Of a stretch of DNA of 64,000 bases, positions 1 through 64,000 are shown in pieces. The translations under genes and the position numbers were made by a program. The notes beneath the pieces were generated by a model. It did no database searches, was not told the origin of the DNA, and worked only from the letters and a program-made list of their open reading frames with translations. Source of the stretch: Lachnospiraceae bacterium (lineage in GTDB: Bacteria > Bacillota > Clostridia > Lachnospirales > Lachnospiraceae); NCBI GenBank assembly GCA_910573755.1, contig CAJTBO010000010.1, forward strand, positions 1-64,000, given 5' to 3'. Every line of letters starts with the position of its first letter. The stretch's first letter is position 1.

Positions 1-36
1 TAAAGTTTCCGTACAACAAACCTTAGAAAACAGAAG

Positions 37-80
37 TGGCTGAAGTTCCCACAAACAGGGAGATTCAGCCATTTTGCTTT
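37..80 (+). terminator. Rho-independent terminator of an upstream gene
   Basis: TGGCTGAA pairs with TTCAGCCA, and an inner TTCCC pairs with GGGA. The hairpin is followed by a T-rich tail. It probably ends a gene lying before the window. Confidence 0.6.
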
Positions 81-152
81 TCGATAAGTGTTTAAAACGG
101 GATTATACTATAATCATTCTTGCGTTGTAAATTATAACCTTTTATATTGTAC

Positions 153-225
153 GGGCCATTAGCTCAGTTGGTAGAGCAGTAGACTCTTAATCTATTTGTC
201 CAGGGTTCGAGTCCCTGATGGCCCA
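153..225 (+). tRNA. tRNA-Lys (anticodon CTT)
   Basis: A full cloverleaf can be folded. The acceptor stem is GGGCCAT/ATGGCCC, the D stem GCTC/GAGC, the anticodon stem GTAGA/TCTAT around loop CTCTTAA (anticodon CTT), and the T arm CAGGG-TTCGAGT-CCCTG, ending in discriminator A. CCA is not encoded. It decodes AAG. A T-rich stretch near 256-280 may end its transcript. From there to 400 only the leader of the next gene is seen. Confidence 0.95.
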
Positions 226-400
226 TGAAGCACTGTTTCTGTAACATCTGTTGTGGGGGCGGTGTTTTTTTTGTATTTTTTTTGAAACATCCCAGAATTT
301 TCACCCCCCCACTAGACATTTTTCCCCTAAAGTGATACATTAACTAGTGGCGAAAGATTTCTCTTTTGCTTAAAATTACAGAAAGAGAGGGAGACTCGAG

Positions 401-874
401 ATGGCAAAAAAAACATGGTCTGTGACAACAGACGAAGGTACTTTTTCAGTTGATCTGAAGGGCAGCAAAGTCAGCATTAACGGTGCCCCCCCAGAAAGAT
501 TAAACAGATTTGCAAAAAAGACACATTTTATTGATACGGAATACACAATTCCGCTCGGAAACAGAACTGCAACTCTGGTTATTCAGTCTATGGCTTCTCC
601 TGTACTGGCATATAATGGTGTAAATTGTGCTACCGGTGAGCCTTGGGAATATCAGAAGATTCCTGTTTGGGGTTGGATTTTCCTTATAATCGATATTATC
701 CTTGCTCCGTTCTTCGGATGGCTGTGGGCTTTGCTTGCTCTTCTTGTTTCTGCAGTTGTAATAAGAAGCAAAATGAATGTCGGTCTTAAAATCATTCTTT
801 GTATCTTATTGATAATTGCAGCGGCTGCTATGGGTATCATGGTTGGCGCGGCGGTGGGCGTAGCACTCTCCTAG
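401..874 (+). CDS. Small hypothetical membrane protein
   Basis: This 157-residue protein is not recognised as a named family. Its first ~85 residues are soluble and beta-rich in appearance (repeated short hydrophobic/charged alternation). The rest holds two hydrophobic stretches: about residues 88-121 (tryptophan-rich, one or two helices) and about 127-156 (alanine/glycine-rich to the C-terminus). The start is supported by a GAGAGGGAG Shine-Dalgarno about ten bases before ATG. It stands alone between tRNA-Lys and an araC-type gene and has its own terminator. A membrane-anchored protein with a cytoplasmic N-terminal domain is the safest reading; no function is proposed. Confidence 0.75.
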   Translation: MAKKTWSVTTDEGTFSVDLKGSKVSINGAPPERLNRFAKKTHFIDTEYTIPLGNRTATLVIQSMASPVLAYNGVNCATGEPWEYQKIPVWGWIFLIIDIILAPFFGWLWALLALLVSAVVIRSKMNVGLKIILCILLIIAAAAMGIMVGAAVGVALS

Positions 875-901
875 TACATGATAAAAAGATTTACAAAAAA
901 C

Positions 902-940
902 AAACTTCCGGTATGGATCGGTTCCGTACCGGAAGTTTTA
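902..940 (+). terminator. Rho-independent terminator
   Basis: AAACTTCCGGTA pairs with TACCGGAAGTTT around a 13-base loop, followed by a short T run. It ends the small membrane-protein gene just upstream. Confidence 0.75.
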
Positions 941-988
941 TCATTAACACCTGCTTTTTATTGTTTATCTGCATAACAGAGGAATTCT

Positions 989-1882
989 ATGGCTGATGTA
1001 AATTATGAAAAAACCGGATATCTGCATGACCCCTTCAGGCTGTTCCATCTCACAGACCGGCAAGTAAAAAACTATGATTGCCATTATCATGATTTTCATA
1101 AGATCCTTCTGTTTTTCTCCGGCGATGTTGATTATTTTATAGAAGGGATCACTTACCGTCTCGAGCCCCGGGATATCCTTCTGATCGGTGCGGGAGACGT
1201 CCACAGACCCATTATCCGTTCCGCGGCTCCCTACGAACGGATCATTCTCTATGTTTCATCCGATTTTTTAGTCTCCTGTGCCGACGATAAATATTCTCTG
1301 GAGACCTGTTTTCAAAAGCAGCTGCCCATACGCTCCTCAGGCCGCACTGACATCCCGCAAGATAAAAAAACGGAGCCCTTTCCGGTACTCCGCACTTCCT
1401 CCGCTTCCGTTCCCGCACTCTTTAAACTCTGCGAAAAACTGGAGGCTTCCCTTTCAGACCGCGAATATGCAGCAGAATTATACAGCCGCACCCTTCTCCT
1501 CCAGTTTCTGATACAGCTTAACAGGAGCTTTTTAACCGATTCCTTCCGCTATATCGAAACAGGCTCCTCCAACCGGAAGATCACGGAAATCCTGCATTAC
1601 ATCAATGAACATCTGGACAGCGACCTCTCCATCGATGCGCTTTCCAGGCAGTTCTTTATCAGCCGCCGCTATCTGATGCAGATCTTCCAGCAGGAGACCG
1701 GCTACAGCATCGGAAAATATATCAATGCAAAACGTCTGTTCTGGGCACGGGACAAAATACGCCACGGCATGTCGCTCACCGATGCCTGCTTTTCATCCGG
1801 CTTTCATCACTATTCCACCTTTACACGCTCCTATTACCGGATGTTCCGGACTACGCCCGGAACTCTGAAAAAAGAACTTTAA
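989..1882 (+). CDS. AraC family transcriptional regulator
   Basis: A 297-residue regulator with the usual AraC layout. The N-terminal ~140 residues look like a cupin-type sensing domain (HYHDFHKILLF, then an acidic beta-rich stretch with GAGDVHRP). The C-terminal ~100 residues carry the double helix-turn-helix: DLSIDALSRQFFISRRYLMQIF for the first, and LTDACFSSGFHHYSTFTRSYYRMF ending in TPGTLKK for the second. This second HTH with its F-x-R-x-[FY]-[RK] core is the family signature. The start follows AGAGGAATTCT. It is monocistronic and converges on a minus-strand hypothetical gene. Ligand and targets cannot be read from the sequence; cupin AraC proteins often control sugar genes. Confidence 0.9.
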   Translation: MADVNYEKTGYLHDPFRLFHLTDRQVKNYDCHYHDFHKILLFFSGDVDYFIEGITYRLEPRDILLIGAGDVHRPIIRSAAPYERIILYVSSDFLVSCADDKYSLETCFQKQLPIRSSGRTDIPQDKKTEPFPVLRTSSASVPALFKLCEKLEASLSDREYAAELYSRTLLLQFLIQLNRSFLTDSFRYIETGSSNRKITEILHYINEHLDSDLSIDALSRQFFISRRYLMQIFQQETGYSIGKYINAKRLFWARDKIRHGMSLTDACFSSGFHHYSTFTRSYYRMFRTTPGTLKKEL

Positions 1883-2091
1883 CCTTTTTCCAGGGAGGAA
1901 TCCGAATACATATCCAGAAAGCCCACAACCTCACTTACCGGCCTGCCGTACATATGGCAGCATTTATGATCTACCAGCTTCTCCTCCTCCTGCAGTTCAT
2001 TGAAATTTACGCTCATCTTTAATGCACCTATTTCCATCTCATGATCCAGATGCCTGAGAACCTCTTCTATCATTTTTTCCTGTTCATCCAT
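1879..2091 (-). CDS. Small acidic hypothetical protein
   Basis: About 70 residues beginning MDEQEKMIEEVLRHLDHEME. An AAGGAG sequence seven bases before this ATG decides the start over a longer upstream frame. The protein is acidic and helical in appearance, with a Cys-Cys-His cluster (DHKCCHMYGRPVSEV) near residue 45. It ends almost tail-to-tail with the araC-type gene, overlapping its last bases. The family is not recognised. The CC-H cluster could bind metal, but this is speculative. Confidence 0.55.
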   Translation of the reverse strand: MDEQEKMIEEVLRHLDHEMEIGALKMSVNFNELQEEEKLVDHKCCHMYGRPVSEVVGFLDMYSDSSLEKG

Positions 2092-2242
2092 GACGGGACT
2101 CCTTCCGCTTCCTCTTCCTGCCCGAGCAGCGTCCATATGTTCATGAGGACTTTATGTTAACTTTATGTTGACTAACGCCTGTATACTTTGAAAACAGACT
2201 TATGCCGGCCAATTCCACACGTTCCGTAAACCGCCCTATACT

Positions 2243-2275
2243 GAAAAGCGGGATAACAGTCTCCCGTTATCCCGC
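2243..2275 (-). terminator. Terminator of ilvE
   Basis: On the minus strand, GCGGGATAAC pairs with GTTATCCCGC, followed by TTTT. It lies 14 bases beyond the ilvE stop codon. Confidence 0.85.
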
Positions 2276-2288
2276 CTAAATCCGTTGT

Positions 2289-3314
2289 TTACAGGATCGT
2301 CTTTATCCATCCTTCCGGCGCTTCCAGTTTACCCATCTGGATACCTGTCAATGTATCATATAATTTCTTTGTCACAGGTCCCATCTCATCCATACCGCTG
2401 GGCAGACAGATTTCCTTTCCATGGTCTACAATCCTGCCGACCGGTGAGATAACCGCAGCCGTGCCGCAAAGGCCGCATTCCGCAAAGTCTTTCACTTCCT
2501 CAAGAAGCACTTCTCTTTCTTCCACTTCCATATTCAGATAATGCTGTGCAACATAGACAAGAGATCGCCTTGTGATGGAAGGCAGAATACTATCCGATTT
2601 CGGTGTCACAAGTTTATTATCCTTTGTAATAAAGATAAAGTTCGCACCGCCTGTCTCCTCCACTTTTGTTCTGGTCTGAGGGTCCAGATACATATTTTCC
2701 GCATATCCTTCCTCATGCGCCGTTACGATAGCGTGCAGGCTCATCGCATAGTTCAATCCGGCTTTGATATGCCCTGTGCCGTGCGGCGCCGCTCTGTCAA
2801 AATCGCTTACCTTGATCGTCAGCGGTTTCGCGCCGCCCTTAAAATAAGGACCTACCGGGGTTACAAAAATACGGAACATATACTCATCAGCCGGTTTTAC
2901 ACCGATTACGGGGTTCGTTCCCATCATATAAGGACGGATATACAAGGTTGCGCCGGAACCAAAGGGCGGCACATAAGCCGCATTTGCCTTTACCACTTCT
3001 ATGACAGCATCAATAAACCTCTCTTCCGGAAATACCGGCATTTCCAGCCTTTTAGCGGAATCCGCCATTCTTGACGCATTTAAGTCGGGACGGAAGCATA
3101 CGATACGTCCATCCTCTGTTGTGTAGGCTTTCAGCCCCTCAAAGATTGTCTGCGCATACTGGAAAACACCTGCACATTCATTCAGAACGATATTGGCATC
3201 CGTAACAACGGCGCCCTCATCCCACGCTCCGTTTTTATAATTGGAAACAAATCTTGCGTCCGTCTGTATATAACCGAAGCCAAGATTTGACCAGTCAAGC
3301 TGCTTTTTCTCCAT
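2289..3314 (-). CDS. ilvE: Branched-chain amino acid aminotransferase
   Basis: PLP-dependent fold type IV aminotransferase that interconverts leucine, isoleucine and valine with their 2-oxo acids, using glutamate/2-oxoglutarate. The ~341-residue length matches the family. Visible signatures are ECAGVFQYAQTIFEGLKAY near the N-terminus, PYMMGTNPVIGV, the region around GHIKAGLNYAMSL containing the expected PLP lysine, VEETGGANFIFI, and the ECGLCGTAAVISPVG motif typical of class IV enzymes. An AAAGGAGGAG nine bases before MEKKQLDW fixes the start, rather than an upstream in-frame codon. The gene is monocistronic with its own terminator. No T-box leader is seen in the short upstream gap. Confidence 0.95.
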   Translation of the reverse strand: MEKKQLDWSNLGFGYIQTDARFVSNYKNGAWDEGAVVTDANIVLNECAGVFQYAQTIFEGLKAYTTEDGRIVCFRPDLNASRMADSAKRLEMPVFPEERFIDAVIEVVKANAAYVPPFGSGATLYIRPYMMGTNPVIGVKPADEYMFRIFVTPVGPYFKGGAKPLTIKVSDFDRAAPHGTGHIKAGLNYAMSLHAIVTAHEEGYAENMYLDPQTRTKVEETGGANFIFITKDNKLVTPKSDSILPSITRRSLVYVAQHYLNMEVEEREVLLEEVKDFAECGLCGTAAVISPVGRIVDHGKEICLPSGMDEMGPVTKKLYDTLTGIQMGKLEAPEGWIKTIL

Positions 3315-3419
3315 AACTTTCTCCTCCTTTGCAACCGTCTGTCTCTCACTTACGGGGAGCAACATATTTATTTTTCTTTATCTTAGTATAACCTTTGCCA
3401 TTTGTCCAGAATAAAGTAT

Positions 3420-3659
3420 TTAATTCTTTTCCATGATCCGCTTCGCCTCTTCTTTCGGCACCTTTGTCGACCAGCGGCAGATCGGGCAATACACATAATA
3501 TACTCTGTGATACGGTATCACCGGAATAAAGAACAGCGTAAACCATGATGTCCTTTTCATAAGCCGCCAGGTACTGTCGTTATTGCATCTGTTGCAATGC
3601 AGATACTCTACATTTCCCAGTTCTTTATCCAGATCCCGAAATCCCCATATAATAAACAT
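3420..3659 (-). CDS. Zinc-ribbon membrane-associated protein
   Basis: A 79-residue protein with two Cys-x-x-Cys knuckles (CNRC and CPIC) about 30 residues apart. They are separated by a hydrophobic segment (TSWFTLFFIPVIPYHRVYYVY). This is the layout of small zinc-ribbon proteins of the zinc_ribbon_15 type. The C-terminus is charged (KVPKEEAKRIMEKN). The start follows AGGGGAG. It sits alone between ilvE and a DUF89 gene on the same strand. Function is unknown; zinc binding is inferred from the cysteine pairs. Confidence 0.7.
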   Translation of the reverse strand: MFIIWGFRDLDKELGNVEYLHCNRCNNDSTWRLMKRTSWFTLFFIPVIPYHRVYYVYCPICRWSTKVPKEEAKRIMEKN

Positions 3660-3740
3660 ACTTTTCTCCCCTGTGTTTTTTCTATTTTACCACTTTTTAA
3701 AAAATAGTCCATACCTGCCTGCTTGTCAGTGACAGCCGGT

Positions 3741-4616
3741 TTACGGCAAAATCTCCCTTTCCCTCAGAAACATGCCTGTATTTCTCTCCACCTGAAACCG
3801 CCCCGAAAACCAGTCGCATTTACAGAGAAACGAATAATATATATTTCTGCCACACCCGTTTAATGTTTCGAAATTTGCCTGTCCTTTCGACAGGATGATA
3901 TCCGCCTGCTCCAATACTTCCTTTGCCTCTCCCTGCAGCATATTTTCCACCGTTCCGCCAACACCGTTCCCATTGGGTATTACTCTTGCAACGTTATGTA
4001 AACCAACCGTTTCCGCATCCTCCAATGTGGCATCATTCAGAACCTCCTCTCCCCGCACCATCACGCACAGCTCCAGATGCGGAAATCGCTTCTTCAGTTC
4101 CTTTAAAAACAGTTTATCCAGCACGATTTCTCCACAGTTATCCGCCAACAGCAAAAACCGCCTTCCGCTTTCACAATCCTGTAAAAAAGATTGATAGACC
4201 GCTTTGTCCAGATCATTTTTCCTTTTATCCTGAAACAGTTCTAAAAACACCTTCTTCTCTACCTTGTGCATCGCGCCAAAATCAATATAATTTCCGATCC
4301 GGGCATAGACGATTGCCTGTGCCAGCGGATCTTTTGCCTTTAAAATATCCTTATACAATGCATCTTCCATTGCCAGCACATAAGCATTGTATTCTTTCTT
4401 AACTTCCGCATAATCTCTGATCTCCCCGAAATACCGCCTGTATACCTGATTAAATAAATATACCAGATACGGTGAACTTGCATCATCCCCGCTCTCTCCG
4501 ATGATCCCGGCAATCTCTTTCATATAGGCTGCCTTCTTCTCCTCATCCTGAAATTGCAGAAGCCTTTCCTGCTGCTTATCGATCAGACAACGGATACACA
4601 TACTGTTTAAACGCAT
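3741..4616 (-). CDS. DUF89 / ARMT1-like damage-control phosphatase family protein
   Basis: A 291-residue member of the DUF89 family, metal-dependent phosphatases that remove damaged sugar-phosphate metabolites. The signature LLLADNCGEIVLDKLFL (Asp-Asn-x-Gly-Glu) lies about residue 155, followed by VMVRGEEVLNDATLEDA and ILSKGQANFETL, which supply the conserved Asp/Asn and Lys of the active site. The N-terminal CIRCLIDKQ Cys-x-x-Cys is typical of the bacterial branch. The start follows AGAGGAA. It lies 33 bases after the rRNA methyltransferase gene on the same strand and may be co-transcribed with it. The substrate cannot be told from sequence. Confidence 0.85.
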   Translation of the reverse strand: MRLNSMCIRCLIDKQQERLLQFQDEEKKAAYMKEIAGIIGESGDDASSPYLVYLFNQVYRRYFGEIRDYAEVKKEYNAYVLAMEDALYKDILKAKDPLAQAIVYARIGNYIDFGAMHKVEKKVFLELFQDKRKNDLDKAVYQSFLQDCESGRRFLLLADNCGEIVLDKLFLKELKKRFPHLELCVMVRGEEVLNDATLEDAETVGLHNVARVIPNGNGVGGTVENMLQGEAKEVLEQADIILSKGQANFETLNGCGRNIYYSFLCKCDWFSGRFQVERNTGMFLREREILP

Positions 4617-4649
4617 ACGGATTCCTCTTTTTCTTTCCTGATAACTATG

Positions 4650-5897
4650 TTATTGTTCGCTCACCACCTGAAAAATATAAAACTTTAAATAATACGACTC
4701 ATCCGCCGCCCAAAGGATCGGATGATCCGGCGCCTGGGTATGAAATTCCACCTGGCGCAGGCGTTTACGGGCTCCCCTTGCCGCCTCCCGGATCGTCTTT
4801 GCAAAAAGTTCCTGTTCCATGAAATGAGAGCAGGAACAGGTCACAAGGAAACCTCCGTCTTTTACCAGCCTCATTCCCCGCAGATTGATTTCCCGATAGC
4901 CTTTTACAGCGCCTTTTGTAGCTTGTCTGGATTTTGTGAATGCAGGCGGATCCAAAATTACTATATCATATTGTTCTCCCGCCTCTTCCAGCTTCGGCAG
5001 CAGTTCAAATACATCTGCACATTCAAATTTCACTTTATCTTCCAAGCCGTTCAGCCTTGCGTTTTCCTGCGCCTGCAGAATACCCAGCTCAGACGCATCC
5101 ACACCGAGTACCGAATCCGCCCCCGCTATACCGGCATTCAGCGCGAAAGAACCGGTGTGGGTAAAACAGTCCAGTACACGTTTCCCCGGACAAAGTTTGT
5201 GAATTGCCGCACGATTGTTTTTCTGATCCAGAAAAAAACCGGTTTTCTGTCCGTCTTTTACATCCACCTGATAGCGGACGCCGTTTTCCACAATCTCAAT
5301 CTTTGTATCGAAGGGATCCCCGATGAAACCTTTAAAGCGTTCCATTCCTTCCTGCAGGCGCACTTTCGCATCGCTGCGCTCATAGATACCCCGGATCTTG
5401 ATGCCATCTTCCTCCAACACTTTTTTCAAGCTCTCCAGCAATAACGGTTTTAACCTGTCAATGCCAAGCGCCAGAGATTCCGCCACAAGCACATCGGAAA
5501 ATTTATCTACCACCAGCCCCGGCAGAAAATCCGCCTCGCCAAAGATCAAACGGCAGCTGCCGGTATCTATTACATTTTTCCTGTATTCCCACGCCGTCCT
5601 CACACGATCTTCCAGAAAAGTCGGCGTGATCCGTTTTTCCTTCCTGCGGGAAAGCATGCGGATTCTGATCTTGGAAGCACTGTTGATAAAACCATACCCA
5701 AGAAAATATCCGTCAAAATCTTCTACGGAAATAATGTCACCGTCTTCAAAGCCGCCCCCGACTTCGGCGATCTCATTATCGTAGATCCACAGCCCGCCCG
5801 CTTTCAGGCTGCGCCCTTCCCCTTTTTTTAAAACCGCCACCGCCCCGCCGACAAGATCCGTATCCGGTTTTAATCTTGTAATGTCTGTCGTATTCAT
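4650..5897 (-). CDS. Class I SAM-dependent rRNA (cytosine-C5) methyltransferase, RlmI type
   Basis: A 415-residue protein of the RlmI/YwbD group. The N-terminal ~90 residues form a PUA domain (VLKKGEGRSLKAGGLWIYDNEI). A central RlmI-like beta barrel follows, then a Rossmann methyltransferase domain. Visible motifs are VLDCFTHTGSFALNAG (SAM binding), VLGVDASELGI, YDIVILDPPAFTKS (the DPPAF catalytic loop) and LVTCSCSHFM with the catalytic-type cysteine. Relatives methylate C5 of a cytosine in 23S rRNA; the exact target here is inferred. The start follows GGGAGAAG. It is probably first in an operon with the DUF89 gene. Confidence 0.88.
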   Translation of the reverse strand: MNTTDITRLKPDTDLVGGAVAVLKKGEGRSLKAGGLWIYDNEIAEVGGGFEDGDIISVEDFDGYFLGYGFINSASKIRIRMLSRRKEKRITPTFLEDRVRTAWEYRKNVIDTGSCRLIFGEADFLPGLVVDKFSDVLVAESLALGIDRLKPLLLESLKKVLEEDGIKIRGIYERSDAKVRLQEGMERFKGFIGDPFDTKIEIVENGVRYQVDVKDGQKTGFFLDQKNNRAAIHKLCPGKRVLDCFTHTGSFALNAGIAGADSVLGVDASELGILQAQENARLNGLEDKVKFECADVFELLPKLEEAGEQYDIVILDPPAFTKSRQATKGAVKGYREINLRGMRLVKDGGFLVTCSCSHFMEQELFAKTIREAARGARKRLRQVEFHTQAPDHPILWAADESYYLKFYIFQVVSEQ

Positions 5898-5989
5898 TCT
5901 TCTCCCTGTTTCATCCCGGACACGGCATCCTTATTCCCGCCCCGCTCCTGTTCTGCACTGCCTGCTTTTCTCATTCAACGCCGGCATCT

Positions 5990-6781
5990 CTATTTTTTCC
6001 TCTTCTGTATCCGCTTTTCTTTCAGTCCGGTCAGCATATCCTTCTGCTCTTTCGTCAGCCGGAAACTTTCCCGGCATTTCTGCACCGTTTTTGCGTAGGT
6101 GAATTCATCCAGATGATTCTCCGGAGAATTCATATACACAAAACTTTTCTCCCACTCTTTCACAAGGCAGACTGACAGCGCCCATGCCACTGCCATTTTA
6201 ACATAATATCCCTCATGATGAATATCATCAAATATCCGCAGCAGCTCATCTATATATTCCGGAGTCACATAAAAGTTCATCAGCATAACCACGCCGAAAC
6301 GCAGATCAAACTCCTTATCCGAGCACAGATACGGCTGCAAAAAAAACCACATCACTTCCGGCTCCTTTTTCGTCTGTTTCAGACCGGTACAGAAACTGTC
6401 ACAGAGCGACCAATTATCAATCCGCGCGACATATTTTTTAATATATGGTAATAATTGTTCCAGTTTTTCCTTCATGCAGCCGACCACCATGCCATAAAGC
6501 ATCAGTTCTTCCATATATTTTATCCCGTCGGTATTTTCAGCACAAACAGGGGGACAGCCTTTCATATCGGCAGCCGTTCCCGGATACTGATCGGACAATG
6601 TATTTTCCAGATATTCCCTGCCGTCTGTTTTCGCGATCTTTTTCGCAAGTTCCCTGAGTTTTGGCAGCCGCACCCCCAGCATTACCGCTTCCCGCCCAAG
6701 AAGGGAACCGGTGAATTTCGCATAGTCCGGTTCCGCCATATCTTCAAGCAGTTCCCTTATCTTTTCTCTGGTATATTCCAT
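5990..6781 (-). CDS. DNA alkylation repair protein, AlkD-like HEAT-repeat glycosylase
   Basis: About 263 residues of all-helical HEAT-like repeats. Landmarks of the AlkD family are GVRLPKLRELAKKI near the N-terminus, ARIDNWSLCDSFC in the middle (the NW-x-x-x-D segment lining the DNA groove) and MAVAWALSVCLVKEWEKSF. Characterised members excise N3- and N7-alkylated purines without base flipping. The ATG at MEYTREK, preceded by AGGAAA, is preferred over a GTG eight codons earlier. It is single and minus-strand, running away from tRNA-Pro. Confidence 0.85.
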   Translation of the reverse strand: MEYTREKIRELLEDMAEPDYAKFTGSLLGREAVMLGVRLPKLRELAKKIAKTDGREYLENTLSDQYPGTAADMKGCPPVCAENTDGIKYMEELMLYGMVVGCMKEKLEQLLPYIKKYVARIDNWSLCDSFCTGLKQTKKEPEVMWFFLQPYLCSDKEFDLRFGVVMLMNFYVTPEYIDELLRIFDDIHHEGYYVKMAVAWALSVCLVKEWEKSFVYMNSPENHLDEFTYAKTVQKCRESFRLTKEQKDMLTGLKEKRIQKRKK

Positions 6782-6922
6782 GTATATTATTTCCTGTTTT
6801 TGCACTTATATATTTTTACAGCTATAATCAACAGTATAACACAAAATTCGCTCTTGACAAGCATACCCTAAATAATGTATTATCATAGTTGTTGCGAATA
6901 TTATAAATTTATTTTTAATTAT

Positions 6923-6996
6923 CGGCGCGTGGCTCAGCTTGGTAGAGCGCTGCGTTCGGGACGCAGAGGTCGCAGGTTCAAATCCTGTCGCGCCGA
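6923..6996 (+). tRNA. tRNA-Pro (anticodon CGG), integration target
   Basis: The cloverleaf has acceptor CGGCGCG/CGCGCCG, anticodon stem CTGCG/CGCAG around loop TTCGGGA (anticodon CGG) and T arm GCAGG-TTCAAAT-CCTGT, with discriminator A and no encoded CCA. Its 3' half, from the anticodon loop on, is repeated at 19999-20044 at the far end of the genomic island, so the gene served as attB and was restored by the incoming element. Confidence 0.96.
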
Positions 6997-6999
6997 GTA
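6954..6999 (+). repeat. attL: 46-bp direct repeat with the tRNA-Pro 3' end
   Basis: Bases from GTTCGGGACGCAGAGG to CGCCGAGTA are identical, over 46 bases, to 19999-20044. The repeat covers the anticodon loop, T arm and acceptor 3' strand plus three bases beyond. It is the left attachment site of the 13-kb island. Confidence 0.93.
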
Positions 7000-7590
7000 T
7001 TGTAGAAAGGATTGGAAGCCTTGAATTTGTGGGGTTTTCCAGTCTTTTTTTATGTCCGGAAACGGATAATCTGGCGGGGTTTAAGAGGGTGTGTTCCAAC
7101 AAAGTTCCAACAAAATTTATTATAATATATGCCAGATGATTTTTAAAAGGGGCTATAGAAACATCTTAGAGACATCTATTTGTTTCAAATGTTTCAACTT
7201 TTTCGGGCAGTAACTATATAATAAGATTTCTTGCATATCGCACAAAATCCAGTAAATAAGTCCTTGCAACTTCACCACTGACATGTATATCTGTTTTAAA
7301 TGATTCAACTTATTATATAAGAGGAAAATGTCTGTATGGAAATGGATACAGGCATTTTTATTTTTAATACACACTTTTCATTCTGCTCTGAAAAGAAAAG
7401 GGGGTAAATGAGATATGTTTCAGGAAGTGTCGCAAAAATAAGAAAACCGCTCTATCGGGACAGTTTTCATGTATGAAAAGTGTATGATTGTTCCGCATGG
7501 ACTGGGTATAGCTTTGGGGACACTTTCTGAAATGAGGAAAATTTTTGGTTTGTCACATTAACTGGTCTAGTTGGGAAAGGAGCAGGCACT
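7000..7590. other. Left-end non-coding region of the island
   Basis: No convincing gene is seen. The region holds a terminator-like hairpin after tRNA-Pro (GGATTGGAA...TTTTCCAGTC plus T run, 7013-7051) and the arm-type repeat at 7097-7115. It also has two copies of a 9-bp tandem motif, (TGTTTCAAM)2 at 7181-7198 and a diverged copy at 7292-7309. An inverted pair, TTTCAGGAAGTGTC (7418-7431) and GACACTTTCTGAAA (7519-7532), lies upstream of the recombinase gene and may be its res-like or operator site. Confidence 0.6.
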
Positions 7591-8166
7591 ATGAAGATTG
7601 GATATGTCAGAGTGAGTACAAAAGAGCAGAATACGGCACGTCAGGAAGAACTTATGAAATCACTGGGAGTTGATAAGGTATACCTTGATAAGATGAGCGG
7701 TAAGGATACCGACCGCCCTGCCCTGCTGGAAATGATGAACTTTATACGTGAGGGAGACAGTGTAATCGCGGAAAGTATCTCACGGTTTGCAAGGAATACA
7801 AAAGATTTACTTGAATTGACAGAGCAGTTAAATAATAAACATGTTCGGTTTATTTCTCAAAAAGAGAATATTGACACGGACACTCCGGCAGGGAAATTTA
7901 TGCTTACAATCTTTGGCGCAGTTGCAGAGCTGGAAAGGGAATACATAAGGCAACGACAAAGAGAAGGCATAGAGATCGCAAAGAAACAAGGCAGGTATAA
8001 GGGAAGGCCTGCAAAACAATTGGATACATTTGATGAAATTTATCATCAATGGAAATCCGGGAATATAACTGCTGCTTCCGCAAGTAAGCAACTGAATATC
8101 AGCAGGAGTACATTTTACCGCAAAGTATATGGGCATGAGAATGATAATAAGCCGATAGATTTTTGA
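7591..8166 (+). CDS. Serine recombinase, resolvase/invertase family
   Basis: A 191-residue small serine recombinase. The N-terminal catalytic domain has GYVRVSTKEQ with the nucleophilic serine near residue 9, then AESISRFARNTKDLLEL and TPAGKFMLTIFGAVAELEREYIRQRQREGI, the conserved arginine-rich active site and long E helix. The C-terminal helix-turn-helix is at about 150-180 (ITAASASKQLNISRSTFYRKV). Length and layout match Tn3-type resolvases and Hin-type invertases. The start follows GGAAAGGAG. The likely role is resolving multimers of the excised island or inverting a segment. The inverted pair upstream could be its site, but that is inference. Confidence 0.93.
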   Translation: MKIGYVRVSTKEQNTARQEELMKSLGVDKVYLDKMSGKDTDRPALLEMMNFIREGDSVIAESISRFARNTKDLLELTEQLNNKHVRFISQKENIDTDTPAGKFMLTIFGAVAELEREYIRQRQREGIEIAKKQGRYKGRPAKQLDTFDEIYHQWKSGNITAASASKQLNISRSTFYRKVYGHENDNKPIDF

Positions 8167-8753
8167 GATGAAAACAGAATGTATTCAGATATGTACTTAC
8201 GGGAAAAAGAAGGATACTTTGTTTAAGATATAGAAAATACAATGAAAACAGAAATGTAAATACATGAAGAGAAAAGATAAAAGATAAAAATATTTTTTAC
8301 AGGCAGGTAATAAAGAATATTACATAGCGGCAGAAACAAAGAGTCCTGTTTTTGGCATTATACAAGTGATAAACATAAAAGCATGGAAAACAGATCGGTT
8401 ACAGTTTTATGAAACCATACGGAAAAAGAGAGGGGGATATACGGTTACTCTCCCACCCTATCCCCTATCTGATCTGTTGATTCATAAAATTTCCTGTAAA
8501 ATATACCCCAAAATTTACAGTAAAGTGATTAAAAAATAACCTAAGAAGGTAATCTGCCTGAATGAGGAATATCAAAATAAAAGGATAACTGGCATTAAAA
8601 AAGTGTCAGTATGTATATGAAACAGAAATGGACAATGTTTATCCTGCATTGTGTATAATAAACATTGTCCATTTCTGGCTATATACACTATTGTTTTGAA
8701 TTATGTAATCCGGTACAATCCCCTTCCATTATAAAAGAAAGGGGGTGTACGTT
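8167..8753. other. 587-base non-coding gap with a large palindrome
   Basis: This AT-rich gap has no supported gene. Its main structure is the 20-bp-armed palindrome at 8623-8677 (separate entry). A C-rich stretch near 8450-8475 is unexplained. Confidence 0.5.
8623..8677. repeat. Perfect 20-bp inverted repeat with 15-base loop
   Basis: CAGAAATGGACAATGTTTAT (8623-8642) is exactly mirrored at 8658-8677. Outer halves TGTATAT/ATATACA extend the symmetry after small mismatches. There is no T run on either strand, so it does not look like an ordinary terminator. It lies about 75 bases before a small gene. Options are a replication or transfer origin hairpin, a recombinase site, or a leader structure. 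Confidence 0.8.
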
Positions 8754-9005
8754 ATGGAGGAAATGAAAAACATACCTGCAGAATTAAGAAGACTTGAAGA
8801 TGTAATTGATACGGTTGAAGGAAAGTTACACAATACAGCAGGGCTTCTTGAACTCATAAGCCTTGGTATGGAGAGACTTAACAGGGAAGAGGATTCCTAT
8901 GAAACCTCCAGTATGCGTATCCTGAAAGAATATCTGTCAGAGGTCAATGGCACAGAGATCACAAAGATACGCACTATACTGGCAGAGATCAAAGGACAGC
9001 TTTAA
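8754..9005 (+). CDS. Small helical hypothetical protein
   Basis: An 83-residue protein beginning MEEMKNIPAELRRLEDVID. The pattern of charged and leucine residues suggests two or three long helices, possibly a coiled coil. ATG at 8754, eight bases after AAAGGGGG, is preferred over a GTG three codons earlier. It converges on the XRE regulator gene, from which it is separated by a bidirectional hairpin. No family is recognised. Confidence 0.65.
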   Translation: MEEMKNIPAELRRLEDVIDTVEGKLHNTAGLLELISLGMERLNREEDSYETSSMRILKEYLSEVNGTEITKIRTILAEIKGQL

Positions 9006-9036
9006 CATGGCCCTGCAATAAAAGCAGTAATAAAAA

Positions 9037-9082
9037 AGGAATGACAAAGGGCATCTAACATGGATACAACCTTGTCATTCCT
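9037..9082. terminator. Bidirectional terminator between convergent genes
   Basis: AGGAATGACAAAGG pairs with CCTTGTCATTCCT (one bulge). It serves the small plus-strand gene and the XRE gene, whose stop codon lies within the right arm. Confidence 0.7.
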
Positions 9083-9368
9083 GTAAACTCAGTAAAAAGG
9101 CTTGCAACAGCTGGTATTGTTTATCATTCAGCATGGAAACATCAAGCAGTTTAACAGTATTAGATTTATCAATACCAAGTAAATAATCAGTGGAACAGTG
9201 ATATAAATGTGCAAGCGATCTGAGTATTTCCGTACTGGGTGTACGCTCATTACTTTCATAGTTTGATATGACAGAGGCAGACACACCAATAGAAGAAGCA
9301 ACCTGTTTCTGGGAAAGATTTCTTAGTATACGCTGTTCCTGTAGCCGTTGGCCTAATCCATTTATCAT
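9075..9368 (-). CDS. XRE-family helix-turn-helix regulator
   Basis: About 97 residues. The Cro/CI-type HTH fills the first ~65 residues: LGQRLQEQRILRNLSQKQVAS, then IGVSASVISNYESNERTPSTEILRSLAHLYHCSTDYLLG, the classic S-x-x-S-x-x-E recognition region. The tail may mediate dimerisation. An ATG with GGAGGT seven bases upstream decides the start, 24 codons after the frame opens. It is divergent from the operon starting at 9507. A perfect inverted repeat, TATGCTGA/TCAGCATA, embraces the -10 box of that promoter, so this protein probably represses the operon and perhaps itself. Confidence 0.9.
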   Translation of the reverse strand: MINGLGQRLQEQRILRNLSQKQVASSIGVSASVISNYESNERTPSTEILRSLAHLYHCSTDYLLGIDKSNTVKLLDVSMLNDKQYQLLQAFLLSLQE

Positions 9369-9439
9369 GCAAGCACCTCCATGAAGTGATTGTACTGTAT
9401 ATGAGTCTGCTTTGGGATATGGGTGGACTGCTATAAGCA

Positions 9440-9475
9440 TTGCAAACTATGCTGAAAGATGATATAATCAGCATA
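9440..9475 (+). promoter_or_regulatory. Promoter with XRE operator for the 9507 operon
   Basis: The -35 is TTGCAA (9440-9445), the spacer 17, and the -10 TATAAT (9463-9468). An 8-bp perfect inverted repeat, TATGCTGA (9448-9455) and TCAGCATA (9468-9475), overlaps the -10, where a bound repressor would block polymerase. Confidence 0.8.
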
Positions 9476-9506
9476 AAACAAACACATTTACGAAAAGGAG
9501 AAAATC

Positions 9507-9980
9507 ATGGATATTAAGGACATTACAAAAGAACAGTTGGAGACATTGATACTGATAAAGAGTTTAGAGGAGTTCATTACAGACGAGCATGAGAACCTTT
9601 CAAGCCTTAGTGAAGTAATCTGGACTTTGGAAGAGAGTTTATCCGATAGGGAACATAAACAGCTTGTATCAGATATCTGCAAGCTGACAGAGACAGGCTA
9701 TATTCTGTCGGATGCAACAGAGGAACATATAGAGACTGACAGAATACCAGAAGTTGAGGGCATCACCCCTAAAGGACAGTCTGTACTTAATGAATGGGAA
9801 AAAGAGATAAGGGGGAGCATTGAAAAGGGGGATAAGGGGGGAAATGTGACTAACAATATTTATAATTTCAAAATTTATAATTTCCTATGTGGGCTTAAAA
9901 TCAATCCAAGCCTTATAAATGGTTCAATCAGTTTATTTGGTGCAATAGGAAACAAAGCAAAGGAGATGTTACATATATGA
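9507..9980 (+). CDS. Hypothetical protein, first gene of the lipoprotein operon
   Basis: A 157-residue protein. The N-terminal ~105 residues are acidic and helical, and end in a stretch like a small winged-helix tail (ITPKGQSVLNEWEKEI, as in many DNA-binding or effector proteins). An Asn-rich segment, GGNVTNNIYNFKIYNF, and a weakly hydrophobic C-terminus follow. The start is preceded by AAAAGGAG. Its stop overlaps the start of the lipoprotein gene by four bases (ATGA), implying translational coupling. The promoter carries an XRE operator. Function is unknown. Confidence 0.75.
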   Translation: MDIKDITKEQLETLILIKSLEEFITDEHENLSSLSEVIWTLEESLSDREHKQLVSDICKLTETGYILSDATEEHIETDRIPEVEGITPKGQSVLNEWEKEIRGSIEKGDKGGNVTNNIYNFKIYNFLCGLKINPSLINGSISLFGAIGNKAKEMLHI

Positions 9981-10717
9981 GAAATAAGAAATTATATAGT
10001 TTAGCAATGGCAGTTACGGTTTCACTTCTGCTGTTTACCGGGTGTGGGGATAAAGGGGAGCCTGTTACAGCAGATTCAGAATCACAAGCATACACCAATG
10101 AGAACGGATATGCAGTTGATGCAACTTCAGGCATGGGAGACACCAGTGGAGAAATTGTTGAAGCAGAGAAACCAGTTGAAGAAGGTAATGGTATGATTGG
10201 GGAAGATACTGACATGACTGGTGATGAATACCATGAGCAATTAGAACAAGCAGAGGAAGAAGCTAACAAAGCAGACCAGAATTTAAACGAATCAACAGGC
10301 ATAGAGATAGTTGAGGAATTAGATAAAACAATGTATGCACAGCAGAATTGTAATTCCCGTTCTGGTGATGGTACAAATTATGACAAAGTAGCATCCATAG
10401 AAAAAGGAGCACAGTTACATGTAACAGGGCGTACCTCAAATGACTGGTATAGAGTAGAATGGGGAGATGGAGTTGTTTACATAGCGGGCAGTTTATTAGG
10501 AGATACAGCCCCCACTACACAACAGCCAAGTGGTGGAAGCAGTTCTGCTGGAGGTAATAGTTCTACTCAACAACCATCAGGAGGCAACGGTCAAACAACC
10601 CAGCCAAGTGGAGGTACACCAACACAGCAAGAAATCCAAGACATCCTAAATGACTTAGGTGGTTTTGGCGGAAGTGTAGAAGATAACAGTAATGATAGCT
10701 GGACACATGATTTATAA
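9977..10717 (+). CDS. Lipoprotein with bacterial SH3 domain
   Basis: A 246-residue secreted lipoprotein. The signal peptide ends in the lipobox LFTGC (Cys near residue 23), so the mature protein is anchored to the outer face of the membrane. An acidic, low-complexity linker (~25-120) leads to an SH3b domain at about 118-172 (AQQNCNSRSGDGTNYDKVA and WYRVEWGDGVVYIAGSLLG). A Gln/Pro/Ser/Gly-rich tail follows. SH3b domains usually bind cell-wall peptides. It is translationally coupled to the upstream gene and followed by a hairpin. It probably works at the cell surface with the secreted protein next door. Confidence 0.87.
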   Translation: MRNKKLYSLAMAVTVSLLLFTGCGDKGEPVTADSESQAYTNENGYAVDATSGMGDTSGEIVEAEKPVEEGNGMIGEDTDMTGDEYHEQLEQAEEEANKADQNLNESTGIEIVEELDKTMYAQQNCNSRSGDGTNYDKVASIEKGAQLHVTGRTSNDWYRVEWGDGVVYIAGSLLGDTAPTTQQPSGGSSSAGGNSSTQQPSGGNGQTTQPSGGTPTQQEIQDILNDLGGFGGSVEDNSNDSWTHDL

Positions 10718-10744
10718 GCAAATGATATTTAAAAAATAAGTAAT

Positions 10745-10785
10745 CAGAGGATAACTCAATTATATGTGAGTTGTCCTCTGTGCTT
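10745..10785 (+). terminator. Hairpin between lipoprotein and secreted-protein genes
   Basis: CAGAGGATAACTCA pairs with TGAGTTGTCCTCTG (one G-T pair), then TGCTTTT. It may be a terminator or partial attenuator, because the next gene follows within 25 bases on the same strand. Confidence 0.65.
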
Positions 10786-10802
10786 TTAAAGGAGGAATCA
10801 AT

Positions 10803-12452
10803 ATGCAACTTGATAAGCATACTAAACATAAGACAAGACCTAAGTTGCTGACAATTCTGTTATCATTGATACTCACCATATCAATGATAACACCAATATT
10901 TACTTCACAACCACTTCAAGTACAAGCAGAAGATGGAGGAGATATGGGAGCAGAAGATGGAGGAGGTGGTACTGGAGTTTATGATGGGGGTCCGATGTCG
11001 TCACGTACGGGTTGGATTTTCTATTGTATAGACTTATCCAACAACCAAGTCACCCCCACAGTAGCCACTACATCATCTGGCCCAATAGTAGACAAAAACG
11101 GAAATAGCCTACCCAGTAGTAATATAAGTTTAACAAGCAGATATGGAGTATCAGCATCTGGATATAGCACAACAGATTGTGACTGGGGTCCACCCCATAC
11201 TGAAGGTGGAGAAGGACGAGGTGACGAAGTAAAAGACTTCATGCTATCATCTGGAGAAGGAGGACAAAAGAAAGCATACAACCTAATCAACAGAGCCTTT
11301 GGACAAAGTTATGCCGAACAATGGAATAATAGAGAAGTTTATTTAGTATTTGAACCATTTTACTGGTACAATGCTTTGGCTGGAAGTGGAAAACAAATCG
11401 GTTGGTATTGCATGACATCATACAAGTGGGGAGCATTTCATAAAGCTATAGGCTGTCCAGAAACAGGTATGTCATATTTTAAAAGATACACAAATAAAGT
11501 ATGGCCTACATGTGTAAAACTTGATGGTTCAGCAGAGACAGCAGCTTTAGGATATTCACCAGTAAGTGGTGCACAGACAAATACAGCCATGGCAACAAAA
11601 AATGTAGGTGCTGGTATAGGTATTGTATGGAATGATGATAATGATGCACAAACCACATGTGATGAAAGCCAAAATGGTACACCAAGCAGACCAGAAGACG
11701 AATCAACTGGCGTATACAAAATTGTTAAATCCTATAGAATCCGAAACCTAGACACAAATGTACTCACAGACAAAGGAACCTATATCAAGCCTGATTCAAG
11801 TCCTAAAATAAGCATAGAAGATGAAAGCGAATACAAACTTATAGCATGGAAGACATCAACGACATACAAATCAGATATAAGTAGTATAAAATGGGAATCA
11901 ACAGTACCAGCAGTACACAAGCAAAGTGGAACAACTCCAACAACAATAGAAATGAAGGCACCTGAAACAACATTGTATTTGTTGTTAGAGAAACCAGAAA
12001 ATGAATCTACTCCTGTAACTGGACAAGCAGATTTTGTTATGAGTCAGTCAACCATTACACGAAAGATTAAATTGTCATATCCAGACAATAATGGTATAAC
12101 CATTATGAAAGACACTCTGTTTAAGTGGGTAAGACCAGCACACAAAAGTAGTTGTAGCGGGCATAGTTATGCAGATGGAAAAGATAGTGAAGGAAATACA
12201 AAATATAGTACAGCATATTGTAGTTATGGTAAATTTACAGATAATTCAGTTAGATTTTCATTAAAGAACTCTGAAAAATCAAATTATCCAGATATAGTAG
12301 CAACAAAATCAGGCTGGGAAAATGTAACCACAACAGGTTTAAAAGAGCCACTTGCAAAACAAGCAGCTCTCATGTATAATCTACTTAGAAAGGTTGATCG
12401 GACACGAAGTTCCGATTTGCCCTCAGTGAATTTAATATTTCAAAAGAAATAG
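10803..12452 (+). CDS. Secreted protein of unknown function, probably 3'-truncated
   Basis: 549 residues, with a basic N-terminus, a hydrophobic signal core (LLTILLSLILTISMITPIF) and likely cleavage near QVQAE. The mature part is rich in Ser/Thr/Asn/Gly, with W and Y clusters and a few cysteines, like Gram-positive surface proteins. No LPxTG or membrane anchor is present. The last ~25 codons (from about RKVDRTRSSDLP) lie inside the promoter, antitoxin RNA and shared terminator of the type I toxin-antitoxin locus. The natural C-terminus was therefore probably lost when that locus was acquired. GGAGGAATCAAT precedes the start. It follows the SH3 lipoprotein and may act with it. Confidence 0.75.
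   Translation: MQLDKHTKHKTRPKLLTILLSLILTISMITPIFTSQPLQVQAEDGGDMGAEDGGGGTGVYDGGPMSSRTGWIFYCIDLSNNQVTPTVATTSSGPIVDKNGNSLPSSNISLTSRYGVSASGYSTTDCDWGPPHTEGGEGRGDEVKDFMLSSGEGGQKKAYNLINRAFGQSYAEQWNNREVYLVFEPFYWYNALAGSGKQIGWYCMTSYKWGAFHKAIGCPETGMSYFKRYTNKVWPTCVKLDGSAETAALGYSPVSGAQTNTAMATKNVGAGIGIVWNDDNDAQTTCDESQNGTPSRPEDESTGVYKIVKSYRIRNLDTNVLTDKGTYIKPDSSPKISIEDESEYKLIAWKTSTTYKSDISSIKWESTVPAVHKQSGTTPTTIEMKAPETTLYLLLEKPENESTPVTGQADFVMSQSTITRKIKLSYPDNNGITIMKDTLFKWVRPAHKSSCSGHSYADGKDSEGNTKYSTAYCSYGKFTDNSVRFSLKNSEKSNYPDIVATKSGWENVTTTGLKEPLAKQAALMYNLLRKVDRTRSSDLPSVNLIFQKK
12352..12380 (+). promoter_or_regulatory. Promoter of antitoxin RNA
   Basis: TTGCAA (12352-12357), 17-base spacer, TATAAT (12375-12380). 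It lies inside the end of the secreted-protein gene and points at the toxin gene's 3' end. Confidence 0.7.
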
Positions 12453-12490
12453 CATCATACCTTGGGCGGTTGGGATGCTATTTCTTTTTA
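12387..12490 (+). ncRNA. Putative antitoxin sRNA of a type I toxin-antitoxin pair
   Basis: Predicted ~100-nt RNA starting about seven bases after the -10 box. It contains a small hairpin (ATCGGA/TCCGAT, 12397-12416) and ends in the long hairpin GAAATAGCATC/GATGCTATTTC followed by TTTTT. Because toxin mRNA runs the other way through the same terminator, the two RNAs are complementary over the toxin stop codon region. This convergent, shared-terminator plan is that of the enterococcal par (Fst) and TxpA/RatA loci. Start and end are inferred from motifs. Confidence 0.65.
12442..12489. terminator. Bidirectional terminator shared by toxin and antitoxin RNAs
   Basis: AAAAGAAATAGCATC is mirrored by GATGCTATTTCTTTT, with T runs on both strands. 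The toxin stop codon lies in the right arm and the stop of the secreted-protein gene in the left. Confidence 0.85.
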
Positions 12491-12558
12491 TGATTATCTA
12501 TGTAAGACAGAGCCGCAAAGATAACAAGCAATAATGTCAAAACTTCCATCACGCTCAT
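12478..12558 (-). CDS. Type I toxin peptide, holin-like/Fst-type
   Basis: A 26-residue peptide: MSVMEVLTLLLVIFAALSY followed by IDNHKKK. It has one hydrophobic helix with a charged lysine-rich tail, the signature of the Fst/TxpA/holin-like toxin families that insert into the producer's own membrane. AGAGGGTGAT lies just upstream. The promoter on the minus strand is TTGAGC - 17 bases - TATAAT (12666 to 12638). The messenger ends in the hairpin shared with the antisense antitoxin. It probably stabilises the island by killing or arresting cells that lose it. Confidence 0.85.
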   Translation of the reverse strand: MSVMEVLTLLLVIFAALSYIDNHKKK

Positions 12559-12637
12559 GGGCATCACCCTCTTTCGTAAGACTAGAGGGCACCTATCAGA
12601 AAACCGCATCCTGCTTCCTTTTCAATTATACAATCCC

Positions 12638-12666
12638 ATTATAACATGAATAAATGTACTGCTCAA
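12638..12666 (-). promoter_or_regulatory. Promoter of the type I toxin gene
   Basis: Minus strand: TTGAGC (12666-12661), 17-base spacer, TATAAT (12643-12638). The ~70-base leader before the toxin ATG contains a further hairpin-forming stretch. Confidence 0.75.
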
Positions 12667-13159
12667 TCTAAAAAGAAGATATAAGCATATTTTATATTTT
12701 ACGGACTGTCTGTTTCAAATGTTTCAACTTTTTAAAACGTTCTGCGCAATGGATATGGAAGATGCATGTTAATGAAAATGGTAAAAATGGATATGTAATG
12801 CATAAATGAATACAGTGTGTAAAAATCAATATCCATGAAAGGGTTTATCATACTTACTAAAATTTCTCCATGTGGAATATCAGCAACAATGAACATATAA
12901 AAACAAATATTGCATTATGAAAAAATCAAGTTGTACAAGTTAATAGAAATTGTTGGCTTGTCAGTATACAGTGGGGTGGTTCCTGCATTATCCGATGAAG
13001 TTGGTATGTAGTGGGTATTTCATAATAGTAAAAAAGTGGTTTTGTGCACCAGAAAAAATGGTATGGTGCATTGGGATAATTTTTAAAAGTGTATATTAAA
13101 AATACGGGAAAATAAGCATGGCCTTCAATAGAAAATAAAAATCTGTTGGAGGTACTTTT
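12667..13159. other. 493-base AT-rich non-coding gap
   Basis: No supported gene. It contains one copy of the 9-bp tandem motif (TGTTTCAAA TGTTTCAAC, 12711-12728) and several short ATGGATATG-like repeats near 12750-12850. It separates the toxin locus from the SprT-like gene. Confidence 0.45.
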
Positions 13160-13813
13160 ATGTTATCAGAACATAATGAATTTTTAGAAAGGGCATACAG
13201 GATATTGAATAGGGTATATTTTGAGGACAGCCTGCCGGAGGTAGTGATTACAATACAGTCCTCTCAAAAATCATACGGCCATATCACGGTTGGGGAGATC
13301 TGGAAGGACAGCTGGGATTCCTATCATGAAATCAACCTGTCGGCAGAGTACCTTAACAGACCTGTGGAAAACATTATCAGTACTCTGGTTCATGAAATGT
13401 GTCATTTGTATGCTATGGAAAATAATATAAAGGACACATCAAATAATAACCGCTATCACAATAAAAAATTTAAAGAGATAGCAGAAAAAAGGGATTTGAA
13501 AATAAGCTACCATGAGAGCATAGGATGGAGTGTAACCGAGCCTACAGAAAAGTTAATAGAAACGATAAAGGAAAATCATTTAGATTCCCAGATAGGGTAT
13601 GTGCGTATGGGGGCTTATGGCTGGACTGGTGGAGATAATGGAAATGATGGGGATAATGGAAATGGTTTAACTGGCACGAATGGCAAAAAGCCAAAAAAGA
13701 AAAGCAGTACAAGAAAATATATCTGCCCTAAATGTGGTAATTCAGTGAGGGCTACAAAGGATGTAAATATAGCGTGCCTTGATTGTCTGTTGCAGATGGT
13801 GAAAGAGGAATAA
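13160..13813 (+). CDS. SprT-like zinc metalloprotease-family protein
   Basis: 217 residues. The SprT-like domain has the metalloprotease motif HEMCHLYAME (His-Glu-x-x-x-His, near residue 78) within TLVHEMCHLYAMENN. A second histidine region follows (NRYHNKKFKEIAEKRDL). A Gly/Asn-rich linker leads to a C-terminal zinc ribbon with C-P-K-C and C-L-D-C pairs. SprT/Spartan relatives cleave proteins crosslinked or bound to DNA. Copies on mobile elements are common but their role there is unknown. The start follows TTGGAGGTAC. It stands alone in the island. Confidence 0.85.
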   Translation: MLSEHNEFLERAYRILNRVYFEDSLPEVVITIQSSQKSYGHITVGEIWKDSWDSYHEINLSAEYLNRPVENIISTLVHEMCHLYAMENNIKDTSNNNRYHNKKFKEIAEKRDLKISYHESIGWSVTEPTEKLIETIKENHLDSQIGYVRMGAYGWTGGDNGNDGDNGNGLTGTNGKKPKKKSSTRKYICPKCGNSVRATKDVNIACLDCLLQMVKEE

Positions 13814-13973
13814 AAATCAAAAATTCCTCTACAATCTCCCTAAAAATCAGTGACACATAATGGTTTATTTCCTTGCACTATCACGTCTATGCACATAAAT
13901 GTTTCAGCGTTAAGATTTATTTGTAAGTTAAATAAAGTTAGTGCTGAGGCACAGAAAGAAAGAGGTAAGCATT

Positions 13974-14471
13974 ATGTGTATGTATTTGACAAACGGTAAC
14001 TTTTTAGGGCAGAGGCTGATAGGCTATGAATTCTATGACAGCAAGAGCAAGGGCTTCGTAGGCATGACGGAGAAGCAGGTCATTACAAAGCTGAAAAACA
14101 ATGAAAAGGTTTATGGCTTTATCCTTGGGGAAGAGGACGGGAAAGAAGTCCTTAAACTGGATGTTGAGGGCTTCAACATGGGCAACTTGCAGTTGAAAAC
14201 CGGTGTAAACAGCCTGTCATGGATGAATGAGGACAGCGGTTCAGATATGAACATGGAACTTATTGTTGTAGCGGCCAGCGGTGACAAGAAGAAAGTTTAT
14301 GAGACAGTCAATGCCAGACATGCAAGGATGGAATATACCGAGGACAAGCTGAAGATGATGCTGGAAATCGGGGTGCCTGTTGCGGGTGTACGGCTTGAAA
14401 AGAATAAGCTTGTAGCCTGTGAGGGTGTGGAGATTATCGGTAATGAGGAAGAAGTAAAAGAGGGGGCGTAA
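13974..14471 (+). CDS. Hypothetical island protein
   Basis: 166 residues beginning MCMYLTNGNFLGQRLIGYEF. AGAGGT nine bases upstream fixes this start over an earlier in-frame codon. The protein is soluble, mixed alpha/beta in appearance, with no signal, membrane segment or known motif. TGC/ATG context and acidic tail (EVKEGA) are unremarkable. GC is higher than in neighbouring island genes. It is followed directly by a G-rich/C-rich self-complementary stretch around its stop (GGGGGC...CCCCCTCTTTTG) that can act as terminator. Confidence 0.65.
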   Translation: MCMYLTNGNFLGQRLIGYEFYDSKSKGFVGMTEKQVITKLKNNEKVYGFILGEEDGKEVLKLDVEGFNMGNLQLKTGVNSLSWMNEDSGSDMNMELIVVAASGDKKKVYETVNARHARMEYTEDKLKMMLEIGVPVAGVRLEKNKLVACEGVEIIGNEEEVKEGA

Positions 14472-14556
14472 GCCCCCTCTTTTGAGGACAGGACATAAAA
14501 GGGTTTAAAGAGGTTCCAGAGGGATACAGAGAGATTTGAGAGAGGTACAGGGAGAA

Positions 14557-14766
14557 ATGATTGAACAGTATAGGGGATATGAGATAAAAGTATTTTGGAG
14601 TGAGATTGATAATGGTTATGTATTCTGCATCTTTACCAGTGACGGCACGGGCATTATAGAAAGTAATGTTTACCATTATGAAAAATTTGCATTACCGGGG
14701 GCAAGGGAAACAGTTGACCGATACATAGAGGTTAAGGAAAGGGGGCTTGACAGATGGACTATCTGA
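14557..14766 (+). CDS. Small hypothetical protein
   Basis: 69 residues beginning MIEQYRGYEIKVFW. Alternating hydrophobic and polar residues suggest a small beta-rich fold, ending in a helix (PGARETVDRYIEVKERGLD). The start is uncertain: GAGAGGTACAGGGAG lies upstream, and a TTG seven codons earlier is possible. Its 3' end overlaps the start of a membrane peptide gene by 13 bases, suggesting coupling. No family is recognised. Confidence 0.6.
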   Translation: MIEQYRGYEIKVFWSEIDNGYVFCIFTSDGTGIIESNVYHYEKFALPGARETVDRYIEVKERGLDRWTI

Positions 14767-14897
14767 CATTTACAGTAATCCATACAATGGTAATCATTTC
14801 ATTATGTGGAGCAGTTTATTTAGGGAAACAGTGTTTCATTTTCATACGCTGGATAGCAAAAGGGATATGGAAAGAACTGGAAGAGGATAAAAATTAA
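14754..14897 (+). CDS. 47-residue membrane peptide
   Basis: The frame begins MDYLTFTVIHTMVIISLCGA and forms one membrane helix, followed by a basic/aromatic stretch and an acidic tail (WKELEEDKN). AAGGGGG precedes the ATG by eight bases. It overlaps the preceding gene's stop. It resembles the small single-helix proteins common on mobile elements. No role can be assigned. Confidence 0.5.
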   Translation: MDYLTFTVIHTMVIISLCGAVYLGKQCFIFIRWIAKGIWKELEEDKN

Positions 14898-14981
14898 AGG
14901 CTGGGATATACGGCAAAATCCATAAAAACCAGTTTAAAATTCCGTTAAGAACCACTACAGCCAAAAGAAAAAATGGATGGT

Positions 14982-15018
14982 ACAATCCCTTGCAGGGTTG
15001 GGGCAGGGGATTGTTTTT
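14982..15018 (+). terminator. Rho-independent terminator
   Basis: ACAATCCC pairs with GGGATTGT, followed by TTTTTG. It ends the two-gene cluster just upstream. Confidence 0.75.
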
Positions 15019-15111
15019 GTAACTGTAAACAATGATTTTGAACATTAAAAAGGAAATTTGTCTTATAGGTTATAATACGTGCCTGACAACACATACACAA
15101 GGGGGCTGAAC

Positions 15112-15198
15112 ATGGAACAGCTGATTGCTCTGGGTAACCAGAAATATACAGCAGAGCAAATCTACAATAAATTAAAAAGGGCGGGGGTGGTAGACTGA
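15112..15198 (+). CDS. 28-residue peptide, coupled leader
   Basis: The frame begins MEQLIALGNQKYTAEQIYNK and ends GVVD. AAGGGGG lies six bases before ATG, and its stop overlaps the next start as TGATG. A TATAAT-like -10 lies about 45 bases upstream. The tight coupling and ribosome site make it a likely real small gene. Function is unknown. Confidence 0.45.
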   Translation: MEQLIALGNQKYTAEQIYNKLKRAGVVD

Positions 15199-15374
15199 TG
15201 AAAGCAGTTGTCAAACATAATGGAGTGGAGTTGCCAGAGTCTTTGTGCCTTGTCAACACGGCAAGCAACATTGTTACATTGGAAACAATGTTAGAACCCA
15301 ATATAAGCCTTGACCTTGACAAGGTTTATGTTGAGGTCAACCTGTTTGGGGATCTGGAAGAATTGGAAGATTAA
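15198..15374 (+). CDS. 58-residue acidic hypothetical protein
   Basis: The frame begins MKAVVKHNGVELPESLCLVN and ends GDLEELED. It is acidic, with no membrane segment. Its ATG overlaps the previous stop (TGATG), and a GGGGGTGG stretch inside the upstream gene can serve as ribosome site. A hairpin with T run follows (about 15378-15414). It is too short for family recognition. Confidence 0.5.
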   Translation: MKAVVKHNGVELPESLCLVNTASNIVTLETMLEPNISLDLDKVYVEVNLFGDLEELED

Positions 15375-16068
15375 AAAGGACTGCTCATGGCCTGAAGGCT
15401 GTGAGTGGTTTTTTATGGACGTAGATTTAAGTATACACTTTAATGTTGAGGAATTGGGAGAGATGGAAATAATGTCATGTATGATTTCCCAAAAGTGCAC
15501 GTTAAGGGAGGGGTGATATATTTTTTTCAGAAAAAGTAATTTTTCGGGTGTGGAAACAAGGTTTCCAGAAAAAAAGTGTGTAGGGGTATAACGCTGTGAT
15601 GAAAAATCGGGTGTACACAAAAATCAGACTGGTTGGAAAAACAGTGATTCAGTATGTTATGCATGGGATGCTGAACAATGAGAAATTTTAAAAAGACCAT
15701 AAGGGGGGAGCATTTCAGAAAAACATATTTATATAAGAAGTAATACATACGCTGTAGATAGAGCCAGCATAAGAAGAAAAGTGATTCAGGAGAGAAAAAG
15801 AGTATACAATTATGGTAATAAACTATAAGCAATTGGCAGATTATCATAAATGCAAAATCCTGTCTTGTTGGAAAAATGATAAGGCAAGAGGAAGAAACGA
15901 TATTGCCGGAGCAGTTGACCGCTAAATACCATTTTGTTTCAAATGTTTCAAGTTTATATAAAAGAAACACAAAATATCCAAACATGGTGCCTATGAGTTA
16001 CCGTTCAAAATACAAGATGATTTTAGGGCACTTATGTTATATAATGTGTTTAGCGGAGGAATATTGGA
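15375..16068. other. 694-base largely non-coding gap
   Basis: It begins with a terminator-like hairpin (CTGCTCATGGCC/GGCTGTGAGTGG then TTTTTT). A 30-codon frame at 15599-15691 has only a distant GGGG upstream and is weak. The 9-bp tandem motif (TGTTTCAAA TGTTTCAAG) recurs at 15935-15952, about 115 bases before the next gene. Otherwise nothing is supported. Confidence 0.45.
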
Positions 16069-16833
16069 ATGGCAGACACCAGTAATGAGAAAAAGCGCAA
16101 AAGCGTAAAAACCATATATGATAGAAATACAGGTCTTTCAATTATGATTAACTTATATGTGATAAAATATATATACTATCATATAGACAAAGCCCGTTGT
16201 TTTATAGATGAGGACGAACGGGGAAAAAAGAGGAAATCATATCCGATTTATTGTACGGATATGCTCCCGGTATCAAGGCAAAGGCTCAACAGAATAAATA
16301 ACGGACAATGCTTTGAATTTACCCGGGCAGAAGCAAACTCCATAACAGAAACTTTTGGAATAGAAATGAAATATTTCAGAAAAGACGACCCGATAGCATT
16401 CGAGATAGATGGTATTGACGAGACCAGCTGGAAGTGCTTTTATAAATCGAAGTACGAGGTCGATTATGACTTGCATATTGATTTTGAAAACGAGGGGGAT
16501 GATATAGTTAAACAGAAAGTAGAGGATATATTAAAAGACCTATCCAAGGATTGGGAACAGAAACTTAAATGTGACAATCCCATTTTTGCCATTTGTTACT
16601 ATTTCAAATACGGTGAAAGATTTGACAGACCGAACGCTATCAAAAGCCTCAAAGATATTCTGTGTGAATTGGATTACAGGGAATGGGAGAAAGAAAGCAC
16701 TACATCACTGAGTGAACTGCTAAAACTTCTGAGAGGACATTATAATTATATCAATTCACTTGTAACCCTTAATAAATTGAAAAAGGAGCAACAAGAGAAA
16801 AAACAACATCCAATACCTAAAACAAAGAGATAA
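16069..16833 (+). CDS. Hypothetical protein with possible HTH segment
   Basis: 254 residues, hydrophilic, no signal or membrane segment. A stretch at about 66-100 (LPVSRQRLNRINNGQCFEFTR, then EANSITETFGI) resembles a lambda-repressor-like helix-turn-helix. The basic C-terminus (LKKEQQEKKQHPIPKTKR) would suit nucleic-acid binding. The start follows GCGGAGGAAT. A (TGTTTCAAM)2 motif lies upstream and a strong terminator downstream, so it is monocistronic. It could be a regulator of the island; this is inference from weak similarity. Confidence 0.6.
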   Translation: MADTSNEKKRKSVKTIYDRNTGLSIMINLYVIKYIYYHIDKARCFIDEDERGKKRKSYPIYCTDMLPVSRQRLNRINNGQCFEFTRAEANSITETFGIEMKYFRKDDPIAFEIDGIDETSWKCFYKSKYEVDYDLHIDFENEGDDIVKQKVEDILKDLSKDWEQKLKCDNPIFAICYYFKYGERFDRPNAIKSLKDILCELDYREWEKESTTSLSELLKLLRGHYNYINSLVTLNKLKKEQQEKKQHPIPKTKR

Positions 16834-16835
16834 TG

Positions 16836-16868
16836 GGAGGTGTGCTTGCAAAGCATACCTCCTTTTTT
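16836..16868 (+). terminator. Rho-independent terminator
   Basis: GGAGGTGTGC pairs with GCATACCTCC, followed by TTTTTT. Confidence 0.9.
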
Positions 16869-17248
16869 ATGTGGTACAAAATCAACATTAAGTGTTACAC
16901 AAAAAATTACAGCATGTCTTTTATTAACCACAAAACACGCTATGTATGACCTGATTAAGACCATATAGACGTTATACTATAGCGTGTTATAATTGTATTA
17001 TCGAGAGGGGGAAAACAAAATGAAAGATACATAAAGATAAAAGACAAAAAAATCGAACCTTGACAAAAATATGCCGAAAATTTCCAAAACTGCGCCGGAG
17101 GAAGTGGAAGGGATATCATATGGAACCCGTAAACAGGTTTTCAAGGGGGCAGTATACCCACCCATAGGGCGCAGTATGGGGGAAGCCTGCCCAAAAATAA
17201 GCAACTCTGAAAAAAGCAACTAATGTTTATCATAGAAAGGAGACACTT
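16869..17248. other. 380-base regulatory gap with inverted repeat
   Basis: A 10-bp inverted repeat, AACACGCTAT (16934-16943) and ATAGCGTGTT (16979-16988), encloses promoter-like TATACT and TATAAT sequences near 16974-16993. This suggests an operator for the following gene. The remainder (17000-17230) encodes nothing convincing. Confidence 0.5.
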
Positions 17249-18367
17249 ATGAGCAGAAATATCAATATGGAAAATAATATGCAGGAGGTAGATGCAACTA
17301 TGAACAGCGCAGAAAAAAATAATAATGTGGAGGCAGAAACTATGGCAAACGAAATCAATAAAAATGAGGAGGGAAAAGTTATGGAAGCCAGCTTTAAGGA
17401 AACAGCAGATACTATTATGGATAATGCGTTAGCAGCCGCAATGCCTTCGGATATCGACGAAATTATCCCGGCAGAAGAAAGGGGCGTTTCAGAAAAAAAA
17501 CATTCGAAGAACATTGTGCCTCTTACTGTTGTGGAAATTATTGAACCGTTAGGGAACATAATTCCAGAGATACCTGAAAACGAACGGGCAGAAGTAACCA
17601 AAGAAGATTACATTGACTTGAAAGAATCCATAAAACATGGTTTTTTTGATCCCGTACGGGGCATGAAAGGATTCAAGACTAATACAGGACATTTGTTTTA
17701 TGCCCGGATTTTTACGGATTCAAAAGGGAACCGCTGGATAGAATACTGCCAGCAGTACAGCGACGATTCTTACTCTGCGAAAATGAATGTGAAGCAGGCT
17801 GACCTGATTGCCGGCGCCTACTTTTTTTGTGATGAGGAAAATACCAATTCCGGGTTCATGTCAAAAAATACCGGCGCTAAAATTGTCGCGAATGTACGCA
17901 ATGATTACTATAATAAAACCGCATTCCCAAAAGAATGCGTAAGCATAAAACAATTATTCTTGTTTTTATTAAGCATTTACAGTTTACTCCCTACCGAAAG
18001 TGACTCATTAAAAGAATATGATTACCCGGACAGGTTCTATGCAGATATCATGATGGCAATCCGGAAAAACCAGGCTTGGTTTGATGACAGTTTACATAAA
18101 GCATATTATGCCCTTAATACAGAACAGATTGACAAGATTGCCAATACATTGAATATAAAAAGAGACCTGTTATTGAAAAAGCTGAAAGAATACAAATTCC
18201 TGTATCTCACGGATTCATCCAAAGGATATCAGACATGTGTTCGTTTTCCTGCTGAAAAGAATAAACTGGGAGCGGAATTTTTTCCAGAATCTTACACCAA
18301 ATGGAGTTATTGTATACTTAATCTGGAATATCTGGCAAACCAGTTAACAAAAAAGAAACAGAAGTAA
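17249..18367 (+). CDS. Hypothetical protein with disordered N-terminus
   Basis: 372 residues. The first ~115 are acidic, Asn/Glu-rich and probably disordered. Residues ~120-210 look globular (FFDPVRGMKGFKTNTGHLFYARIF). The C-terminal third is helical and includes a possible winged helix (EQIDKIANTLNIKRDLLLKKL). It is not recognised. It lies directly before the integrase on the same strand, a common place for replication or excision factors, but no motif proves this. The start follows GAAAGGAGACACTT. An inverted repeat in its promoter region suggests repression. Confidence 0.65.
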   Translation: MSRNINMENNMQEVDATMNSAEKNNNVEAETMANEINKNEEGKVMEASFKETADTIMDNALAAAMPSDIDEIIPAEERGVSEKKHSKNIVPLTVVEIIEPLGNIIPEIPENERAEVTKEDYIDLKESIKHGFFDPVRGMKGFKTNTGHLFYARIFTDSKGNRWIEYCQQYSDDSYSAKMNVKQADLIAGAYFFCDEENTNSGFMSKNTGAKIVANVRNDYYNKTAFPKECVSIKQLFLFLLSIYSLLPTESDSLKEYDYPDRFYADIMMAIRKNQAWFDDSLHKAYYALNTEQIDKIANTLNIKRDLLLKKLKEYKFLYLTDSSKGYQTCVRFPAEKNKLGAEFFPESYTKWSYCILNLEYLANQLTKKKQK

Positions 18368-18433
18368 ATCCTGCTCTCTTACTGGAAAAGATATGAATTA
18401 TTTAGCCTATATCAGCTTATATGAAATTCAGTC

Positions 18434-18469
18434 TTGACAATCGGGGATGGCCAGCGGTACCATCCCCGA
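18434..18469 (+). promoter_or_regulatory. Integrase promoter with perfect inverted repeat
   Basis: TTGACA (18434-18439) precedes TCGGGGATGG (18441-18450), which pairs perfectly with CCATCCCCGA (18460-18469) around nine bases. A weak TACCAT could be the -10. No T run follows, so an operator or leader hairpin controlling the integrase is likelier than a terminator. Confidence 0.6.
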
Positions 18470-18497
18470 ACAATACGAAACAACAGGAGGAAAAAAT

Positions 18498-19697
18498 ATG
18501 TCAACCAATAAAAATGTCAGAGGATGCCTTATAGAGAGAAAAGGAAAATATTATGTGGTAGTCAGCTATTATGCCGGGGAACATCGTTTGCAGGATACGA
18601 AGTCAACCGGAATTTCAATAGCTTCACATAAGAAGAGGGAGGCAGAGAAGATAAGAGACCGGCTCGTGCAGGAGAAAGAAATGGAACTGGAACAGCTTGC
18701 ACAGAAAAAAGAATCGCATTCATTTGCAGACTGTTTTGAGAGATGGATCGATCATAAATCCAAACAGATAGAAAGTACAACTGCATGGGGATATAAAAAA
18801 CGGAGCAAGACAATCATAGAGTATTTCCGTAAGGAAGATATCAGGATTGAGGAATTACAGCCGAGAGACCTGCTTAAATATTGCGAATGGGCATTGGCAA
18901 ACGGACGTCGGAATATCTATAATGAAAATACTCCGACTGGTTTGAGCAGACGGACGGTAAGAGACCAGCTGACTTTGATGAAAGGCTTTCTGAATGATGC
19001 GGTTGTACAGGGTGTCATCATGACGAATCCGGCAGACAAGGTACAGGTGCCGAGGGTAAAGGAAAGCAACGTGAAAGAGGTTGCTTACATGGATAAAGAG
19101 CAGGCGACGGCATTTCTGAACTTTATAAAAGCGGAGCCACTTTTTGAAAGGCTGTACTGCATCACGAAAGTCGGTCTGTACTATGGATGCAGAAGGTCGG
19201 AGATACTCGGTCTGAAATGGAGTGCGGTTGATTTTGAAAAAGGGTCGATTGTCATAAACCATACAATCGTAAGGACAGAGGCAGGAGACATATGCAGAGA
19301 CAACGTAAAAACAGAAAGCTCCTACCGCTATTATCCGTTGCTGGACAGTATAAAGGGTGACCTTAAGGAACTTATGGAATCCCAGAAAAAACTGGGCATC
19401 TACTCAAAGGATGGATATGTGTTCACATGGGATAACGGAAGAGTATACAGCCCGGACTACATAACCAAGCATTTCAAGAAAGCAGTCATAAGATGCGGAT
19501 GTGTGCCGGAAGGTTTAACGGTACATAAATTGAGGCACAGCTGTTGTGCCATCCTGTTTGAGGAGGGCTGGGATTTAGGCAAGGTTCAGAACTGGCTGGG
19601 GCATAGCGATATTACAGTGACGGCTAATATTTACAACCATGTCAGCCGGAAATGGAAGAATAAACATGGTGAAAAAGCGGACGAGATATTCGGCTAA
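18498..19697 (+). CDS. Tyrosine site-specific integrase
   Basis: About 399 residues. The N-terminal arm-binding domain (RKGKYYVVVSYYAGEHRLQ) is followed by a SAM-like core-binding domain (~65-190) and the catalytic domain. Active-site landmarks are GLYYGCRRSEILGLKW (first Arg), HKLRHSCCAILFEEG (His-x-x-Arg-His) and WLGHSDITVTANIYNHV (His/Trp and nucleophilic Tyr). ATG with AGGAGGAAAAAAT decides the start, 17 codons after the frame opens. It is the last gene before attR and in the usual position for an enzyme integrating into tRNA-Pro. Confidence 0.95.
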   Translation: MSTNKNVRGCLIERKGKYYVVVSYYAGEHRLQDTKSTGISIASHKKREAEKIRDRLVQEKEMELEQLAQKKESHSFADCFERWIDHKSKQIESTTAWGYKKRSKTIIEYFRKEDIRIEELQPRDLLKYCEWALANGRRNIYNENTPTGLSRRTVRDQLTLMKGFLNDAVVQGVIMTNPADKVQVPRVKESNVKEVAYMDKEQATAFLNFIKAEPLFERLYCITKVGLYYGCRRSEILGLKWSAVDFEKGSIVINHTIVRTEAGDICRDNVKTESSYRYYPLLDSIKGDLKELMESQKKLGIYSKDGYVFTWDNGRVYSPDYITKHFKKAVIRCGCVPEGLTVHKLRHSCCAILFEEGWDLGKVQNWLGHSDITVTANIYNHVSRKWKNKHGEKADEIFG

Positions 19698-19716
19698 ACA
19701 GCCATAATACAAAATG

Positions 19717-19749
19717 GGGATACCTGCAACAGAAAAAGTATCCCTTTTT
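19717..19749 (+). terminator. Integrase terminator
   Basis: GGGATAC pairs with GTATCCC, followed by TTTTTATT. Confidence 0.85.
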
Positions 19750-19998
19750 ATTGTACCAATCATAGAAATATGATATGCTGTCTAATATAAAAATACGAGA
19801 TGCTTAAAGGATTCAGACGTTGTGTGAAATCCATTGTTATCAATAATTTGGGGAGAGGGTCAACAAAGTTCCAACAAAAGTTTGGAAAAGTGCTGGATAT
19901 GGGCATGGACAGGGGAAAAATGGACGTGTCCGAGGGTATACAGACGTATCCCAAGGGGAAAAATGGACGTATAGGGGATTTTTAAAGGCGGGCAGTTT
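19750..19998. other. attP right-arm region with short direct repeats
   Basis: Between integrase terminator and attR lie CAACAAAGTTCCAACAAAA (19861-19879, also at 7097-7115) and two copies of AGGGGAAAAATGGACGT (19911-19927, 19954-19970; 43-base period). They are good candidates for integrase arm or excisionase binding sites. No gene is supported. Confidence 0.65.
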
Positions 19999-20044
19999 GT
20001 TCGGGACGCAGAGGTCGCAGGTTCAAATCCTGTCGCGCCGAGTA
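19999..20044 (+). repeat. attR: 46-bp copy of the tRNA-Pro 3' end
   Basis: Identical to 6954-6999. Only the 3' part of the tRNA is present here, so no second tRNA is made. Confidence 0.93.
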
Positions 20045-20236
20045 GGTTGGAAAGAGCCAGAAACTTTGATTTTAAAGGGTTCCGACTCTTTTTTTGTGCC
20101 TGAAAAAGAGGAGGTCAGGCGGATTTAAAAAGGCCTTGACAACAAAGTTCCGGCAAAAGAAAAAAATCCCTCAACTGCGCTGCGGCACAGTCGGGGGATT
20201 TGATCCTTTATCAATATAGACTTACATACTCTGCAT
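20045..20236. other. Chromosomal flank resembling the island's left end
   Basis: A terminator-like hairpin (AGAGCCAGAAAC...GGTTCCGACTCT, T run, 20053-20096) and an ACAACAAAGTTCCGGCAAAAG stretch (20138-20158) mirror the order of elements after attL. They are diverged from it. See the findings. The metQ-type gene's terminator begins at about 20160. Confidence 0.55.
20160..20201 (-). terminator. Terminator of the MetQ-like gene
   Basis: On the minus strand, AAATCCCCCGACTGTGC pairs with GCGCAGTTGAGGGATTT, followed by a long T run. Confidence 0.85.
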
Positions 20237-21151
20237 TTAATTAAACGGAATCACCGCCCCGTCATAATTATCATTGATATACTGCTTGATCTCATCAGAT
20301 TTCAACACATCCACCAGAGCCTTGATGCCTTCATTGTTTTCATTGCCCTCTGCAACCGCAATCACATTCACATAGGTCTTTGCCGCTTCGGAATCAGAAC
20401 TTTCATAAGCGATAGAATCCTTTGCAACGCTGAAATCTGCCTGCAGTGCATAGTTGCCGTTTAATACTACATAAGCAACTTCTCCCACAACCCTCGGTAC
20501 CTGAGCCGCCTCTAATTCCTGAATCTCAAGGTTGTGCGGATTTTCTTCGATATCCTGTACCGTTGCCGTCAGGCCTGCGCCGTCTTTTAATTTGATCAGG
20601 CCGTTGTCCTGCAGCAGCAGAAGCGCCCTTGCTTCATTTGTGGTATCATTGGGTACCGCGATCACGTCGCCGTCTGCCACTTCGTCCAGAGTCTTCTTTG
20701 TGCCGGGATAGATGCCGAAGGGCTCATAGTGGATGCCTCCTGCATTTACCAGATGTGTTCCTCTCTCTGCGTTAAACTCATCCAGATACGGTATATGCTG
20801 GAAGTAGTTTGCATCCAGTTCGCCGCTGTCCACCACTTGATTCGGCAGTATGTAATCATCAAAAACCGTAACTTCCAGATTCCATCCCTGCTCAGCTAAA
20901 ATCGGTTTTGCCGCTTCCAGAATCTCCGCATGGGGTGTCGGGGATGCCGCTACCGTAATGGTTCCTTTTTCCTCAACCGCTTCTTCCGCCGGCGCCTCTT
21001 CCTCTGCAGGTGCCGCTTCCTCCTCAGATGTCTCTTCCGCCGCCTCTTCCATTGTCGGCCTTTCCACTGCCTCTTCTGTCGAGCCGCAGCCTGCTAAAAT
21101 GCCTGCTGCCAGCACGCCCGTCAAAAGTACTGCCAATGCTTTTTTCTTCAT
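20237..21151 (-). CDS. MetQ/NlpA-family substrate-binding lipoprotein
   Basis: 304 residues. The signal peptide ends in LAAGILAGC (lipobox), and a Glu/Ala-rich linker to ~60 precedes the binding domain. Family landmarks are ITVAASPTPHAEILEAAKPIL, ELDANYFQHIPYLDEFN and GIYPGTKKTLDEV followed by GDVIAVPNDTTNEARALLLLQDNGLI. Such proteins deliver methionine or related amino acids to the MetNI ABC importer; no metN or metI is adjacent. No SAM riboswitch is seen upstream. A 17-bp palindrome between it and the LysR gene suggests control by that regulator. The start follows GAGGAGGAAACATT. Confidence 0.88.
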   Translation of the reverse strand: MKKKALAVLLTGVLAAGILAGCGSTEEAVERPTMEEAAEETSEEEAAPAEEEAPAEEAVEEKGTITVAASPTPHAEILEAAKPILAEQGWNLEVTVFDDYILPNQVVDSGELDANYFQHIPYLDEFNAERGTHLVNAGGIHYEPFGIYPGTKKTLDEVADGDVIAVPNDTTNEARALLLLQDNGLIKLKDGAGLTATVQDIEENPHNLEIQELEAAQVPRVVGEVAYVVLNGNYALQADFSVAKDSIAYESSDSEAAKTYVNVIAVAEGNENNEGIKALVDVLKSDEIKQYINDNYDGAVIPFN

Positions 21152-21280
21152 AATGTTTCCTCCTCTTCATTTCAGTTTCACGGACGCTTTGCCGCATCCG
21201 CTTTTTGCCTTACTTTTGCTGACATGAAGAGTATACAACCAATCCGGAAAAAAAGCTAATACACGAAACCTTTATTTGGT

Positions 21281-21297
21281 TATAGGTTATTCCTATA
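21281..21297. promoter_or_regulatory. Palindromic LysR-type operator candidate
   Basis: TATAGGTTATTCCTATA is a perfect 17-bp dyad containing the T-N11-A pattern. It lies between the lysR gene and the metQ-like gene, about 130 bases before the latter's start. Confidence 0.6.
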
Positions 21298-21319
21298 CCT
21301 CCATCTTCCCTCCTGCCCG

Positions 21320-22225
21320 TTACATTGCCATCTCCTGATACTTTTTCAGTTCCTCAATATACAGCTTCCCGATCTTACTGACCTTCTGCCCTTTTCTCAC
21401 AATATAACCGATCCGCATCCTCTCCGTCTCTTTCAATGGAATCGCCTTATAATCGCTGCCGTTTAATTCCTCGCAGATAATGCCGGAGCAGAGCGTGTAG
21501 GCGTTCAATCCCACCATCAGATTCAGAAGGGTCGCCCTGTCGTTTGCCTTGATCAGCCTCCTGTATTCATAATCGCTCTTCATCTCTTCCGCCAGAAACA
21601 GGGAATGATGCTTCCCCTGATCAAAAGACAGACACGGATAATCATCCAGCTCTTCCATCGAGATCATTTCCCTCTCAGCCAGCGGGTGCTTAGCCCAGAG
21701 ATAGACAAAAGTATTACAGGAAAACAGTTCCTTAAACTCCAACCCGTTTTCCTGTATCGTTTTCATCATGACTTTTTCGTTAAAATCATTCAGGTATAAT
21801 ACGCCGATCTCACTTTTAAAAGACCTGACGTTTGTGATGATATCATAAGTAGTAGTTTCATGCACCGCATACTCATAGCGCTCCATCCCCAGCTTTTTTA
21901 CCGTCTCCACAAAGGCCTTCACCGCAAACGTATAATGCTGGGTGGATACGCTGAATTTTTCTTTTTTCTTTTTCTCGATATATCTGCTCTGCAACAACCC
22001 GAACTGTTCCGTCACCTGCCGTGCATAGCCCAGAAACTCCTCGCCTTCCGGCGTCATACTGATACCCCGGTTGGAACGCAGGAAAATTTCAATCCCGATC
22101 TCCGTTTCCAGCTCCTTCATCGTCTCCGACAGGCTGGGCTGGGAAATAAAAAGCTGTTTTGCCGCCTCGTTCATGGAACCGCAGTCCGCGATCGTCAGCG
22201 CATATTTTAATTGCTGCAGAGTCAA
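21320..22225 (-). CDS. LysR-family transcriptional regulator
   Basis: 301 residues. The N-terminal winged HTH is LQQLKYALTIADCGSMNEAAK, then FISQPSLSETMKELETEIGIEIFLRSNRGISMTPEGEEFL, a textbook LysR signature. An effector-binding domain covers ~90-295. The start appears to be TTG, preceded by GAGGGG eight bases away; no ATG fits. It lies directly before the MetQ-like gene on the same strand with a T-N11-A palindrome in the gap, so it probably controls that transporter in response to sulphur or amino-acid supply. Confidence 0.9.
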   Translation of the reverse strand: MTLQQLKYALTIADCGSMNEAAKQLFISQPSLSETMKELETEIGIEIFLRSNRGISMTPEGEEFLGYARQVTEQFGLLQSRYIEKKKKEKFSVSTQHYTFAVKAFVETVKKLGMERYEYAVHETTTYDIITNVRSFKSEIGVLYLNDFNEKVMMKTIQENGLEFKELFSCNTFVYLWAKHPLAEREMISMEELDDYPCLSFDQGKHHSLFLAEEMKSDYEYRRLIKANDRATLLNLMVGLNAYTLCSGIICEELNGSDYKAIPLKETERMRIGYIVRKGQKVSKIGKLYIEELKKYQEMAM

Positions 22226-22261
22226 TTCTTATCCCCTCTCCTGTTTACAGATTTTATACGG

Positions 22262-22567
22262 TCATAAGATCTCATCAAGGCTAACCGGCTCATACCGCGT
22301 AAATATCTTATCCTCTCCGCAGACATGTTTTGTACCGTCTTCGTCGATGATGATATAATCCCCTTCATTGATAAAAGTACGTCCTCTCCGGTGGAATATG
22401 TAAGGACAAACGATCGTCCCGTCCGGCTTTGTCACCTTGATCAGAGAGTCTGTCACGATCCATATCTTTGTCACGATATCCGACCACAGCTCATATCCGT
22501 CTTCCAGTCCCTTTCCCTGCTCATATTTCACTACTTCCGCTTCTATCGATGTCCTTCTGCATTTCAT
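22262..22567 (-). CDS. PGDYG-domain-like hypothetical protein
   Basis: About 101 residues. MKCRRTSIEAEVVKYEQG begins after AAAGGGGTG, which fixes the start over a longer frame. The C-terminal half (TFINEGDYIIIDEDGTKHV and CGEDKIFTRYEPV) resembles the PGDYG motif region found in small phage and bacterial proteins, where a planar beta domain presents Gly-Asp-Tyr. Function is unknown. It stands alone upstream of the lysR gene on the same strand. Confidence 0.65.
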   Translation of the reverse strand: MKCRRTSIEAEVVKYEQGKGLEDGYELWSDIVTKIWIVTDSLIKVTKPDGTIVCPYIFHRRGRTFINEGDYIIIDEDGTKHVCGEDKIFTRYEPVSLDEIL

Positions 22568-22675
22568 AACAGCACCCCTTTCTGTATCAAGATTTATACT
22601 GGTCATTTTGCTATTGTCTATTAATTACAGTATAATACATTTCGGCGGTTTTTACAAAACTTTCTTCAAAAATTA

Positions 22676-22960
22676 AACAGGGCAGAGAGAGAATAATTTT
22701 CTCGCCCTCCCATTGAACCGTACGTACGGGTTTCGTATACGGCTCTACAACTTATATTCCAATTTTTACCAAGTAACAGGATAGGGGATTGAGCAAACCG
22801 GCTCTATCTTTTATTCTATTTTTAAGTAAATGTTTCAGTCCTTCGGCTTATAGCTCAGTTTTGCTGATGTTGCCTACTATGACATCATCAACTCCTTCTC
22901 CAAACCTTTTTCGACCATACCTTTTGGTATGTGAGCAGGGTCTCCAGAGGTAAGGCACAC
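22676..22960 (-). mobile_element. ORF-less group II intron relic, class C-like
   Basis: The 5' end GTGTGCC (22960-22954) starts eight bases after the hairpin of a terminator, the insertion habit of group IIC introns. Near the 3' end is a recognisable domain V (22745-22715): lower stem GAGCCGTA/TACGGTTC with the AGC triad, a CG bulge and inner stem TACG/CGTA. A domain VI-like hairpin of G/A-rich and C/T-rich strands follows. At ~285 bases it lacks a reverse transcriptase and much of domains I-IV, so it cannot be autonomous. End points are approximate. Confidence 0.65.
22715..22745 (-). ncRNA. Group II intron domain V
   Basis: 31 nt on the minus strand, from GAGCCGTATACG to CGTACGTACGGTTC. It has a paired base with AGC triad, a two-base bulge and a short apical helix, as in catalytic domain V. 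Confidence 0.75.
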
Positions 22961-22967
22961 AACAAAG

Positions 22968-22993
22968 CAGAGCCGGAAGAACTCTCCGGCCCT
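22968..22993 (-). terminator. Terminator of the sugar-binding lipoprotein gene
   Basis: On the minus strand, AGGGCCGGA pairs with TCCGGCTCT, followed by GCTTTGTT. It is the landing place of the intron relic. Confidence 0.7.
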
Positions 22994-23020
22994 GTACTAT
23001 TATGTAATACTTTATTATAT

Positions 23021-24223
23021 TTATTTAATAAGGTTCGGTGCTATTTCCGGATCGTCCATATTTTCCGCATTGTACCAGAACGCCGGTGTTTCTTCATCTT
23101 TCACCGCTTCGCCGTTTGCGATCATTGTCAGCAGATCTACCGTGATCTGCCCCTGATACCTCGGAGACTGCGTCACCGCGCCATACATAGTTCCGTTTTC
23201 GATCGCGCCGATAATGGTTGCACCCGAATCAAACCCGCAGGCAATGATTTCACCGGCTGCCGGATCTGTACCCAGTTTGCCGAGAAGTTCATTTGCTGTA
23301 ATGATGCCTTCCGCAGTTTCCTGATTTGTTCCCATAATACCGATCAAGTCCTGTTCATTTAACAAAACGCCTGCTTCTATCGCACAAAGTTCGCTGGTTG
23401 CCTGTGCCGGAACCTTTACCTCGATGATTACATCCGCGCTGCCGACATCACCTGATTCTTTCGCGTCGTCTACATACTTATCACTTCCGATAACTGCCGC
23501 GCTCTTTCCGTCCGCCTTTACCAATTCCATCATCTTATCAATGAACCCAAGCCCTCTGTCAATAACCGATTCGCTGGTGACATCCTGGTTTACCACACCG
23601 ATCCTGACGGGTGCATCTGCCGCTGCGATCACATCTTTCAAGGCTGCATACATATTTTCCGCCGCAACACCGCCTGCATTATAGTTGTTTGTAGAAGCTG
23701 TCGCATACACACTTCCTTCCGGCGCTCCCGGAACCCCTGAATTAAAACATATAACCGGAATTCCTGCATCCATAGCATCCTGCAGGGAATCCATCACCGC
23801 CTCTTTATCACTGGCAGCAATGCCGATGCCGTCCGGTTTGCTGTTGATGGCATTATTCAGCATCTGCACTTGATCCGCTATATCCGTATTGGAGTTAGGA
23901 CCGATTACAGTAACTGTCACACCAAGCGTCTCTGCCTCGTCTTCCGCCCCGTCTGCTGCCGCACGCCAGAAATCAGAACTCATACTCTTTACAATCACAT
24001 AAAAATTATAATTCTCTTTTGCCGTAACATCGCCATAAGCTGATTTCCCCGTGCTTTCAGCCGCCTCTTCTGTGCTCTCTTCCGGTGCTGCTTCTTCTTC
24101 CGCCGGTGCCTCTTCTGTTACCGCTTCCGCAGCCGTTTCATCCGCCGCAGTATTTCCGCAGCCTGCCAGCAAAGAAACTGCCATCATCCCCGTCAATAAC
24201 ACTGCCAACATTTTTCTTTTCAT
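23021..24223 (-). CDS. Sugar ABC transporter substrate-binding lipoprotein (periplasmic-binding type I)
   Basis: 400 residues. The signal peptide ends in SLLAGC (lipobox), followed by an Ala/Glu-rich linker. The type I periplasmic-binding fold of the RbsB group shows NFYVIVKSMSSDFWRAAADGA, GPNSNTDIADQVQMLNNAI, KPDGIGIAASDKEAV, IPVICFNSGVPG and GEIIACGFDSGATIIGAI. It probably captures a pentose, polyol or similar sugar. No permease or ATPase gene is adjacent, so it must use a transporter encoded elsewhere. ATG after AAGGAGGATAT is taken as start; a TTG directly before it is possible. An UlaG-like gene and a GntR gene precede it on the same strand. Confidence 0.87.
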   Translation of the reverse strand: MKRKMLAVLLTGMMAVSLLAGCGNTAADETAAEAVTEEAPAEEEAAPEESTEEAAESTGKSAYGDVTAKENYNFYVIVKSMSSDFWRAAADGAEDEAETLGVTVTVIGPNSNTDIADQVQMLNNAINSKPDGIGIAASDKEAVMDSLQDAMDAGIPVICFNSGVPGAPEGSVYATASTNNYNAGGVAAENMYAALKDVIAAADAPVRIGVVNQDVTSESVIDRGLGFIDKMMELVKADGKSAAVIGSDKYVDDAKESGDVGSADVIIEVKVPAQATSELCAIEAGVLLNEQDLIGIMGTNQETAEGIITANELLGKLGTDPAAGEIIACGFDSGATIIGAIENGTMYGAVTQSPRYQGQITVDLLTMIANGEAVKDEETPAFWYNAENMDDPEIAPNLIK

Positions 24224-24300
24224 CAACCCATATCCTCCTTCTTCATCATAAATATTAATAAATCACTTATTGTGATCTATGTTCTGTTCGTTTTTTGCTC

Positions 24301-25395
24301 TTACTTCTTTTTTCCATATTTCCTTGCATATTCTCCGTAAGACACGGAACGCTCCGGATTGTAGCCCTCACTCTGGTTCGGATAACGGTATCTTTTGATA
24401 TCCTGATCGTCCGGATAGATAAATCTTGCACCCGGCCGAAGAATCACTGTCTTGATATCCGGTGTGTTTTCGCTGACGATCCTCTCGAACTGATTGCAGA
24501 GCATTTCAGGATCACTGCAGGTATTCGCCCAGTTATCGTAATGATCCGGAATCAGCACCTTTGCCTTTAATGTCTCCCCCAGCCTTGCGCAATCATAAGG
24601 CGTCATTTTATCGGTTGCTCCCGGTGCGTTCATTCCCATATCAAAAATTGCCACATCGACCTGATAGTTATCCCCGATCGCTTTGTAAGCATCGTTGTAC
24701 CATGTATCACCGAGGAACATGATATTTCCGGCAGATGTCTTAAACAGGAAACTCACGCAGCAGTTCTCATATTTGTCGCGTGAAGTACCATCCCCCGTGC
24801 GGATCACTGTATCGTCATAATTCATAAGGAATTCCACCTGGGCGCCGGGGAAATGAATACTCTCCCCCACTACCGCTGTCGTAATACGCTCGTCGGGCAC
24901 TTCAAACCCTTTTAATTTTTCCACCGTTTTCGCCGGTCCCACAAACCTGCACTCCGTTGTCTGCAATGCCGCCTTTACCGTATAAAGATCGCAGTGATCC
25001 TGATGATGGTGGGTGCTGAAAGCCGCATCGAGCCTGTTAAATTTCCAGGGATCGATCAACTGTGGATTCATGCGCATCCAGTTGATCGTATCTGCGCCCG
25101 CCTGCTTGCATACACCGCAATAGTAATACTGGGTATAATGTGACGGACCGGAATACACATCGATAAAAAAGATAGCTCCCTCATCCGTTTTTAGCATCCA
25201 GGAAGGACCGCCCAGCCACCAGAGCGCAACCGTTCCCTTTTTTACGTCCAGATTTTCAATTTCCTGATTGAGCAGCGTTCCCCATTCCGGAAAGCAGTCT
25301 TCCAGCCAGTCCTGTCTTGTCAAAGACCTGTTCTGATTCAGGTAATCCCCCGCCAGAATTCCCCGTCCATCTGTTCTTTCCACTTTTTTATCCAC
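24301..25395 (-). CDS. UlaG-like metallo-beta-lactamase-fold hydrolase
   Basis: About 364 residues. The N-terminal region (LTRQDWLEDCFPEWGTLLNQEIE) and WWLGGPSWMLKTDEGAIFFID match the L-ascorbate-6-phosphate lactonase (UlaG) family. The metal site is FSTHHHQDHCDLYTV, with further ligands in MFLGDTWYNDAYKAIG and LIPDHYDNW. UlaG opens the lactone ring of ascorbate 6-phosphate; relatives act on other sugar lactones. A GTG seven bases after GGAGG is taken as start; an ATG two codons earlier overlaps the ribosome site too closely. The neighbouring sugar-binding lipoprotein and GntR gene suggest a sugar-acid uptake cluster. Confidence 0.82.
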   Translation of the reverse strand: MDKKVERTDGRGILAGDYLNQNRSLTRQDWLEDCFPEWGTLLNQEIENLDVKKGTVALWWLGGPSWMLKTDEGAIFFIDVYSGPSHYTQYYYCGVCKQAGADTINWMRMNPQLIDPWKFNRLDAAFSTHHHQDHCDLYTVKAALQTTECRFVGPAKTVEKLKGFEVPDERITTAVVGESIHFPGAQVEFLMNYDDTVIRTGDGTSRDKYENCCVSFLFKTSAGNIMFLGDTWYNDAYKAIGDNYQVDVAIFDMGMNAPGATDKMTPYDCARLGETLKAKVLIPDHYDNWANTCSDPEMLCNQFERIVSENTPDIKTVILRPGARFIYPDDQDIKRYRYPNQSEGYNPERSVSYGEYARKYGKKK

Positions 25396-25467
25396 GACCA
25401 TTCCTCCTTTTATTATACTATATTAAATTATAGTACTCATTTATTTTAAATACAATACAATTTTATA

Positions 25468-25478
25468 TTTTTGTATAC
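25468..25478. promoter_or_regulatory. Candidate GntR operator
   Basis: TTTTTGTATAC lies upstream of the UlaG-like gene. Its exact reverse complement GTATACAAAAA is found at 26277-26287 upstream of the gntR gene. GTATAC-centred sites are typical of FCD-type GntR proteins. Confidence 0.5.
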
Positions 25479-25509
25479 ATTTCGTTATAATAGACAATTT
25501 CAGCAATAT

Positions 25510-25552
25510 AAAAGAGGTATAATTGTCTACAACAGACAATTATACCTCTTTT
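25510..25552. terminator. Perfect 19-bp hairpin behind gntR
   Basis: AAAAGAGGTATAATTGTCT is exactly mirrored after five bases (ACAAC). The T-rich arm ends act as the run. It lies 12 bases beyond the gntR stop. The inner AATTGTCT/AGACAATT dyad, with an additional AGACAATT at 25492-25499, could also be protein-binding. Confidence 0.75.
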
Positions 25553-25564
25553 ACCCCATCTATT

Positions 25565-26221
25565 TTATTGGTAAAATATTGCAGGAAGTGTTTTCAGATT
25601 ATAAAACTGAAGTGCCGGCTCTGTAATTTCTCTGAGGCCGCTTTCCACATCCCCGCTCTTTAATGCCTCCACAATCTTCATATGCGACGCATACTGCACT
25701 TCCGAATCTTCCGCCTGCAGATAGTTCGCCGCCTGCAGATACTCGATCTGAATCAGCAGGCTTTTTTCCATCTGCATCAGGGATCGGTTTTTTCCGATCT
25801 TGCATAGTTCCCAGTGATAATCCGAATCCGCTTTAATCCGATTCAATATATCATTCTTTTTCGCCGCTTCATAACACCTTTTAGCATATTCACAAAGCTT
25901 TTCATATTCCGCCCTGCTTCCGTAATAGGCAGCCAGTTTCACCGACATCTGATCAAGGCATATCTTGACCAGACCGACCTCCTTCACCCTGTCCTCATCA
26001 TATACCGCCACCTCAGAGAAACGATTCGGATATGTATTGATAATACCGTCTTTCGCAAGATCACGCAATGCCTCCCGTATCGGCGTGCGGCTGATCTTAA
26101 ACTGCTGGGCAATGGAAGCTTCCGGAATCTTGTCCCCCGGCCTGATTTCCAGAGACAGAATCATATTGATCAAATACTGATAAATCTGCTCCGAAACCGC
26201 ATTTTCAAATTTGTGTTTCAT
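25565..26221 (-). CDS. GntR-family regulator, FadR subfamily (FCD domain)
   Basis: 218 residues. The N-terminal winged HTH shows ILSLEIRPGDKIPEASIAQQF then KISRTPIREALRDLAKDGIINTYPNRF, the standard GntR signature. The C-terminal all-helical FCD domain (~85-210) has a histidine-containing pocket (DSDYHWELCKIG, SHMKIVEAL) that usually binds a metal and a carboxylate or sugar-acid effector. The start follows AGGGGATCGAT. GTATACAAAAA sites occur upstream of both this gene and the UlaG-like gene, so it probably represses the sugar-acid cluster and itself. Confidence 0.9.
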   Translation of the reverse strand: MKHKFENAVSEQIYQYLINMILSLEIRPGDKIPEASIAQQFKISRTPIREALRDLAKDGIINTYPNRFSEVAVYDEDRVKEVGLVKICLDQMSVKLAAYYGSRAEYEKLCEYAKRCYEAAKKNDILNRIKADSDYHWELCKIGKNRSLMQMEKSLLIQIEYLQAANYLQAEDSEVQYASHMKIVEALKSGDVESGLREITEPALQFYNLKTLPAIFYQ

Positions 26222-26361
26222 ATCGATCCCCTGTTTTAAGTAATATTATATATTTTTATGTTTAATTCAAGAAATAGTATACAAAAAACGGATCAGAAAC
26301 ACAACTAAAATATTTTTGCGGAAATTACCGTCTGCAGGCGTCAAAACAAAAACACTCTGCT

Positions 26362-27447
26362 TCAGCCGCCTTTCACCACCTGCGCCGCCACCCGGTAAGC
26401 AGGCTCTGTGATCAGACCCCCCTGCAGCAGTTTTACATCCTCCTCCGTCTCCTCCCCCCTGCTTTTTCTCAGCACTGCCATATTCAGCGTCTTAAACAGC
26501 GAAATCAGCTTTTTCATATCCTGTTCTTTGTCCAGAATACAGGTGCCCAGAGAATCCTTCTCAAACTCGCAGGTCGAAATGATCTGCATACAGATGCGCA
26601 ACTCCCCTGTAATATCCGAAGCCTCCATTAAAATATCCGGCCTTTTCTCAAAACATTCCAGAAAATATTTTTTTGCGCCCTGGACATCTTTTTTCGCAAA
26701 AAAATCCGCCATAGCACGCTTTACCTCCCCGGTCTCAAACTTTTCCCCGATGATCGCTATCCGGCATTCATAAGGCTGCAGCCGGTTCACCTGTACCCAG
26801 ACCATCTGCAGAAATTCCGATAAAAATCCGAATACACGCTTCCGGTATCCGTCATACCCTGTGACATCGATACGCCTTTGCACCTCAAACAAAATGTCAA
26901 AGAGCCAGCCGCAGTATTTATCATAAAGCGCCTTGGGCATCACGCAGATATTCCCGAAATAGACTTTATTGTCATGCACCAGCCTGTCAAAAACAGCGCC
27001 GTATGCAGGATATTTTTCCCTTATCACTTCCTGTGTCACCTGCAAGTCATGAAGATTATGGTCTACCGCGAACCCCTCATAATAATTGCTGTGAAGGGTA
27101 AGCTTTTCCGTTGTGATCAGATCGTAATCCCGTAAGATCCGCTCACAGTCACTGCCGGCCATCAGCCGCTCCGGTCCGTCCGGATGATCGCGGATCACAG
27201 GAAAACGCCTGTAGTGGCAGATTCCTACATTATCTGCGCCTTTATAATTTTTCCACACCCAGTACATGCCGGTAAGTTCGCTGAAATAAGGATTCTGCAC
27301 AGAAATATTATCTTCCCCGCCGTCATCTGTCAGATAGGCGTGATCCAGCGTCCCGTGCAGCGCATGTCCCACCTGCAGCGGGACATACATACTATCCTTC
27401 GGACCTTCAAACAATTTATGAGTCATAACAAAAATCTTTGTAGACAT
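26362..27447 (-). CDS. DUF4422 glycosyltransferase-like protein
   Basis: 361 residues. MSTKIFVMTHKLFEGPKD opens the DUF4422 domain. GMYWVWKNYKGADNVGICHYRRF is the family hallmark (W-K-N, H-Y-R-R-F), followed by YDLITTEK and HDLQVTQEVIREKYP. DUF4422 proteins are capsule or exopolysaccharide glycosyltransferases. The C-terminal ~120 residues add a helical extension of unknown role. AGAGGAGAAAAA fixes the start; the upstream 49-codon extension of the frame has no ribosome site. It follows the rubrerythrin gene on the same strand after a terminator. Confidence 0.82.
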   Translation of the reverse strand: MSTKIFVMTHKLFEGPKDSMYVPLQVGHALHGTLDHAYLTDDGGEDNISVQNPYFSELTGMYWVWKNYKGADNVGICHYRRFPVIRDHPDGPERLMAGSDCERILRDYDLITTEKLTLHSNYYEGFAVDHNLHDLQVTQEVIREKYPAYGAVFDRLVHDNKVYFGNICVMPKALYDKYCGWLFDILFEVQRRIDVTGYDGYRKRVFGFLSEFLQMVWVQVNRLQPYECRIAIIGEKFETGEVKRAMADFFAKKDVQGAKKYFLECFEKRPDILMEASDITGELRICMQIISTCEFEKDSLGTCILDKEQDMKKLISLFKTLNMAVLRKSRGEETEEDVKLLQGGLITEPAYRVAAQVVKGG

Positions 27448-27498
27448 TTTTTCTCCTCTGTACAAAAAATCCGGAAAACAAATTCCTGAAAGATAAAA

Positions 27499-27530
27499 CT
27501 CCCCACGCCGCAACGGACAGCAGGGAGTCT
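27499..27530 (-). terminator. Terminator of rubrerythrin gene
   Basis: On the minus strand, ACTCCC pairs with GGGAGT across a GC-rich inner stem, followed by TTTATC. Confidence 0.6.
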
Positions 27531-27547
27531 TCAAATCAAAAACGCTC

Positions 27548-28084
27548 TTAATAATTTTCCGCACGAACCTCAAAATAAGCCTGAGGATGCGCACAGACAG
27601 GACATACTTCCGGCGCCTTCTTGCCGACTACGATATGGCCGCAGTTTCTGCATTCCCATACCTTTACTTCGCTCTTCTCAAATACCTGTGCGGTTTCCAC
27701 ATTCTTCAACAGGGCTCTGTAACGTTCTTCATGGTGTTTCTCAATCTCCGCCACCATACGGAATTTCGCCGCCAGTTCATGGAACCCTTCCTCCTCAGCT
27801 GTCCTGGCAAAGCCCGCATACATATCTGTCCATTCATAGTTCTCGCCTGCCGCTGCCGATGCAAGGTTGTAAGCTGTATCGCCGATCCCCTCCATCTCCT
27901 TGAACCACATTTTCGCATGCTCTTTTTCATTGTTGGCTGTATCTAAAAACAATGCTGCAATCTGCTCATAGCCCTGCTTTTTCGCTACGGACGCAAAATA
28001 CGTATATTTATTCCTTGCCTCCGACTCGCCCGCAAAAGCCGCCTCCAGATTTTTTCCTGTCTGTGTGCCTTCATACTTACTCAT
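27548..28084 (-). CDS. rbr: Rubrerythrin
   Basis: 178 residues. The N-terminal ferritin-like four-helix domain carries the diiron carboxylates in [29 protein letters not shown] and [25 protein letters not shown]. The C-terminal rubredoxin-like domain has CRNCG and [12 protein letters not shown]. It reduces hydrogen peroxide to water in the cytoplasm of anaerobes, taking electrons from reduced rubredoxin or NADH oxidoreductases. The start follows AAAGGGGGATCAATT. It is monocistronic. Confidence 0.95.
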
Positions 28085-28263
28085 AATTGATCCCCCTTTT
28101 TATATTTAATTATTTACAACTCACCGCCTGCGCCAGCCATAAAAAGCCGCCGCCTCATCCCATCGTATTACAATACCTCTGATTTGTCAATATGCCCATT
28201 TTCCTGAAATTCATACAGTTCTTTTGTATGAAACGGCTTTTCTTTGTCCCACCGGAAAATATT

Positions 28264-29613
28264 TCAGATCCCGGGCGAAACAATGCTGCCGTAATTAGAA
28301 AGTATCCTCCGCATATTATGATTCATTTTTTCCGTAAGTTCCTGATATATTTCCCGCTCATACTCCGTAAATCCCAAAAAGCGCAGTTCCGCATCTTCTG
28401 CCTCCGCCTGCCTGAGTTCTGCCAAAACCGGTTCTGACTCCGGTAAAAAGGCAATCTTTATCCGCTTTGTTTTCCGGGATTCTCCTCTCCTTCTGCCGGG
28501 TTTCGCCTCCTCAGTCTCCAGGTACCCCTTTGCTGCCAGCTTCTGCAGCCTGTGGGATATTCCCTGGGGTGTTTCCCCCAGCCTGTCCGCCAGATCCCGC
28601 TTGCTGCACAGGGCTGACGTATTGCGCAGACAGAGCATCAGACGCACATCCCGCAAAGAAAGATCATATTTTACGGCGATCGGCTCCAGATAATAATCCA
28701 GAAGCTTCCGGCAGCGGTAGATCTCCGGCAGGGCTCCCGTTCCGCCGATCTCTTCCAGAGAGATATATAACTGGTTTTCCAGTTTTTTCGCTCCGAGAGA
28801 AAGAATGCCGTCCCCTGCCGCATCAATCAGAAAACGATACACCTGAAAACGGATCTTTTCATAATCTTCTTCCGAAAATATATTTTTATAAAAATTATTA
28901 TAACAGTCAAAGACAGCCCGTTTCATCCGCACGGCCCTGGAAAGGTTCATTCCCTGGGATGCCAGAGACCCCTTTGTCTTTACATAATAATACAATGGTA
29001 TCTGTATCGCGCAGAATACCCCGGCATGACGGATATATTCCAGATTAAACATAAAATCCTCACACCAGCTCACTGACGGATCCATTCTTAAATGATACTT
29101 TTCCACGATCTCCCTGCGGAACAGCTTGTTCCACAGAACACCATAATAAAAATCCGCCGGATTTTCCATCATATACGCCGCATACTGCTCCCGGGAAAAA
29201 GGTTTCGTCTCATCGATATTCCCCTTGGGCGACAAGCGTTCTCCTATTACACGGTAAAAATCCGCGATCACCAGATCACAATGATTTTCCTCCGCCGTTT
29301 TCACAAAGCGCTTTGTGGCGTCCGGCGTGATCCAGTCATCGCTGTCCACAAACTGTAAATAGGTTCCGCGCGCCTTAGATATCGCCAGATTTCTCGTATC
29401 GGAAACACCGCTGTTTTCTTTATGAATCACGATAATCCGCTCATCCTGCGCCGCAAACGCATCACAGACGGCACCGGAATCATCCGTACTGCCGTCATCT
29501 ATAAGCAGCAGTTCGAAATCCGTGTATTCCTGATGGATAATGCTGTTGATACAGCGGGGGAGCGTTGCCCGCACATTATGGACAGGCACAATGATACTGA
29601 CTTCCGGAAACAT
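28264..29613 (-). CDS. Family 2 glycosyltransferase fused to a MarR-like winged-helix domain
   Basis: 449 residues. Residues 1-~230 are a GT-A glycosyltransferase: VSIIVPVHNVRATLPRCINSI, LLIDDGSTDDSG, GVSDTRNLAISKARG and VDSDDWITPD (the metal-binding DxD). After a helical middle, ~315-449 resembles a MarR-type DNA-binding domain: LRDVRLMLCLRNTSALCSKRD, LADRLGETPQGISHRLQKLAAKGYL (recognition helix) and a basic wing (PGRRRGESRKTKR), then a long C-terminal helix. Sugar transfer at the membrane and DNA binding are not usually combined, so the fusion is unusual. The frame runs continuously through the junction. The start follows GAGAGGATTTT. Confidence 0.8.
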   Translation of the reverse strand: MFPEVSIIVPVHNVRATLPRCINSIIHQEYTDFELLLIDDGSTDDSGAVCDAFAAQDERIIVIHKENSGVSDTRNLAISKARGTYLQFVDSDDWITPDATKRFVKTAEENHCDLVIADFYRVIGERLSPKGNIDETKPFSREQYAAYMMENPADFYYGVLWNKLFRREIVEKYHLRMDPSVSWCEDFMFNLEYIRHAGVFCAIQIPLYYYVKTKGSLASQGMNLSRAVRMKRAVFDCYNNFYKNIFSEEDYEKIRFQVYRFLIDAAGDGILSLGAKKLENQLYISLEEIGGTGALPEIYRCRKLLDYYLEPIAVKYDLSLRDVRLMLCLRNTSALCSKRDLADRLGETPQGISHRLQKLAAKGYLETEEAKPGRRRGESRKTKRIKIAFLPESEPVLAELRQAEAEDAELRFLGFTEYEREIYQELTEKMNHNMRRILSNYGSIVSPGI

Positions 29614-29675
29614 AAAATCCTCTCATTCCTGTTTAATCTGTGAGATCCCTGTAACTGCCCTCACAGGTTTTTAAT

Positions 29676-30176
29676 TCATGCGATCACATAACACATCTCA
29701 TGCCACACTTCATTCCCCCAGGTTGAATCGGCGATGCCCAGATCCGTGAAACCCATCTTTACATACATCTCCACTTTCCCATCAAGACAGGTAAGGATAA
29801 GGCGCTGCCCGCCTCTTTCCTTCTGCTTTTTAATATACCGTTCCACGATTTCCCTTGCCAGTCCGCGGCCCCGGTATTCCGGCAATACGTCAAGCCCTAA
29901 CAGCATCACATTTTTTCCGGCCGCATGATGCAGGCTGATATCCGTAAAAAATTCATCCCTGAAAGAAGGCTCGTCTGTCGCAACTCCATTGAAAAAGCCT
30001 GCCATTTTTCCATTTTCTTTGTCAATCGCCACCAGAAAAAATTCCGGCGCGGCAGCGATTCTCTCCGCCATTGCTTTCGGGGAGCACGCCTCGTGAGGCG
30101 GAAAGCAGATCTGCTCTATTAAGATCGCCTCATCTGCCTCCCCGGATCGTATATCTCTGAATTCAAATCCATCCAT
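29676..30176 (-). CDS. GNAT-family N-acetyltransferase
   Basis: About 166 residues from MDGFEFRDIRSGEADEA. The acetyl-CoA site is in LGLDVLPEYRGRGLAREIVERYI (R-G-x-G-x-A). EMYVKMGFTDLGIADSTWGNEVWHEMCYV is the usual C-terminal segment. The sequence resembles bacterial arylalkylamine N-acetyltransferase-like proteins, but the substrate is unknown. An ATG preceded by GGGAGAAAGAAG is preferred; the frame opens 34 codons earlier without a good site. It lies between a glycosyltransferase and a sensor kinase gene on the same strand. Confidence 0.83.
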   Translation of the reverse strand: MDGFEFRDIRSGEADEAILIEQICFPPHEACSPKAMAERIAAAPEFFLVAIDKENGKMAGFFNGVATDEPSFRDEFFTDISLHHAAGKNVMLLGLDVLPEYRGRGLAREIVERYIKKQKERGGQRLILTCLDGKVEMYVKMGFTDLGIADSTWGNEVWHEMCYVIA

Positions 30177-30311
30177 ATGTTTATCTTCTTTCTCCCTTGA
30201 CATTTTATATTTCACATTTATATCCGCCTGATACGGCATCAATGCTATCCGGCGCAGCATTTCTCCGACCAGACGCAAGACCGGCTCCCACTGCCTGAAA
30301 CCGTCTCTGTG

Positions 30312-33300
30312 CTAATGAAGATACTGCCTCAACACCTTCATAAAAATATCCATATCCAGAGGTTTTGAAATATGGGCATTCATGCCGTTCTTAATCGCGG
30401 CCTCTTTATCTTCCTCCAATGCATTTGCAGTCATCGCAATGATCGGAAGATTCTTCACATCTTTTCTCGGAAGGCTCCGGATCTCTCTGGTCGCTTCATA
30501 GCCGTTCATGATCGGCATCTGCACATCCATCAGGACTACGTCATAATAATTTTCTTCGGAGTTTCTCACCATATCCACCGCATCTGTTCCGTCCGGCGCC
30601 GACTCCACTTCAAAACCTGCTTCTTCCAATATTACTTCCGCGATCTCCCGGTTCAGTTCAATATCCTCCACCAAAAGTACTCGTTTTCCGCTGAAATCAT
30701 CCGTTATCCACGGTACGTTTTCCTCTTCCCTGCTGTTTAAATTATTTGCCACAAGCAGCGCGGACTTCAGATCGGACATAAACAGCGGTTTTGCACAGAA
30801 AGCTGTAATACCCGCTTCTTTCGCGTCCTCCTCAATATCAGTCCAGTCATAAGCTGTCAGAATGATGATCGGCGCCTCATCCCCCACTGCGCTGCGGATC
30901 TTTCTTGCGGTTTCTATGCCGCTCATCTCCGGCATCTGCCAGTCAATGATATAGGTATGATAAGAATCCCCCTCTTCATATGCCATCTTCGCACGGTACG
31001 CCGCTTCCCTGCCCGAGGTCGTCCATTCGGCACGCAGGCCGATCTGCTTCAGCATCTTGCTCACACTGTCGCAGATATTCAGATCGTCATCCACCACCAG
31101 CGCACGCAGGCCGTACAGTTCCTTGATCTGCTCCGCATTCTTTTCGATATCCTGCAGCTTCAGGCTTATCTCCACCGTAAACGTCGATCCCATGCCGACT
31201 TCACTCTCCGCGCGAATCGTGCCGTTCATCATCTCCACGATATTTTTTGTGATCGCCATACCGAGGCCGGTGCCTTCAATTCCGCTGCGGGTCGTACTTG
31301 CCTCCCTCTCAAAAGGCTCAAAAACATGTTTCAAAAATTCCGACGTCATGCCGATACCGTTATCCTTGACAATAAAAATGTAATCCCCGTACCCATGGCG
31401 GAACGTTGTTTTCTGCTTGATCCGGAAGGAAATGCTGCCCTTTGCCGGCGTATATTTTACGGCATTGCTCAGCAGATTGATAAATACCTGATTCAATTTC
31501 AGCGGATCTGCTATCACATCCTCATTGGTAACCTCAAATGTATCAATAAACAGTTCAAGCTGCTTCGCCTTTACCTGCGGCTGGATGATATTGACCAGAT
31601 TGTGCATCAGTTCGGAAATATTGCATTCCTGTTCCTTGATCTGCACCTTTCCGCTCTCAATCCTGCTCATATCCAGAATATCATTGATCAGGCTGAGCAG
31701 GTGATTGCTGGAAGACAATACTTTCTGCAGACAGTCTCTAACCTGATCTTTATTATCGATATGGCTTACTGCGATCGTTGTAAATCCTATGATCGCATTC
31801 ATCGGCGTCCTGATATCATGGGACATATTGGAAAGGAATGTCGTTTTTGCCGCATTGGCATGCTGCGCCTGCATCAGCGCGTCCTGCAGCGCCTGAGTCT
31901 GCTGCCGCTGTTTCCGGACCTGTTCCGTGATCTCCTTTGTCACGACCATGACCATAATATCCCCGGTATCATTATCCGGCGTCATAATGAAGGACTGCCT
32001 TACACACATCTGGCTTCCTGCCGGTGCGGCGCCCCAATAATCAACATTTACTTCCGCTTCCCCCTGTTCAAAACATTCCTTCAGATATTTTATATTTACC
32101 ACTCTGGAATATTCTTCAATAGACTCTTTCAAAATAAATTCTTTCCATTTTTCAAAACACTCCGAAGCCCTGCAGGGGACTTTCAGTCCGACCTTTTCCA
32201 GTATGGATATTGTCTTTCCGTCCAGTTCCCGCACAATATCATTCTCTATGATATCCTTTGTCAGATTAAATTCAAACGTACAGACGGCATTTGATGTAAT
32301 CGCTATCCGGTACTGCCTTTCTTTCCTGTCCGCCAGCGATCTCTCCGCCTGAATCCGCAGTTCCTTTTCCTTGATCTCCGTGATGATCTGCCTGCTGAAC
32401 AGAACTTTATCCGCCCTGCCGTCTTTTCTCTCGATGCAGACAATATTGATATGCTCCCACTCCGCCTTGCCTTCGTGCTGGAAGTGGCATTCAAAGCACA
32501 GGCTGTCATTATCTTCCATCGCTTTTATTATGGAGTTCTTATCCAGCGACTGCGCAAGTTCCCTTCGGTCGCTTTCTTCCGTCAACAGATTGCACAAGTA
32601 TTCCGTCAGTTCCTGATAACTGCCGTTTTCCGAAAGTTCTCCCTCTTCAGGCCTTGTTCCTGCCAGATAAATATAGGCATCCGTCTCAAAATCAACCATA
32701 GAGAAACGGGAAAACATTGTATCTACCCCTTTGATAATATATCCCATTTCCCGGTTTTCTTTCTCCAGCAGTTTTCTGTCCCGTCTTGCCCTGAAAAGCA
32801 CAAGAATAATATAAACGATAAATAATCCGATCAGCATGGTTTCCAACTGCATTCCTACAAGATTTTCATCCCTCACCATACTTTCCGTCACATTTTTCGG
32901 AAACGTCTGCACAAGAACAAAATTGTTTTCCGAAAGACGTCTCACGCAGATGTTATCCGTTTTGCTCCCGCTCTCACAGATAAAAGCCCCATTCCCTCCG
33001 CTCTCAAACACTTCCCTCACCTGTCTTGCAGTATTTTCATCCGTCATTCCGGTCTCCGTGAGCAGATCTATTATATTGTTCCCGTGCTCATTCACATCGG
33101 AACATGCAAGAATCCTCTCATCCGGCATACAGAGGTATACCGCCGCATCCTCCCCGAAATAAGTGGTTGCAAGCATATCCTTTAAATATTTTTCCGCCAG
33201 AAAAGAGCCTCTGAGCACACCGATGACCTCTCCCTGATAAAAAAGCGGTGCATAAAAGCTAAGCATGGTCTCATTGTAAAGTATGGAATCAAATACGGCA

Positions 33301-33707
33301 GAAATGCCGCTCTCCCCCTGAATCCCATTCAGATAATAATCTCTTTCCGATGCATCGGAAACCCGTCCGTCATAAACATGGTTCATCCCCTCCCCATCGG
33401 TAAAGATCAATGTGTCAAATAAAGAATTATCTTTTATTTCCTCCAGCATCTGCGCTGTAATTTCCGGTTCTGTAAGGCTTTCTCCGACAAAATAAGAATA
33501 GGTGCTGATCCGGTTCAGTGCATTGCTCAATTCCTTATCGATCTTTTCCGCCGTCTGACGCGCCGAATCCGCCGCATAATCCTTGTTTCTTTCCCCTATA
33601 CGTTTTCTGTTTTGCGTTGCATACCATTGAAATAAAATAATGATGCCGATCAAAAGCAGCACAACATACGCCCATTTCTGAAGATACTTTCTTTTTGTTT
33701 TTTTCAT
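30312..33707 (-). CDS. Hybrid sensor histidine kinase with two receiver domains
   Basis: 1131 residues. TM1 is at ~12-28, an extracellular Cache-like sensor at ~35-280 (FDTLIFTDGEGMNHVYDGRVS) and TM2 at ~285-305. PAS-like regions precede HisKA with the phosphorylated His near 630 (SNMSHDIRTPMNAIIGF). HATPase_c spans ~735-855 (N box LLSNAVKYTP, G boxes DNGIGM and GTGLGMAI). Two receivers follow: VVDDDLNICDSV with IDWQMPEMSG, and LLVEDIELNREIAE with LMDVQMPIMNGYEATREIR. No HPt domain is present, so a separate phosphotransfer protein is needed for output. The start follows AAAGGAAAG. No adjacent response-regulator gene is seen. Confidence 0.93.
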   Translation of the reverse strand: MKKTKRKYLQKWAYVVLLLIGIIILFQWYATQNRKRIGERNKDYAADSARQTAEKIDKELSNALNRISTYSYFVGESLTEPEITAQMLEEIKDNSLFDTLIFTDGEGMNHVYDGRVSDASERDYYLNGIQGESGISAVFDSILYNETMLSFYAPLFYQGEVIGVLRGSFLAEKYLKDMLATTYFGEDAAVYLCMPDERILACSDVNEHGNNIIDLLTETGMTDENTARQVREVFESGGNGAFICESGSKTDNICVRRLSENNFVLVQTFPKNVTESMVRDENLVGMQLETMLIGLFIVYIILVLFRARRDRKLLEKENREMGYIIKGVDTMFSRFSMVDFETDAYIYLAGTRPEEGELSENGSYQELTEYLCNLLTEESDRRELAQSLDKNSIIKAMEDNDSLCFECHFQHEGKAEWEHINIVCIERKDGRADKVLFSRQIITEIKEKELRIQAERSLADRKERQYRIAITSNAVCTFEFNLTKDIIENDIVRELDGKTISILEKVGLKVPCRASECFEKWKEFILKESIEEYSRVVNIKYLKECFEQGEAEVNVDYWGAAPAGSQMCVRQSFIMTPDNDTGDIMVMVVTKEITEQVRKQRQQTQALQDALMQAQHANAAKTTFLSNMSHDIRTPMNAIIGFTTIAVSHIDNKDQVRDCLQKVLSSSNHLLSLINDILDMSRIESGKVQIKEQECNISELMHNLVNIIQPQVKAKQLELFIDTFEVTNEDVIADPLKLNQVFINLLSNAVKYTPAKGSISFRIKQKTTFRHGYGDYIFIVKDNGIGMTSEFLKHVFEPFEREASTTRSGIEGTGLGMAITKNIVEMMNGTIRAESEVGMGSTFTVEISLKLQDIEKNAEQIKELYGLRALVVDDDLNICDSVSKMLKQIGLRAEWTTSGREAAYRAKMAYEEGDSYHTYIIDWQMPEMSGIETARKIRSAVGDEAPIIILTAYDWTDIEEDAKEAGITAFCAKPLFMSDLKSALLVANNLNSREEENVPWITDDFSGKRVLLVEDIELNREIAEVILEEAGFEVESAPDGTDAVDMVRNSEENYYDVVLMDVQMPIMNGYEATREIRSLPRKDVKNLPIIAMTANALEEDKEAAIKNGMNAHISKPLDMDIFMKVLRQYLH

Positions 33708-34222
33708 AAATACACTTTCCTTTGCCCGAATCTGAAAATTAATAAAATGAAACTAAAAACCCCCTAATTTCATTTTATTAATTTCTTATGCTTTGTCAAC
33801 AAGGAAAAATCTAATGCCGGGAAATGCTTTTCACGCATGTCCCCGCCAACTCAGCTCTCCGCCGCTTTTCGCAGTTGACCGGTTTCCGAAGTGCTCCGAA
33901 ATGCAAAAATCCGGGAGCCGAAATTGTTCTTCAAACAACTCCGGCTCTCGGAAACACCCATTCCAACACTTTTTAAGTTTTTATTTTGCGGCCTGCGACA
34001 TCAATACCACGCACTCAACGGTATTACCTCTTTCCCACAAAATAAGTGTTCTTAGCCTCAAAAGAGTTGAATATTATTTATTCACTAGTACAGCATTGTT
34101 TAAATAACAATGCTGTACTATCAGCTTTCCGTTGATACCCTCTTAAATTATCCATTATTTTTTTACAGCAGATCAAAACAAGATATTTTCCTATACCGTA
34201 TCCATAATAATTTCTGAAAATC
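33708..34222. other. 515-base non-coding junction with two palindromes
   Basis: No gene is supported. It holds a minus-strand terminator (33905-33951: CCGAGAGCCGG...CGGCTCCCGG then ATTTTT) and a 15-bp perfect inverted repeat with five-base loop (TAGTACAGCATTGTT, 34086-34120) lacking a T run. It marks the border between core chromosome and the accessory region. Confidence 0.6.
33905..33951 (-). terminator. Minus-strand terminator
   Basis: A strong GC hairpin, CCGAGAGCCGG...CGGCTCCCGG, with inner GTTGTT/AACAAT pairing, followed by ATTTTT on the minus strand. Confidence 0.75.
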
Positions 34223-35073
34223 CTAATTACTAATTTCACTTCTCAATCCTGGTAGGTTATTTAAACTCACTGTTTCCAATGTCTGCAACTGTTGCACTGC
34301 CAACTGTCGAAGTAATTCCATTCTTTCTCTTTGATTCTTCCCTTGATTAATCAAAACAGCATTATAGCTTTCCAGATTGGCAAGCACTAATAATTGGTTT
34401 AGTGTTGCCACATCTCTCATGTTTCCTTTTACGGTTGGATTTTCGTCCTTCCACTGTTTCGCTGTTTTTCCGAACAAAACAACGTTCAACATATCTGCTT
34501 CATTGGCGTATGTATAAGATACCTGTGCAGGAGTTAGTTCTGGTGGAATCAAATTGTCCTTAATTGCATCTGTATGTATCCTATAATTTAACTTGGAAAT
34601 CTCTCTATTTAGGTTCCAATTTAGAGATAACCGACTATTTTCATCTGTCTTTAATCTCCTGTAATCTTTCATAATGTATAACTGAAATTCAGGAGAAATC
34701 CATGTTGCAAAGGACATCGCAATATCACTATGGGCATATGTCCCGCCATATCGTCCTGCTTTTGAAACAATACCAATAGCATCCGTAGCCTCTATCCATT
34801 TTTTTGGTGACATTGTAAATGCATTCGCTCCTGCTTGTTTTCTAAACCCCTCGAATTCGAGGGGTTTAAAATCTGGATTATGAAGTCTTTCCATAATCCC
34901 AGAAATTCTATCACATCACTATTTCTCATCCAGTTTTGAATAACCGCCGTTGGGTCATCGCTCTTATACCGGGCAATATCCGTCAATGAAATAAATTCAT
35001 TTTCAAAATCCTGCGTATAAATTCCAATATCTATTCCATTTGCATGAATTGTATCCTTAATTATTTTTCCCAT
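34223..35073 (-). pseudogene. KilA-N domain protein gene, broken by a one-base deletion
   Basis: The first frame (MGKIIKDTIHANGIDIGIYT to EFLGLW) and the second (RLHNPDFKPLEFEGFRKQAG onward to the stop) join exactly if one base is restored after TGG near 34891. The intact relative would read LGLW-E-RLHNPDF. The KilA-N DNA-binding domain spans the break (FISLTDIARYKSDDPTAVIQ, then GRYGGTYAHSDIAMSFATWI). A helical C-terminal half follows. KilA-N proteins are phage or plasmid-linked and bind DNA. AAAGGAGGAGCG precedes the original start. The untruncated second half suggests recent inactivation or a sequencing error. Confidence 0.85.
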
Positions 35074-35151
35074 CGCTCCTCCTTTAATAATATCACAAAC
35101 TTTCTCAAGCATTGTAACTGCTTCTTCTCTTAGATATATTCCGCCAAATAG

Positions 35152-35427
35152 TCATTTGTTTTCATCTTCCCACATCTCCCGATATTCTTCAATATAAAAC
35201 TTAATACAGCCAGGATATACATACAAATATCTTCTACACACCCTTTTATATAATTTCAATATTTTTTCATCACATGCAAAATCCAGTAGATACTCCAACA
35301 AATGCGACAATTCATCTTCTGACACAATTCTGCTACACACATCTTCAACCAACGGCAAATATAACTCATAGGCTTTTTGATGTATTTCAACTATTTGCTC
35401 TGCAATCTGATAAATCCTCTCATCCAT
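35152..35427 (-). CDS. Small hypothetical protein coupled to a methyltransferase remnant
   Basis: 91 residues, helical and acidic (MDERIYQIAEQIVEIHQKAY), with a basic stretch (LYKRVCRRYLYVYPG). Its ATG overlaps the stop of the upstream remnant as TAATG, the layout of a translationally coupled operon partner. It has no visible motif. It follows the same remnant order as cargo genes of Firmicutes integrative elements. Unknown function. Confidence 0.55.
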   Translation of the reverse strand: MDERIYQIAEQIVEIHQKAYELYLPLVEDVCSRIVSEDELSHLLEYLLDFACDEKILKLYKRVCRRYLYVYPGCIKFYIEEYREMWEDENK

Positions 35428-35930
35428 TAAATTACCTCAAAATATTTAAGTGCGTCCGTTATCGCTTCTACCTTCTCTTTCGGTGGACGCTTCCTCGGAT
35501 ACTTTAATTCTTCTACTGCATTAGGCGCACCATACATCGTAAATCCCAGAGACCTTTTCACCTCTGCAATATACGCAGTATGTACTTTAAATCCATATTT
35601 CTTTTCAACATATTCCTGTATTATTTTATATGTAATTTTCGGTTTCGGCTAATATTTCTTTGCCCTCTCTGCTATTGCATCTAAAGGTACTTTCCCTTCA
35701 CCTTCTCCAAATTCCATCGTAACATTAATGACACTATCTGGTGATTTGTGGGCCAAAAGTACAATAATCTCCACATGGCTCGATTGCTCCAGATTGATGT
35801 CAGATTTTAGCGGTCGTTCGTGGGAATTTATCAAAGCGTGTTTTTTCAATAAAACACACCGTTTTTTACCCTTGTCCGTTCTCGGAAACAGGTCAAAGAC
35901 CTTGCTCCTACCTATAATATGCAAATCCAC
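35427..35930 (-). pseudogene. 3' remnant of an RlmCD/RumA-type methyltransferase-like gene with an internal stop
   Basis: The frame reads SSHVEIIVLLAHKSPDSVIN, then VTMEFGEGEGKVPLDAIAER and AKKY, meets TAG at about 35649, and resumes PKPKITYKIIQEYVEKKYGF through LKYFEVI at 35429. The HVE-x-x-V-L-L motif is the end of 23S rRNA (uracil-C5) methyltransferases of the RumA type. The rest matches the extension (VHTAYIAEVKRSLGF) often found behind it on mobile elements. The catalytic domain is absent. So it is a decayed tail with one nonsense codon. The first ~35 codons of the frame are probably unrelated sequence. Confidence 0.65.
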
Positions 35931-36004
35931 ATAATCGCCGACCGCTTCAAGACTTCGCTCTGAGGGAACAAGTCAGAAATCCCATCGCCTCAACTTTAGA
36001 ATTC

Positions 36005-36592
36005 TTATACGTCAGGCTTTTCTCCAAATTCGAATCTTGCCTTTCCTGCTGCAATAGCAGCAACCGCAACTTCCTCTTCCGTCTTATCAGGAACAACCCA
36101 TAAGCCCTTTACGAATCTGGAATAGTACTCATCCTCTATAAGCTCCTTGGGAGCTTGAATGCGATAATTGTCAGGATACTTTTCAGACGGCCACTCCCAG
36201 ACATATTCCAGTATTCCAAAGAACTCTCCGATGCGTATGGCGCATAAATTCGGCGACCCAATAAGGACTGAGTACTTTATATTCTCATTATCAAGTCTAC
36301 GGCAGAATTCTTCGCACTTTTTTATTTCGTCCAAACTCAACGGTTTCCCTTTGATCTCGAACCACCTATTCAAGCTTGGAATATAAAAATCCGGAAGATA
36401 TCTGGTTCCATCCATTTCGAATCCTTCGATTTCATATTCATAAGTTAGGCCGACTGCATTGAAAAAGACTGCCCAGCGAGCTTCAAGTCGACTGCGAAAT
36501 CGATGTCCGTCATATTCTGTTTCAATTGCTTTAATATCATTACTCACGGACGAATAAGCCTCCTTCTTCAAATGTAACATAATTACCATCAT
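36005..36592 (-). CDS. PD-(D/E)XK nuclease-like protein
   Basis: 195 residues. RFRSRLEARWAVFFNAVGLTY supplies the conserved Glu helix. YLPDFYIPS (Pro-Asp) and WFEIKGK (Glu-x-Lys), about 15 residues apart, form the PD-(D/E)XK catalytic core near residues 65-85. This layout occurs in phage and defence-island nucleases. The start overlaps the stop of the SEC-C gene (ATGA), so both are translated from one messenger. It is the last gene of the restriction operon. Substrate is unknown; DNA cleavage is inferred from the motif. Confidence 0.75.
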   Translation of the reverse strand: MMVIMLHLKKEAYSSVSNDIKAIETEYDGHRFRSRLEARWAVFFNAVGLTYEYEIEGFEMDGTRYLPDFYIPSLNRWFEIKGKPLSLDEIKKCEEFCRRLDNENIKYSVLIGSPNLCAIRIGEFFGILEYVWEWPSEKYPDNYRIQAPKELIEDEYYSRFVKGLWVVPDKTEEEVAVAAIAAGKARFEFGEKPDV

Positions 36593-37218
36593 TCATGTCT
36601 TATAAGAACTCTCTTCGTGTCCTTGTATTTTTCACGTAATGATGGAATATTTATATCAGTACTTAATACTTCACGTACGACGCCCCATAGACCATCTTTT
36701 TCGTCTGGAAAGCTATCCATATACTGATTGAATGGAAGCTCCATCATGAACTTTGCCTGATCCTCGATGCCTCTGCCCGGAACACCATAATCCAGTATAG
36801 GAGGCATCCCAGTTTCGATATCTTTTCCAAAAATAATGACTCCTGATGCCGGTGCTCCTCCAAGCAAGGTCATACTTATCGCAAGATCAATCATTTTATC
36901 ATTAAGGCTAATCCATGAGTGATCAAAGTACAATCCTTGCCCAAGCACCTCACCTATACATAGATCAGGTTTGTATCCGATCTCAGACAGGCAAACATAT
37001 AACGCAGCGCACGAAGCGTGGCAGGCACCCCACCATTGTTTTCTATCCATGTACCTGTACACGTTTGCCAGAACATCCCCGACATCTTCTTTATAGCCGT
37101 TCTCTTTAACTGCATATCTTATTTGCTCCGGAACACTCATTGTGTCCTTTCTTAAACAGCAATTCTTATATTTCTTTCCGCTTCCACATGGACACGGATC
37201 ATTTCTACCAATTTTCAT
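36589..37218 (-). CDS. SEC-C metal-binding motif protein
   Basis: About 209 residues. It opens with MKIGRNDPCPCGSGKKYKNC, the SEC-C zinc motif found at the end of SecA and in many small accessory proteins. The rest (~30-209) is a conserved-looking domain rich in Trp/Cys/His (QWWGACHASCAALYVCLSEI, LYFDHSWISLNDKMIDLAIS), with a Cys-His-Asp arrangement that resembles papain-like folds. That reading is tentative. AAGGAG precedes the start. It lies 13 bases after the GmrSD-like gene and overlaps the nuclease gene. Confidence 0.7.
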   Translation of the reverse strand: MKIGRNDPCPCGSGKKYKNCCLRKDTMSVPEQIRYAVKENGYKEDVGDVLANVYRYMDRKQWWGACHASCAALYVCLSEIGYKPDLCIGEVLGQGLYFDHSWISLNDKMIDLAISMTLLGGAPASGVIIFGKDIETGMPPILDYGVPGRGIEDQAKFMMELPFNQYMDSFPDEKDGLWGVVREVLSTDINIPSLREKYKDTKRVLIRHE

Positions 37219-37231
37219 TAAAACTCCTTCT

Positions 37232-39301
37232 TTATTCATCAGCCTGTTTGCTGTATGACTGCTCAATCAGTTCCATCACATCGTCAATCTCTGACGTATG
37301 TTCAAAGAACACCTCAACATCGCCATTGCCCCATCTGCCAAGACCAGTGATGTCCTTGCACAGCCCCTTTGGATCATGAATCTCCGAAAACTTCATATTC
37401 AAAGAAATTCGAAGACGCTGTTTCTGAACGACAATATCAACGAAATTGGTATCCAACTTGTAGGCGATATACAGCTTCTTAAACTCACGCTTCACATCCG
37501 GTGACAGGTTGCAAATTCGTCTGTCGAGCATGTCAAAAAGAGTCCGTGTAAATGCATTGATATCGTAAGAGTTAATCGTGTATTTCTGGGCAGGCTTTTC
37601 CTCTACCTGATATGGTGCAAGTTCAGCCGCAGTAATCTCCGGATAAGTCCAGATCTGTTCTGCCTTTTCGGCCAGCAGCTTTGCACGTTCTTTTATGTGC
37701 TGCTCATTCCACTCTGTCAGCTTTACCAGATAGGCATTAAGGCGCAGAGCGCTTTCTTTGAATCCACCTTCCATATCCATTTTTACCATAAATGGATTAT
37801 CGCTCATTTCCGAGTTATAAGCTGTTAGTGTCAGGTTCCCTATTGTGTGCAGGTAGGTTTTCTGAACTTCTTTCCAATTTGCGCCAAGCATAATCTTCCA
37901 CTCGTCACGTGGATTGCTGTTCTGTGGCATAATGTGTTCAATCGTATAATTCTCGATAATGATTGGAGCTTTGTTCCCAAAGTTTTCAAGGTGGCTGAGA
38001 ATGAAGTTTCTGGAACGCATATTGTAAATGTCACGGGACACAAATGCCTTCTCGAATTTCTCATCATCCGGGAACTCTTTATAGTCATCGCGCAGTACGA
38101 AAAAGGCCTTAATAGAATTCATATAATCATCGGTCTTGATTTCATTACGCAGCGTCGCAAAAGTCTTATTAAGCGAATTCGTCGGGATGTCGCAGATGCT
38201 TCTACGAAATACATAACTGATGCACATCTTGATAATCTCAATAAGATCATCTTCCGTGATAACGCCCTCTGTGCAATCGTTATGCACTTTGAGCAAGAAC
38301 GGGAATGCTACTTCCATGCGAAGATCGCCAATATCTGAGTACAAAGATTTCAAGACAGACTTTTCACTCCTGCGGAATACCATGTTTGTATAGTAGGTAG
38401 CATAGGTCAGCAGGTCGGCACAAAGTTCCCGAATCGTGCTGAATTCGCAATTCAAATGATACGCTTTGAATCCCTCATAAACCCGGTCGATCTTCGGGAT
38501 GCGCGTAGTCTTCATCGTCAGGTAATCACGGAAAAATCTATCCATGACAGAGTCCTGCTTCTCATAATCAAAGAGCAACTCCATCGGTCTCCACATGTGC
38601 TCATATACATACCGCTGTTCTGAAGGTTCAAGTCCCATGAGTACATAGTTTCGAATGAGGTCAGATTCAGATAATTCTTTACCTGTAGAGTTCAAGCTTT
38701 CAAAAATTGCCTGTGCATCATCCACATTTCGGTCAAGTGTAATATTTACAATCTGGAGTTTACCGATAGCCTCATAGACATCTTTCGGCTGCAACTCCAT
38801 ATCGGCTATCTTACCGGCAAAAAAGTTATAGTTCGACAAGATGCGTGACAGACCGGGATCACTGATTGGCTTCTTCTCAACGAGACTAATCAGCAGGTCG
38901 CGGTCAGTTTCTGTTAGAAGCAATTTGTACCTCTCGTCACCATCCTCATATTCATTCTTCAGAAGCATATTGTCGATTCGACGAGCATTGATAGTGCCAT
39001 CTTCCGGATGTTCTTCCGCATAGTCGCGGAGTGCAATCAGCAGCAAGCTCAGCGTGGTTAAACGCTGCTGCCCATCAATTATCATATATTTCTGAACACC
39101 GGTCGGCATCGCCTGCTCCGCAATATTTACGATTGAGCCAACAAAGTGACCGGCCTTATCTTTTTTCTGCATGTCAACGATATCATTCCAAAGACGACTG
39201 CATTGTTCCGTCTCCCAACTGTAGTATCTCTGATATACGGGAATGAGAAACTGCTTATTTCCATTTAAGATGGCGTAGATATTACCTTTTGTCGCGTCCA
39301 T
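37232..39301 (-). CDS. DUF262/DUF1524 protein, GmrSD-like nuclease (RloF type)
   Basis: 689 residues. The N-terminal DUF262 (ParB/sulfiredoxin-like NTPase fold) shows FLIPVYQRYYSWE, GHFVGSIVNI and IDGQQRLTTLSLLLIALRDY. The C-terminal DUF1524 HNH-type nuclease shows YTIEHIMPQNSNPRDEWK and HTIGNLTLTAYNSEMSDNPF. A further ~100-residue DUF5655-like tail follows. GmrSD cuts modified phage DNA (type IV restriction); relatives called RloF accompany type I restriction loci. The start lies 4 bases after hsdR, with AAGGAGG inside the hsdR end. Catalytic His and Asn of the HNH region appear intact. Confidence 0.88.
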   Translation of the reverse strand: MDATKGNIYAILNGNKQFLIPVYQRYYSWETEQCSRLWNDIVDMQKKDKAGHFVGSIVNIAEQAMPTGVQKYMIIDGQQRLTTLSLLLIALRDYAEEHPEDGTINARRIDNMLLKNEYEDGDERYKLLLTETDRDLLISLVEKKPISDPGLSRILSNYNFFAGKIADMELQPKDVYEAIGKLQIVNITLDRNVDDAQAIFESLNSTGKELSESDLIRNYVLMGLEPSEQRYVYEHMWRPMELLFDYEKQDSVMDRFFRDYLTMKTTRIPKIDRVYEGFKAYHLNCEFSTIRELCADLLTYATYYTNMVFRRSEKSVLKSLYSDIGDLRMEVAFPFLLKVHNDCTEGVITEDDLIEIIKMCISYVFRRSICDIPTNSLNKTFATLRNEIKTDDYMNSIKAFFVLRDDYKEFPDDEKFEKAFVSRDIYNMRSRNFILSHLENFGNKAPIIIENYTIEHIMPQNSNPRDEWKIMLGANWKEVQKTYLHTIGNLTLTAYNSEMSDNPFMVKMDMEGGFKESALRLNAYLVKLTEWNEQHIKERAKLLAEKAEQIWTYPEITAAELAPYQVEEKPAQKYTINSYDINAFTRTLFDMLDRRICNLSPDVKREFKKLYIAYKLDTNFVDIVVQKQRLRISLNMKFSEIHDPKGLCKDITGLGRWGNGDVEVFFEHTSEIDDVMELIEQSYSKQADE

Positions 39302-39305
39302 TTGG

Positions 39306-42300
39306 TTAGTCCTCCTTCTTTGTTCCGTATGGCGCAGGTTCTTCCGCTACCATCTGTAAATCCTGTGATTTTTTACTGAAAGCCTCAGCATAGTTAATCA
39401 CCCGATGCTCCATATCATTATTGTCTGTCCAGAGCTCACACTGAAGCATTACTGTGGCAACCGCATCATCCATGCCCTCCGGCGGATATTTATGTTTCTT
39501 AAGAAGTCTCTTAATCATCATGCGCATCTTGGCACGCGCTGAATCACGCTTTTGCCAATCGATGGATCGATTCTTTCGGAGTGCCTCTGTAAGCTCTTTT
39601 GTTATAGCAATCAGCTCATCATTTTCATAGAAGTCCTTAATCGCCTGCGGCTTGGTAAGAGCATCATAGAATGCCAACTCATCTTCAGAGAGACCAAGCT
39701 CATCTCCTGCATCGTGAGCCTCTCGGATTTGCTGTGCCATTTTCAGGAGTTCTTCGATGACTTCCTCGTTGGTAAGCATTCCGTTCAGATACCGGTTCAT
39801 GACGCCTTGGATTATTTCACTGAACTTTTCGGATTTGACCACATTTGTTCGTCTGTAGATCTGTATCTGCTCAGCGATCAGCTTTTTCAAAAGTTCGACA
39901 GCAAGGTTTTTCTCCTTCATCTTTGAGATTTCCTCAAGGAATTTAGGATCAAACAGTGAGAACTCCTCTTTAACATCCGAGAACAAATTGATAACACCAT
40001 CGCTCTTGATGCTGGATTTCAGAAGTTCATTGATACGAGCGTTCATTTCCGGCAGAGATATCTTCTTACCCTCGCCCTGATTCATTAAGCGCATAACAAG
40101 CACGCGGACAGATTCAAAGAATGCCGCTTCGACTCGTAGGTCACGCTCTACCAGCGATGAGCAGAGAGACAAAGCCTGACGCAACAACAGTGCCTCTTTG
40201 ATGAAGTCTTCGCGTTCTCTTTCCTTGTCAGTGCCTACAATGAAGTTAACCGCACCGGTGATAGCCTTCGAGCGTTCAAGATCGGTGCCGTTCGTAAACT
40301 TGGAATAGTCATATCCGTGGAATAGATCACGGCAAATGGACACCTTCTCAAGAAACTTCGGATATGCAACTTTGGCAATATCGGTATCACCATAGTTCTT
40401 TTTATCGCGAGCTGTGTAGTCATTCATAGCCTGCTTCAATGCTGATGCAATGCCAACGTAGTCAACGATCAAACCACCTTCCTTATCCTGAAAAACACGA
40501 TTAACGCGGGCAATGGCCTGCATCAGGTTGTAGCCCTGCATAGGCTTATAGACATACATCGTTGCAAGAGAAGGAACATCAAATCCGGTCAGCCACATAT
40601 CAACAACTATAGCGATTTTCATCTCACTATTATTGTCTTTGAATTCCTTAGCAAGCTCATCCCTGCGGCGTTTATTTCCAATAACAGCACGCCACTCTTC
40701 TGGATCTTTATTGCTCTCGGTCATTACGACCTTAACCTTTTCTTTCCAGCTTGGGCGCAGTTCAAGAATACGGTTGTAAATCTTCATAGCGATAGCACGG
40801 GAATACGCGACAACCATCGCCTTTCCTGTCAGGAGATCGGCACGATAATTCTCATAGTGGTCAAGAATATCATTAACCAACGAATCTATGGTAGCATCAT
40901 TTCCAAGAACAGCTTCCATCTGACCAAGCTCTTTCTTGCTTTTCTCAACCACTTCAGGATCAGCATTATTTGCCATAATGTCGTATTCCTGATCGATCAG
41001 ATGAAGCGTAGCCTCATCGAATTTCAGCTTGATGACACGGCTTTCGTAATAGACCGGTCTCGTAGCGCCATCCTCTACGGCCTGTGTCATGTCATAAATA
41101 TCGATATAGTCGCCGAAAACCTCACGGGTATTTCTATCCTTTGCAGCTATAGGTGTTCCGGTAAAGCCAATATATGTAGCATTAGGAAGGCTGTCACGAA
41201 TGATACGTGCCGTTCCGACCTTTATCTCGCCGGTCTTGGCGTCAACTTTTTCCTTCAATCCATACTGGCTACGATGCGCCTCATCAGCCATAACGATGAT
41301 GTTACGGCGCTCTGAAAGCGGCTCTGATGATTCTTCAAACTTCTGCATCGTCGTAAAAATGATGCCGTTTGCCTGCCTACCGTCCAGCCAGTCCTTCAAA
41401 CCTATATCATTCTTACCTGAAGTCTCGGTCAATTTCCTGCAGGTAGCATGCACCGGTTCCTGACGCAGAAAATCTTTGCACTTAGCAAACTGTCCGTAAA
41501 GCTGATCATCAAGATCGTTGCGGTCTGTAATTACTACGATTGTTGGGCTATCCAGCGCTTCCTGTAGAAGATGTGCATAAAAGACCATAGACAGAGATTT
41601 TCCGCTGCCCTGTGTATGCCAGAATACGCCACCTTTACCGTCAGTTACTGTCGCGTTCTTTGTAGATTCGATAGCCTTTCGGACAGCAAAATACTGATGA
41701 TAGCCAGCCAGAATCTTAAACTTCTTCAATCCCTCATTGGAGAAACAGATGAAGTTTTTGATGATGTCCAGCAGGCGCTCTTTTTCAAACATTCCCTCAA
41801 AGAATGTATCAAACTGTGCGTATTGCGTATTTTCATAACTGCCGTCTTTTGTTTTCCATTCCATGAAACGATCCTCACCAGAAGTGATGGTTCCGGCCTT
41901 GCTGGTCAGATGATCGCTGATGACGCAGATACAGTTATAGATAAACATTGACGGGATTTCCTGCATATAGTTTCTAATCTGCAGATAGCCCTCGGAAGCA
42001 TCTGTTTCCTCACGTGATGGCGACTTCAGCTCAATAAGTACTACCGGCAGGCCATTTAAGAATAGAAGTACATCCGGGCGCTTATTGCTGTTTTCAATAA
42101 AAGTCCACTGGTTTGCTACGACAAAGGAGTTATTCTCAGGATTTTTATAGTCAACAATATAAACGAGGCCGGAGCGCTCCTCGCCCTTAACGAAATACCG
42201 GACTTCGATCCCATGCTGAAGATAGTCCATAAAAAGTTCATTTTTCTGGACAAGTTCAGCATTTTCAAAATTCTTCAACTTGAACAGCGCGTCCGCAATA

Positions 42301-42476
42301 GCATCTTCCGGCATTTTCGGATTCAGCCTGTGCAGCGCTGATACTAACTCTTCTTCATATAGAGGGCTACGGAAGTCACGCTCCAAATCTGGCGCGTAGA
42401 CATACCTGTATCCCATGTTTTGGAATAATTCGATTATCGAATTCTCATAGTCCGCTTCAGTATAAAATCCTGACAT
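39306..42476 (-). CDS. hsdR: Type I restriction enzyme R subunit
   Basis: About 1056 residues, the usual length. The N-terminal PD-(D/E)XK nuclease shows VVLIELKSPSREETDA. The superfamily 2 motor shows WHTQGSGKSLSMVFYAHLL (Walker A), IVVITDRNDLDDQ, VMADEAHRSQYG (DEAH) and YIGFTGTPI, and the C-terminal helicase lobe has VVDMWLTGFDVPSLATMYVY and ARVNRVF. A helical tail binds the methylase core. It translocates DNA and cuts at random distance from unmethylated sites. ATG after AAGGAGTGAGACTC is taken as start. It sits behind hsdM-hsdS and a small gene in one operon. Confidence 0.95.
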   Translation of the reverse strand: MSGFYTEADYENSIIELFQNMGYRYVYAPDLERDFRSPLYEEELVSALHRLNPKMPEDAIADALFKLKNFENAELVQKNELFMDYLQHGIEVRYFVKGEERSGLVYIVDYKNPENNSFVVANQWTFIENSNKRPDVLLFLNGLPVVLIELKSPSREETDASEGYLQIRNYMQEIPSMFIYNCICVISDHLTSKAGTITSGEDRFMEWKTKDGSYENTQYAQFDTFFEGMFEKERLLDIIKNFICFSNEGLKKFKILAGYHQYFAVRKAIESTKNATVTDGKGGVFWHTQGSGKSLSMVFYAHLLQEALDSPTIVVITDRNDLDDQLYGQFAKCKDFLRQEPVHATCRKLTETSGKNDIGLKDWLDGRQANGIIFTTMQKFEESSEPLSERRNIIVMADEAHRSQYGLKEKVDAKTGEIKVGTARIIRDSLPNATYIGFTGTPIAAKDRNTREVFGDYIDIYDMTQAVEDGATRPVYYESRVIKLKFDEATLHLIDQEYDIMANNADPEVVEKSKKELGQMEAVLGNDATIDSLVNDILDHYENYRADLLTGKAMVVAYSRAIAMKIYNRILELRPSWKEKVKVVMTESNKDPEEWRAVIGNKRRRDELAKEFKDNNSEMKIAIVVDMWLTGFDVPSLATMYVYKPMQGYNLMQAIARVNRVFQDKEGGLIVDYVGIASALKQAMNDYTARDKKNYGDTDIAKVAYPKFLEKVSICRDLFHGYDYSKFTNGTDLERSKAITGAVNFIVGTDKEREREDFIKEALLLRQALSLCSSLVERDLRVEAAFFESVRVLVMRLMNQGEGKKISLPEMNARINELLKSSIKSDGVINLFSDVKEEFSLFDPKFLEEISKMKEKNLAVELLKKLIAEQIQIYRRTNVVKSEKFSEIIQGVMNRYLNGMLTNEEVIEELLKMAQQIREAHDAGDELGLSEDELAFYDALTKPQAIKDFYENDELIAITKELTEALRKNRSIDWQKRDSARAKMRMMIKRLLKKHKYPPEGMDDAVATVMLQCELWTDNNDMEHRVINYAEAFSKKSQDLQMVAEEPAPYGTKKED

Positions 42477-42570
42477 GAGTCTCACTCCTTCGTTTATTTT
42501 CTTACATTATCCTCTTCTTAGAGGTGTTTTTCATTCCTCTTTGCTCCGTTTCAAACAAGAATTTAGCAGC

Positions 42571-42777
42571 TTAACCTTTGAGCTTTTGGTACTGCTTTTT
42601 CCATGCGCGAGATGGTTTTCTACAAATTCCATCCTTGTTCACAAAAGCACAGATGCCAGCAAGCCCATTGTTCCCACAAATGTCGGGATTGTTTTGACGG
42701 CAGCCATAGGTCTGCAATTCGGTGTCCGCCTCGTTGAGAGGAGCATTAAAGGGAATCCTCAGTTTCTTTTCATTCAT
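42571..42777 (-). CDS. Small Cys-rich protein between hsdS and hsdR
   Basis: 68 residues. Its ATG overlaps the hsdS stop (ATGA), showing translational coupling and supporting it as a real gene. It has four cysteines in YGCRQNNPDICGNNGLAGIC and DGICRKPSRAW, then a basic end (WKKQYQKLKG). The spacing would suit a small metal knuckle. It may help assemble the complex or bind DNA, but no function is known to me. It lies about 95 bases before hsdR. Confidence 0.7.
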   Translation of the reverse strand: MNEKKLRIPFNAPLNEADTELQTYGCRQNNPDICGNNGLAGICAFVNKDGICRKPSRAWKKQYQKLKG

Positions 42778-43973
42778 AGTGACACCTCCGAAACATCAAG
42801 CTGTCCTGACATAAGCTGAGGAAGTAGCGCATCGCGCAGGGATGCAAGTTTACGGTTCTCTATACGATTAGCGATAACAAGATCGTATAGGGGAGCAAGA
42901 AGACCACCTATGCGATCATAGTCAGATTGCGAAGGGATAAACACTTCTGCTTTTGACAGTTCCTCGCGTTTGATATGTCCCATCGTTGTAGCCATGTCTG
43001 CAGCGATAGCAGCAAACTTTTGCAGATGGTGGTTTGTCCATGCATAATAGAACCATTTATCGTAGGTGGAGGATGTGACTTTGAATAAATGCTGATTCAA
43101 ACCACAAGTTCCTCCGCACCAAAGATCAACAAGGAGGCTGCCCGACCATGAGAATATTACATCGCCATCATGAACAATATATTCCGGTTTGATGGAAGGT
43201 GAGCATAATTCACTGTTAAAATCACAGGAACCTTGGCGCAATTCTTTGATTTTAAGAACAGGCAGCCCTTGCTCATCATCCTTTGGACGGTACTTCTGCA
43301 TGGCGAGTCCATTGAGGTAATCGGCAATACCAAGTAGAGAGCTTTCTTGCCAGCCATCCGGGATGCAGTCGAACATAAGGAACTCTTGGGTAAAAATGCT
43401 TTGAGCTTGCTCAAGTAAATTCTTGTTTATCTGCTTGTTAAGCTCCTCCTTCTCGCAAAATAAGTAGTAATAATCTCCTATGCATTTTTGAATATTCATA
43501 GGCGGCACAGGAATCAATAGTTCCTTTAGTTGTTGTTTTTTAAAGTGAGGAATTACATCGCCTACAGTTGTCGCTGTTATCTGTTTTTGAATTCGCTCAC
43601 TACGCAATACAGCCAAAAGATATTTGTTGTACACAACATCCGAATTAACTCTAAAAGCAACCATATCTTGAGCTATACAAAAATCGACCGGATCAGGAAC
43701 CATGCAAACTCTCCCCGGTGTTCCCTTGTTAACAAAAATTATATCTCCGGGTTCTGGATGCGCCCTGAACCAATTTCGATATGTTTCGTCATTTAGTGTC
43801 CTGATCTTTTCGTAGGACGGATATAGGTTTTCGTTTCGTATACAATTTGTTGCAATCAGAGCATGTTCTCCCTCCGGGTCTGTAGGGACTGTTTTTCCTC
43901 TATTATCAACAATAAAATCAAGCAAGTCTGGTAATTCATGTGATTGGGCATCTTTCCAAATATTAAATTTCAT
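42774..43973 (-). CDS. hsdS: Type I restriction specificity subunit
   Basis: About 399 residues with two target-recognition domains and two central helical spacers. The first ends near PVPPMNIQKCIGDYYYLFCE with a following helix. The second contains GLAMQKYRPKDDEQGLPVLK and ends ASLRDALLPQLMSGQLDVSE. It sets the bipartite DNA target for both methylation and restriction. ATG at MKFNIWKD overlaps the hsdM stop by ten bases and is preferred over an upstream in-frame codon. Only one hsdS is present, with no inverted partial copies, so phase-variable switching is not apparent here. Confidence 0.93.
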   Translation of the reverse strand: MKFNIWKDAQSHELPDLLDFIVDNRGKTVPTDPEGEHALIATNCIRNENLYPSYEKIRTLNDETYRNWFRAHPEPGDIIFVNKGTPGRVCMVPDPVDFCIAQDMVAFRVNSDVVYNKYLLAVLRSERIQKQITATTVGDVIPHFKKQQLKELLIPVPPMNIQKCIGDYYYLFCEKEELNKQINKNLLEQAQSIFTQEFLMFDCIPDGWQESSLLGIADYLNGLAMQKYRPKDDEQGLPVLKIKELRQGSCDFNSELCSPSIKPEYIVHDGDVIFSWSGSLLVDLWCGGTCGLNQHLFKVTSSTYDKWFYYAWTNHHLQKFAAIAADMATTMGHIKREELSKAEVFIPSQSDYDRIGGLLAPLYDLVIANRIENRKLASLRDALLPQLMSGQLDVSEVSL

Positions 43974-45468
43974 ATCCAATCGCCCCCAACTTCTTACGAA
44001 TCTCATTCTCAAGCTCATGAGAGCGTTCGAACATGTCAGAAAGCTCTGATGTCAGTCTGGTCATTTTCTCTTCAAATGGCTCGCCGTCATCTTCCTGCTC
44101 CTCGATGCCAACATAGCGTCCGGGAGTCAGAACGTAATCCTGCTTTGCGATATCCTGAATCGTCGCTACAGAACAGAATCCCTTTTCATCCTCAAGCGTG
44201 CCGTTCTGGAATGCTTCAAATGTATCTGCGAGCTTTTGAATATCTTCCTCTGTGAAGTCTCGATGCTTACGGTCTACCATATGTCCCATCTTACGGGCAT
44301 CGATAAAGACTGTCTTGCCTTTTTGTTTCTTTCCCTTTGAAATGAACCAGAGCGTCGCAGGGATTGTTACGCTATAGAAGAGTTGTGGAGGCATAGCGAT
44401 GATGCCTTCAATAAGGTCATCCTCGATGATCTTCTTTCTGATCTCACCCTCGCCACCACTCTGGGAAGACAGTGCTCCATTTGCAAGAACAAGTCCGATC
44501 TTGCCTTTTGGCGCAAGATGATGGATCATATGTTGAATCCATGCAAAGTTGGCATTACTTGCAAGCGGGATTCCGTATTTCCAGCGAACATCGTCCATCA
44601 GCTTATCCTGTCCCCAAGGATTATAGTTGAAGGGAGGATTTGCCAGAATGAAGTCTGCCTTTAATGTCGGATGAAGATCATTTGTAAATGTATCAGCATG
44701 ATAAGCGCCAAGGTCTGCATCAAGACCGCGAATAGTAAGATTCATGATAGCCATTTTCCAAGTGTCCGGATTGGCCTCCTGCCCATAAATTGAAATCGTG
44801 CCTCTGTTACCGGAGTGTGCTTGAATGAACTTCGCGCTCTGTACGAACATACCGCCACTACCACAGCAACAATCATATACACGACAATTTGAATATGGCT
44901 TCAGGATTGAAACCAGTGTGTTTACGATGCTTGACGGCGTATAGAATTCACCACCGCCTTTGCCTTCCTTTTCGGCAAACTGAGCGATACAGTATTCGTA
45001 AGTTCTGCCGAGGACATCTCGGTTACCTTCGGTCTCTCCCATATCCATATTGGTAAAGAGGTCAACGACATCACCAAGGACTCGCTTGTCCAGATCTGGA
45101 CTGGCATAATTCTTTGGAAGCACGTTCTTGAGTTTTTTGTTGTCAGCTTCGATTGCACGCATAGCATCATCAATAACCGTTCCGATTTCCGGCTTATGCG
45201 CTGCTGCCGCAATTTTGTCCCAACGGGCATCCTCCGGCACAAAGAATACATTATCCTCAAGATATGCATCCGGATCATCCTCGAATTCATCCCCTTCAGC
45301 CACAAGCTGTTGATACTTCTTGTCAAATGCCGTAGAGATATACTTCAGGAAAATAAGCCCAATTATTACGTTTCTATATTCTGATGCCGGAATATGTCCC
45401 CACAAAACGCAGGCCGCATCCCAGATTTGTTTTTCAAAACCAATATTGGCAGTGTTCTTTTCAGCCAT
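43963..45468 (-). CDS. hsdM: Type I restriction modification methylase subunit
   Basis: 501 residues. The N-terminal helical HsdM_N domain shows IWDAACVLWGHIPASEYRNVILGL-like sequence (with one change, IIGLIF). The methylase domain shows GEFYTPSSIVNTLVSIL, YDCCCGSGGMFVQSAKF (SAM binding) and ADFILANPPFNYNPWG, the NPPF catalytic motif of N6-adenine methylases. It methylates adenine in the host's target sites as HsdM2S and forms the R-M complex with HsdR. It overlaps hsdS. It follows the zinc-hook ATPase gene after 65 bases. Confidence 0.96.
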   Translation of the reverse strand: MAEKNTANIGFEKQIWDAACVLWGHIPASEYRNVIIGLIFLKYISTAFDKKYQQLVAEGDEFEDDPDAYLEDNVFFVPEDARWDKIAAAAHKPEIGTVIDDAMRAIEADNKKLKNVLPKNYASPDLDKRVLGDVVDLFTNMDMGETEGNRDVLGRTYEYCIAQFAEKEGKGGGEFYTPSSIVNTLVSILKPYSNCRVYDCCCGSGGMFVQSAKFIQAHSGNRGTISIYGQEANPDTWKMAIMNLTIRGLDADLGAYHADTFTNDLHPTLKADFILANPPFNYNPWGQDKLMDDVRWKYGIPLASNANFAWIQHMIHHLAPKGKIGLVLANGALSSQSGGEGEIRKKIIEDDLIEGIIAMPPQLFYSVTIPATLWFISKGKKQKGKTVFIDARKMGHMVDRKHRDFTEEDIQKLADTFEAFQNGTLEDEKGFCSVATIQDIAKQDYVLTPGRYVGIEEQEDDGEPFEEKMTRLTSELSDMFERSHELENEIRKKLGAIGYEI

Positions 45469-45533
45469 TGTGTTTACCTCACTTTTCTTTTTTTATCATT
45501 ATTCTACCAAGCCATCGGTACAATAATCAGGAC

Positions 45534-47819
45534 TTATTCCAATTCCTCCATCATGTGCTTAAAGTGCTGTCCCTGATTCATCACCTCAAAGATGGAATAA
45601 AAAACGCTTCTGTACTGGTCACAATCGATGCTCTCATCTACAAAGTGGAGTCCATCGTTGAAAGCATCCGACCTATTGATGTAAGACAGCATAGCTTGTG
45701 CCAGATGGTATTTTGTATAATCTGGAACGCCACCGGCAGCTTCATCCATGATCTGCTTCTTTATCGCTTCAAGCACTGTAGTGCTAAGAACAGTGCTTTC
45801 AAAGCCACACAATTGTAAAAAGTAGTATTCAAGGATTCTCCGGATCACGTTCATGAGCGGAATCGGTGCATCCAGCTTTTCATATTCTCGCCAGAGTGCC
45901 GCATAGGAGTTCTGAACCGGATTGAAGTTTCTATCCTTCTCAGACACCTTTGTGGCCACGATGACGCATTTTTCAACTGTAGAAATATTGTTTTTCTTGT
46001 TCACCTTAAAGAAAGACACATACCTGTAATGGCTCACTTGATTGTATGTGATCTCTCTATGGAAGAAGGCATTGTGCGTCAGGATGAATATCTGCTGGAT
46101 GTACTTGCCCTTGTATTCGTGATCTTCCAGCCGGACATTATTGCTGCATACGCCCAACATTTCACGCACCAGTGCACTGACGATAAAGAGCGCACTGGAG
46201 TCCATACTGGAAACAGGATCATCTATGACCACGATCTTATCCTTGCCGGAGTCCGTCTCGGTCTGGCTGCCGCGCACCAAGTGGTAGAAGTACAGGAAAG
46301 CAATGAAGTTACGTTCACCCTCGCTGAGCTTTTCCGCAACCTTGCCATCCTCCCTGATGACCTCGTAAGTACCTTTGACGCCTTCCTTTTCGCGGAGCCG
46401 GAATCCTTCAAATCCAGAATCCTTCAGATGGGCATTGATGCTTTCCACCGTAGTCGCCGTGTTGATCACGCTGGCATTGAGTTTATTAATTTCAGCCGAC
46501 AGAGCTTTATATTTCTCCTGCAGCTTTTTGACCTCTCCGTCCAGTCTCTTAGCCTCAGCCTCAATATCGCTCTTGCTCTTTGTATAGGCCGCCACTTTAT
46601 CCTTCAGGATAAATGCGATTTTCTCCCATACCATATTGAAGCATTCAAGCTGCTTGTCCAGCTTGGTAGCTACGATGTCGTTATTCTCCTGAATCAGTTC
46701 ATTGATACCCGCTACGACTGTATCAATATCAGAGAGAATGGTATCTGTATCTTTGAGCGCCACGGCCTCACCCGGTGTAGTCCGTTTCTTTGCTATCAGC
46801 TGCTCATTCTCTGTAATGACAGTTTCAAGCTGCGCCACGAGCTTTTCATATTCTGCGGTCTTAACCTTCGGGAAAACATCGCTCAGATTATTTTTCAGCA
46901 GTTCAAGCAGGTCTGCCATCTTTCTTGCGTATTCCGCTTCGAAAGTTTCCAAAGCATCAAGAGCCTTCTGGTATCCCTCGTCAAAGGCCTCTGCGATATC
47001 CTTTTCAAAGGTATCCGGCAACTTTCTCTGACAGAACGGACACTTGTCCTCATCATGGCCAACCACATAATCAGCGTGGCCTTGCTTCACCCATTCGGTC
47101 GCATTCAGTGCCTTCATGAACTGCGCGAACTGTGTCTCGCTCCGGCTGGTTACTTTTTCACCGAGATGACATACTCCGGACAGATCATATTCGCCTTCCA
47201 AATCACCAGTGGACTTAAATAGTGGATATTTCCGAGCCTTTGGATCATAGGCAATATCGTATAGCTTCTGAATATCCTCTTTTTTGTGTTCAACCGGCGA
47301 GTGTTTTCCAGACAACACTTCATCTGTAAATTGGAGCTTCTTTTTCTTGCCATTCTGCGTCTGGTCAAAGCTCTTTCTTATATCATCCGTATCATCCCAG
47401 CACGTAGTTTCGAATGCGTCGCGCAGTGGTTTCAGCTCACCACTCTTTTTGTCGCGGTCTTCAGCAGCCTGCTTGCCATCAGCTATAACGCCTTTTCTTT
47501 CCTCCGTCTTATCATCAATCTGCTTCCTTGTCTCGGCGTTTTCCTCGCTGAGTGTGAATACGCCCTTGAGATCACCGTAGTTTGCCAGATTGCGATCTAT
47601 AAACTCCTGATTGTAAATGAGGATCGTGTAGTCGGCAGGATTTACACCGGTCTGCCATTCAAGGCACTCCGGATGTTCAAACGCATATGCTACCGTGCTT
47701 TTACCAGCTCCATTTTTCCCAAAAAAGAAATTGATATATGTAGGTTCTACCGTCTCACCATGAAAAGTGGCAGCATCTAATTTTATATTTGTTATGAGGG
47801 ACTTCATCTTGTCCTGCAT
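45534..47819 (-). CDS. Zinc-hook ABC ATPase of the PrrC/RloC-like AAA_13 family
   Basis: About 761 residues. Walker A is FGKNGAGKST (~34-42). Two long charged coiled-coil stretches flank a central CPFC near 260, resembling a Rad50-type zinc hook. The ABC signature is KLSEGERNFIAFLYFYHL, and Walker B is KIVVIDDPVSSMDSSALF. The C-terminal ~200 residues hold NVIRRILEYYF (Arg-x-x-x-Glu) and a later His, loosely like the PrrC/RloC anticodon nuclease triad; this is not certain. RloC-type proteins accompany type I systems and act as a second line after restriction fails. ATG after AAGGGAGA fixes the start. Confidence 0.82.
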   Translation of the reverse strand: MQDKMKSLITNIKLDAATFHGETVEPTYINFFFGKNGAGKSTVAYAFEHPECLEWQTGVNPADYTILIYNQEFIDRNLANYGDLKGVFTLSEENAETRKQIDDKTEERKGVIADGKQAAEDRDKKSGELKPLRDAFETTCWDDTDDIRKSFDQTQNGKKKKLQFTDEVLSGKHSPVEHKKEDIQKLYDIAYDPKARKYPLFKSTGDLEGEYDLSGVCHLGEKVTSRSETQFAQFMKALNATEWVKQGHADYVVGHDEDKCPFCQRKLPDTFEKDIAEAFDEGYQKALDALETFEAEYARKMADLLELLKNNLSDVFPKVKTAEYEKLVAQLETVITENEQLIAKKRTTPGEAVALKDTDTILSDIDTVVAGINELIQENNDIVATKLDKQLECFNMVWEKIAFILKDKVAAYTKSKSDIEAEAKRLDGEVKKLQEKYKALSAEINKLNASVINTATTVESINAHLKDSGFEGFRLREKEGVKGTYEVIREDGKVAEKLSEGERNFIAFLYFYHLVRGSQTETDSGKDKIVVIDDPVSSMDSSALFIVSALVREMLGVCSNNVRLEDHEYKGKYIQQIFILTHNAFFHREITYNQVSHYRYVSFFKVNKKNNISTVEKCVIVATKVSEKDRNFNPVQNSYAALWREYEKLDAPIPLMNVIRRILEYYFLQLCGFESTVLSTTVLEAIKKQIMDEAAGGVPDYTKYHLAQAMLSYINRSDAFNDGLHFVDESIDCDQYRSVFYSIFEVMNQGQHFKHMMEELE

Positions 47820-47857
47820 AGGCATTCTCCCTTCTGCCACATTTCTGCGTGCAACAT

Positions 47858-48070
47858 TTAATCCGTGATCTTCCCATCACGTAGCCATTCATCGACTTCG
47901 GAAATTTTGAATTTATAGCGTTTTCCCGCGCGATAGAATGGCAGTTTTCCGTCTTTTATCCAGTTCCTGACAGTATCTGTACTTACGCTCAAGTGTTCAG
48001 CTATATCCTCAAGATTTACCCATTTTTCAGGCATTGCTTCATTTGTAATAATTTCGTTTTCGTTACTCAT
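47858..48070 (-). CDS. Excisionase/MerR-type helix-turn-helix protein
   Basis: About 70 residues. KWVNLEDIAEHLSVSTDTVR then NWIKDGKLPFYRAGKRYKFK is the helix-turn-helix plus wing of the HTH_17 (excisionase DNA-binding) family, ending SEVDEWLRDG. GGAGGAAAG decides the ATG. It lies between the 221-residue gene (48084 stop) and the zinc-hook ATPase, all in one orientation. In this place it is more likely a regulator or DNA-targeting part of the defence operon than a phage excisionase, though no integrase is near to decide. Confidence 0.85.
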   Translation of the reverse strand: MSNENEIITNEAMPEKWVNLEDIAEHLSVSTDTVRNWIKDGKLPFYRAGKRYKFKISEVDEWLRDGKITD

Positions 48071-48083
48071 ATGCTTTCCTCCA

Positions 48084-48734
48084 TCAATGCGAATCACCAA
48101 TGGTGAATACGGGAATTTGGACTCCTCCTTCAAGCAGCTCCTGAATCAGATCGCAGCGCTTGATTGACCAGTGAGTCCGGTTCAGTTCGTTGAATTTATC
48201 GTTACCTACAAGTTGAAGCTCCTCTAACAATTCGTTCAGTCTCCACTGCGGGACATCGAGTTTATAACCGCAGTAATAAACTTTTACATAATTGTCGTAA
48301 ACCTTTATATCGGGCACAAACCCGTAGATCACATTCTGGTTTTCATCAGCTTTCCCGTACTGATTATTTTCTGCCATAAAGAGCGAGGGCATGGTTTTTA
48401 TCTGTTCGCGGTTTTCTTCAGTCATCGGCGCAAACTTATCCATTGTTTCCTGCGTCATGCATTGATTTAGCGCCCGGTCACGCGGAACCTTGATATACGG
48501 CCTGTCAAATTCCTCTCCGGCAAGTACAAAAATGTTGTAATACTCCCGATCCACTTTCGGAGGAAGATAGATGTTTCCACCAAAATACGGCATCGACGCA
48601 GTCTGCTGCGTAATTTGCATATTGATGGTGCCGTAGTTCGGAACCATTACCGCGTCGTTCCCGCTCTGGGAATATTGCGGCTTCCCATTCGCCGGGAGAT
48701 TAGCCGCAGATATTACTCTTATTTCATCACTCAT
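48084..48734 (-). CDS. Unknown defence-operon protein with N-Y-G-T motif
   Basis: 216 residues beginning MSDEIRVISAANLPANGKPQ. Near residue 40 it has VMVPNYGTINMQITQQ, echoing VIPNYGTMNLTLG at the end of the upstream protein. The rest (~70-216) is a soluble alpha/beta domain with Tyr/Phe-rich strands (VYDNYVKVYYCGYKLDVPQW) and a helical end. No family is recognised. Its ATG overlaps the upstream stop (AATGAGTGATG), and GGAGGTGGC lies before it. Tight coupling and the shared motif suggest the two proteins work as a pair. Confidence 0.7.
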   Translation of the reverse strand: MSDEIRVISAANLPANGKPQYSQSGNDAVMVPNYGTINMQITQQTASMPYFGGNIYLPPKVDREYYNIFVLAGEEFDRPYIKVPRDRALNQCMTQETMDKFAPMTEENREQIKTMPSLFMAENNQYGKADENQNVIYGFVPDIKVYDNYVKVYYCGYKLDVPQWRLNELLEELQLVGNDKFNELNRTHWSIKRCDLIQELLEGGVQIPVFTIGDSH

Positions 48735-49662
48735 TGGAGCCACCTCCATGCTTGCCCAGCGTCAGATTCATCGTTCCATAATTCGGGATGACATTACTGT
48801 TGTCTCCCATCTGTGAAATGAACAATGGATTGTTTATGATCTGCTGTCGGGGAGGAGGCGTGCCGGTTTTAGCGTCCTCATCTCCGAAATCAAAATCGTA
48901 ATCTGTCTCTGTATTATCTGAGCGCTGATCCGCATCTTCGTCTCCAAAATCGAATATCTCATCGTTCTCGGCCATGCTTGTTTCAGGCATACGAACATTT
49001 ATTGTTTTTGTGATGCGCTTGCCCATATCGCCAGAATATGTTCTCGGAGCTCCGCCGTTCTCTGGACACCACCTGTCGTAGGTATCTCTACCTACGCTGT
49101 TGTCTTTCCTATAAACAACCACATAGTGCCACATGCCCAGCAGGAATGCCGGGAGGCAGACATCATCGAGACCGCCAAGTGCGGTCTTTTTTATTTTCTG
49201 ACCGTTCTCTTCTATATGAAACTCCTCATCCTGCTTGATGCTGTCATCTTGCTCAATTAGGTCGATCAGCGCCTTCACGAGTCTTTCATCTTTCTTTACC
49301 TTTGTGCCTGTTTCAAGGAACAAGGCAACGAACTCTGTCATCGCACCGAGTGCGTCCTGATACTCATTCCGGACACGCTCGTCAAAAGCCTCAATCTCCG
49401 GAGTATTGCCAAAGGGCAGATACTGACCGGTCGAGGTTTTGCAAGATTTAAAGTCGTTTGTTTTTCCTTTCAGCGCACCTTCCTTCGGTTCCCGATAGTC
49501 GGGATTGATTACTTTAATCAGTCCGATTAAAACCTCCGGATCTGAGAGGCCGTCCCTCTCTCCTTTATAGTGCTGTCTTGCTTTGGCGCGCTGCTTCAGC
49601 GCCTGCAATACAAGCACGAAGAAGGTGCCGCCACAAAGCCGTGGATTGTCACCTTTTGTCAT
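48727..49662 (-). CDS. Unknown first protein of the defence operon, N-Y-G-T tail
   Basis: 311 residues beginning MTKGDNPRLCGGTFFVLVLQ. Residues 1-~225 form one soluble, helix-rich domain with landmarks HYKGERDGLSDPEVLIGLIK, TGQYLPFGNTPEIEAFDERV, LPAFLLGMWHYVVVYRKDNS and DTYDRWCPENGG. A low-complexity acidic linker with repeated FDFGDEDA follows. The tail is FISQMGDNSNVIPNYGTMNL. GDN...N-Y-G-T-x-N tails resemble short stretches ending other bacterial conflict-system proteins. I recall similar proteins of unknown function in Firmicutes but cannot name a family. It is the first gene behind the operon promoter. The start follows TTGGAGAGAAAATC. Confidence 0.7.
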   Translation of the reverse strand: MTKGDNPRLCGGTFFVLVLQALKQRAKARQHYKGERDGLSDPEVLIGLIKVINPDYREPKEGALKGKTNDFKSCKTSTGQYLPFGNTPEIEAFDERVRNEYQDALGAMTEFVALFLETGTKVKKDERLVKALIDLIEQDDSIKQDEEFHIEENGQKIKKTALGGLDDVCLPAFLLGMWHYVVVYRKDNSVGRDTYDRWCPENGGAPRTYSGDMGKRITKTINVRMPETSMAENDEIFDFGDEDADQRSDNTETDYDFDFGDEDAKTGTPPPRQQIINNPLFISQMGDNSNVIPNYGTMNLTLGKHGGGSNE

Positions 49663-49842
49663 TGATTTTCTCTCCAATTTTCAAAGTCGAACCCTAAGAA
49701 CCTTACGAACTATGGCAGCTGACCTACCGAACGATTGGATAGCTCTTGTGAGTAGTCACAAGGGCGATATGACGTCTGGGAAGTGGCTGGATAGACGGGT
49801 ACTATGGTTCGTGGTGTTTCCGAGTTATTCCCACCAATTCCT

Positions 49843-49871
49843 ATTATATCAGAAATACACGCAGAAATCAA
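49843..49871 (-). promoter_or_regulatory. Promoter of the restriction/defence operon
   Basis: Minus strand: TTGATT (49871-49866), 17-base spacer, TATAAT (49848-49843). The leader before the first start codon is about 170 bases and contains the hairpin CTTGTGA-CTAC-TCACAAG (49744-49761), so control in the leader is possible. Confidence 0.75.
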
Positions 49872-49966
49872 TATGTTGCGATGAACTCCTGATGAACTCC
49901 TGATGAACATGCCATGAATTTCCCTCTGTGATTGCTCAACAAATGCAAATCACAGGAGGAAATCTT

Positions 49967-50470
49967 ATGACAAATGAAAAGACCTATTTTATCTACGTTC
50001 GCAGCACCGGCGAGAAAGTGCCGGTCACCAAGGAACAACACGACTCCTTCTATAAGGAAGCTGACCGCATCCGCCACAAGGAGCAGGATCACGGCAGGTG
50101 TATGTGCCCTTACCGCTTCATCTGGAAATGCGACGGTGACTGTATCGGCTGCGAATATCACGCGGCAGGCGATACCACTTCTTTGGATCAGCCTCTCCCT
50201 GATGGCAACGGTACCCTCGGTGACTATATCCCGGACAACAGCAAGCCGATGGATGAAGTCATCGCCGACCGTATGTTGCTGGAGCAGCTCTTTGCCAGAC
50301 TGCGTGAGCTCGACCCGGAGGCTGATACAATCATTCAACTTTGGAAGGATCACCCGGAGGGAATCTCCGACCGGGCAATCGACAGAGAGCTCGGTCGCCC
50401 GCAGAAGACCTTCGCGGATCAAATGAAGAAGTACCGTACTGACCTTCGCAGGATCACAGACGACAAGTAA
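49967..50470 (+). CDS. Phage-type sigma-factor-like protein
   Basis: About 167 residues. The N-terminal half has a Cys cluster, RCMCPYRFIWKCDGDCIGCEY, that may bind metal. The C-terminal ~80 residues resemble sigma-70 region 4 (LFARLRELDPEADTIIQLWK, then GISDRAIDRELGRPQKTFADQMKKYRTDL). Such genes open the replication module of many Clostridia prophages and elements, where they may act as regulators. AGGAGGAAATCTT fixes the start. It is divergent from the defence operon and followed by a strong terminator. Confidence 0.75.
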   Translation: MTNEKTYFIYVRSTGEKVPVTKEQHDSFYKEADRIRHKEQDHGRCMCPYRFIWKCDGDCIGCEYHAAGDTTSLDQPLPDGNGTLGDYIPDNSKPMDEVIADRMLLEQLFARLRELDPEADTIIQLWKDHPEGISDRAIDRELGRPQKTFADQMKKYRTDLRRITDDK

Positions 50471-50493
50471 TACAAATACCACGAACCACACCC

Positions 50494-50538
50494 TTTCCGG
50501 CCACTGTCCCTCTCTCGGATGGTGGTCGGAAATTTTTT
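50494..50538 (+). terminator. Rho-independent terminator
   Basis: TTTCCGGCCAC...GTGGTCGGAAA, with further inner pairing, then TTTTTT. It ends the sigma-like gene. Confidence 0.85.
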
Positions 50539-50543
50539 ATAAA

Positions 50544-50620
50544 ATCCTCCGCTCAAATCGACAGTTCATCTCCAGTGGAAGGTGAAGGCAAGAGAACACA
50601 GCCTTCAGAAAGCGAGGTGA
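50544..50620 (+). ncRNA. Structured leader, copy 1 (possible DUF2800 RNA motif)
   Basis: TCCGCTCAAATC...GTTCATCTCCAGTGGAA (50547-50580) recurs at 55062-55095. Locally TTCATCT pairs with AGGTGAA. Alternatively GTTCATCTC pairs with GAGGTGAAC (50612-50620), the ribosome site of the next small gene. A candidate RNA named DUF2800 is described upstream of such genes; whether this is that motif needs a covariance search. Confidence 0.55.
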
Positions 50621-50627
50621 ACAACAG

Positions 50628-50834
50628 ATGATTCGCAGTTACGCAGACACCGGCGGCAACGTGAACGAGGAGGTCAAGCTCCTAAATTCCATCAGTCACG
50701 TATCCGCCAGACTGGCAAGGAACCTCTCACTCCTTGTCGCAAGCCAATCCGAGGAAGGAGGAAAAGAAAATGTCAAAGATGGCAGAAATGGCACAGACCA
50801 TCGAAGAGCTCCGCACCGCTGCTGCTTCTATTAA
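50628..50834 (+). CDS. Small phage protein overlapping the next gene
   Basis: 68 residues beginning MIRSYADTGGNVNEEVKLLN, with a helical middle (ISHVSARLARNLSLLVASQS) and a basic, Cys-containing tail. GAGGTGAAC precedes its ATG. The last ~21 codons overlap the next gene in another frame, and GAGGAAGGAGG inside it serves as the next gene's ribosome site. The overlap casts some doubt on the tail, but the start signal is good. It is not recognised. Confidence 0.55.
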   Translation: MIRSYADTGGNVNEEVKLLNSISHVSARLARNLSLLVASQSEEGGKENVKDGRNGTDHRRAPHRCCFY

Positions 50835-51099
50835 TGCCGCAGCCGACTGGCTCTACCAGCAGTTTTCTGGTGATGACGATGAAGCGAAGGCAACTGAGGC
50901 TCCCGCCAAGAAGGAACCAAAGCCTGAACTCAAGCTGGAGGATGTAAGAGCCGTCCTTGCCGAGAAGTCCCGCGCCGGTCATACCGCAGAAGTACGCGCC
51001 CTGCTTAAAAAGTATGGTGCCGCAAAGCTCTCGGAGATCGATCCGGCAAACTACGAAGCCCTGATGAAGGACGCGGAGGTGATCAGCAATGGCAGCTAA
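50770..51099 (+). CDS. Phage hypothetical protein upstream of DUF2800
   Basis: 109 residues from MSKMAEMAQTIEELRTAAAS. An N-terminal helix is followed by an acidic/Pro-Lys linker and a C-terminal domain (LKLEDVRAVLAEKSRAGHTA, then LLKKYGAAKLSEIDPANYEA) resembling the small rRNA/ssDNA-binding-associated domain often seen in phage early genes. AAGGAGGAAAAGAAA precedes this ATG, which fixes the start. Its end overlaps the DUF2800 start by 11 bases. Confidence 0.7.
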   Translation: MSKMAEMAQTIEELRTAAASINAAADWLYQQFSGDDDEAKATEAPAKKEPKPELKLEDVRAVLAEKSRAGHTAEVRALLKKYGAAKLSEIDPANYEALMKDAEVISNGS

Positions 51100-52227
51100 A
51101 GCACACGCGATCCTGTCCGCATCCAGTTCTGACAGGTGGCTGCACTGCCCGCCATCGGTGAGGCTTTGCGAAACCTACGAGGATAAAGGAAGCGACTACG
51201 CTGCAGAAGGCACCGACGCTCATGCTCTTGGCGAGTACAAGCTAAAGACCGTGCTGGGACTACCTGCCGACGATCCAACCGACAGCCTCAAGTGGTATTC
51301 CGAGGAAATGGAGGATGCTACCTCCGGCTATGCCGAATATGTGCTGGAGCAGGTCGAAGCCGCCAAGGAAACCTGCACCGACCCGGTAGTTCTTATCGAG
51401 CAGCGTGTAGACTTCTCCCGCTGGGTAGAACAAGGCTTCGGAACCGCCGACTGCATCATCATAGCTGACGGTACGCTCCGAGTGATCGACTACAAGCACG
51501 GCTTAGGCGTCTTGGTCTCTGCAAAGGAGAATCCGCAAATGCAGTGTTACGCCCTCGGTGCTTTGGAGCTTTTCGATGACATTTACGACATCGATCAGGT
51601 ATCCATGACTATCTACCAGCCGAGGCGTCAGAACGTCAGCACCTACGAAATCAGCAAGGACGACTTGTACCGCTGGGCGGATGAAGTCTTAAAGCCCACC
51701 GCAGATTTGGCTTTTGCCGGTGACGGGAACTTCCTGTGCGGTGAATGGTGTAGCTTCTGCAAAGCTAAGAATGAGTGCGCGCCAGAGCTGAGGCAAATCT
51801 GAAGCTCGCGCAGCATGATTTCAAACTCCCGCCACTGCTTACGGATACCGAGATCGAGGTTATCCTCGGCAAGGTAGATGAGCTGGTTAGCTGGGCTTCC
51901 GATATTAAGGAATACGCCCTGCAGCAGGCTCTCTCCGGTAAGGAATGGACAGGTTTTAAGCTCGTCGAAGGACGCAGCAACCGCAGATACAGCAATGAGG
52001 CCGCCGTCATTGACGCGGTCGAGAAAGCAGGCTTTGACCCGTATGAGAAAAAGCTGCTCGGTATCACTGCCATGCAAAAGCTCCTCGGCAAGTCCCGCTT
52101 TGATAAACTCCTGACGGCTTACATCGAAAAGCCACAGGGCAAACCCACACTTGTGCCGGATAGCGACAAGCGCCCGGCCATGAATACAGCAAAAAATGAT
52201 TTTATGGAAGAAAACGACAATGAGTAA
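51089..52227 (+). pseudogene. DUF2800 phage nuclease-like gene with a frameshift
   Basis: The first frame (51089-51802) gives HAILSASSSDRWLHCPPSVR, EGTDAHALGEYKLK, FGTADCIIIADGTLRVIDYK (the RecB-like PD-(D/E)XK core: D in TADC and I-D-Y-K) and WCSFCKAKNEC (part of an iron-sulphur-type Cys set). It then runs into a premature stop. The second frame continues with RARAEANLKLAQHDFKLPPL to NDFMEENDNE. One extra C in TGCGCGCC at ~51777 would join them as NEC-RARAEAN. So one base is lost from a ~380-residue DUF2800 protein. The nuclease core itself is intact in the first product. Confidence 0.88.
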
Positions 52228-52792
52228 AAATGTAAAAATCAGCAATCCCATGAAGGTTATCACCGGTGTTGACACTCGCTGGAGCTATGCGAACGTCTGG
52301 GAACCGAAGTCTATCAACGGCGGCACTCCCAAGTACAGCGTGAGCCTCATCATTCCGAAGTCCGACACCAAGACCATCGCCAAGATTCAGGCTGCTATCG
52401 AGGCTGCCTACAAGGAGGGCGAGGCCAAGCTCAAGGGCAACGGCAAGTCCGTACCGGCGCTATCTGTTTTGAAGACTCCTCTGCGCGATGGTGATGCAGA
52501 ACGTCCGGACGACGAGGCCTACAAGAACGCCTACTTCGTCAACGCCAATGCAACCTCTGCGCCCGGCATCGCGGACGCAGACCTGAATCCGATTCTCACC
52601 CGCTCCGAAGTGTACAGCGGCGTGTACGGCAGAGCCAGCATCACGTTTTATGCTTTCAACTCTTCCGGCAATAAGGGAATCGCATGCGGGCTCAACAACC
52701 TGCAGAAGATCCGCGACGGTGAGCCTCTCGGCGGCAAGGCAAGCGCTGAGTCCGACTTTGCTACTGACGACGATGAAGATTTTCTCAACTAA
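52220..52792 (+). CDS. DUF2815 phage protein (ssDNA-binding-like)
   Basis: 190 residues beginning MSKNVKISNPMKVITGVDTR. Beta-rich with YSVSLIIPKSDTKTIAKIQ and SGVYGRASITFYAFNSSGNK typical of the DUF2815 family. DUF2815 proteins have an OB-like fold and are thought to serve as single-strand DNA-binding proteins in phage replication. The acidic tail (TDDDEDFLN) resembles the C-terminal tip of SSB proteins. ATG overlaps the DUF2800 stop by eight bases. It lies before the DNA polymerase, as usual. Confidence 0.85.
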   Translation: MSKNVKISNPMKVITGVDTRWSYANVWEPKSINGGTPKYSVSLIIPKSDTKTIAKIQAAIEAAYKEGEAKLKGNGKSVPALSVLKTPLRDGDAERPDDEAYKNAYFVNANATSAPGIADADLNPILTRSEVYSGVYGRASITFYAFNSSGNKGIACGLNNLQKIRDGEPLGGKASAESDFATDDDEDFLN

Positions 52793-52810
52793 GGAAAGGA
52801 GCGCAAAACA

Positions 52811-53002
52811 ATGGAAAGCACAGTTATGATTTCATCCCTTCTCTGCAACATCCTGATCGGGTGCTTCTGCATCGTAGTCCTGTCTTGGGCAGTGGTTGCC
52901 GTTCAGACGGTGATCAATGACTTCAAGCGTGAGAAGCGCGAGGAGAAAAAGGCCGCGCAGGACGACGAATACCATATCAAGCGTATGGAATCCCTGAAAT
53001 AA
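52811..53002 (+). CDS. Small single-helix membrane protein
   Basis: 63 residues. One strongly hydrophobic segment (LLCNILIGCFCIVVLSWAVV, ~10-32) is followed by a basic, then acidic, helical tail (DFKREKREEKKAAQDDEYHI). AAAGGAGCGC precedes the ATG. It lies between DUF2815 and polymerase genes, a place where small membrane proteins often appear in related phages. Function unknown. Confidence 0.65.
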   Translation: MESTVMISSLLCNILIGCFCIVVLSWAVVAVQTVINDFKREKREEKKAAQDDEYHIKRMESLK

Positions 53003-53015
53003 TCCAGTACCGGCA

Positions 53016-53042
53016 GGCGGCTTAGGAGCGATCTTAAGCCGC
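53016..53042 (+). terminator. Hairpin upstream of DNA polymerase
   Basis: GCGGCTTA pairs with TAAGCCGC around a 10-base loop, then TTGTTTGA. It may be a weak terminator or attenuator 25 bases before the polymerase start. Confidence 0.5.
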
Positions 53043-53066
53043 TTGTTTGAATTGAGGTGAAAATCT

Positions 53067-55055
53067 ATGCAAACACTCAGTATTGATATTGAAACCTACA
53101 GCGACGTGAACCTATCCAAGTGCGGTGTATATAAGTATGCCGAGTCACCGGATTTTGAGATACTACTGTTCGGCTACAGCGCCGACGGCTCCGAGGTGAC
53201 GGTCATTGACCTTGCACAGGGAGAACGTCTGCCGCAGGAAATTATAGATGCCCTGACTGATGATACTGTCATCAAATGGGCTTTCAATGCAAATTTTGAA
53301 CGGGTGTGCTTATCCCGGTATCTCCGTGATCTTGGAGTAAGCCTTGACCCCTTCCACGATAACCACCCTCTCTCGACCGCATGCGCATGCTTCTTAAATC
53401 CGGAAAGCTGGCGCTGCTCTATGGTCTGGGCAGCCACAATGGGACTGCCGCTTTCTCTGGAAGGCGTCGGTGCAGTCCTCGGTCTTGAGAAACAGAAGCT
53501 CACAGAGGGAAAAGACCTGATCAAATACTTCTCCGTGCCCTGTGCTCCAACAAAGGTAAATGGCGGTCGCACAAGGAACCACCCTTTCCATGCGCCAGAC
53601 AAGTGGGAGGCCTTCAAAAAATATAATATCCGCGATGTAGAAACCGAGATCGGCATTAAGGATCGTCTTGCCAAGTTCCCTGTACCGGAGGAGGTCTGGG
53701 ATGAATACCACATCGATCAGGAAATCAACGACAGAGGTGTCCGGCTCAATATGGATCTGGTAAAGGAAGCCATCGAAATGGACTCCCGCTCCCGGTCAGA
53801 ACTGACTGCTGCCATGAAAGATATGACAGCACTTGATAATCCAAACTCCGTCCAGCAAATGAAACATTGGCTCTCCGATAACGGACTCGAAACTGACAGC
53901 CTTGGGAAGAAGATAGTGGCAGAGCTTATCAAAACTGCTCCACCCGAACTTCAGACCGTTCTGGAACTCCGACAGCAACTTGCCAAATCCTCTGTCAAGA
54001 AATATCAGACCATGGAGCGTGCGGTCTGTGATGACGGCAGGGCTCGTGGTATGTTCGCATTTTACGGAGCCAACCGTACCGGACGCTGGGCAGGCAGGCT
54101 TATACAATTACAAAACCTCCCGCAAAATCATCTCCCGGATCTGGCTGACGCTCGCGCCCTTGTAAAATCTGGCGATTTCGATGCCGTAAAGCTCTTATAT
54201 GAGGATGTCCCGGACACCCTCTCTCAGTTGATCCGGACAGCATTCATCCCGAAGGACGGTACGCAATTTTATGTTTCCGACTTCAGCGCCATCGAAGCAA
54301 GAGTCATCGCGTGGTATGCCGGTGAGACGTGGCGTCAAAAGGTCTTTGAAACCGGCGGTGACATATACTGCGCCAGCGCCAGTCAAATGTTCCATGTTCC
54401 GGTTGAGAAGCATGGGATTAACGGCCACCTGCGTCAAAAAGGCAAAATTGCGGAACTCGCGCTCGGCTACGGCGGCTCGGTCGGTGCCTTAAAGGCAATG
54501 GGCGCTATAGAGATGGGACTTTCCGAGGATGAGCTTCCTCCGCTGGTGGATGCATGGCGGCAGACAAATCCCAACATCGTAAAATTCTGGTGGGATGTCG
54601 ACCGCGCTGTCATGGAGGCTGTGAAGTATAAACACACAACCAGTAGCTACGGGCTTACTTTCTCCTGCCGTTCCGGGATGCTCTTTATTCCACTACCCTC
54701 CGGACGGAACCTCGCCTATGTAAAGCCAAAGGTCGGTACGAATAAATTCGGAGGCGAGTGTATCACCTATGAGGGCATCGGCAGCACGAAAAAATGGGAG
54801 CGGCTCGACTCATACGGGCCGAAATTCGTGGAAAATATCGTGCAGGCAACCTCCCGCGACATTCTCTGCCACGCTATGAAGACGCTGCGCTGCTGCTCCA
54901 TCGTCATGCATATCCACGACGAGCTGGTCATCGAAGCAGACCCTCGCATGTCTCTTGACGTTCTCTGTGAACAGATGGGCAGGACTCCGCCGTGGGCAAA
55001 AGGCCTGAAGCTCCGCGCCGACGGTTACACCACACCCTTCTACAAAAAAGATTAA
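53067..55055 (+). CDS. Phage DNA polymerase, family A (PolA-like)
   Basis: 662 residues. The N-terminal 3'-5' exonuclease has LSIDIETYSDVNLSKCG (Asp/Glu pair) and VETEIGIKDRL downstream. The polymerase domain has GANRTGRWAGRLIQLQNLPQ, motif A FYVSDFSAIEARVIAWYAG, motif B-like GKIAELALGYGGSVGALKAM and motif C MHIHDELVIEADP with catalytic Asp. It replicates the element's DNA. The length fits phage PolA proteins that lack the 5' nuclease. GAGGTGAAAATCT precedes the start. It follows DUF2800/DUF2815 genes, and no inactivating change is seen. Confidence 0.93.
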   Translation: MQTLSIDIETYSDVNLSKCGVYKYAESPDFEILLFGYSADGSEVTVIDLAQGERLPQEIIDALTDDTVIKWAFNANFERVCLSRYLRDLGVSLDPFHDNHPLSTACACFLNPESWRCSMVWAATMGLPLSLEGVGAVLGLEKQKLTEGKDLIKYFSVPCAPTKVNGGRTRNHPFHAPDKWEAFKKYNIRDVETEIGIKDRLAKFPVPEEVWDEYHIDQEINDRGVRLNMDLVKEAIEMDSRSRSELTAAMKDMTALDNPNSVQQMKHWLSDNGLETDSLGKKIVAELIKTAPPELQTVLELRQQLAKSSVKKYQTMERAVCDDGRARGMFAFYGANRTGRWAGRLIQLQNLPQNHLPDLADARALVKSGDFDAVKLLYEDVPDTLSQLIRTAFIPKDGTQFYVSDFSAIEARVIAWYAGETWRQKVFETGGDIYCASASQMFHVPVEKHGINGHLRQKGKIAELALGYGGSVGALKAMGAIEMGLSEDELPPLVDAWRQTNPNIVKFWWDVDRAVMEAVKYKHTTSSYGLTFSCRSGMLFIPLPSGRNLAYVKPKVGTNKFGGECITYEGIGSTKKWERLDSYGPKFVENIVQATSRDILCHAMKTLRCCSIVMHIHDELVIEADPRMSLDVLCEQMGRTPPWAKGLKLRADGYTTPFYKKD

Positions 55056-55057
55056 AA

Positions 55058-55110
55058 ATCGTCCGCTCAAATCAGGCGTTCATCTCCAGTGGAAATTGGA
55101 GGTGGACGCC
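55058..55110 (+). ncRNA. Structured intergenic element, copy 2
   Basis: Same core as 50544-50580 (TCCGCTCAAATC...GTTCATCTCCAGTGGAA). Here GGCGTTCATCTCC pairs with GGAGGTGGACGCC (11 Watson-Crick plus 2 wobble pairs), followed by TTTAAG. It lies between the polymerase and DUF4406 genes. Confidence 0.6.
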
Positions 55111-55141
55111 TTTAAGTCTGCCCGGAAAGGAGGACTTTTGA

Positions 55142-55564
55142 GTGAGCAACGATTATCGCAACAGCGAAGGCTATCCTGACCCAACTGCAGGTAAAGCACT
55201 CTCCCGGATTGCTGCAAATGAAAAGCAGTCCCTTCGCGCTTTCCGGCCTATCGTCTACATCTGCTCTCCGTTTTCCGGAGATGTGGAGACAAACGTAGCC
55301 AACGCCAGACGCTACAGCCGATATGCCGTAGACAAGGGATATATCCCTATCGCACCACATCTGCTATTTCCGCAGTTCCTTGATGATGACAATCCGGATG
55401 AACGTGAGCTTGGTCTTTTCTTCGGAAATGCCCTCATGAGCAAGTGCGCTGAGGTCTGGGTATTCGGCAGCCGCATCTCATCCGGTATGGAAGCAGAAAT
55501 CAAACGCGCCAAGTGGAAGGACTATCACTTGCGCTATTTCACAGAAGAATGTCAGGAGGTTTAA
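55142..55564 (+). CDS. DUF4406 / nucleoside deoxyribosyltransferase-like protein
   Basis: 140 residues. IVYICSPFSGDVETNVANAR and GYIPIAPHLLFPQFLDDDNP, then SKCAEVWVFGSRISSGMEAE, form the DUF4406/MazG-associated fold related to nucleoside 2-deoxyribosyltransferases; the SPFSGD loop and MEAE glutamate would be the active site. Phage copies may adjust nucleotide pools. GTG start, preceded by AAAGGAGGACTTTTGA. A structured RNA element lies upstream. Confidence 0.8.
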   Translation: MSNDYRNSEGYPDPTAGKALSRIAANEKQSLRAFRPIVYICSPFSGDVETNVANARRYSRYAVDKGYIPIAPHLLFPQFLDDDNPDERELGLFFGNALMSKCAEVWVFGSRISSGMEAEIKRAKWKDYHLRYFTEECQEV

Positions 55565-55568
55565 CGCT

Positions 55569-55898
55569 ATGTATGAAATTAAAGAAAATCGCAGAGAGCT
55601 TTTCGATGGCACTGAGATCACTACCTACACCCGCGATGTGGTAAGTGCCAATATCCTGCAGGTCGAAGCTGGGACGACCGGATACAAAGGTGGTGACACC
55701 ATCCACGGCGGACGCACCTATTTCCGCATTTCCGATGAAGCCAGCACAGATATCCATGTCACACCTTTCATGGACAGATTCGGCTGCAACGGTTTTGAAG
55801 TTACCCTTGGCTGCGACTGCGAACTGGAAACTATGATCCGTGCCCTGAAATTTATCACGAAGGTGCTGGAGGAAGAATCGGAGGAGGTGTACGACTGA
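55569..55898 (+). CDS. Phage hypothetical protein
   Basis: 109 residues (MYEIKENRRELFDGTEITTY). Beta-rich N-terminal half with Gly-Gly turn (GYKGGDTIHGGRTYFRI), then a helical acidic end (LKFITKVLEEESEEVYD). Recurs in phage replication modules but has no assigned role known to me. CAGGAGGTTTAACGCT precedes ATG. Its stop overlaps the primase start by one base. Confidence 0.7.
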   Translation: MYEIKENRRELFDGTEITTYTRDVVSANILQVEAGTTGYKGGDTIHGGRTYFRISDEASTDIHVTPFMDRFGCNGFEVTLGCDCELETMIRALKFITKVLEEESEEVYD

Positions 55899-56578
55899 TG
55901 TTTACCCTGTATAGCGCCGATTTTATCGGCAATCCCGGAAACTGCTCCTATCCGCATAAGACCGTTGTCATGGACGCGGACAGCATGAGAGACGCAGTCA
56001 GTCACGACTATGTGTGTGCGGAGTACAAAAATCACTACCGCAACAGCGACAACTTCCTCTCCGCTGACTGTCTTCCCGTGGACTGTGATAATGACCATTC
56101 AGAAGATCCGAAAGACTGGATCACATCGGCAGACGTGCTGGAGGCATTTCCGGGAGTAAGCCTCGCCATCCATTACAGCCGCTTTAATCAGCGCGAGAAA
56201 AACGGCAAACCGGCAAGGCCAAAGTTCCATGTGCTCTTTCCCATCGACCGAGTAACGGATGCCGCCCTCTATAGCGATATGAAGAAGCTGGTCAATTCCA
56301 TATTTCCATATTTCGATACGAAGGCACTGGATGCTGCTCGCTTCTTCTTCGGAACACAGGAGCCGAATGTGGAAATCTATCCCGGTCGCATGAACCTCAC
56401 GGAATTTTTGAATGACGACGAGTTCGATGCAGACCTGCCCGGCGGCCACGAGAAAGACGTCGTGATCCCGGAAGGAAGCCGTAACGCTACGATGTCCCGC
56501 TTTGCCGGTATTGTCATTAAGAAATACGGCGATACCCGGATTCTCGAAAACGTGACGATGAATTTTCGCCACACTTAG
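55898..56578 (+). pseudogene. Phage primase gene, truncated by insertion sequence
   Basis: The 226-codon frame carries the N-terminal primase-like domain: FPGVSLAIHYSRF, RPKFHVLFPIDRVTDAALYS and TKALDAARFFFGTQEPNVEIY, with His and Asp residues as in archaeo-eukaryotic-type primases of phages. It breaks off after IVIKKYGDT; the last residues (RILENVTMNFRHT) come from the insertion sequence. The helicase part is missing, and the sequence beyond the IS encodes something else. The IS insertion was therefore joined to, or followed by, a deletion or a junction with another element. Confidence 0.8.
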
Positions 56579-58306
56579 CCGAACCACCTGAATTTTATTG
56601 ACAAAACCACCATTTTGCACTTGATTAACTCATCGTCATGTTTTATGATGGAGGCATAAACATGACGAGGTGATTGTATGTCGATAGTTACTCAAACTGA
56701 TAAACGCACAGGCATTACATATGCTTATGACACAACTTATTACTGGGACAAAGAAAAGCGGCAGTCCCGTTCAAAACGCATATGTGTAGGAAAGATTGAC
56801 CCTGAGACTGGTGACATTGTTCCAACAAGAGGCAGGGCAAAAAAAGGTTCTAAATCAGCAAGTGGAAAGCCTGCAAAAACAGGGCCAAAGCCTTTTGTCG
56901 AAACCAGACATTTGTATTATGGAGCAACATATCTTCTGAATGAGTTTGCTAATGAGCTTGGACTTGCAGCAGATCTCAGACAGTGTTTTCCCGAAACATA
57001 CAAACAGCTTTTATCTGTGGCCTTTTATCTGATACTTGAGGACAATAATCCTTTGTACCGTTTTGAAAAATGGCATCTGACCCATAAGCATCCTTATTGT
57101 GAAAGTATAACTTCACCCAGAAGCAGTGAATTATTTGCTTCAATAACAGATGATCAGGTAAGTAAGCTCTTCCGGCTTCAGGGCAGGCGCCGTGTTGAAG
57201 ATGAATACTGGGCTTATGACAGTACCAGCATTTCCAGTTACTCTGAAACGCTTGCTCAGATCCGGTATGGCAAAAACAAGGAAGATGATCAACTTCCGCA
57301 GCTGAACCTCCTGCTGGTGTTTGGCGAAGAATCTGGCTTACCATTTTATTACCGTAAGCTTGCAGGAAATATACCAGATTCAAAAACTGTAAAACATTTA
57401 CTGGAAGATCTGGACATCCTTGGGTTTGGCAAAACCAAGTTTGTTATGGACAGAGGTTTCTATTCCGAAGATAACATTAATGGTTTATACAGAGGCCACA
57501 TCAAGTTTCTTGTAGGAACAAAGCTGTCATTAAAGTTCATCAGGAAGCATCTTGATGATGTATATGACGATATCCGGATGTTTGTAAATTTTGACGAAAG
57601 CATCAACACCTATGGATATACGGTCAGCGCCCAGTGGGAGTATACCCAGGAGCGTCCGTACAAAGGTGATGTCATCAAAGATAAACGCCGGATGTACATC
57701 CATTACTATTACAGCATTGAAAATGGTGCTGACGATGAGCAGGCATTTGATAAACGAATTGCCAGCCTTTGCAAAGAACTGTCAGAAGGCAAATATGTTG
57801 AAAGCCATAAAAAGGCCTATGGCCAGTTCTTTGAAGTGAAGACAACCCCAAAGAGGGGACGTCAGGTTTATTATAAAGAAGATGCCATCAAAGAGGCGCG
57901 TCGTTACTTTGGCTACTTTGCTTTGATTACCAATGAAAAAATGGATGCCTTTACAGCCTTGCATCTGTACAGGATGAAAGATGTTGTAGAGAAAGCCTTT
58001 GGTAATCTGAAAGAACGGCTTAATATGCGGAGGCTTCTGGTGTCATCTGAAAAAGGTCTTGATGGTAAAATCTTTACAGAGTTTGTTGCATTAATTCTGA
58101 TATCTCATCTTGACCATAAGATGAAAAAATCAGATTTATATAAAAACTACACTCTGCATCAGTTGCTTGACGAGCTTGATGTGATTGAGTGCTTTGAAGA
58201 TGCAAACCATTCCTTAAGGATTGGAGAACTTCTCAATAAGCAGGCAAAAATATATGAGGCTCTCGGAGTGAAGGTACCAACCTCGTCATGTTAACTCCGA
58301 GAATCC
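56538..58306 (+). mobile_element. IS1634-family insertion sequence
   Basis: One DDE transposase gene. GGATTCTCG (56538-56546) and CGAGAATCC (58298-58306) form the outermost imperfect ends. A perfect 13-bp pair, AACATGACGAGGT (56659-56671) and ACCTCGTCATGTT (58280-58292), flanks the transposase tightly. Clear target duplications are not seen, which fits an IS-driven rearrangement. Exact ends are uncertain. Confidence 0.75.
56678..58294 (+). CDS. IS1634-family transposase
   Basis: 538 residues. The N-terminal ~75 include a basic linker (RGRAKKGSKSASGKPAKTGP). The DDE domain has YWAYDSTSISSYSETLAQI (first Asp), TKFVMDRGFYSEDNINGL (second Asp, DRGF) and the IS4/IS1634-type Y-R-M-K-D-V-V-E-K-A-F region near residue 430 holding the Glu. 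The full length and intact motifs suggest an active enzyme. ATG follows GAGGTGATT, which lies in the 13-bp inverted repeat. A hairpin of TCGTCATGTTT/AAACATGACGA just upstream may limit expression. Confidence 0.92.
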   Translation: MSIVTQTDKRTGITYAYDTTYYWDKEKRQSRSKRICVGKIDPETGDIVPTRGRAKKGSKSASGKPAKTGPKPFVETRHLYYGATYLLNEFANELGLAADLRQCFPETYKQLLSVAFYLILEDNNPLYRFEKWHLTHKHPYCESITSPRSSELFASITDDQVSKLFRLQGRRRVEDEYWAYDSTSISSYSETLAQIRYGKNKEDDQLPQLNLLLVFGEESGLPFYYRKLAGNIPDSKTVKHLLEDLDILGFGKTKFVMDRGFYSEDNINGLYRGHIKFLVGTKLSLKFIRKHLDDVYDDIRMFVNFDESINTYGYTVSAQWEYTQERPYKGDVIKDKRRMYIHYYYSIENGADDEQAFDKRIASLCKELSEGKYVESHKKAYGQFFEVKTTPKRGRQVYYKEDAIKEARRYFGYFALITNEKMDAFTALHLYRMKDVVEKAFGNLKERLNMRRLLVSSEKGLDGKIFTEFVALILISHLDHKMKKSDLYKNYTLHQLLDELDVIECFEDANHSLRIGELLNKQAKIYEALGVKVPTSSC

Positions 58307-58439
58307 AGGATATCAGACAGCGGAGAAGGAGGCGATTGAAGCAGATAAGCAGTTGAGGAACATAAGGCAGTATTTAGGGATTGAGAGAGATACGCAGGAA
58401 GAGATAAAGCGGCACAAAAAACAAGATATGAGTTTATAG
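58307..58439 (+). pseudogene. C-terminal fragment of an unidentified gene
   Basis: Reading from the IS end gives YQTAEKEAIEADKQLRNIRQ then YLGIERDTQEEIKRHKKQ and DMSL-stop. It is charged and helical, without a start signal, so it is the tail of a gene whose front is elsewhere. The family is not recognised. It does not continue the primase. Confidence 0.5.
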
Positions 58440-58459
58440 GAAAGAGAGAGGACAATATT

Positions 58460-58501
58460 ATGAATTTAACGTATGAAAAATGTGGGGATTACTTAACTTA
58501 A
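58460..58501 (+). pseudogene. Truncated TnpV start
   Basis: MNLTYEKCGDYLT then stop. The first residues match the start of transposon-encoded TnpV proteins, but the frame ends after 13 codons. A complete TnpV follows 85 bases later. Confidence 0.55.
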
Positions 58502-58586
58502 AGATAACATATACATACAGCCTGCTGATACATTGCTTGCAGATACCCCGCAGAAGCCAAAACACACAGAAAAGGAGTTTTTGCAT

Positions 58587-58961
58587 ATGAAATCAATATT
58601 TGAACAGTTAGGCGGCACATACCACGAAGAAAACGGGTATCTTACTCCAGACTTGAAATTACTCGCTGAGGAACAACAGCCGATAGGCATATGGGGACAG
58701 CGGCATCTGGACTATCTGAAGCAGTACCGCAGGGCTACATACACCAATCTTCTCACAAGCGGCGGGCTGAACGCTTACCTTGCCAACATCGACAAGCAGG
58801 CTCAGGAACGCTTTGAAAGGCTCATAGAGGGTATGAAACAGGCACAGGGCATAACGGAACGCTTAAAGGAAGAAAACGCCTTAGAATGGACAGGGCGACT
58901 CAATAACATAAGGGCTTGTGCGAGGGAGATTGTGAACGAGGAGCTTATTTTTTCTAAGTGA
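58587..58961 (+). CDS. tnpV: Transposon-encoded TnpV-family protein
   Basis: 124 residues. EQLGGTYHEENGYLTPDLKL and GIWGQRHLDYLKQYRRATYT, then NAYLANIDKQAQERFERLIE, match TnpV of Tn4451-type and related conjugative transposons. TnpV is widespread on these elements but has no proven function. AAAAGGAG precedes this ATG by ten bases; the frame extends 18 codons upstream without a good site. It stands before a MATE exporter as cargo. Confidence 0.83.
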   Translation: MKSIFEQLGGTYHEENGYLTPDLKLLAEEQQPIGIWGQRHLDYLKQYRRATYTNLLTSGGLNAYLANIDKQAQERFERLIEGMKQAQGITERLKEENALEWTGRLNNIRACAREIVNEELIFSK

Positions 58962-58979
58962 AAACAGCAGATTTGGGAT

Positions 58980-59007
58980 TTGACTTTTGATAAAAATATG
59001 TTATAAT
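58980..59007 (+). promoter_or_regulatory. Promoter for the MATE gene leader
   Basis: TTGACT (58980-58985), 16-base spacer, TATAAT (59002-59007). Transcription would begin near 59014 and cross two hairpins before the MATE gene. Confidence 0.7.
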
Positions 59008-59049
59008 AGATGTGCTTGTCAGAGGACTTGCAATCAAATAAGATTGTTG

Positions 59050-59129
59050 AAGTGGGATAAGACCTATTGGGCTTTATCCCACTTTTTGTTTATTTAGATG
59101 GGATGAAGCATAAACGTGCTTTGTCCCAT
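59050..59129 (+). promoter_or_regulatory. Tandem hairpins: probable attenuator of the MATE gene
   Basis: Hairpin 1 is AAGTGGGATAA/TTATCCCACTT followed by TTTTTG (59050-59088), a good terminator. Hairpin 2 is ATGGGATGAAGCA/TGCTTTGTCCCAT (59098-59129), just before the ribosome site. GTGGGATAA of hairpin 1 can also pair with TTGTCCCAT of hairpin 2, which would release the terminator. This arrangement resembles leaders of inducible resistance genes. Confidence 0.6.
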
Positions 59130-59149
59130 TTCCTGTATGGAGGTATTTT

Positions 59150-60460
59150 ATGAATGCAAAAGTAAAATCTTTATGCGGTTACATTTTCCCTGCTATGGGA
59201 GGCTTATTTGTAACCTATCTTTACAATGTTGTTGATGGAATTTTTGTCGGTCAAGGTGTTGGTTCGGCGGCTTTAGGTGCAGTAAATATTGCAGTGCCGT
59301 TTATCACTTTTGTTGTAGCCATTGCCGCTATGTTTCCAATGGGTGGTGCAACTGTAGTTGCAATACGAATGGGGAGAGAGGATAAAAAGGGGGCAAATCA
59401 AGCGTTTATGACAGCAATTACATTAACACTTGCTATGTCTGTTTTATTAATGATTGTTGGTATGGTGTTCTCACAACAAATTGTGGATATAAGTGGAGCA
59501 AGCAAGTTAAGTGATGAAATGAGAAAAATGGCGGCGGACTATCTGCTTTATTATTCAGCATTTTCTATTCCGATGCTCATGAGTACCTGTCTATCCGTAT
59601 TTGTGAGGAATGACGGTTCTCCGACTCTCTCTTTCATTGGGATGTGTGTTGGTGCGATTGCAAACATATTTTTAGATTGGCTTTTTATTTTCCCGTTTGA
59701 AATGGGAATAATTGGTGCAGCAGTTGCATCGGGATTAGGACAGGTATTTTCTGTACTTGTTCTGCTGTCACATTTTTGGAACAAAAAAGGACGCTTGAAA
59801 CTGAATTTAATAAAATTGGAGGTAACACTTGTTAAGAAAATTTGTAAGCGTGGTGTTCCTGAAGCAATTTCACAACTTACAACTCCCGTAACGGCATTAT
59901 GCTACAACATTATGTTAGCAAGCCTTGTTGGAGATATTGGCGTATCAACTTTCAGTGTATTGAGTTTTATTTATTCCCTTGCGAATGCAATTCTTTCGGG
60001 TGTTGCACAAGGCTTACAGCCACTTTGGGGGAACAGCTATGGTAAAAAGGATACTGGAGAAATAAATTGGCTTTTCCGTTGTGGAATTATCATCAACTTA
60101 GTTTTGTCTGCCTTAATTTACAGTGCGTTGTTTTTCTTTGATAAACCTGTTATTTGTATTTTCAACAGCGATACAGAACTTGTGCAGACTGCATCTAAAG
60201 CATTGCCTTTGTTCAGTTTGTCATTTATTCCAATGGCGTTAAACCTTATTTATACATCGTTTCTTTATTCGACAAAAAGAACAAAGCAATCAAATGTTAT
60301 TGCAGTAAGTAGGGGAATTATTATAAAAGCGATGGCAATATGCAGTATTCCAATGCTATTTGGAAAAGAAATGATTTGGGTTGCTCCTTTTATAGCTGAA
60401 ACAATAACTCTTATAATTGCAATTACAATTACCAAACATACAAAATTGATTTTTCAATAG
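59150..60460 (+). CDS. MATE-family efflux transporter
   Basis: 436 residues with about 12 membrane helices. The start YIFPAMGGLFVTYLYNVVDG and PMGGATVVAIRMGREDKKGA match MATE proteins. SIPMLMSTCLSVFVRNDGSP and the second repeat GVPEAISQLTTPVTALCYNI complete the twofold layout. MATE proteins export drugs or metabolites with Na+ or H+ influx. Here it is cargo of a transposon-like region behind a candidate attenuator, so an antibiotic-inducible exporter is plausible. ATGGAGGTATTTT precedes the start. Substrate is unknown. Confidence 0.9.
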   Translation: MNAKVKSLCGYIFPAMGGLFVTYLYNVVDGIFVGQGVGSAALGAVNIAVPFITFVVAIAAMFPMGGATVVAIRMGREDKKGANQAFMTAITLTLAMSVLLMIVGMVFSQQIVDISGASKLSDEMRKMAADYLLYYSAFSIPMLMSTCLSVFVRNDGSPTLSFIGMCVGAIANIFLDWLFIFPFEMGIIGAAVASGLGQVFSVLVLLSHFWNKKGRLKLNLIKLEVTLVKKICKRGVPEAISQLTTPVTALCYNIMLASLVGDIGVSTFSVLSFIYSLANAILSGVAQGLQPLWGNSYGKKDTGEINWLFRCGIIINLVLSALIYSALFFFDKPVICIFNSDTELVQTASKALPLFSLSFIPMALNLIYTSFLYSTKRTKQSNVIAVSRGIIIKAMAICSIPMLFGKEMIWVAPFIAETITLIIAITITKHTKLIFQ

Positions 60461-60918
60461 TTTATCGGCTTTATTCTTTTATACAGAATAGTAAGGACAA
60501 GCCCACCGAATAAAAAAAACGATGTATCGGTGGGTTGATTCTCTATACTTTAAACACCCTCCGACTTCGCTTTTTGAAGTTTGGAGGGATTTTTTTATGT
60601 CCTTTTTTCGGGCAGTTATCCATCTGCTCACGCAACACAGAGTTTATCCATACATAGAATATTGGGGATTGGTAGGAAGCCAATTAAAAAAATCCCTGCC
60701 CATGCAACGCTACTTCTCACCATGAAACCAGAAGTAGAATCTCCACTTAACAGAATATGTATCTCCTATAACCGTAGAGGTCACAGAGCCTTTGCGGTTT
60801 TTCTTTTGTCGTTTTTTATCGGAATGTGCCGCAGGGCTGTATTTGATATTCGTTGCCGCTCCCCGCCCTCTCCATCTGGATTTTAGCATTTCAAAAATTC
60901 AGATGGGAGGTACTTACG
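60461..60918. other. 458-base gap with terminators and no clear gene
   Basis: It contains a CCCACCGA/TCGGTGGG hairpin (60502-60534), a strong terminator at 60557-60597 (CCCTCC...GGAGGG then TTTTTT) and another at 60770-60808 (AACCG...CGGTT then TTTTTCTTTT). Frames between them lack ribosome sites. Confidence 0.6.
60557..60597 (+). terminator. Rho-independent terminator behind the MATE gene
   Basis: CCCTCCGACTTC pairs with GAAGTTTGGAGGG, followed by ATTTTTTT. Confidence 0.85.
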
Positions 60919-61434
60919 GTGAAGTATGCACCAAGAAAAGTATATATCAAAGAAAGCGGCGGTTATGCGGAATTAACCTATACGGATTTCTGCCGCCGCA
61001 GGCAAACCGACCAGAGTTACATGGACAAGCTGTTTATCCCCGTGCAGGGCTGTCTGCTTGAGGTAGTGCGGGAACAGTATGTAGAGTTCTACAAAGATAA
61101 AGAACGGTGGCGTTATCTGAAAAAACTGGACACGAACCACAGCCTGCTTTCATTGGAGGGATTTACGGACAGCGAGGGAAATGTGCTTGACTTCGTTATT
61201 GATGAAACGGTGGACGTTGCGGAAACCGTTGTCCATGCGGTAATGGTGGACAGGCTGAAAACAGCCATGTCTTTCTTGTCGGATGGTGAGCAGGCATTGA
61301 TACAAGCCATCTTCTTTGAAGAACTTTCCGAGAGGGAAGTTGGTTTAAGGTTAGGCATAACGCAGAGCGTTGTCAACAAACGCAAAGCCAAAATCCTTGC
61401 GAAGCTGAGGAAGATAATCGAAAACAAAATTTAA
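60919..61434 (+). CDS. Sigma-70-like regulatory protein 1 of a conjugative-type element
   Basis: 171 residues. The GTG at 60919 after GGGAGGTACTTACG is the start; the longer frame upstream has no site. The C-terminus has a region 4-like HTH (MSFLSDGEQALIQAIFFEEL, then SEREVGLRLGITQSVVNKRK). The N-terminal half is a divergent helical domain. Small sigma-like proteins of this kind occur in series on Tn916/Tn1549-like elements and regulate excision or transfer genes. A terminator with a GCCCC/GGGGC stem follows at about 61443-61484. Confidence 0.75.
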   Translation: MKYAPRKVYIKESGGYAELTYTDFCRRRQTDQSYMDKLFIPVQGCLLEVVREQYVEFYKDKERWRYLKKLDTNHSLLSLEGFTDSEGNVLDFVIDETVDVAETVVHAVMVDRLKTAMSFLSDGEQALIQAIFFEELSEREVGLRLGITQSVVNKRKAKILAKLRKIIENKI

Positions 61435-61520
61435 GGCGTTCAGCCCCTTTGTTTTTTCCTTTGGAAAAATGAGGGGGCTTTTGTCTGCCCTCTCAATCAA
61501 TTCTGATTGGAGGAAATAAG

Positions 61521-61946
61521 ATGGCATACAACCACGGACGGGAGGACAGGAAATGGCGTATCTGGAAAGAAGCCGAGGAAAAGATTTTGCGTGAGTGCAG
61601 CGTTGACGAAGCGGTTATTGAGCAAATCCGCACAGACGATAGGGCAGATTTTAATTCCAACAGGCGGTTTTACAGATGGGCGAGCGACTTCGGCGAATAT
61701 CTTGAGGGCATGGCGGACAGGGAGAAGCAGGCGGAGGTAAGGTCTGTTTCTGATTTACTGGACGAGATTGAGGACGAAACCCTGTACTTTGCCTTAATCA
61801 CGGTGGACAGGCGCACGTTACAAATCGTCCTGCTGAAAACGCAGGGCTATTCCACAAAGGAGATTGCCCCGCTTGTGCATTTAACGGCAGGAGCTATTTA
61901 TGCAAGGCTAAACCATCTGCGGAAGAAGCTGCGGAAAATTTTATAA
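61521..61946 (+). CDS. Sigma-70-like regulatory protein 2
   Basis: 141 residues (MAYNHGREDRKWRIWKEAEE). The C-terminal ~50 residues are a sigma region 4-type HTH: DRRTLQIVLLKTQGYSTKEI then APLVHLTAGAIYARLNHLRK. The N-terminal part is helical and charged. TTGGAGGAAATAAG fixes the start. It is the second of three successive genes of this type, which together may form a regulatory relay for the element. Target promoters are unknown. Confidence 0.72.
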   Translation: MAYNHGREDRKWRIWKEAEEKILRECSVDEAVIEQIRTDDRADFNSNRRFYRWASDFGEYLEGMADREKQAEVRSVSDLLDEIEDETLYFALITVDRRTLQIVLLKTQGYSTKEIAPLVHLTAGAIYARLNHLRKKLRKIL

Positions 61947-61982
61947 GCGGCTAATATATCCTGCTTTCCTATGGGCTATTGG

Positions 61983-62013
61983 GTGGAGAGGGAAAAACTC
62001 TCTCCCACTTTTT
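61983..62013 (+). terminator. Hairpin between sigma-like genes
   Basis: GTGGAGAG pairs with CTCTCCCAC (one bulge), followed by TTTTTAAC. It lies 17 bases before the next start and may only attenuate. Confidence 0.6.
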
Positions 62014-62029
62014 AACAGGAGGAAAGGAA

Positions 62030-62503
62030 ATGGCATACGGGGCAAAAACATATACGCTTCGGGAGGAATCCACGGAAAGCGGCGCAAGACATTTTATCAG
62101 CTTTAAGGACGGGCAGGGGGAACATCACGAACTGGAAGTGTCCGAACAATTATTCATTGAATTTCGGCAGATGGAAAGGAGGAACAGAAACCTTCAGCAA
62201 TGGAACCAGCGGCACAGGGAGTTTAACGAGGTGTGGGACGAAACGCTTTACAGGCGGGCGTTGCGTGTTCCTAAAACGCTTGATGAAAGAATGATTGAAA
62301 AAGAACGGAATGAGATATTTGCTAAAGCGGTTGCCCGACTGCCAGAGATACAAAGGCGGCGTTTCCTGCTCTATTACGAGTATGATTTTAACTTTTACCA
62401 AATCGGGGAAATGGAGCATTGCACCGCTTCCGCTGTCCAGAAGTCTGTTTCGGTTGCAAGGGAGAAAGTCAAGGCAGAAATGAGGAAGTATCTCAAACCT
62501 TGA
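62030..62503 (+). CDS. Sigma-70-like regulatory protein 3
   Basis: 157 residues from MAYGAKTYTLREESTESGAR. The C-terminal ~65 residues carry a region 4-like HTH: AVARLPEIQRRRFLLYYEYD then FNFYQIGEMEHCTASAVQKS and VSVAREKV. The N-terminal half (DGQGEHHELEVSEQLFIEF) is beta-rich and found on related proteins of conjugative transposons. AACAGGAGGAAAGGAA fixes the start over a frame opening 17 codons earlier. Confidence 0.75.
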   Translation: MAYGAKTYTLREESTESGARHFISFKDGQGEHHELEVSEQLFIEFRQMERRNRNLQQWNQRHREFNEVWDETLYRRALRVPKTLDERMIEKERNEIFAKAVARLPEIQRRRFLLYYEYDFNFYQIGEMEHCTASAVQKSVSVAREKVKAEMRKYLKP

Positions 62504-62613
62504 TGATTACTGCCCGAAAAAGGAATCCGCTTTTTATCGGCGTAGGGATGGCGGCATTACATACTCTCACTTCTTTTCGTGGGAGTAAATCTATTTTAAG
62601 GAGGTCAGCGCCT

Positions 62614-62700
62614 ATGTGCAACAAAACCAAAGACACCGCCCGAAAGGAGGAATCCCATGCAGAAGCTTCAGACAGTCAATGCAGACACGCTCCTCTATGA
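62614..62700 (+). CDS. 28-residue leader peptide overlapping the ATPase gene
   Basis: The frame begins MCNKTKDTARKEESHAEASD and ends QCRHAPL. AAGGAGGTCAGCGCCT precedes its ATG. The AAAGGAGG for the ATPase lies within it, and it overlaps the ATPase gene by 44 bases, so it may couple or tune that gene's translation. Confidence 0.45.
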   Translation: MCNKTKDTARKEESHAEASDSQCRHAPL

Positions 62701-63631
62701 GCCGCTTGAAAAGCCGTCCTTTGTGGTGGGCGGTCTGATACCCACGGGCTTAACCCTGTTCTGCGGCGCACAGAAAATCGGCAAGAGCTGGCTTATGCTG
62801 AAAATCTGCCTTTGCGTGTCGCAGGGAATCCCCTTATGGGATATGCCCACGCAGGAGGGCGATGTGCTTTACCTCTGCCTTGAGGACACGTTCTGCCGCA
62901 TCCAAGACAGATTGTTCCGCTTGACAGACGAAGCGAGCGGGCGGCTTCATTTTGCGGTGGCAAGCGACAAGCTGTCAGACGGTCTTATCGTGCAGTTGGA
63001 GGATTATCTGAAAGAATATCCCGACAGCAGGCTCATTGTGATTGACACCTTGCAGAAAGTCCGCACCGCATCCAAAGACAACGCCTATGCCAGCGATTAC
63101 GGGGACATCTCCCTTATCAAAGACTTTGCCGACAGGCACTCTCTGGCGGTCATTGTCGTACACCACATCCGAAAGCAGAACGACAGCGACGTGTTCAACA
63201 AAGTGTCTGGCACGACGGGATTGACGGGGAGTGCGGACGCAACCTTTGTTCTGCAACAGGAAAGCCGTGCGTCCAGTGCCGCAAAGCTGTATGTAACGGG
63301 CAGGGATACGCCCTATCAGGAGTTCACACTCCGTTTCCGTGATTGCAGTTGGGAACTGGTGGAGCGGAAAGAGCAGGAACAGCTTGCCAAAGAAGCGATA
63401 CCAGATGTTCTTTTTCGGTTAGTGGATTTTATACAGGGCAGGGAGGAATGGACTGGAACGGCAACAGAATTACTGGACGCTCTAGGGGAAACAGAAACAG
63501 CGGCAAATGTCTTGACAAAGTGGATGAACGAGTACCGCCTTGGCTTCCTGCTTGAAAACCATATCCGTTATGATTTCAGCCGCAGGAGCAGCGGACGGAT
63601 GATTTCCCTTGCTGTTGCCGCCGACATTTAA
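62657..63631 (+). CDS. RepA-like AAA/RecA-fold ATPase
   Basis: 324 residues. Walker A-like GLTLFCGAQKIGKSWLMLKI, Walker B RLIVIDTLQKVRTASKDNAY, sensor VIVVHHIRKQNDSDVFNKVS and GTTGLTGSADATFVLQQ match the AAA_25/RepA hexameric helicase family. The C-terminal ~80 residues look like a winged helix (WTGTATELLDALGETETAAN). It probably acts in replication or regulation of the mobile element. AAAGGAGGAATCCC precedes ATG. A GC shift is visible compared with the upstream genes. Confidence 0.88.
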   Translation: MQKLQTVNADTLLYEPLEKPSFVVGGLIPTGLTLFCGAQKIGKSWLMLKICLCVSQGIPLWDMPTQEGDVLYLCLEDTFCRIQDRLFRLTDEASGRLHFAVASDKLSDGLIVQLEDYLKEYPDSRLIVIDTLQKVRTASKDNAYASDYGDISLIKDFADRHSLAVIVVHHIRKQNDSDVFNKVSGTTGLTGSADATFVLQQESRASSAAKLYVTGRDTPYQEFTLRFRDCSWELVERKEQEQLAKEAIPDVLFRLVDFIQGREEWTGTATELLDALGETETAANVLTKWMNEYRLGFLLENHIRYDFSRRSSGRMISLAVAADI

Positions 63632-64000
63632 ACCTATGTGACATCGGAGGCTCTGCCCCTATGTGTGACGGTCATGACGATGATGACGGTGTTTTTGGGA
63701 TACCCCCTGCCATTGTTACCGTCACAGGGAATGTATGCGGAATCGGCAGTTCTGCCCGAAGTGTGACAGCTACGGCGGTTATGGCGTTTGTTTTGCCTCT
63801 TCTTGCGCTGTCACCCTGCGGGAGAACACCCCGTAAACGCAAAATGCAGGCGTGGGCATTACTCGCCCTTTTCGGCTCGTAAAGCCACCCCTGCGGTCAG
63901 AAAAATCCTCCGATTTTTCCGACTGCGTTTACAGGGTGTAACACACTACACTTTGCCCTGCAAAGTCGTGTGCCAGACGTTCCCTCTGGACTCCCTTAAA
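63632..64000. other. Repeat-rich region, candidate transfer-origin area
   Basis: No convincing gene; one 73-codon frame is biased and without a ribosome site. CCCCGTAAACGC (63829-63840) and GCGTTTACAGGG (63925-63936) form a 12-base inverted pair with one wobble around ~85 bases. A small hairpin, AAAAATC-CTCC-GATTTTT, lies at 63901-63918 inside it. Several TGTGAC/GTCACA words occur. This is the usual place of oriT ahead of a relaxase gene, which would lie beyond the window. Confidence 0.5.

What the first reader, a model, noticed from the sequence alone, without database searches (positions are those of the whole stretch)
12352..12666. Complete type I toxin-antitoxin locus (26-residue toxin) hidden at the end of a secreted-protein gene
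A minus-strand peptide (MSVMEVLTLLLVIFAALSY plus a lysine tail) has its own consensus promoter and ribosome site. A plus-strand promoter (TTGCAA-17-TATAAT) drives a ~100-nt RNA towards it, and both RNAs end in one bidirectional hairpin. This is the par/Fst plan. It is below usual gene-calling limits and may be the island's stability system.
Basis: partly seen in the sequence, partly recalled or inferred. Interest (0 to 1): 0.78.

Follow-up and report, generated by a model that had tools for sequence, protein, structure and literature searches.

The report
Likely peptide toxin with RNA antitoxin
A hidden 26-residue membrane-type peptide gene and an opposing small-RNA promoter appear to form a conserved toxin-antitoxin switch found in many bacteria of one gut-associated order; it resembles Bacillus systems of the BsrG/BsrE kind rather than the Fst system first suggested, and some relatives look wired to the DNA-damage response.

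Summary
A 26-codon ORF (minus strand, 12558-12478) faces a plus-strand promoter (12352-12380), with a hairpin between them. It is not chance: 125 distinct loci encode the peptide (own copies included), and in 88 aligned loci leader, hairpins and antitoxin promoter are conserved. The host genome has four copies, three of them in or near DNA with recombinase genes. A type I toxin-antitoxin is well supported; transcripts and toxicity are inferred.

The par/Fst assignment fails. Leader and antitoxin region share inverted, not direct, repeats; no Fst-model match; no PXXXG. A second covarying hairpin (T2, 12343-12371), oriented as a toxin terminator, encloses the antitoxin -35, so the toxin mRNA probably runs through the whole antitoxin gene. 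Leader and 3'UTR then pair in a long helix with compensatory changes, exclusive with the SD and antitoxin hairpins. This resembles BsrG/SR4. The peptide is a shortened, sub-threshold relative of Pfam Hol_Tox.

New: 19 of 125 loci carry a GAAC-N4-GTTC SOS box at or near the toxin -35; this copy does not. New variant of a known kind.

The parts
12478..12558 (-). Toxin CDS, 26 codons plus stop; its AAAAAGAAATAG end is, on the plus strand, the T-tract of the antitoxin terminator
   Evidence: family conservation; pN/pS 0.20
12638..12666 (-). Toxin promoter TTGAGC-17-TATAAT with extended -10 (TGn); start site about 12631 (inferred)
   Evidence: -10 region conserved
12559..12631 (-). Toxin 5' leader with SD (12575-12567) and anti-SD arm GCCCTC (12590-12585)
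   Evidence: SD hairpin covariation
12352..12380 (+). Antitoxin promoter TTGCAA-17-TATAAT
   Evidence: TTG and four of the six -10 bases invariant in 88 sequences
12387..12489 (+). Antitoxin RNA, about 103 nt (both ends inferred)
   Evidence: promoter and T1 positions; fold of 12387-12500 z -3.77
12442..12488 (.). T1 hairpin, terminator of the antitoxin; bidirectional-looking in group 1, weaker in toxin direction in group 2
12341..12371 (-). T2 hairpin (12343-12371) plus short T-run, proposed toxin mRNA terminator; encloses the antitoxin -35
   Evidence: (hairpin of 7 bp or more in 93 of 125, strict rule met in 71 of 125; this copy has a 13-bp stem but only 3 T of 8)
12605..12611 (-). Leader arm GGATGCG of the long-distance helix, pairs with 12406-12400
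   Evidence: 15 and 9 sequences with both sides changed at two pairs
12400..12424 (-). 3'UTR arms: GAGGGC (12424-12419) pairs with the anti-SD arm; CGTGTCC (12406-12400) pairs with 12611-12605
6954..20044 (.). Integrated element carrying the locus, bounded by a 46-bp repeat of the tRNA-Pro 3' part

Best explanation
A type I toxin-antitoxin module of the BsrG/BsrE (Hol_Tox) kind. The minus strand makes a roughly 290-nt mRNA for a 26-residue membrane peptide; the plus strand makes a roughly 103-nt antitoxin RNA. The toxin mRNA, or a large part of it, reads through T1 and ends at T2, so the antitoxin is antisense to its 3'UTR. In free mRNA the leader pairs with the 3'UTR in a long 5'-3' helix that holds the anti-SD arm away and leaves the SD in a weak 4-bp hairpin. 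When the antitoxin pairs with the 3'UTR, the leader is released, GCCCTC(T) pairs with (A)GAGGG and translation stops; the duplex would also be an RNase III substrate. Loss of the antitoxin, for example with loss of the island, would let toxin be made. Shown by sequence: peptide family, promoters, hairpins, both alternative pairings. Inferred: transcripts, T2 use, switching, toxicity, membrane insertion, island stabilisation.
For: Peptide conserved, pN/pS 0.20. Antitoxin promoter bases invariant in 88. T2: 71 of 125 strict, with 53 distinct 5' arms among them; shuffles 28 of 2500. Group-2 T1 weak in toxin direction (mean 3.9 T of 8 in the 14 rows parsed, against 5.7 in antitoxin direction). RNAalifold, given no structure, pairs leader 90-96 with 3'UTR 416-422. 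Long-distance helix: 37 doubly changed cells against 14.0 +- 2.9 shuffled; 91.9% paired against at most 47.3% slid. SD, T1 and antitoxin hairpins: 29 against 3.8 +- 1.8. Leader-3'UTR duplex beats shuffles in three groups and is weaker across groups. Predicted anti-SD partner: 3'UTR 0.83 in full-length mRNA, SD 0.92 in T1-ended mRNA. Full-length fold z -6.25 against -2.43 for the T1-ended form. Homology to Hol_Tox: hhalign 97.9%, E 6e-13; intermediates at 35-50 bits. BsrG precedent: antitoxin binding at the mRNA 3' end alters the SD region (passages of PMC8167048 and PMC6562991).
Against: No transcript, toxicity or half-life data. T1 in group 1 also has a fair T-run in toxin direction (mean 5.4 of 8, 86 of 91 loci parsed), so some or most toxin mRNA could end there. 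The window copy's T2 has a short T-run (3 of 8). In the predicted full-length mRNA the SD is still mostly paired (unpaired 0.187, against 0.034 when T1-ended). In B. subtilis only SR4 on bsrG is reported to change the SD fold; RatA and SR5 were reported to act by degradation alone (PMC6562991 passage), and SR5's toxin is the nearer one in size. The window peptide is below Hol_Tox's cut-off (10.5-10.8 against 23.3 bits). Covariation cells count sequences, not events, and relatedness inflates them; one slid version (+2) has 39 doubly changed cells, though only 44.7% paired, and the count of further pair types is no better than shuffles (307 of 500). pN/pS is biased low because loci were found by peptide similarity.
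Confidence: 0.7

Rival explanations
1. par/Fst-type module: both RNAs end at the shared bidirectional T1 hairpin; a short antitoxin pairs with the SD region and the terminator loop.
For: T1 has T-runs on both sides in group 1. Antitoxin AUUGCCCUC can pair with SD GAGGGUGAU through G-U pairs (read). The leader hairpin sequesters the SD.
Against: No direct repeats above shuffles in group 1 or the Hol_Tox-type group, slight in group 2 (17.3 against 15.2 +- 2.8); no Fst model match; no PXXXG; T2 and the leader-3'UTR covariation need a longer mRNA; group-2 T1 is weak in toxin direction.
Confidence: 0.16
2. A regulated small membrane protein under antisense control that is not a toxin, for instance an inhibitor like ComI of plasmid pBS32.
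For: NCBIfam ComI is the commonest weak match (17 of 32 members, best E 2.4e-4; window peptide 15.5 bits against a cut-off of 55).
Against: Architecture, multicopy mobile setting and Hol_Tox homology fit type I toxins.
Confidence: 0.12
3. A conserved structured non-coding cassette whose ORF is incidental.
For: The RNA is strongly structured; the window peptide reaches no Pfam or NCBIfam cut-off.
Against: pN/pS 0.20 (with the bias noted), conserved start and SD, hydrophobic pattern kept across a 4-residue length change.
Confidence: 0.02

Closest known systems
BsrE/SR5 and BsrG/SR4 of Bacillus subtilis
   Same: Small hydrophobic toxin, convergent antisense RNA overlapping the toxin mRNA 3' end, a main helix in bsrG mRNA, SD region in a stem, carriage on prophages (passages of PMC6562991, PMC8167048, PMC8309996). 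BsrE mRNA 255-260 nt, SR5 163 nt.
   Different: Peptide 26 aa against 30 (BsrE) or 38 (BsrG); T2 lies upstream of the antitoxin start, so the antitoxin gene is fully nested; antitoxin about 103 nt (inferred); SOS box in some members. That BsrE itself belongs to Hol_Tox is recalled, not tested.
Pfam PF16935 Hol_Tox
   Same: Homologous peptide (hhalign 97.9%); Hol_Tox relatives in the same order keep the same inverted-repeat layout.
   Different: Lacks about 4 residues in the hydrophobic span; scores under the gathering cut-off.
par/Fst (pAD1)
   Same: Convergent promoters, terminator hairpin between them, SD sequestration.
   Different: Inverted instead of direct repeats, no PXXXG, no Fst model match, probably a longer toxin mRNA.
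tisB, symE, dinQ of E. coli
   Same: SOS-box control of a type I toxin promoter, proposed only for the 19 loci with a box (a PMC6562991 passage names these three as having Lex boxes).
   Different: Unrelated peptides and RNA layouts (recalled).

Membership tests
par/Fst | Direct repeats DRa/DRb shared by toxin leader and antitoxin region | tested here: not met
   group 1 15.6 against 15.2 +- 2.7 shuffled; group 2 17.3 against 15.2 +- 2.8; Hol_Tox-type 15.0 against 14.7 +- 2.5; inverted exceeds direct in 88 of 91, 10 of 13 and 10 of 11
par/Fst | Convergent promoters | tested here: met
   (sequence only)
par/Fst | Bidirectional terminator shared by both RNAs | tested here: inconclusive
   T1 bidirectional-looking in group 1, weak in toxin direction in group 2; T2 beyond
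par/Fst | Fst peptide homology and PXXXG motif | tested here: not met
   peptide contains no P or G
Hol_Tox (PF16935) | Score above gathering cut-off 23.3 | tested here: not met
   10.5-10.8 bits for the window peptide
Hol_Tox (PF16935) | Homology by profile comparison | tested here: met
   against a profile of 6 peptides; 5 of these 6 were scanned and all 5 exceed the cut-off
BsrG/BsrE type I TA | Antitoxin antisense to the toxin mRNA 3' region | tested here: inconclusive
   geometry and T2 support it; transcripts were not measured
BsrG/BsrE type I TA | Main 5'-3' helix in the toxin mRNA | tested here: met
   (prediction and covariation)
BsrG/BsrE type I TA | Toxicity relieved by antitoxin RNA | not testable with these tools
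   needs expression experiments

The most novel reading that the evidence does not exclude
The toxin mRNA is a bistable switch in which its own 3'UTR activates translation by holding the anti-SD arm, and the antitoxin, a same-sense mimic of the toxin leader born from an inverted duplication, works by taking over that 3'UTR; in SOS-box members, some on viral contigs, DNA damage fires the toxin.
Probability: 0.3. Interest if true: 0.68.

Novelty: new variant of a known kind. Interest (0 to 1): 0.52.

Why it matters
It adds a type I TA clade of Lachnospirales whose window member reaches no Pfam or NCBIfam cut-off and whose ORF is far below usual gene-calling lengths. Two mutually exclusive, covarying mRNA folds make the BsrG-type switch testable by evolution-guided mutation. 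SOS boxes in part of the clade would tie prophage- or island-borne toxins to DNA damage in these bacteria.

Tried and rejected
Single-sequence promoter and terminator scans were uninformative. Rfam at gathering thresholds: two tRNAs in the window and nothing else. Family libraries: the window peptide reaches no Pfam or NCBIfam cut-off; over 32 members the best Hol_Tox E-value is 0.0013 (7 members) and the best ComI E-value 2.4e-4 (17 members); PHROGs best 0.033, no function named except one weak holin family; PADLOC none. Plasmid collection: no match; phage collection: one unannotated record, not opened. ComI as a lead: PMC10601692 passages describe ComI as an inhibitor of natural transformation, and 'antitoxin' has 0 occurrences there. 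Antitoxin-leader pairing through direct repeats as in Fst: rejected.

Papers: PMC7472228, PMC6562991, PMC8167048, PMC8309996, PMC6563280, PMC10601692, PMC11318856 and PMC4234289 were seen as passages only; all others as search listings. The paper searches used names and terms, not the sequence; no listing named this peptide family. Nine papers hold 'putative holin-like toxin' and were not opened. PMC6563280 notes earlier in-silico TxpA-like and Fst-like hits in Clostridium bolteae, which might be relatives; not checked. Subscription papers are not covered.

Changed on checking: group-2 T1 is weak, not empty, in toxin direction, so confidence in the best explanation went from 0.72 to 0.70 and in the par/Fst rival from 0.15 to 0.16.

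Full report
Observation. On this sequence alone the promoter scan is not better than shuffles (7 against 7.5 expected).

Relatives. The host genome holds four copies. The peptide occurs in 4 of 9 genomes of the genus, 30 of 200 of the family and, with the alignment profile, 29 of 294 of the order (these include weak Hol_Tox-type hits), the host counted each time; in a phylum-wide sample only the host matched, 1 of 398. A scan of named GTDB contigs confirmed 354 relatives, of which the best 80 were kept; their titles are mostly Lachnospiraceae or other Clostridia, with some unplaced MAGs and one labelled Tenericutes. Nine viral contigs match. From loci fetched up to then, 149 hits gave 140 with full flanks and 125 after dropping near-duplicates and peptides over 34 aa; the four own copies are among the 125. 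Codon comparison (3000 random pairs of 101 distinct sequences, codons 2-22) gives pN/pS 0.20; the loci were found by peptide similarity, which biases pN down.

Anatomy. In 88 of 91 group-1 loci (L032, L042 and L123 were dropped before aligning) the leader, SD hairpin, ORF, T1, antitoxin hairpin and antitoxin promoter align end to end, with antitoxin -10 and -35 bases invariant. The codons AAA AAG AAA and the stop give the toxin its lysine tail and, on the other strand, the T-tract of the antitoxin terminator.

Where the toxin mRNA ends. Just downstream of the antitoxin -10 complement lies T2, a hairpin followed by T in toxin direction. The script found the -10 pattern in 120 of 125 loci, a hairpin of 7 or more pairs after it in 93 (81 of these begin 3-6 nt after the -10), and the strict rule (3 GC pairs, 4 T of 8) met in 71 of 125, against 28 of 2500 mononucleotide shuffles and 9 of 125 in a neighbouring window; the strict stems have 53 distinct 5' arms. 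The window copy has a 13-bp stem but misses the T count. In group 1, T1 has a fair T-run in toxin direction too (mean 5.4 of 8, against 6.4 in antitoxin direction; 86 of 91 parsed), so use of both ends is possible. In group 2 and kin, T1 has 3-5 T of 8 in toxin direction (mean 3.9) and a mean of 5.7 in antitoxin direction in the 14 of 17 printed rows that parsed.

Two alternative folds. RNAalifold, given no structure, proposes pairing of leader columns 90-96 with 3'UTR columns 416-422, with 15 and 9 sequences changed on both sides at two pairs. A nested set of leader-3'UTR helices is 91.9% paired, with 37 doubly changed cells against 14.0 +- 2.9 in shuffles (0 of 500) and at most 47.3% paired when slid; one slid version (+2) reaches 39 such cells but is 44.7% paired. 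The structure was named after looking at the same alignment, which favours it over slid versions. The local SD, T1 and antitoxin hairpins are also supported (29 against 3.8 +- 1.8 doubly changed cells), although their count of further pair types equals shuffles (15 against 14.9). The SD hairpin and the leader-3'UTR helix use the same GCCCTC arm, so they exclude each other. Thermodynamic folding of 88 of 91 loci (3 skipped by the script; 5' end set 80 nt before the start codon) puts the anti-SD arm on the 3'UTR in full-length mRNA (mean 0.83) and on the SD in a T1-ended mRNA (0.92); the SD is unpaired at 0.187 against 0.034, so it is still mostly paired in the full-length form, in L001 by a 4-bp hairpin. 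The window's full-length mRNA folds at z -6.25, its T1-ended form at -2.43. Leader-3'UTR duplex energy beats dinucleotide-shuffled leaders in three groups (group 1 -43.1 against -25.9, 91 loci; group 2 -47.3 against -26.8, 13 of 17 loci used; Hol_Tox-type -43.6 against -27.2, 11 loci including near-duplicates) and weakens when leaders and 3'UTRs of different groups are mixed.

par/Fst test. The par review (PMC7472228, passages) describes convergent promoters, a shared bidirectional terminator, direct repeats DRa/DRb, SD sequestration and a PXXXG(C) peptide motif. Direct repeats are absent in group 1 and the Hol_Tox-type group and slight in group 2, while inverted ones are strong; Fst model matches are absent; PXXXG is absent. 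Membership is therefore not claimed.

BsrG/BsrE test. Weak profile hits in the order include peptides that pass Pfam Hol_Tox (5 of 6 scanned, 35-50 bits) with the same inverted-repeat layout; profile-profile comparison gives 97.9%. Passages of PMC6562991 and PMC8167048 describe antitoxin binding at the bsrG mRNA 3' end changing the SD region, a main helix, and RNase III cleavage; they also say that RatA and SR5 act by degradation without such a change. The locus works, by its anatomy, most like BsrG/SR4. Its peptide is a shortened relative of Hol_Tox below that model's cut-off.

SOS boxes. GAAC-N4-GTTC (B. subtilis box as quoted in PMC4234289, passage) occurs 25 times in the 170 bp upstream of 125 toxins, against 0.26 expected from mononucleotide shuffles and about 1.2 from the density over all fetched loci, the boxes themselves included (31 in 566,663 bases). 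Nineteen loci have it 98-118 bases before the start codon, at or near the -35, including viral contigs L137 and L139. The other 6 sites (5 loci) lie at -52 or -67 in the leader and look like a different palindrome. Of 8 lexA-like loci fetched from 7 genomes, 7 could be read and 3 have the exact box within 300 bp upstream, the host's own included. The window copy has none, so SOS control is not claimed for it.

Setting. The locus lies in a 13-kb element between 46-bp repeats of the tRNA-Pro 3' part (6954 and 19999), with a tyrosine integrase and a resolvase. Of the other three copies, one is in a diverged partial copy of this element (recombinases there not looked for), one about 1 kb from a large serine recombinase, and one about 0.6 kb from a tyrosine integrase, where only 12341-12678 matches the window.

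Verdict. A stability role is plausible and untested.

Noticed in passing
window 6954-6999 and 19999-20044: A 46-bp repeat of the tRNA-Pro 3' part marks the ends of a 13-kb integrated element.
   Followed up: yes
window 7176, 7287, 12706, 15930: A 28-bp motif (82-100% alike) recurs in the element at places that look intergenic; possible regulator-binding repeats.
   Followed up: no
G000:C10:155168-155224 (L143): A Hol_Tox match above Pfam's cut-off lies near the end of the same contig as the window.
   Followed up: no
L054, L065, L070, L082, L089, leader region: Five loci have inserts with a GAAC-N4-GTTC palindrome between GGATGC and the anti-SD arm.
   Followed up: partly
L043: One relative has its tail expanded to 18 residues, 15 of them K or R.
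   Followed up: no
L027, L055, L133: Two copies of the TA unit about 0.4-0.8 kb apart.
   Followed up: no
window 10803-12452 and 9977-10717: Genes with export-signal-like starts inside the element: 549 aa without a Pfam match, 246 aa with an SH3_3 domain.
   Followed up: partly
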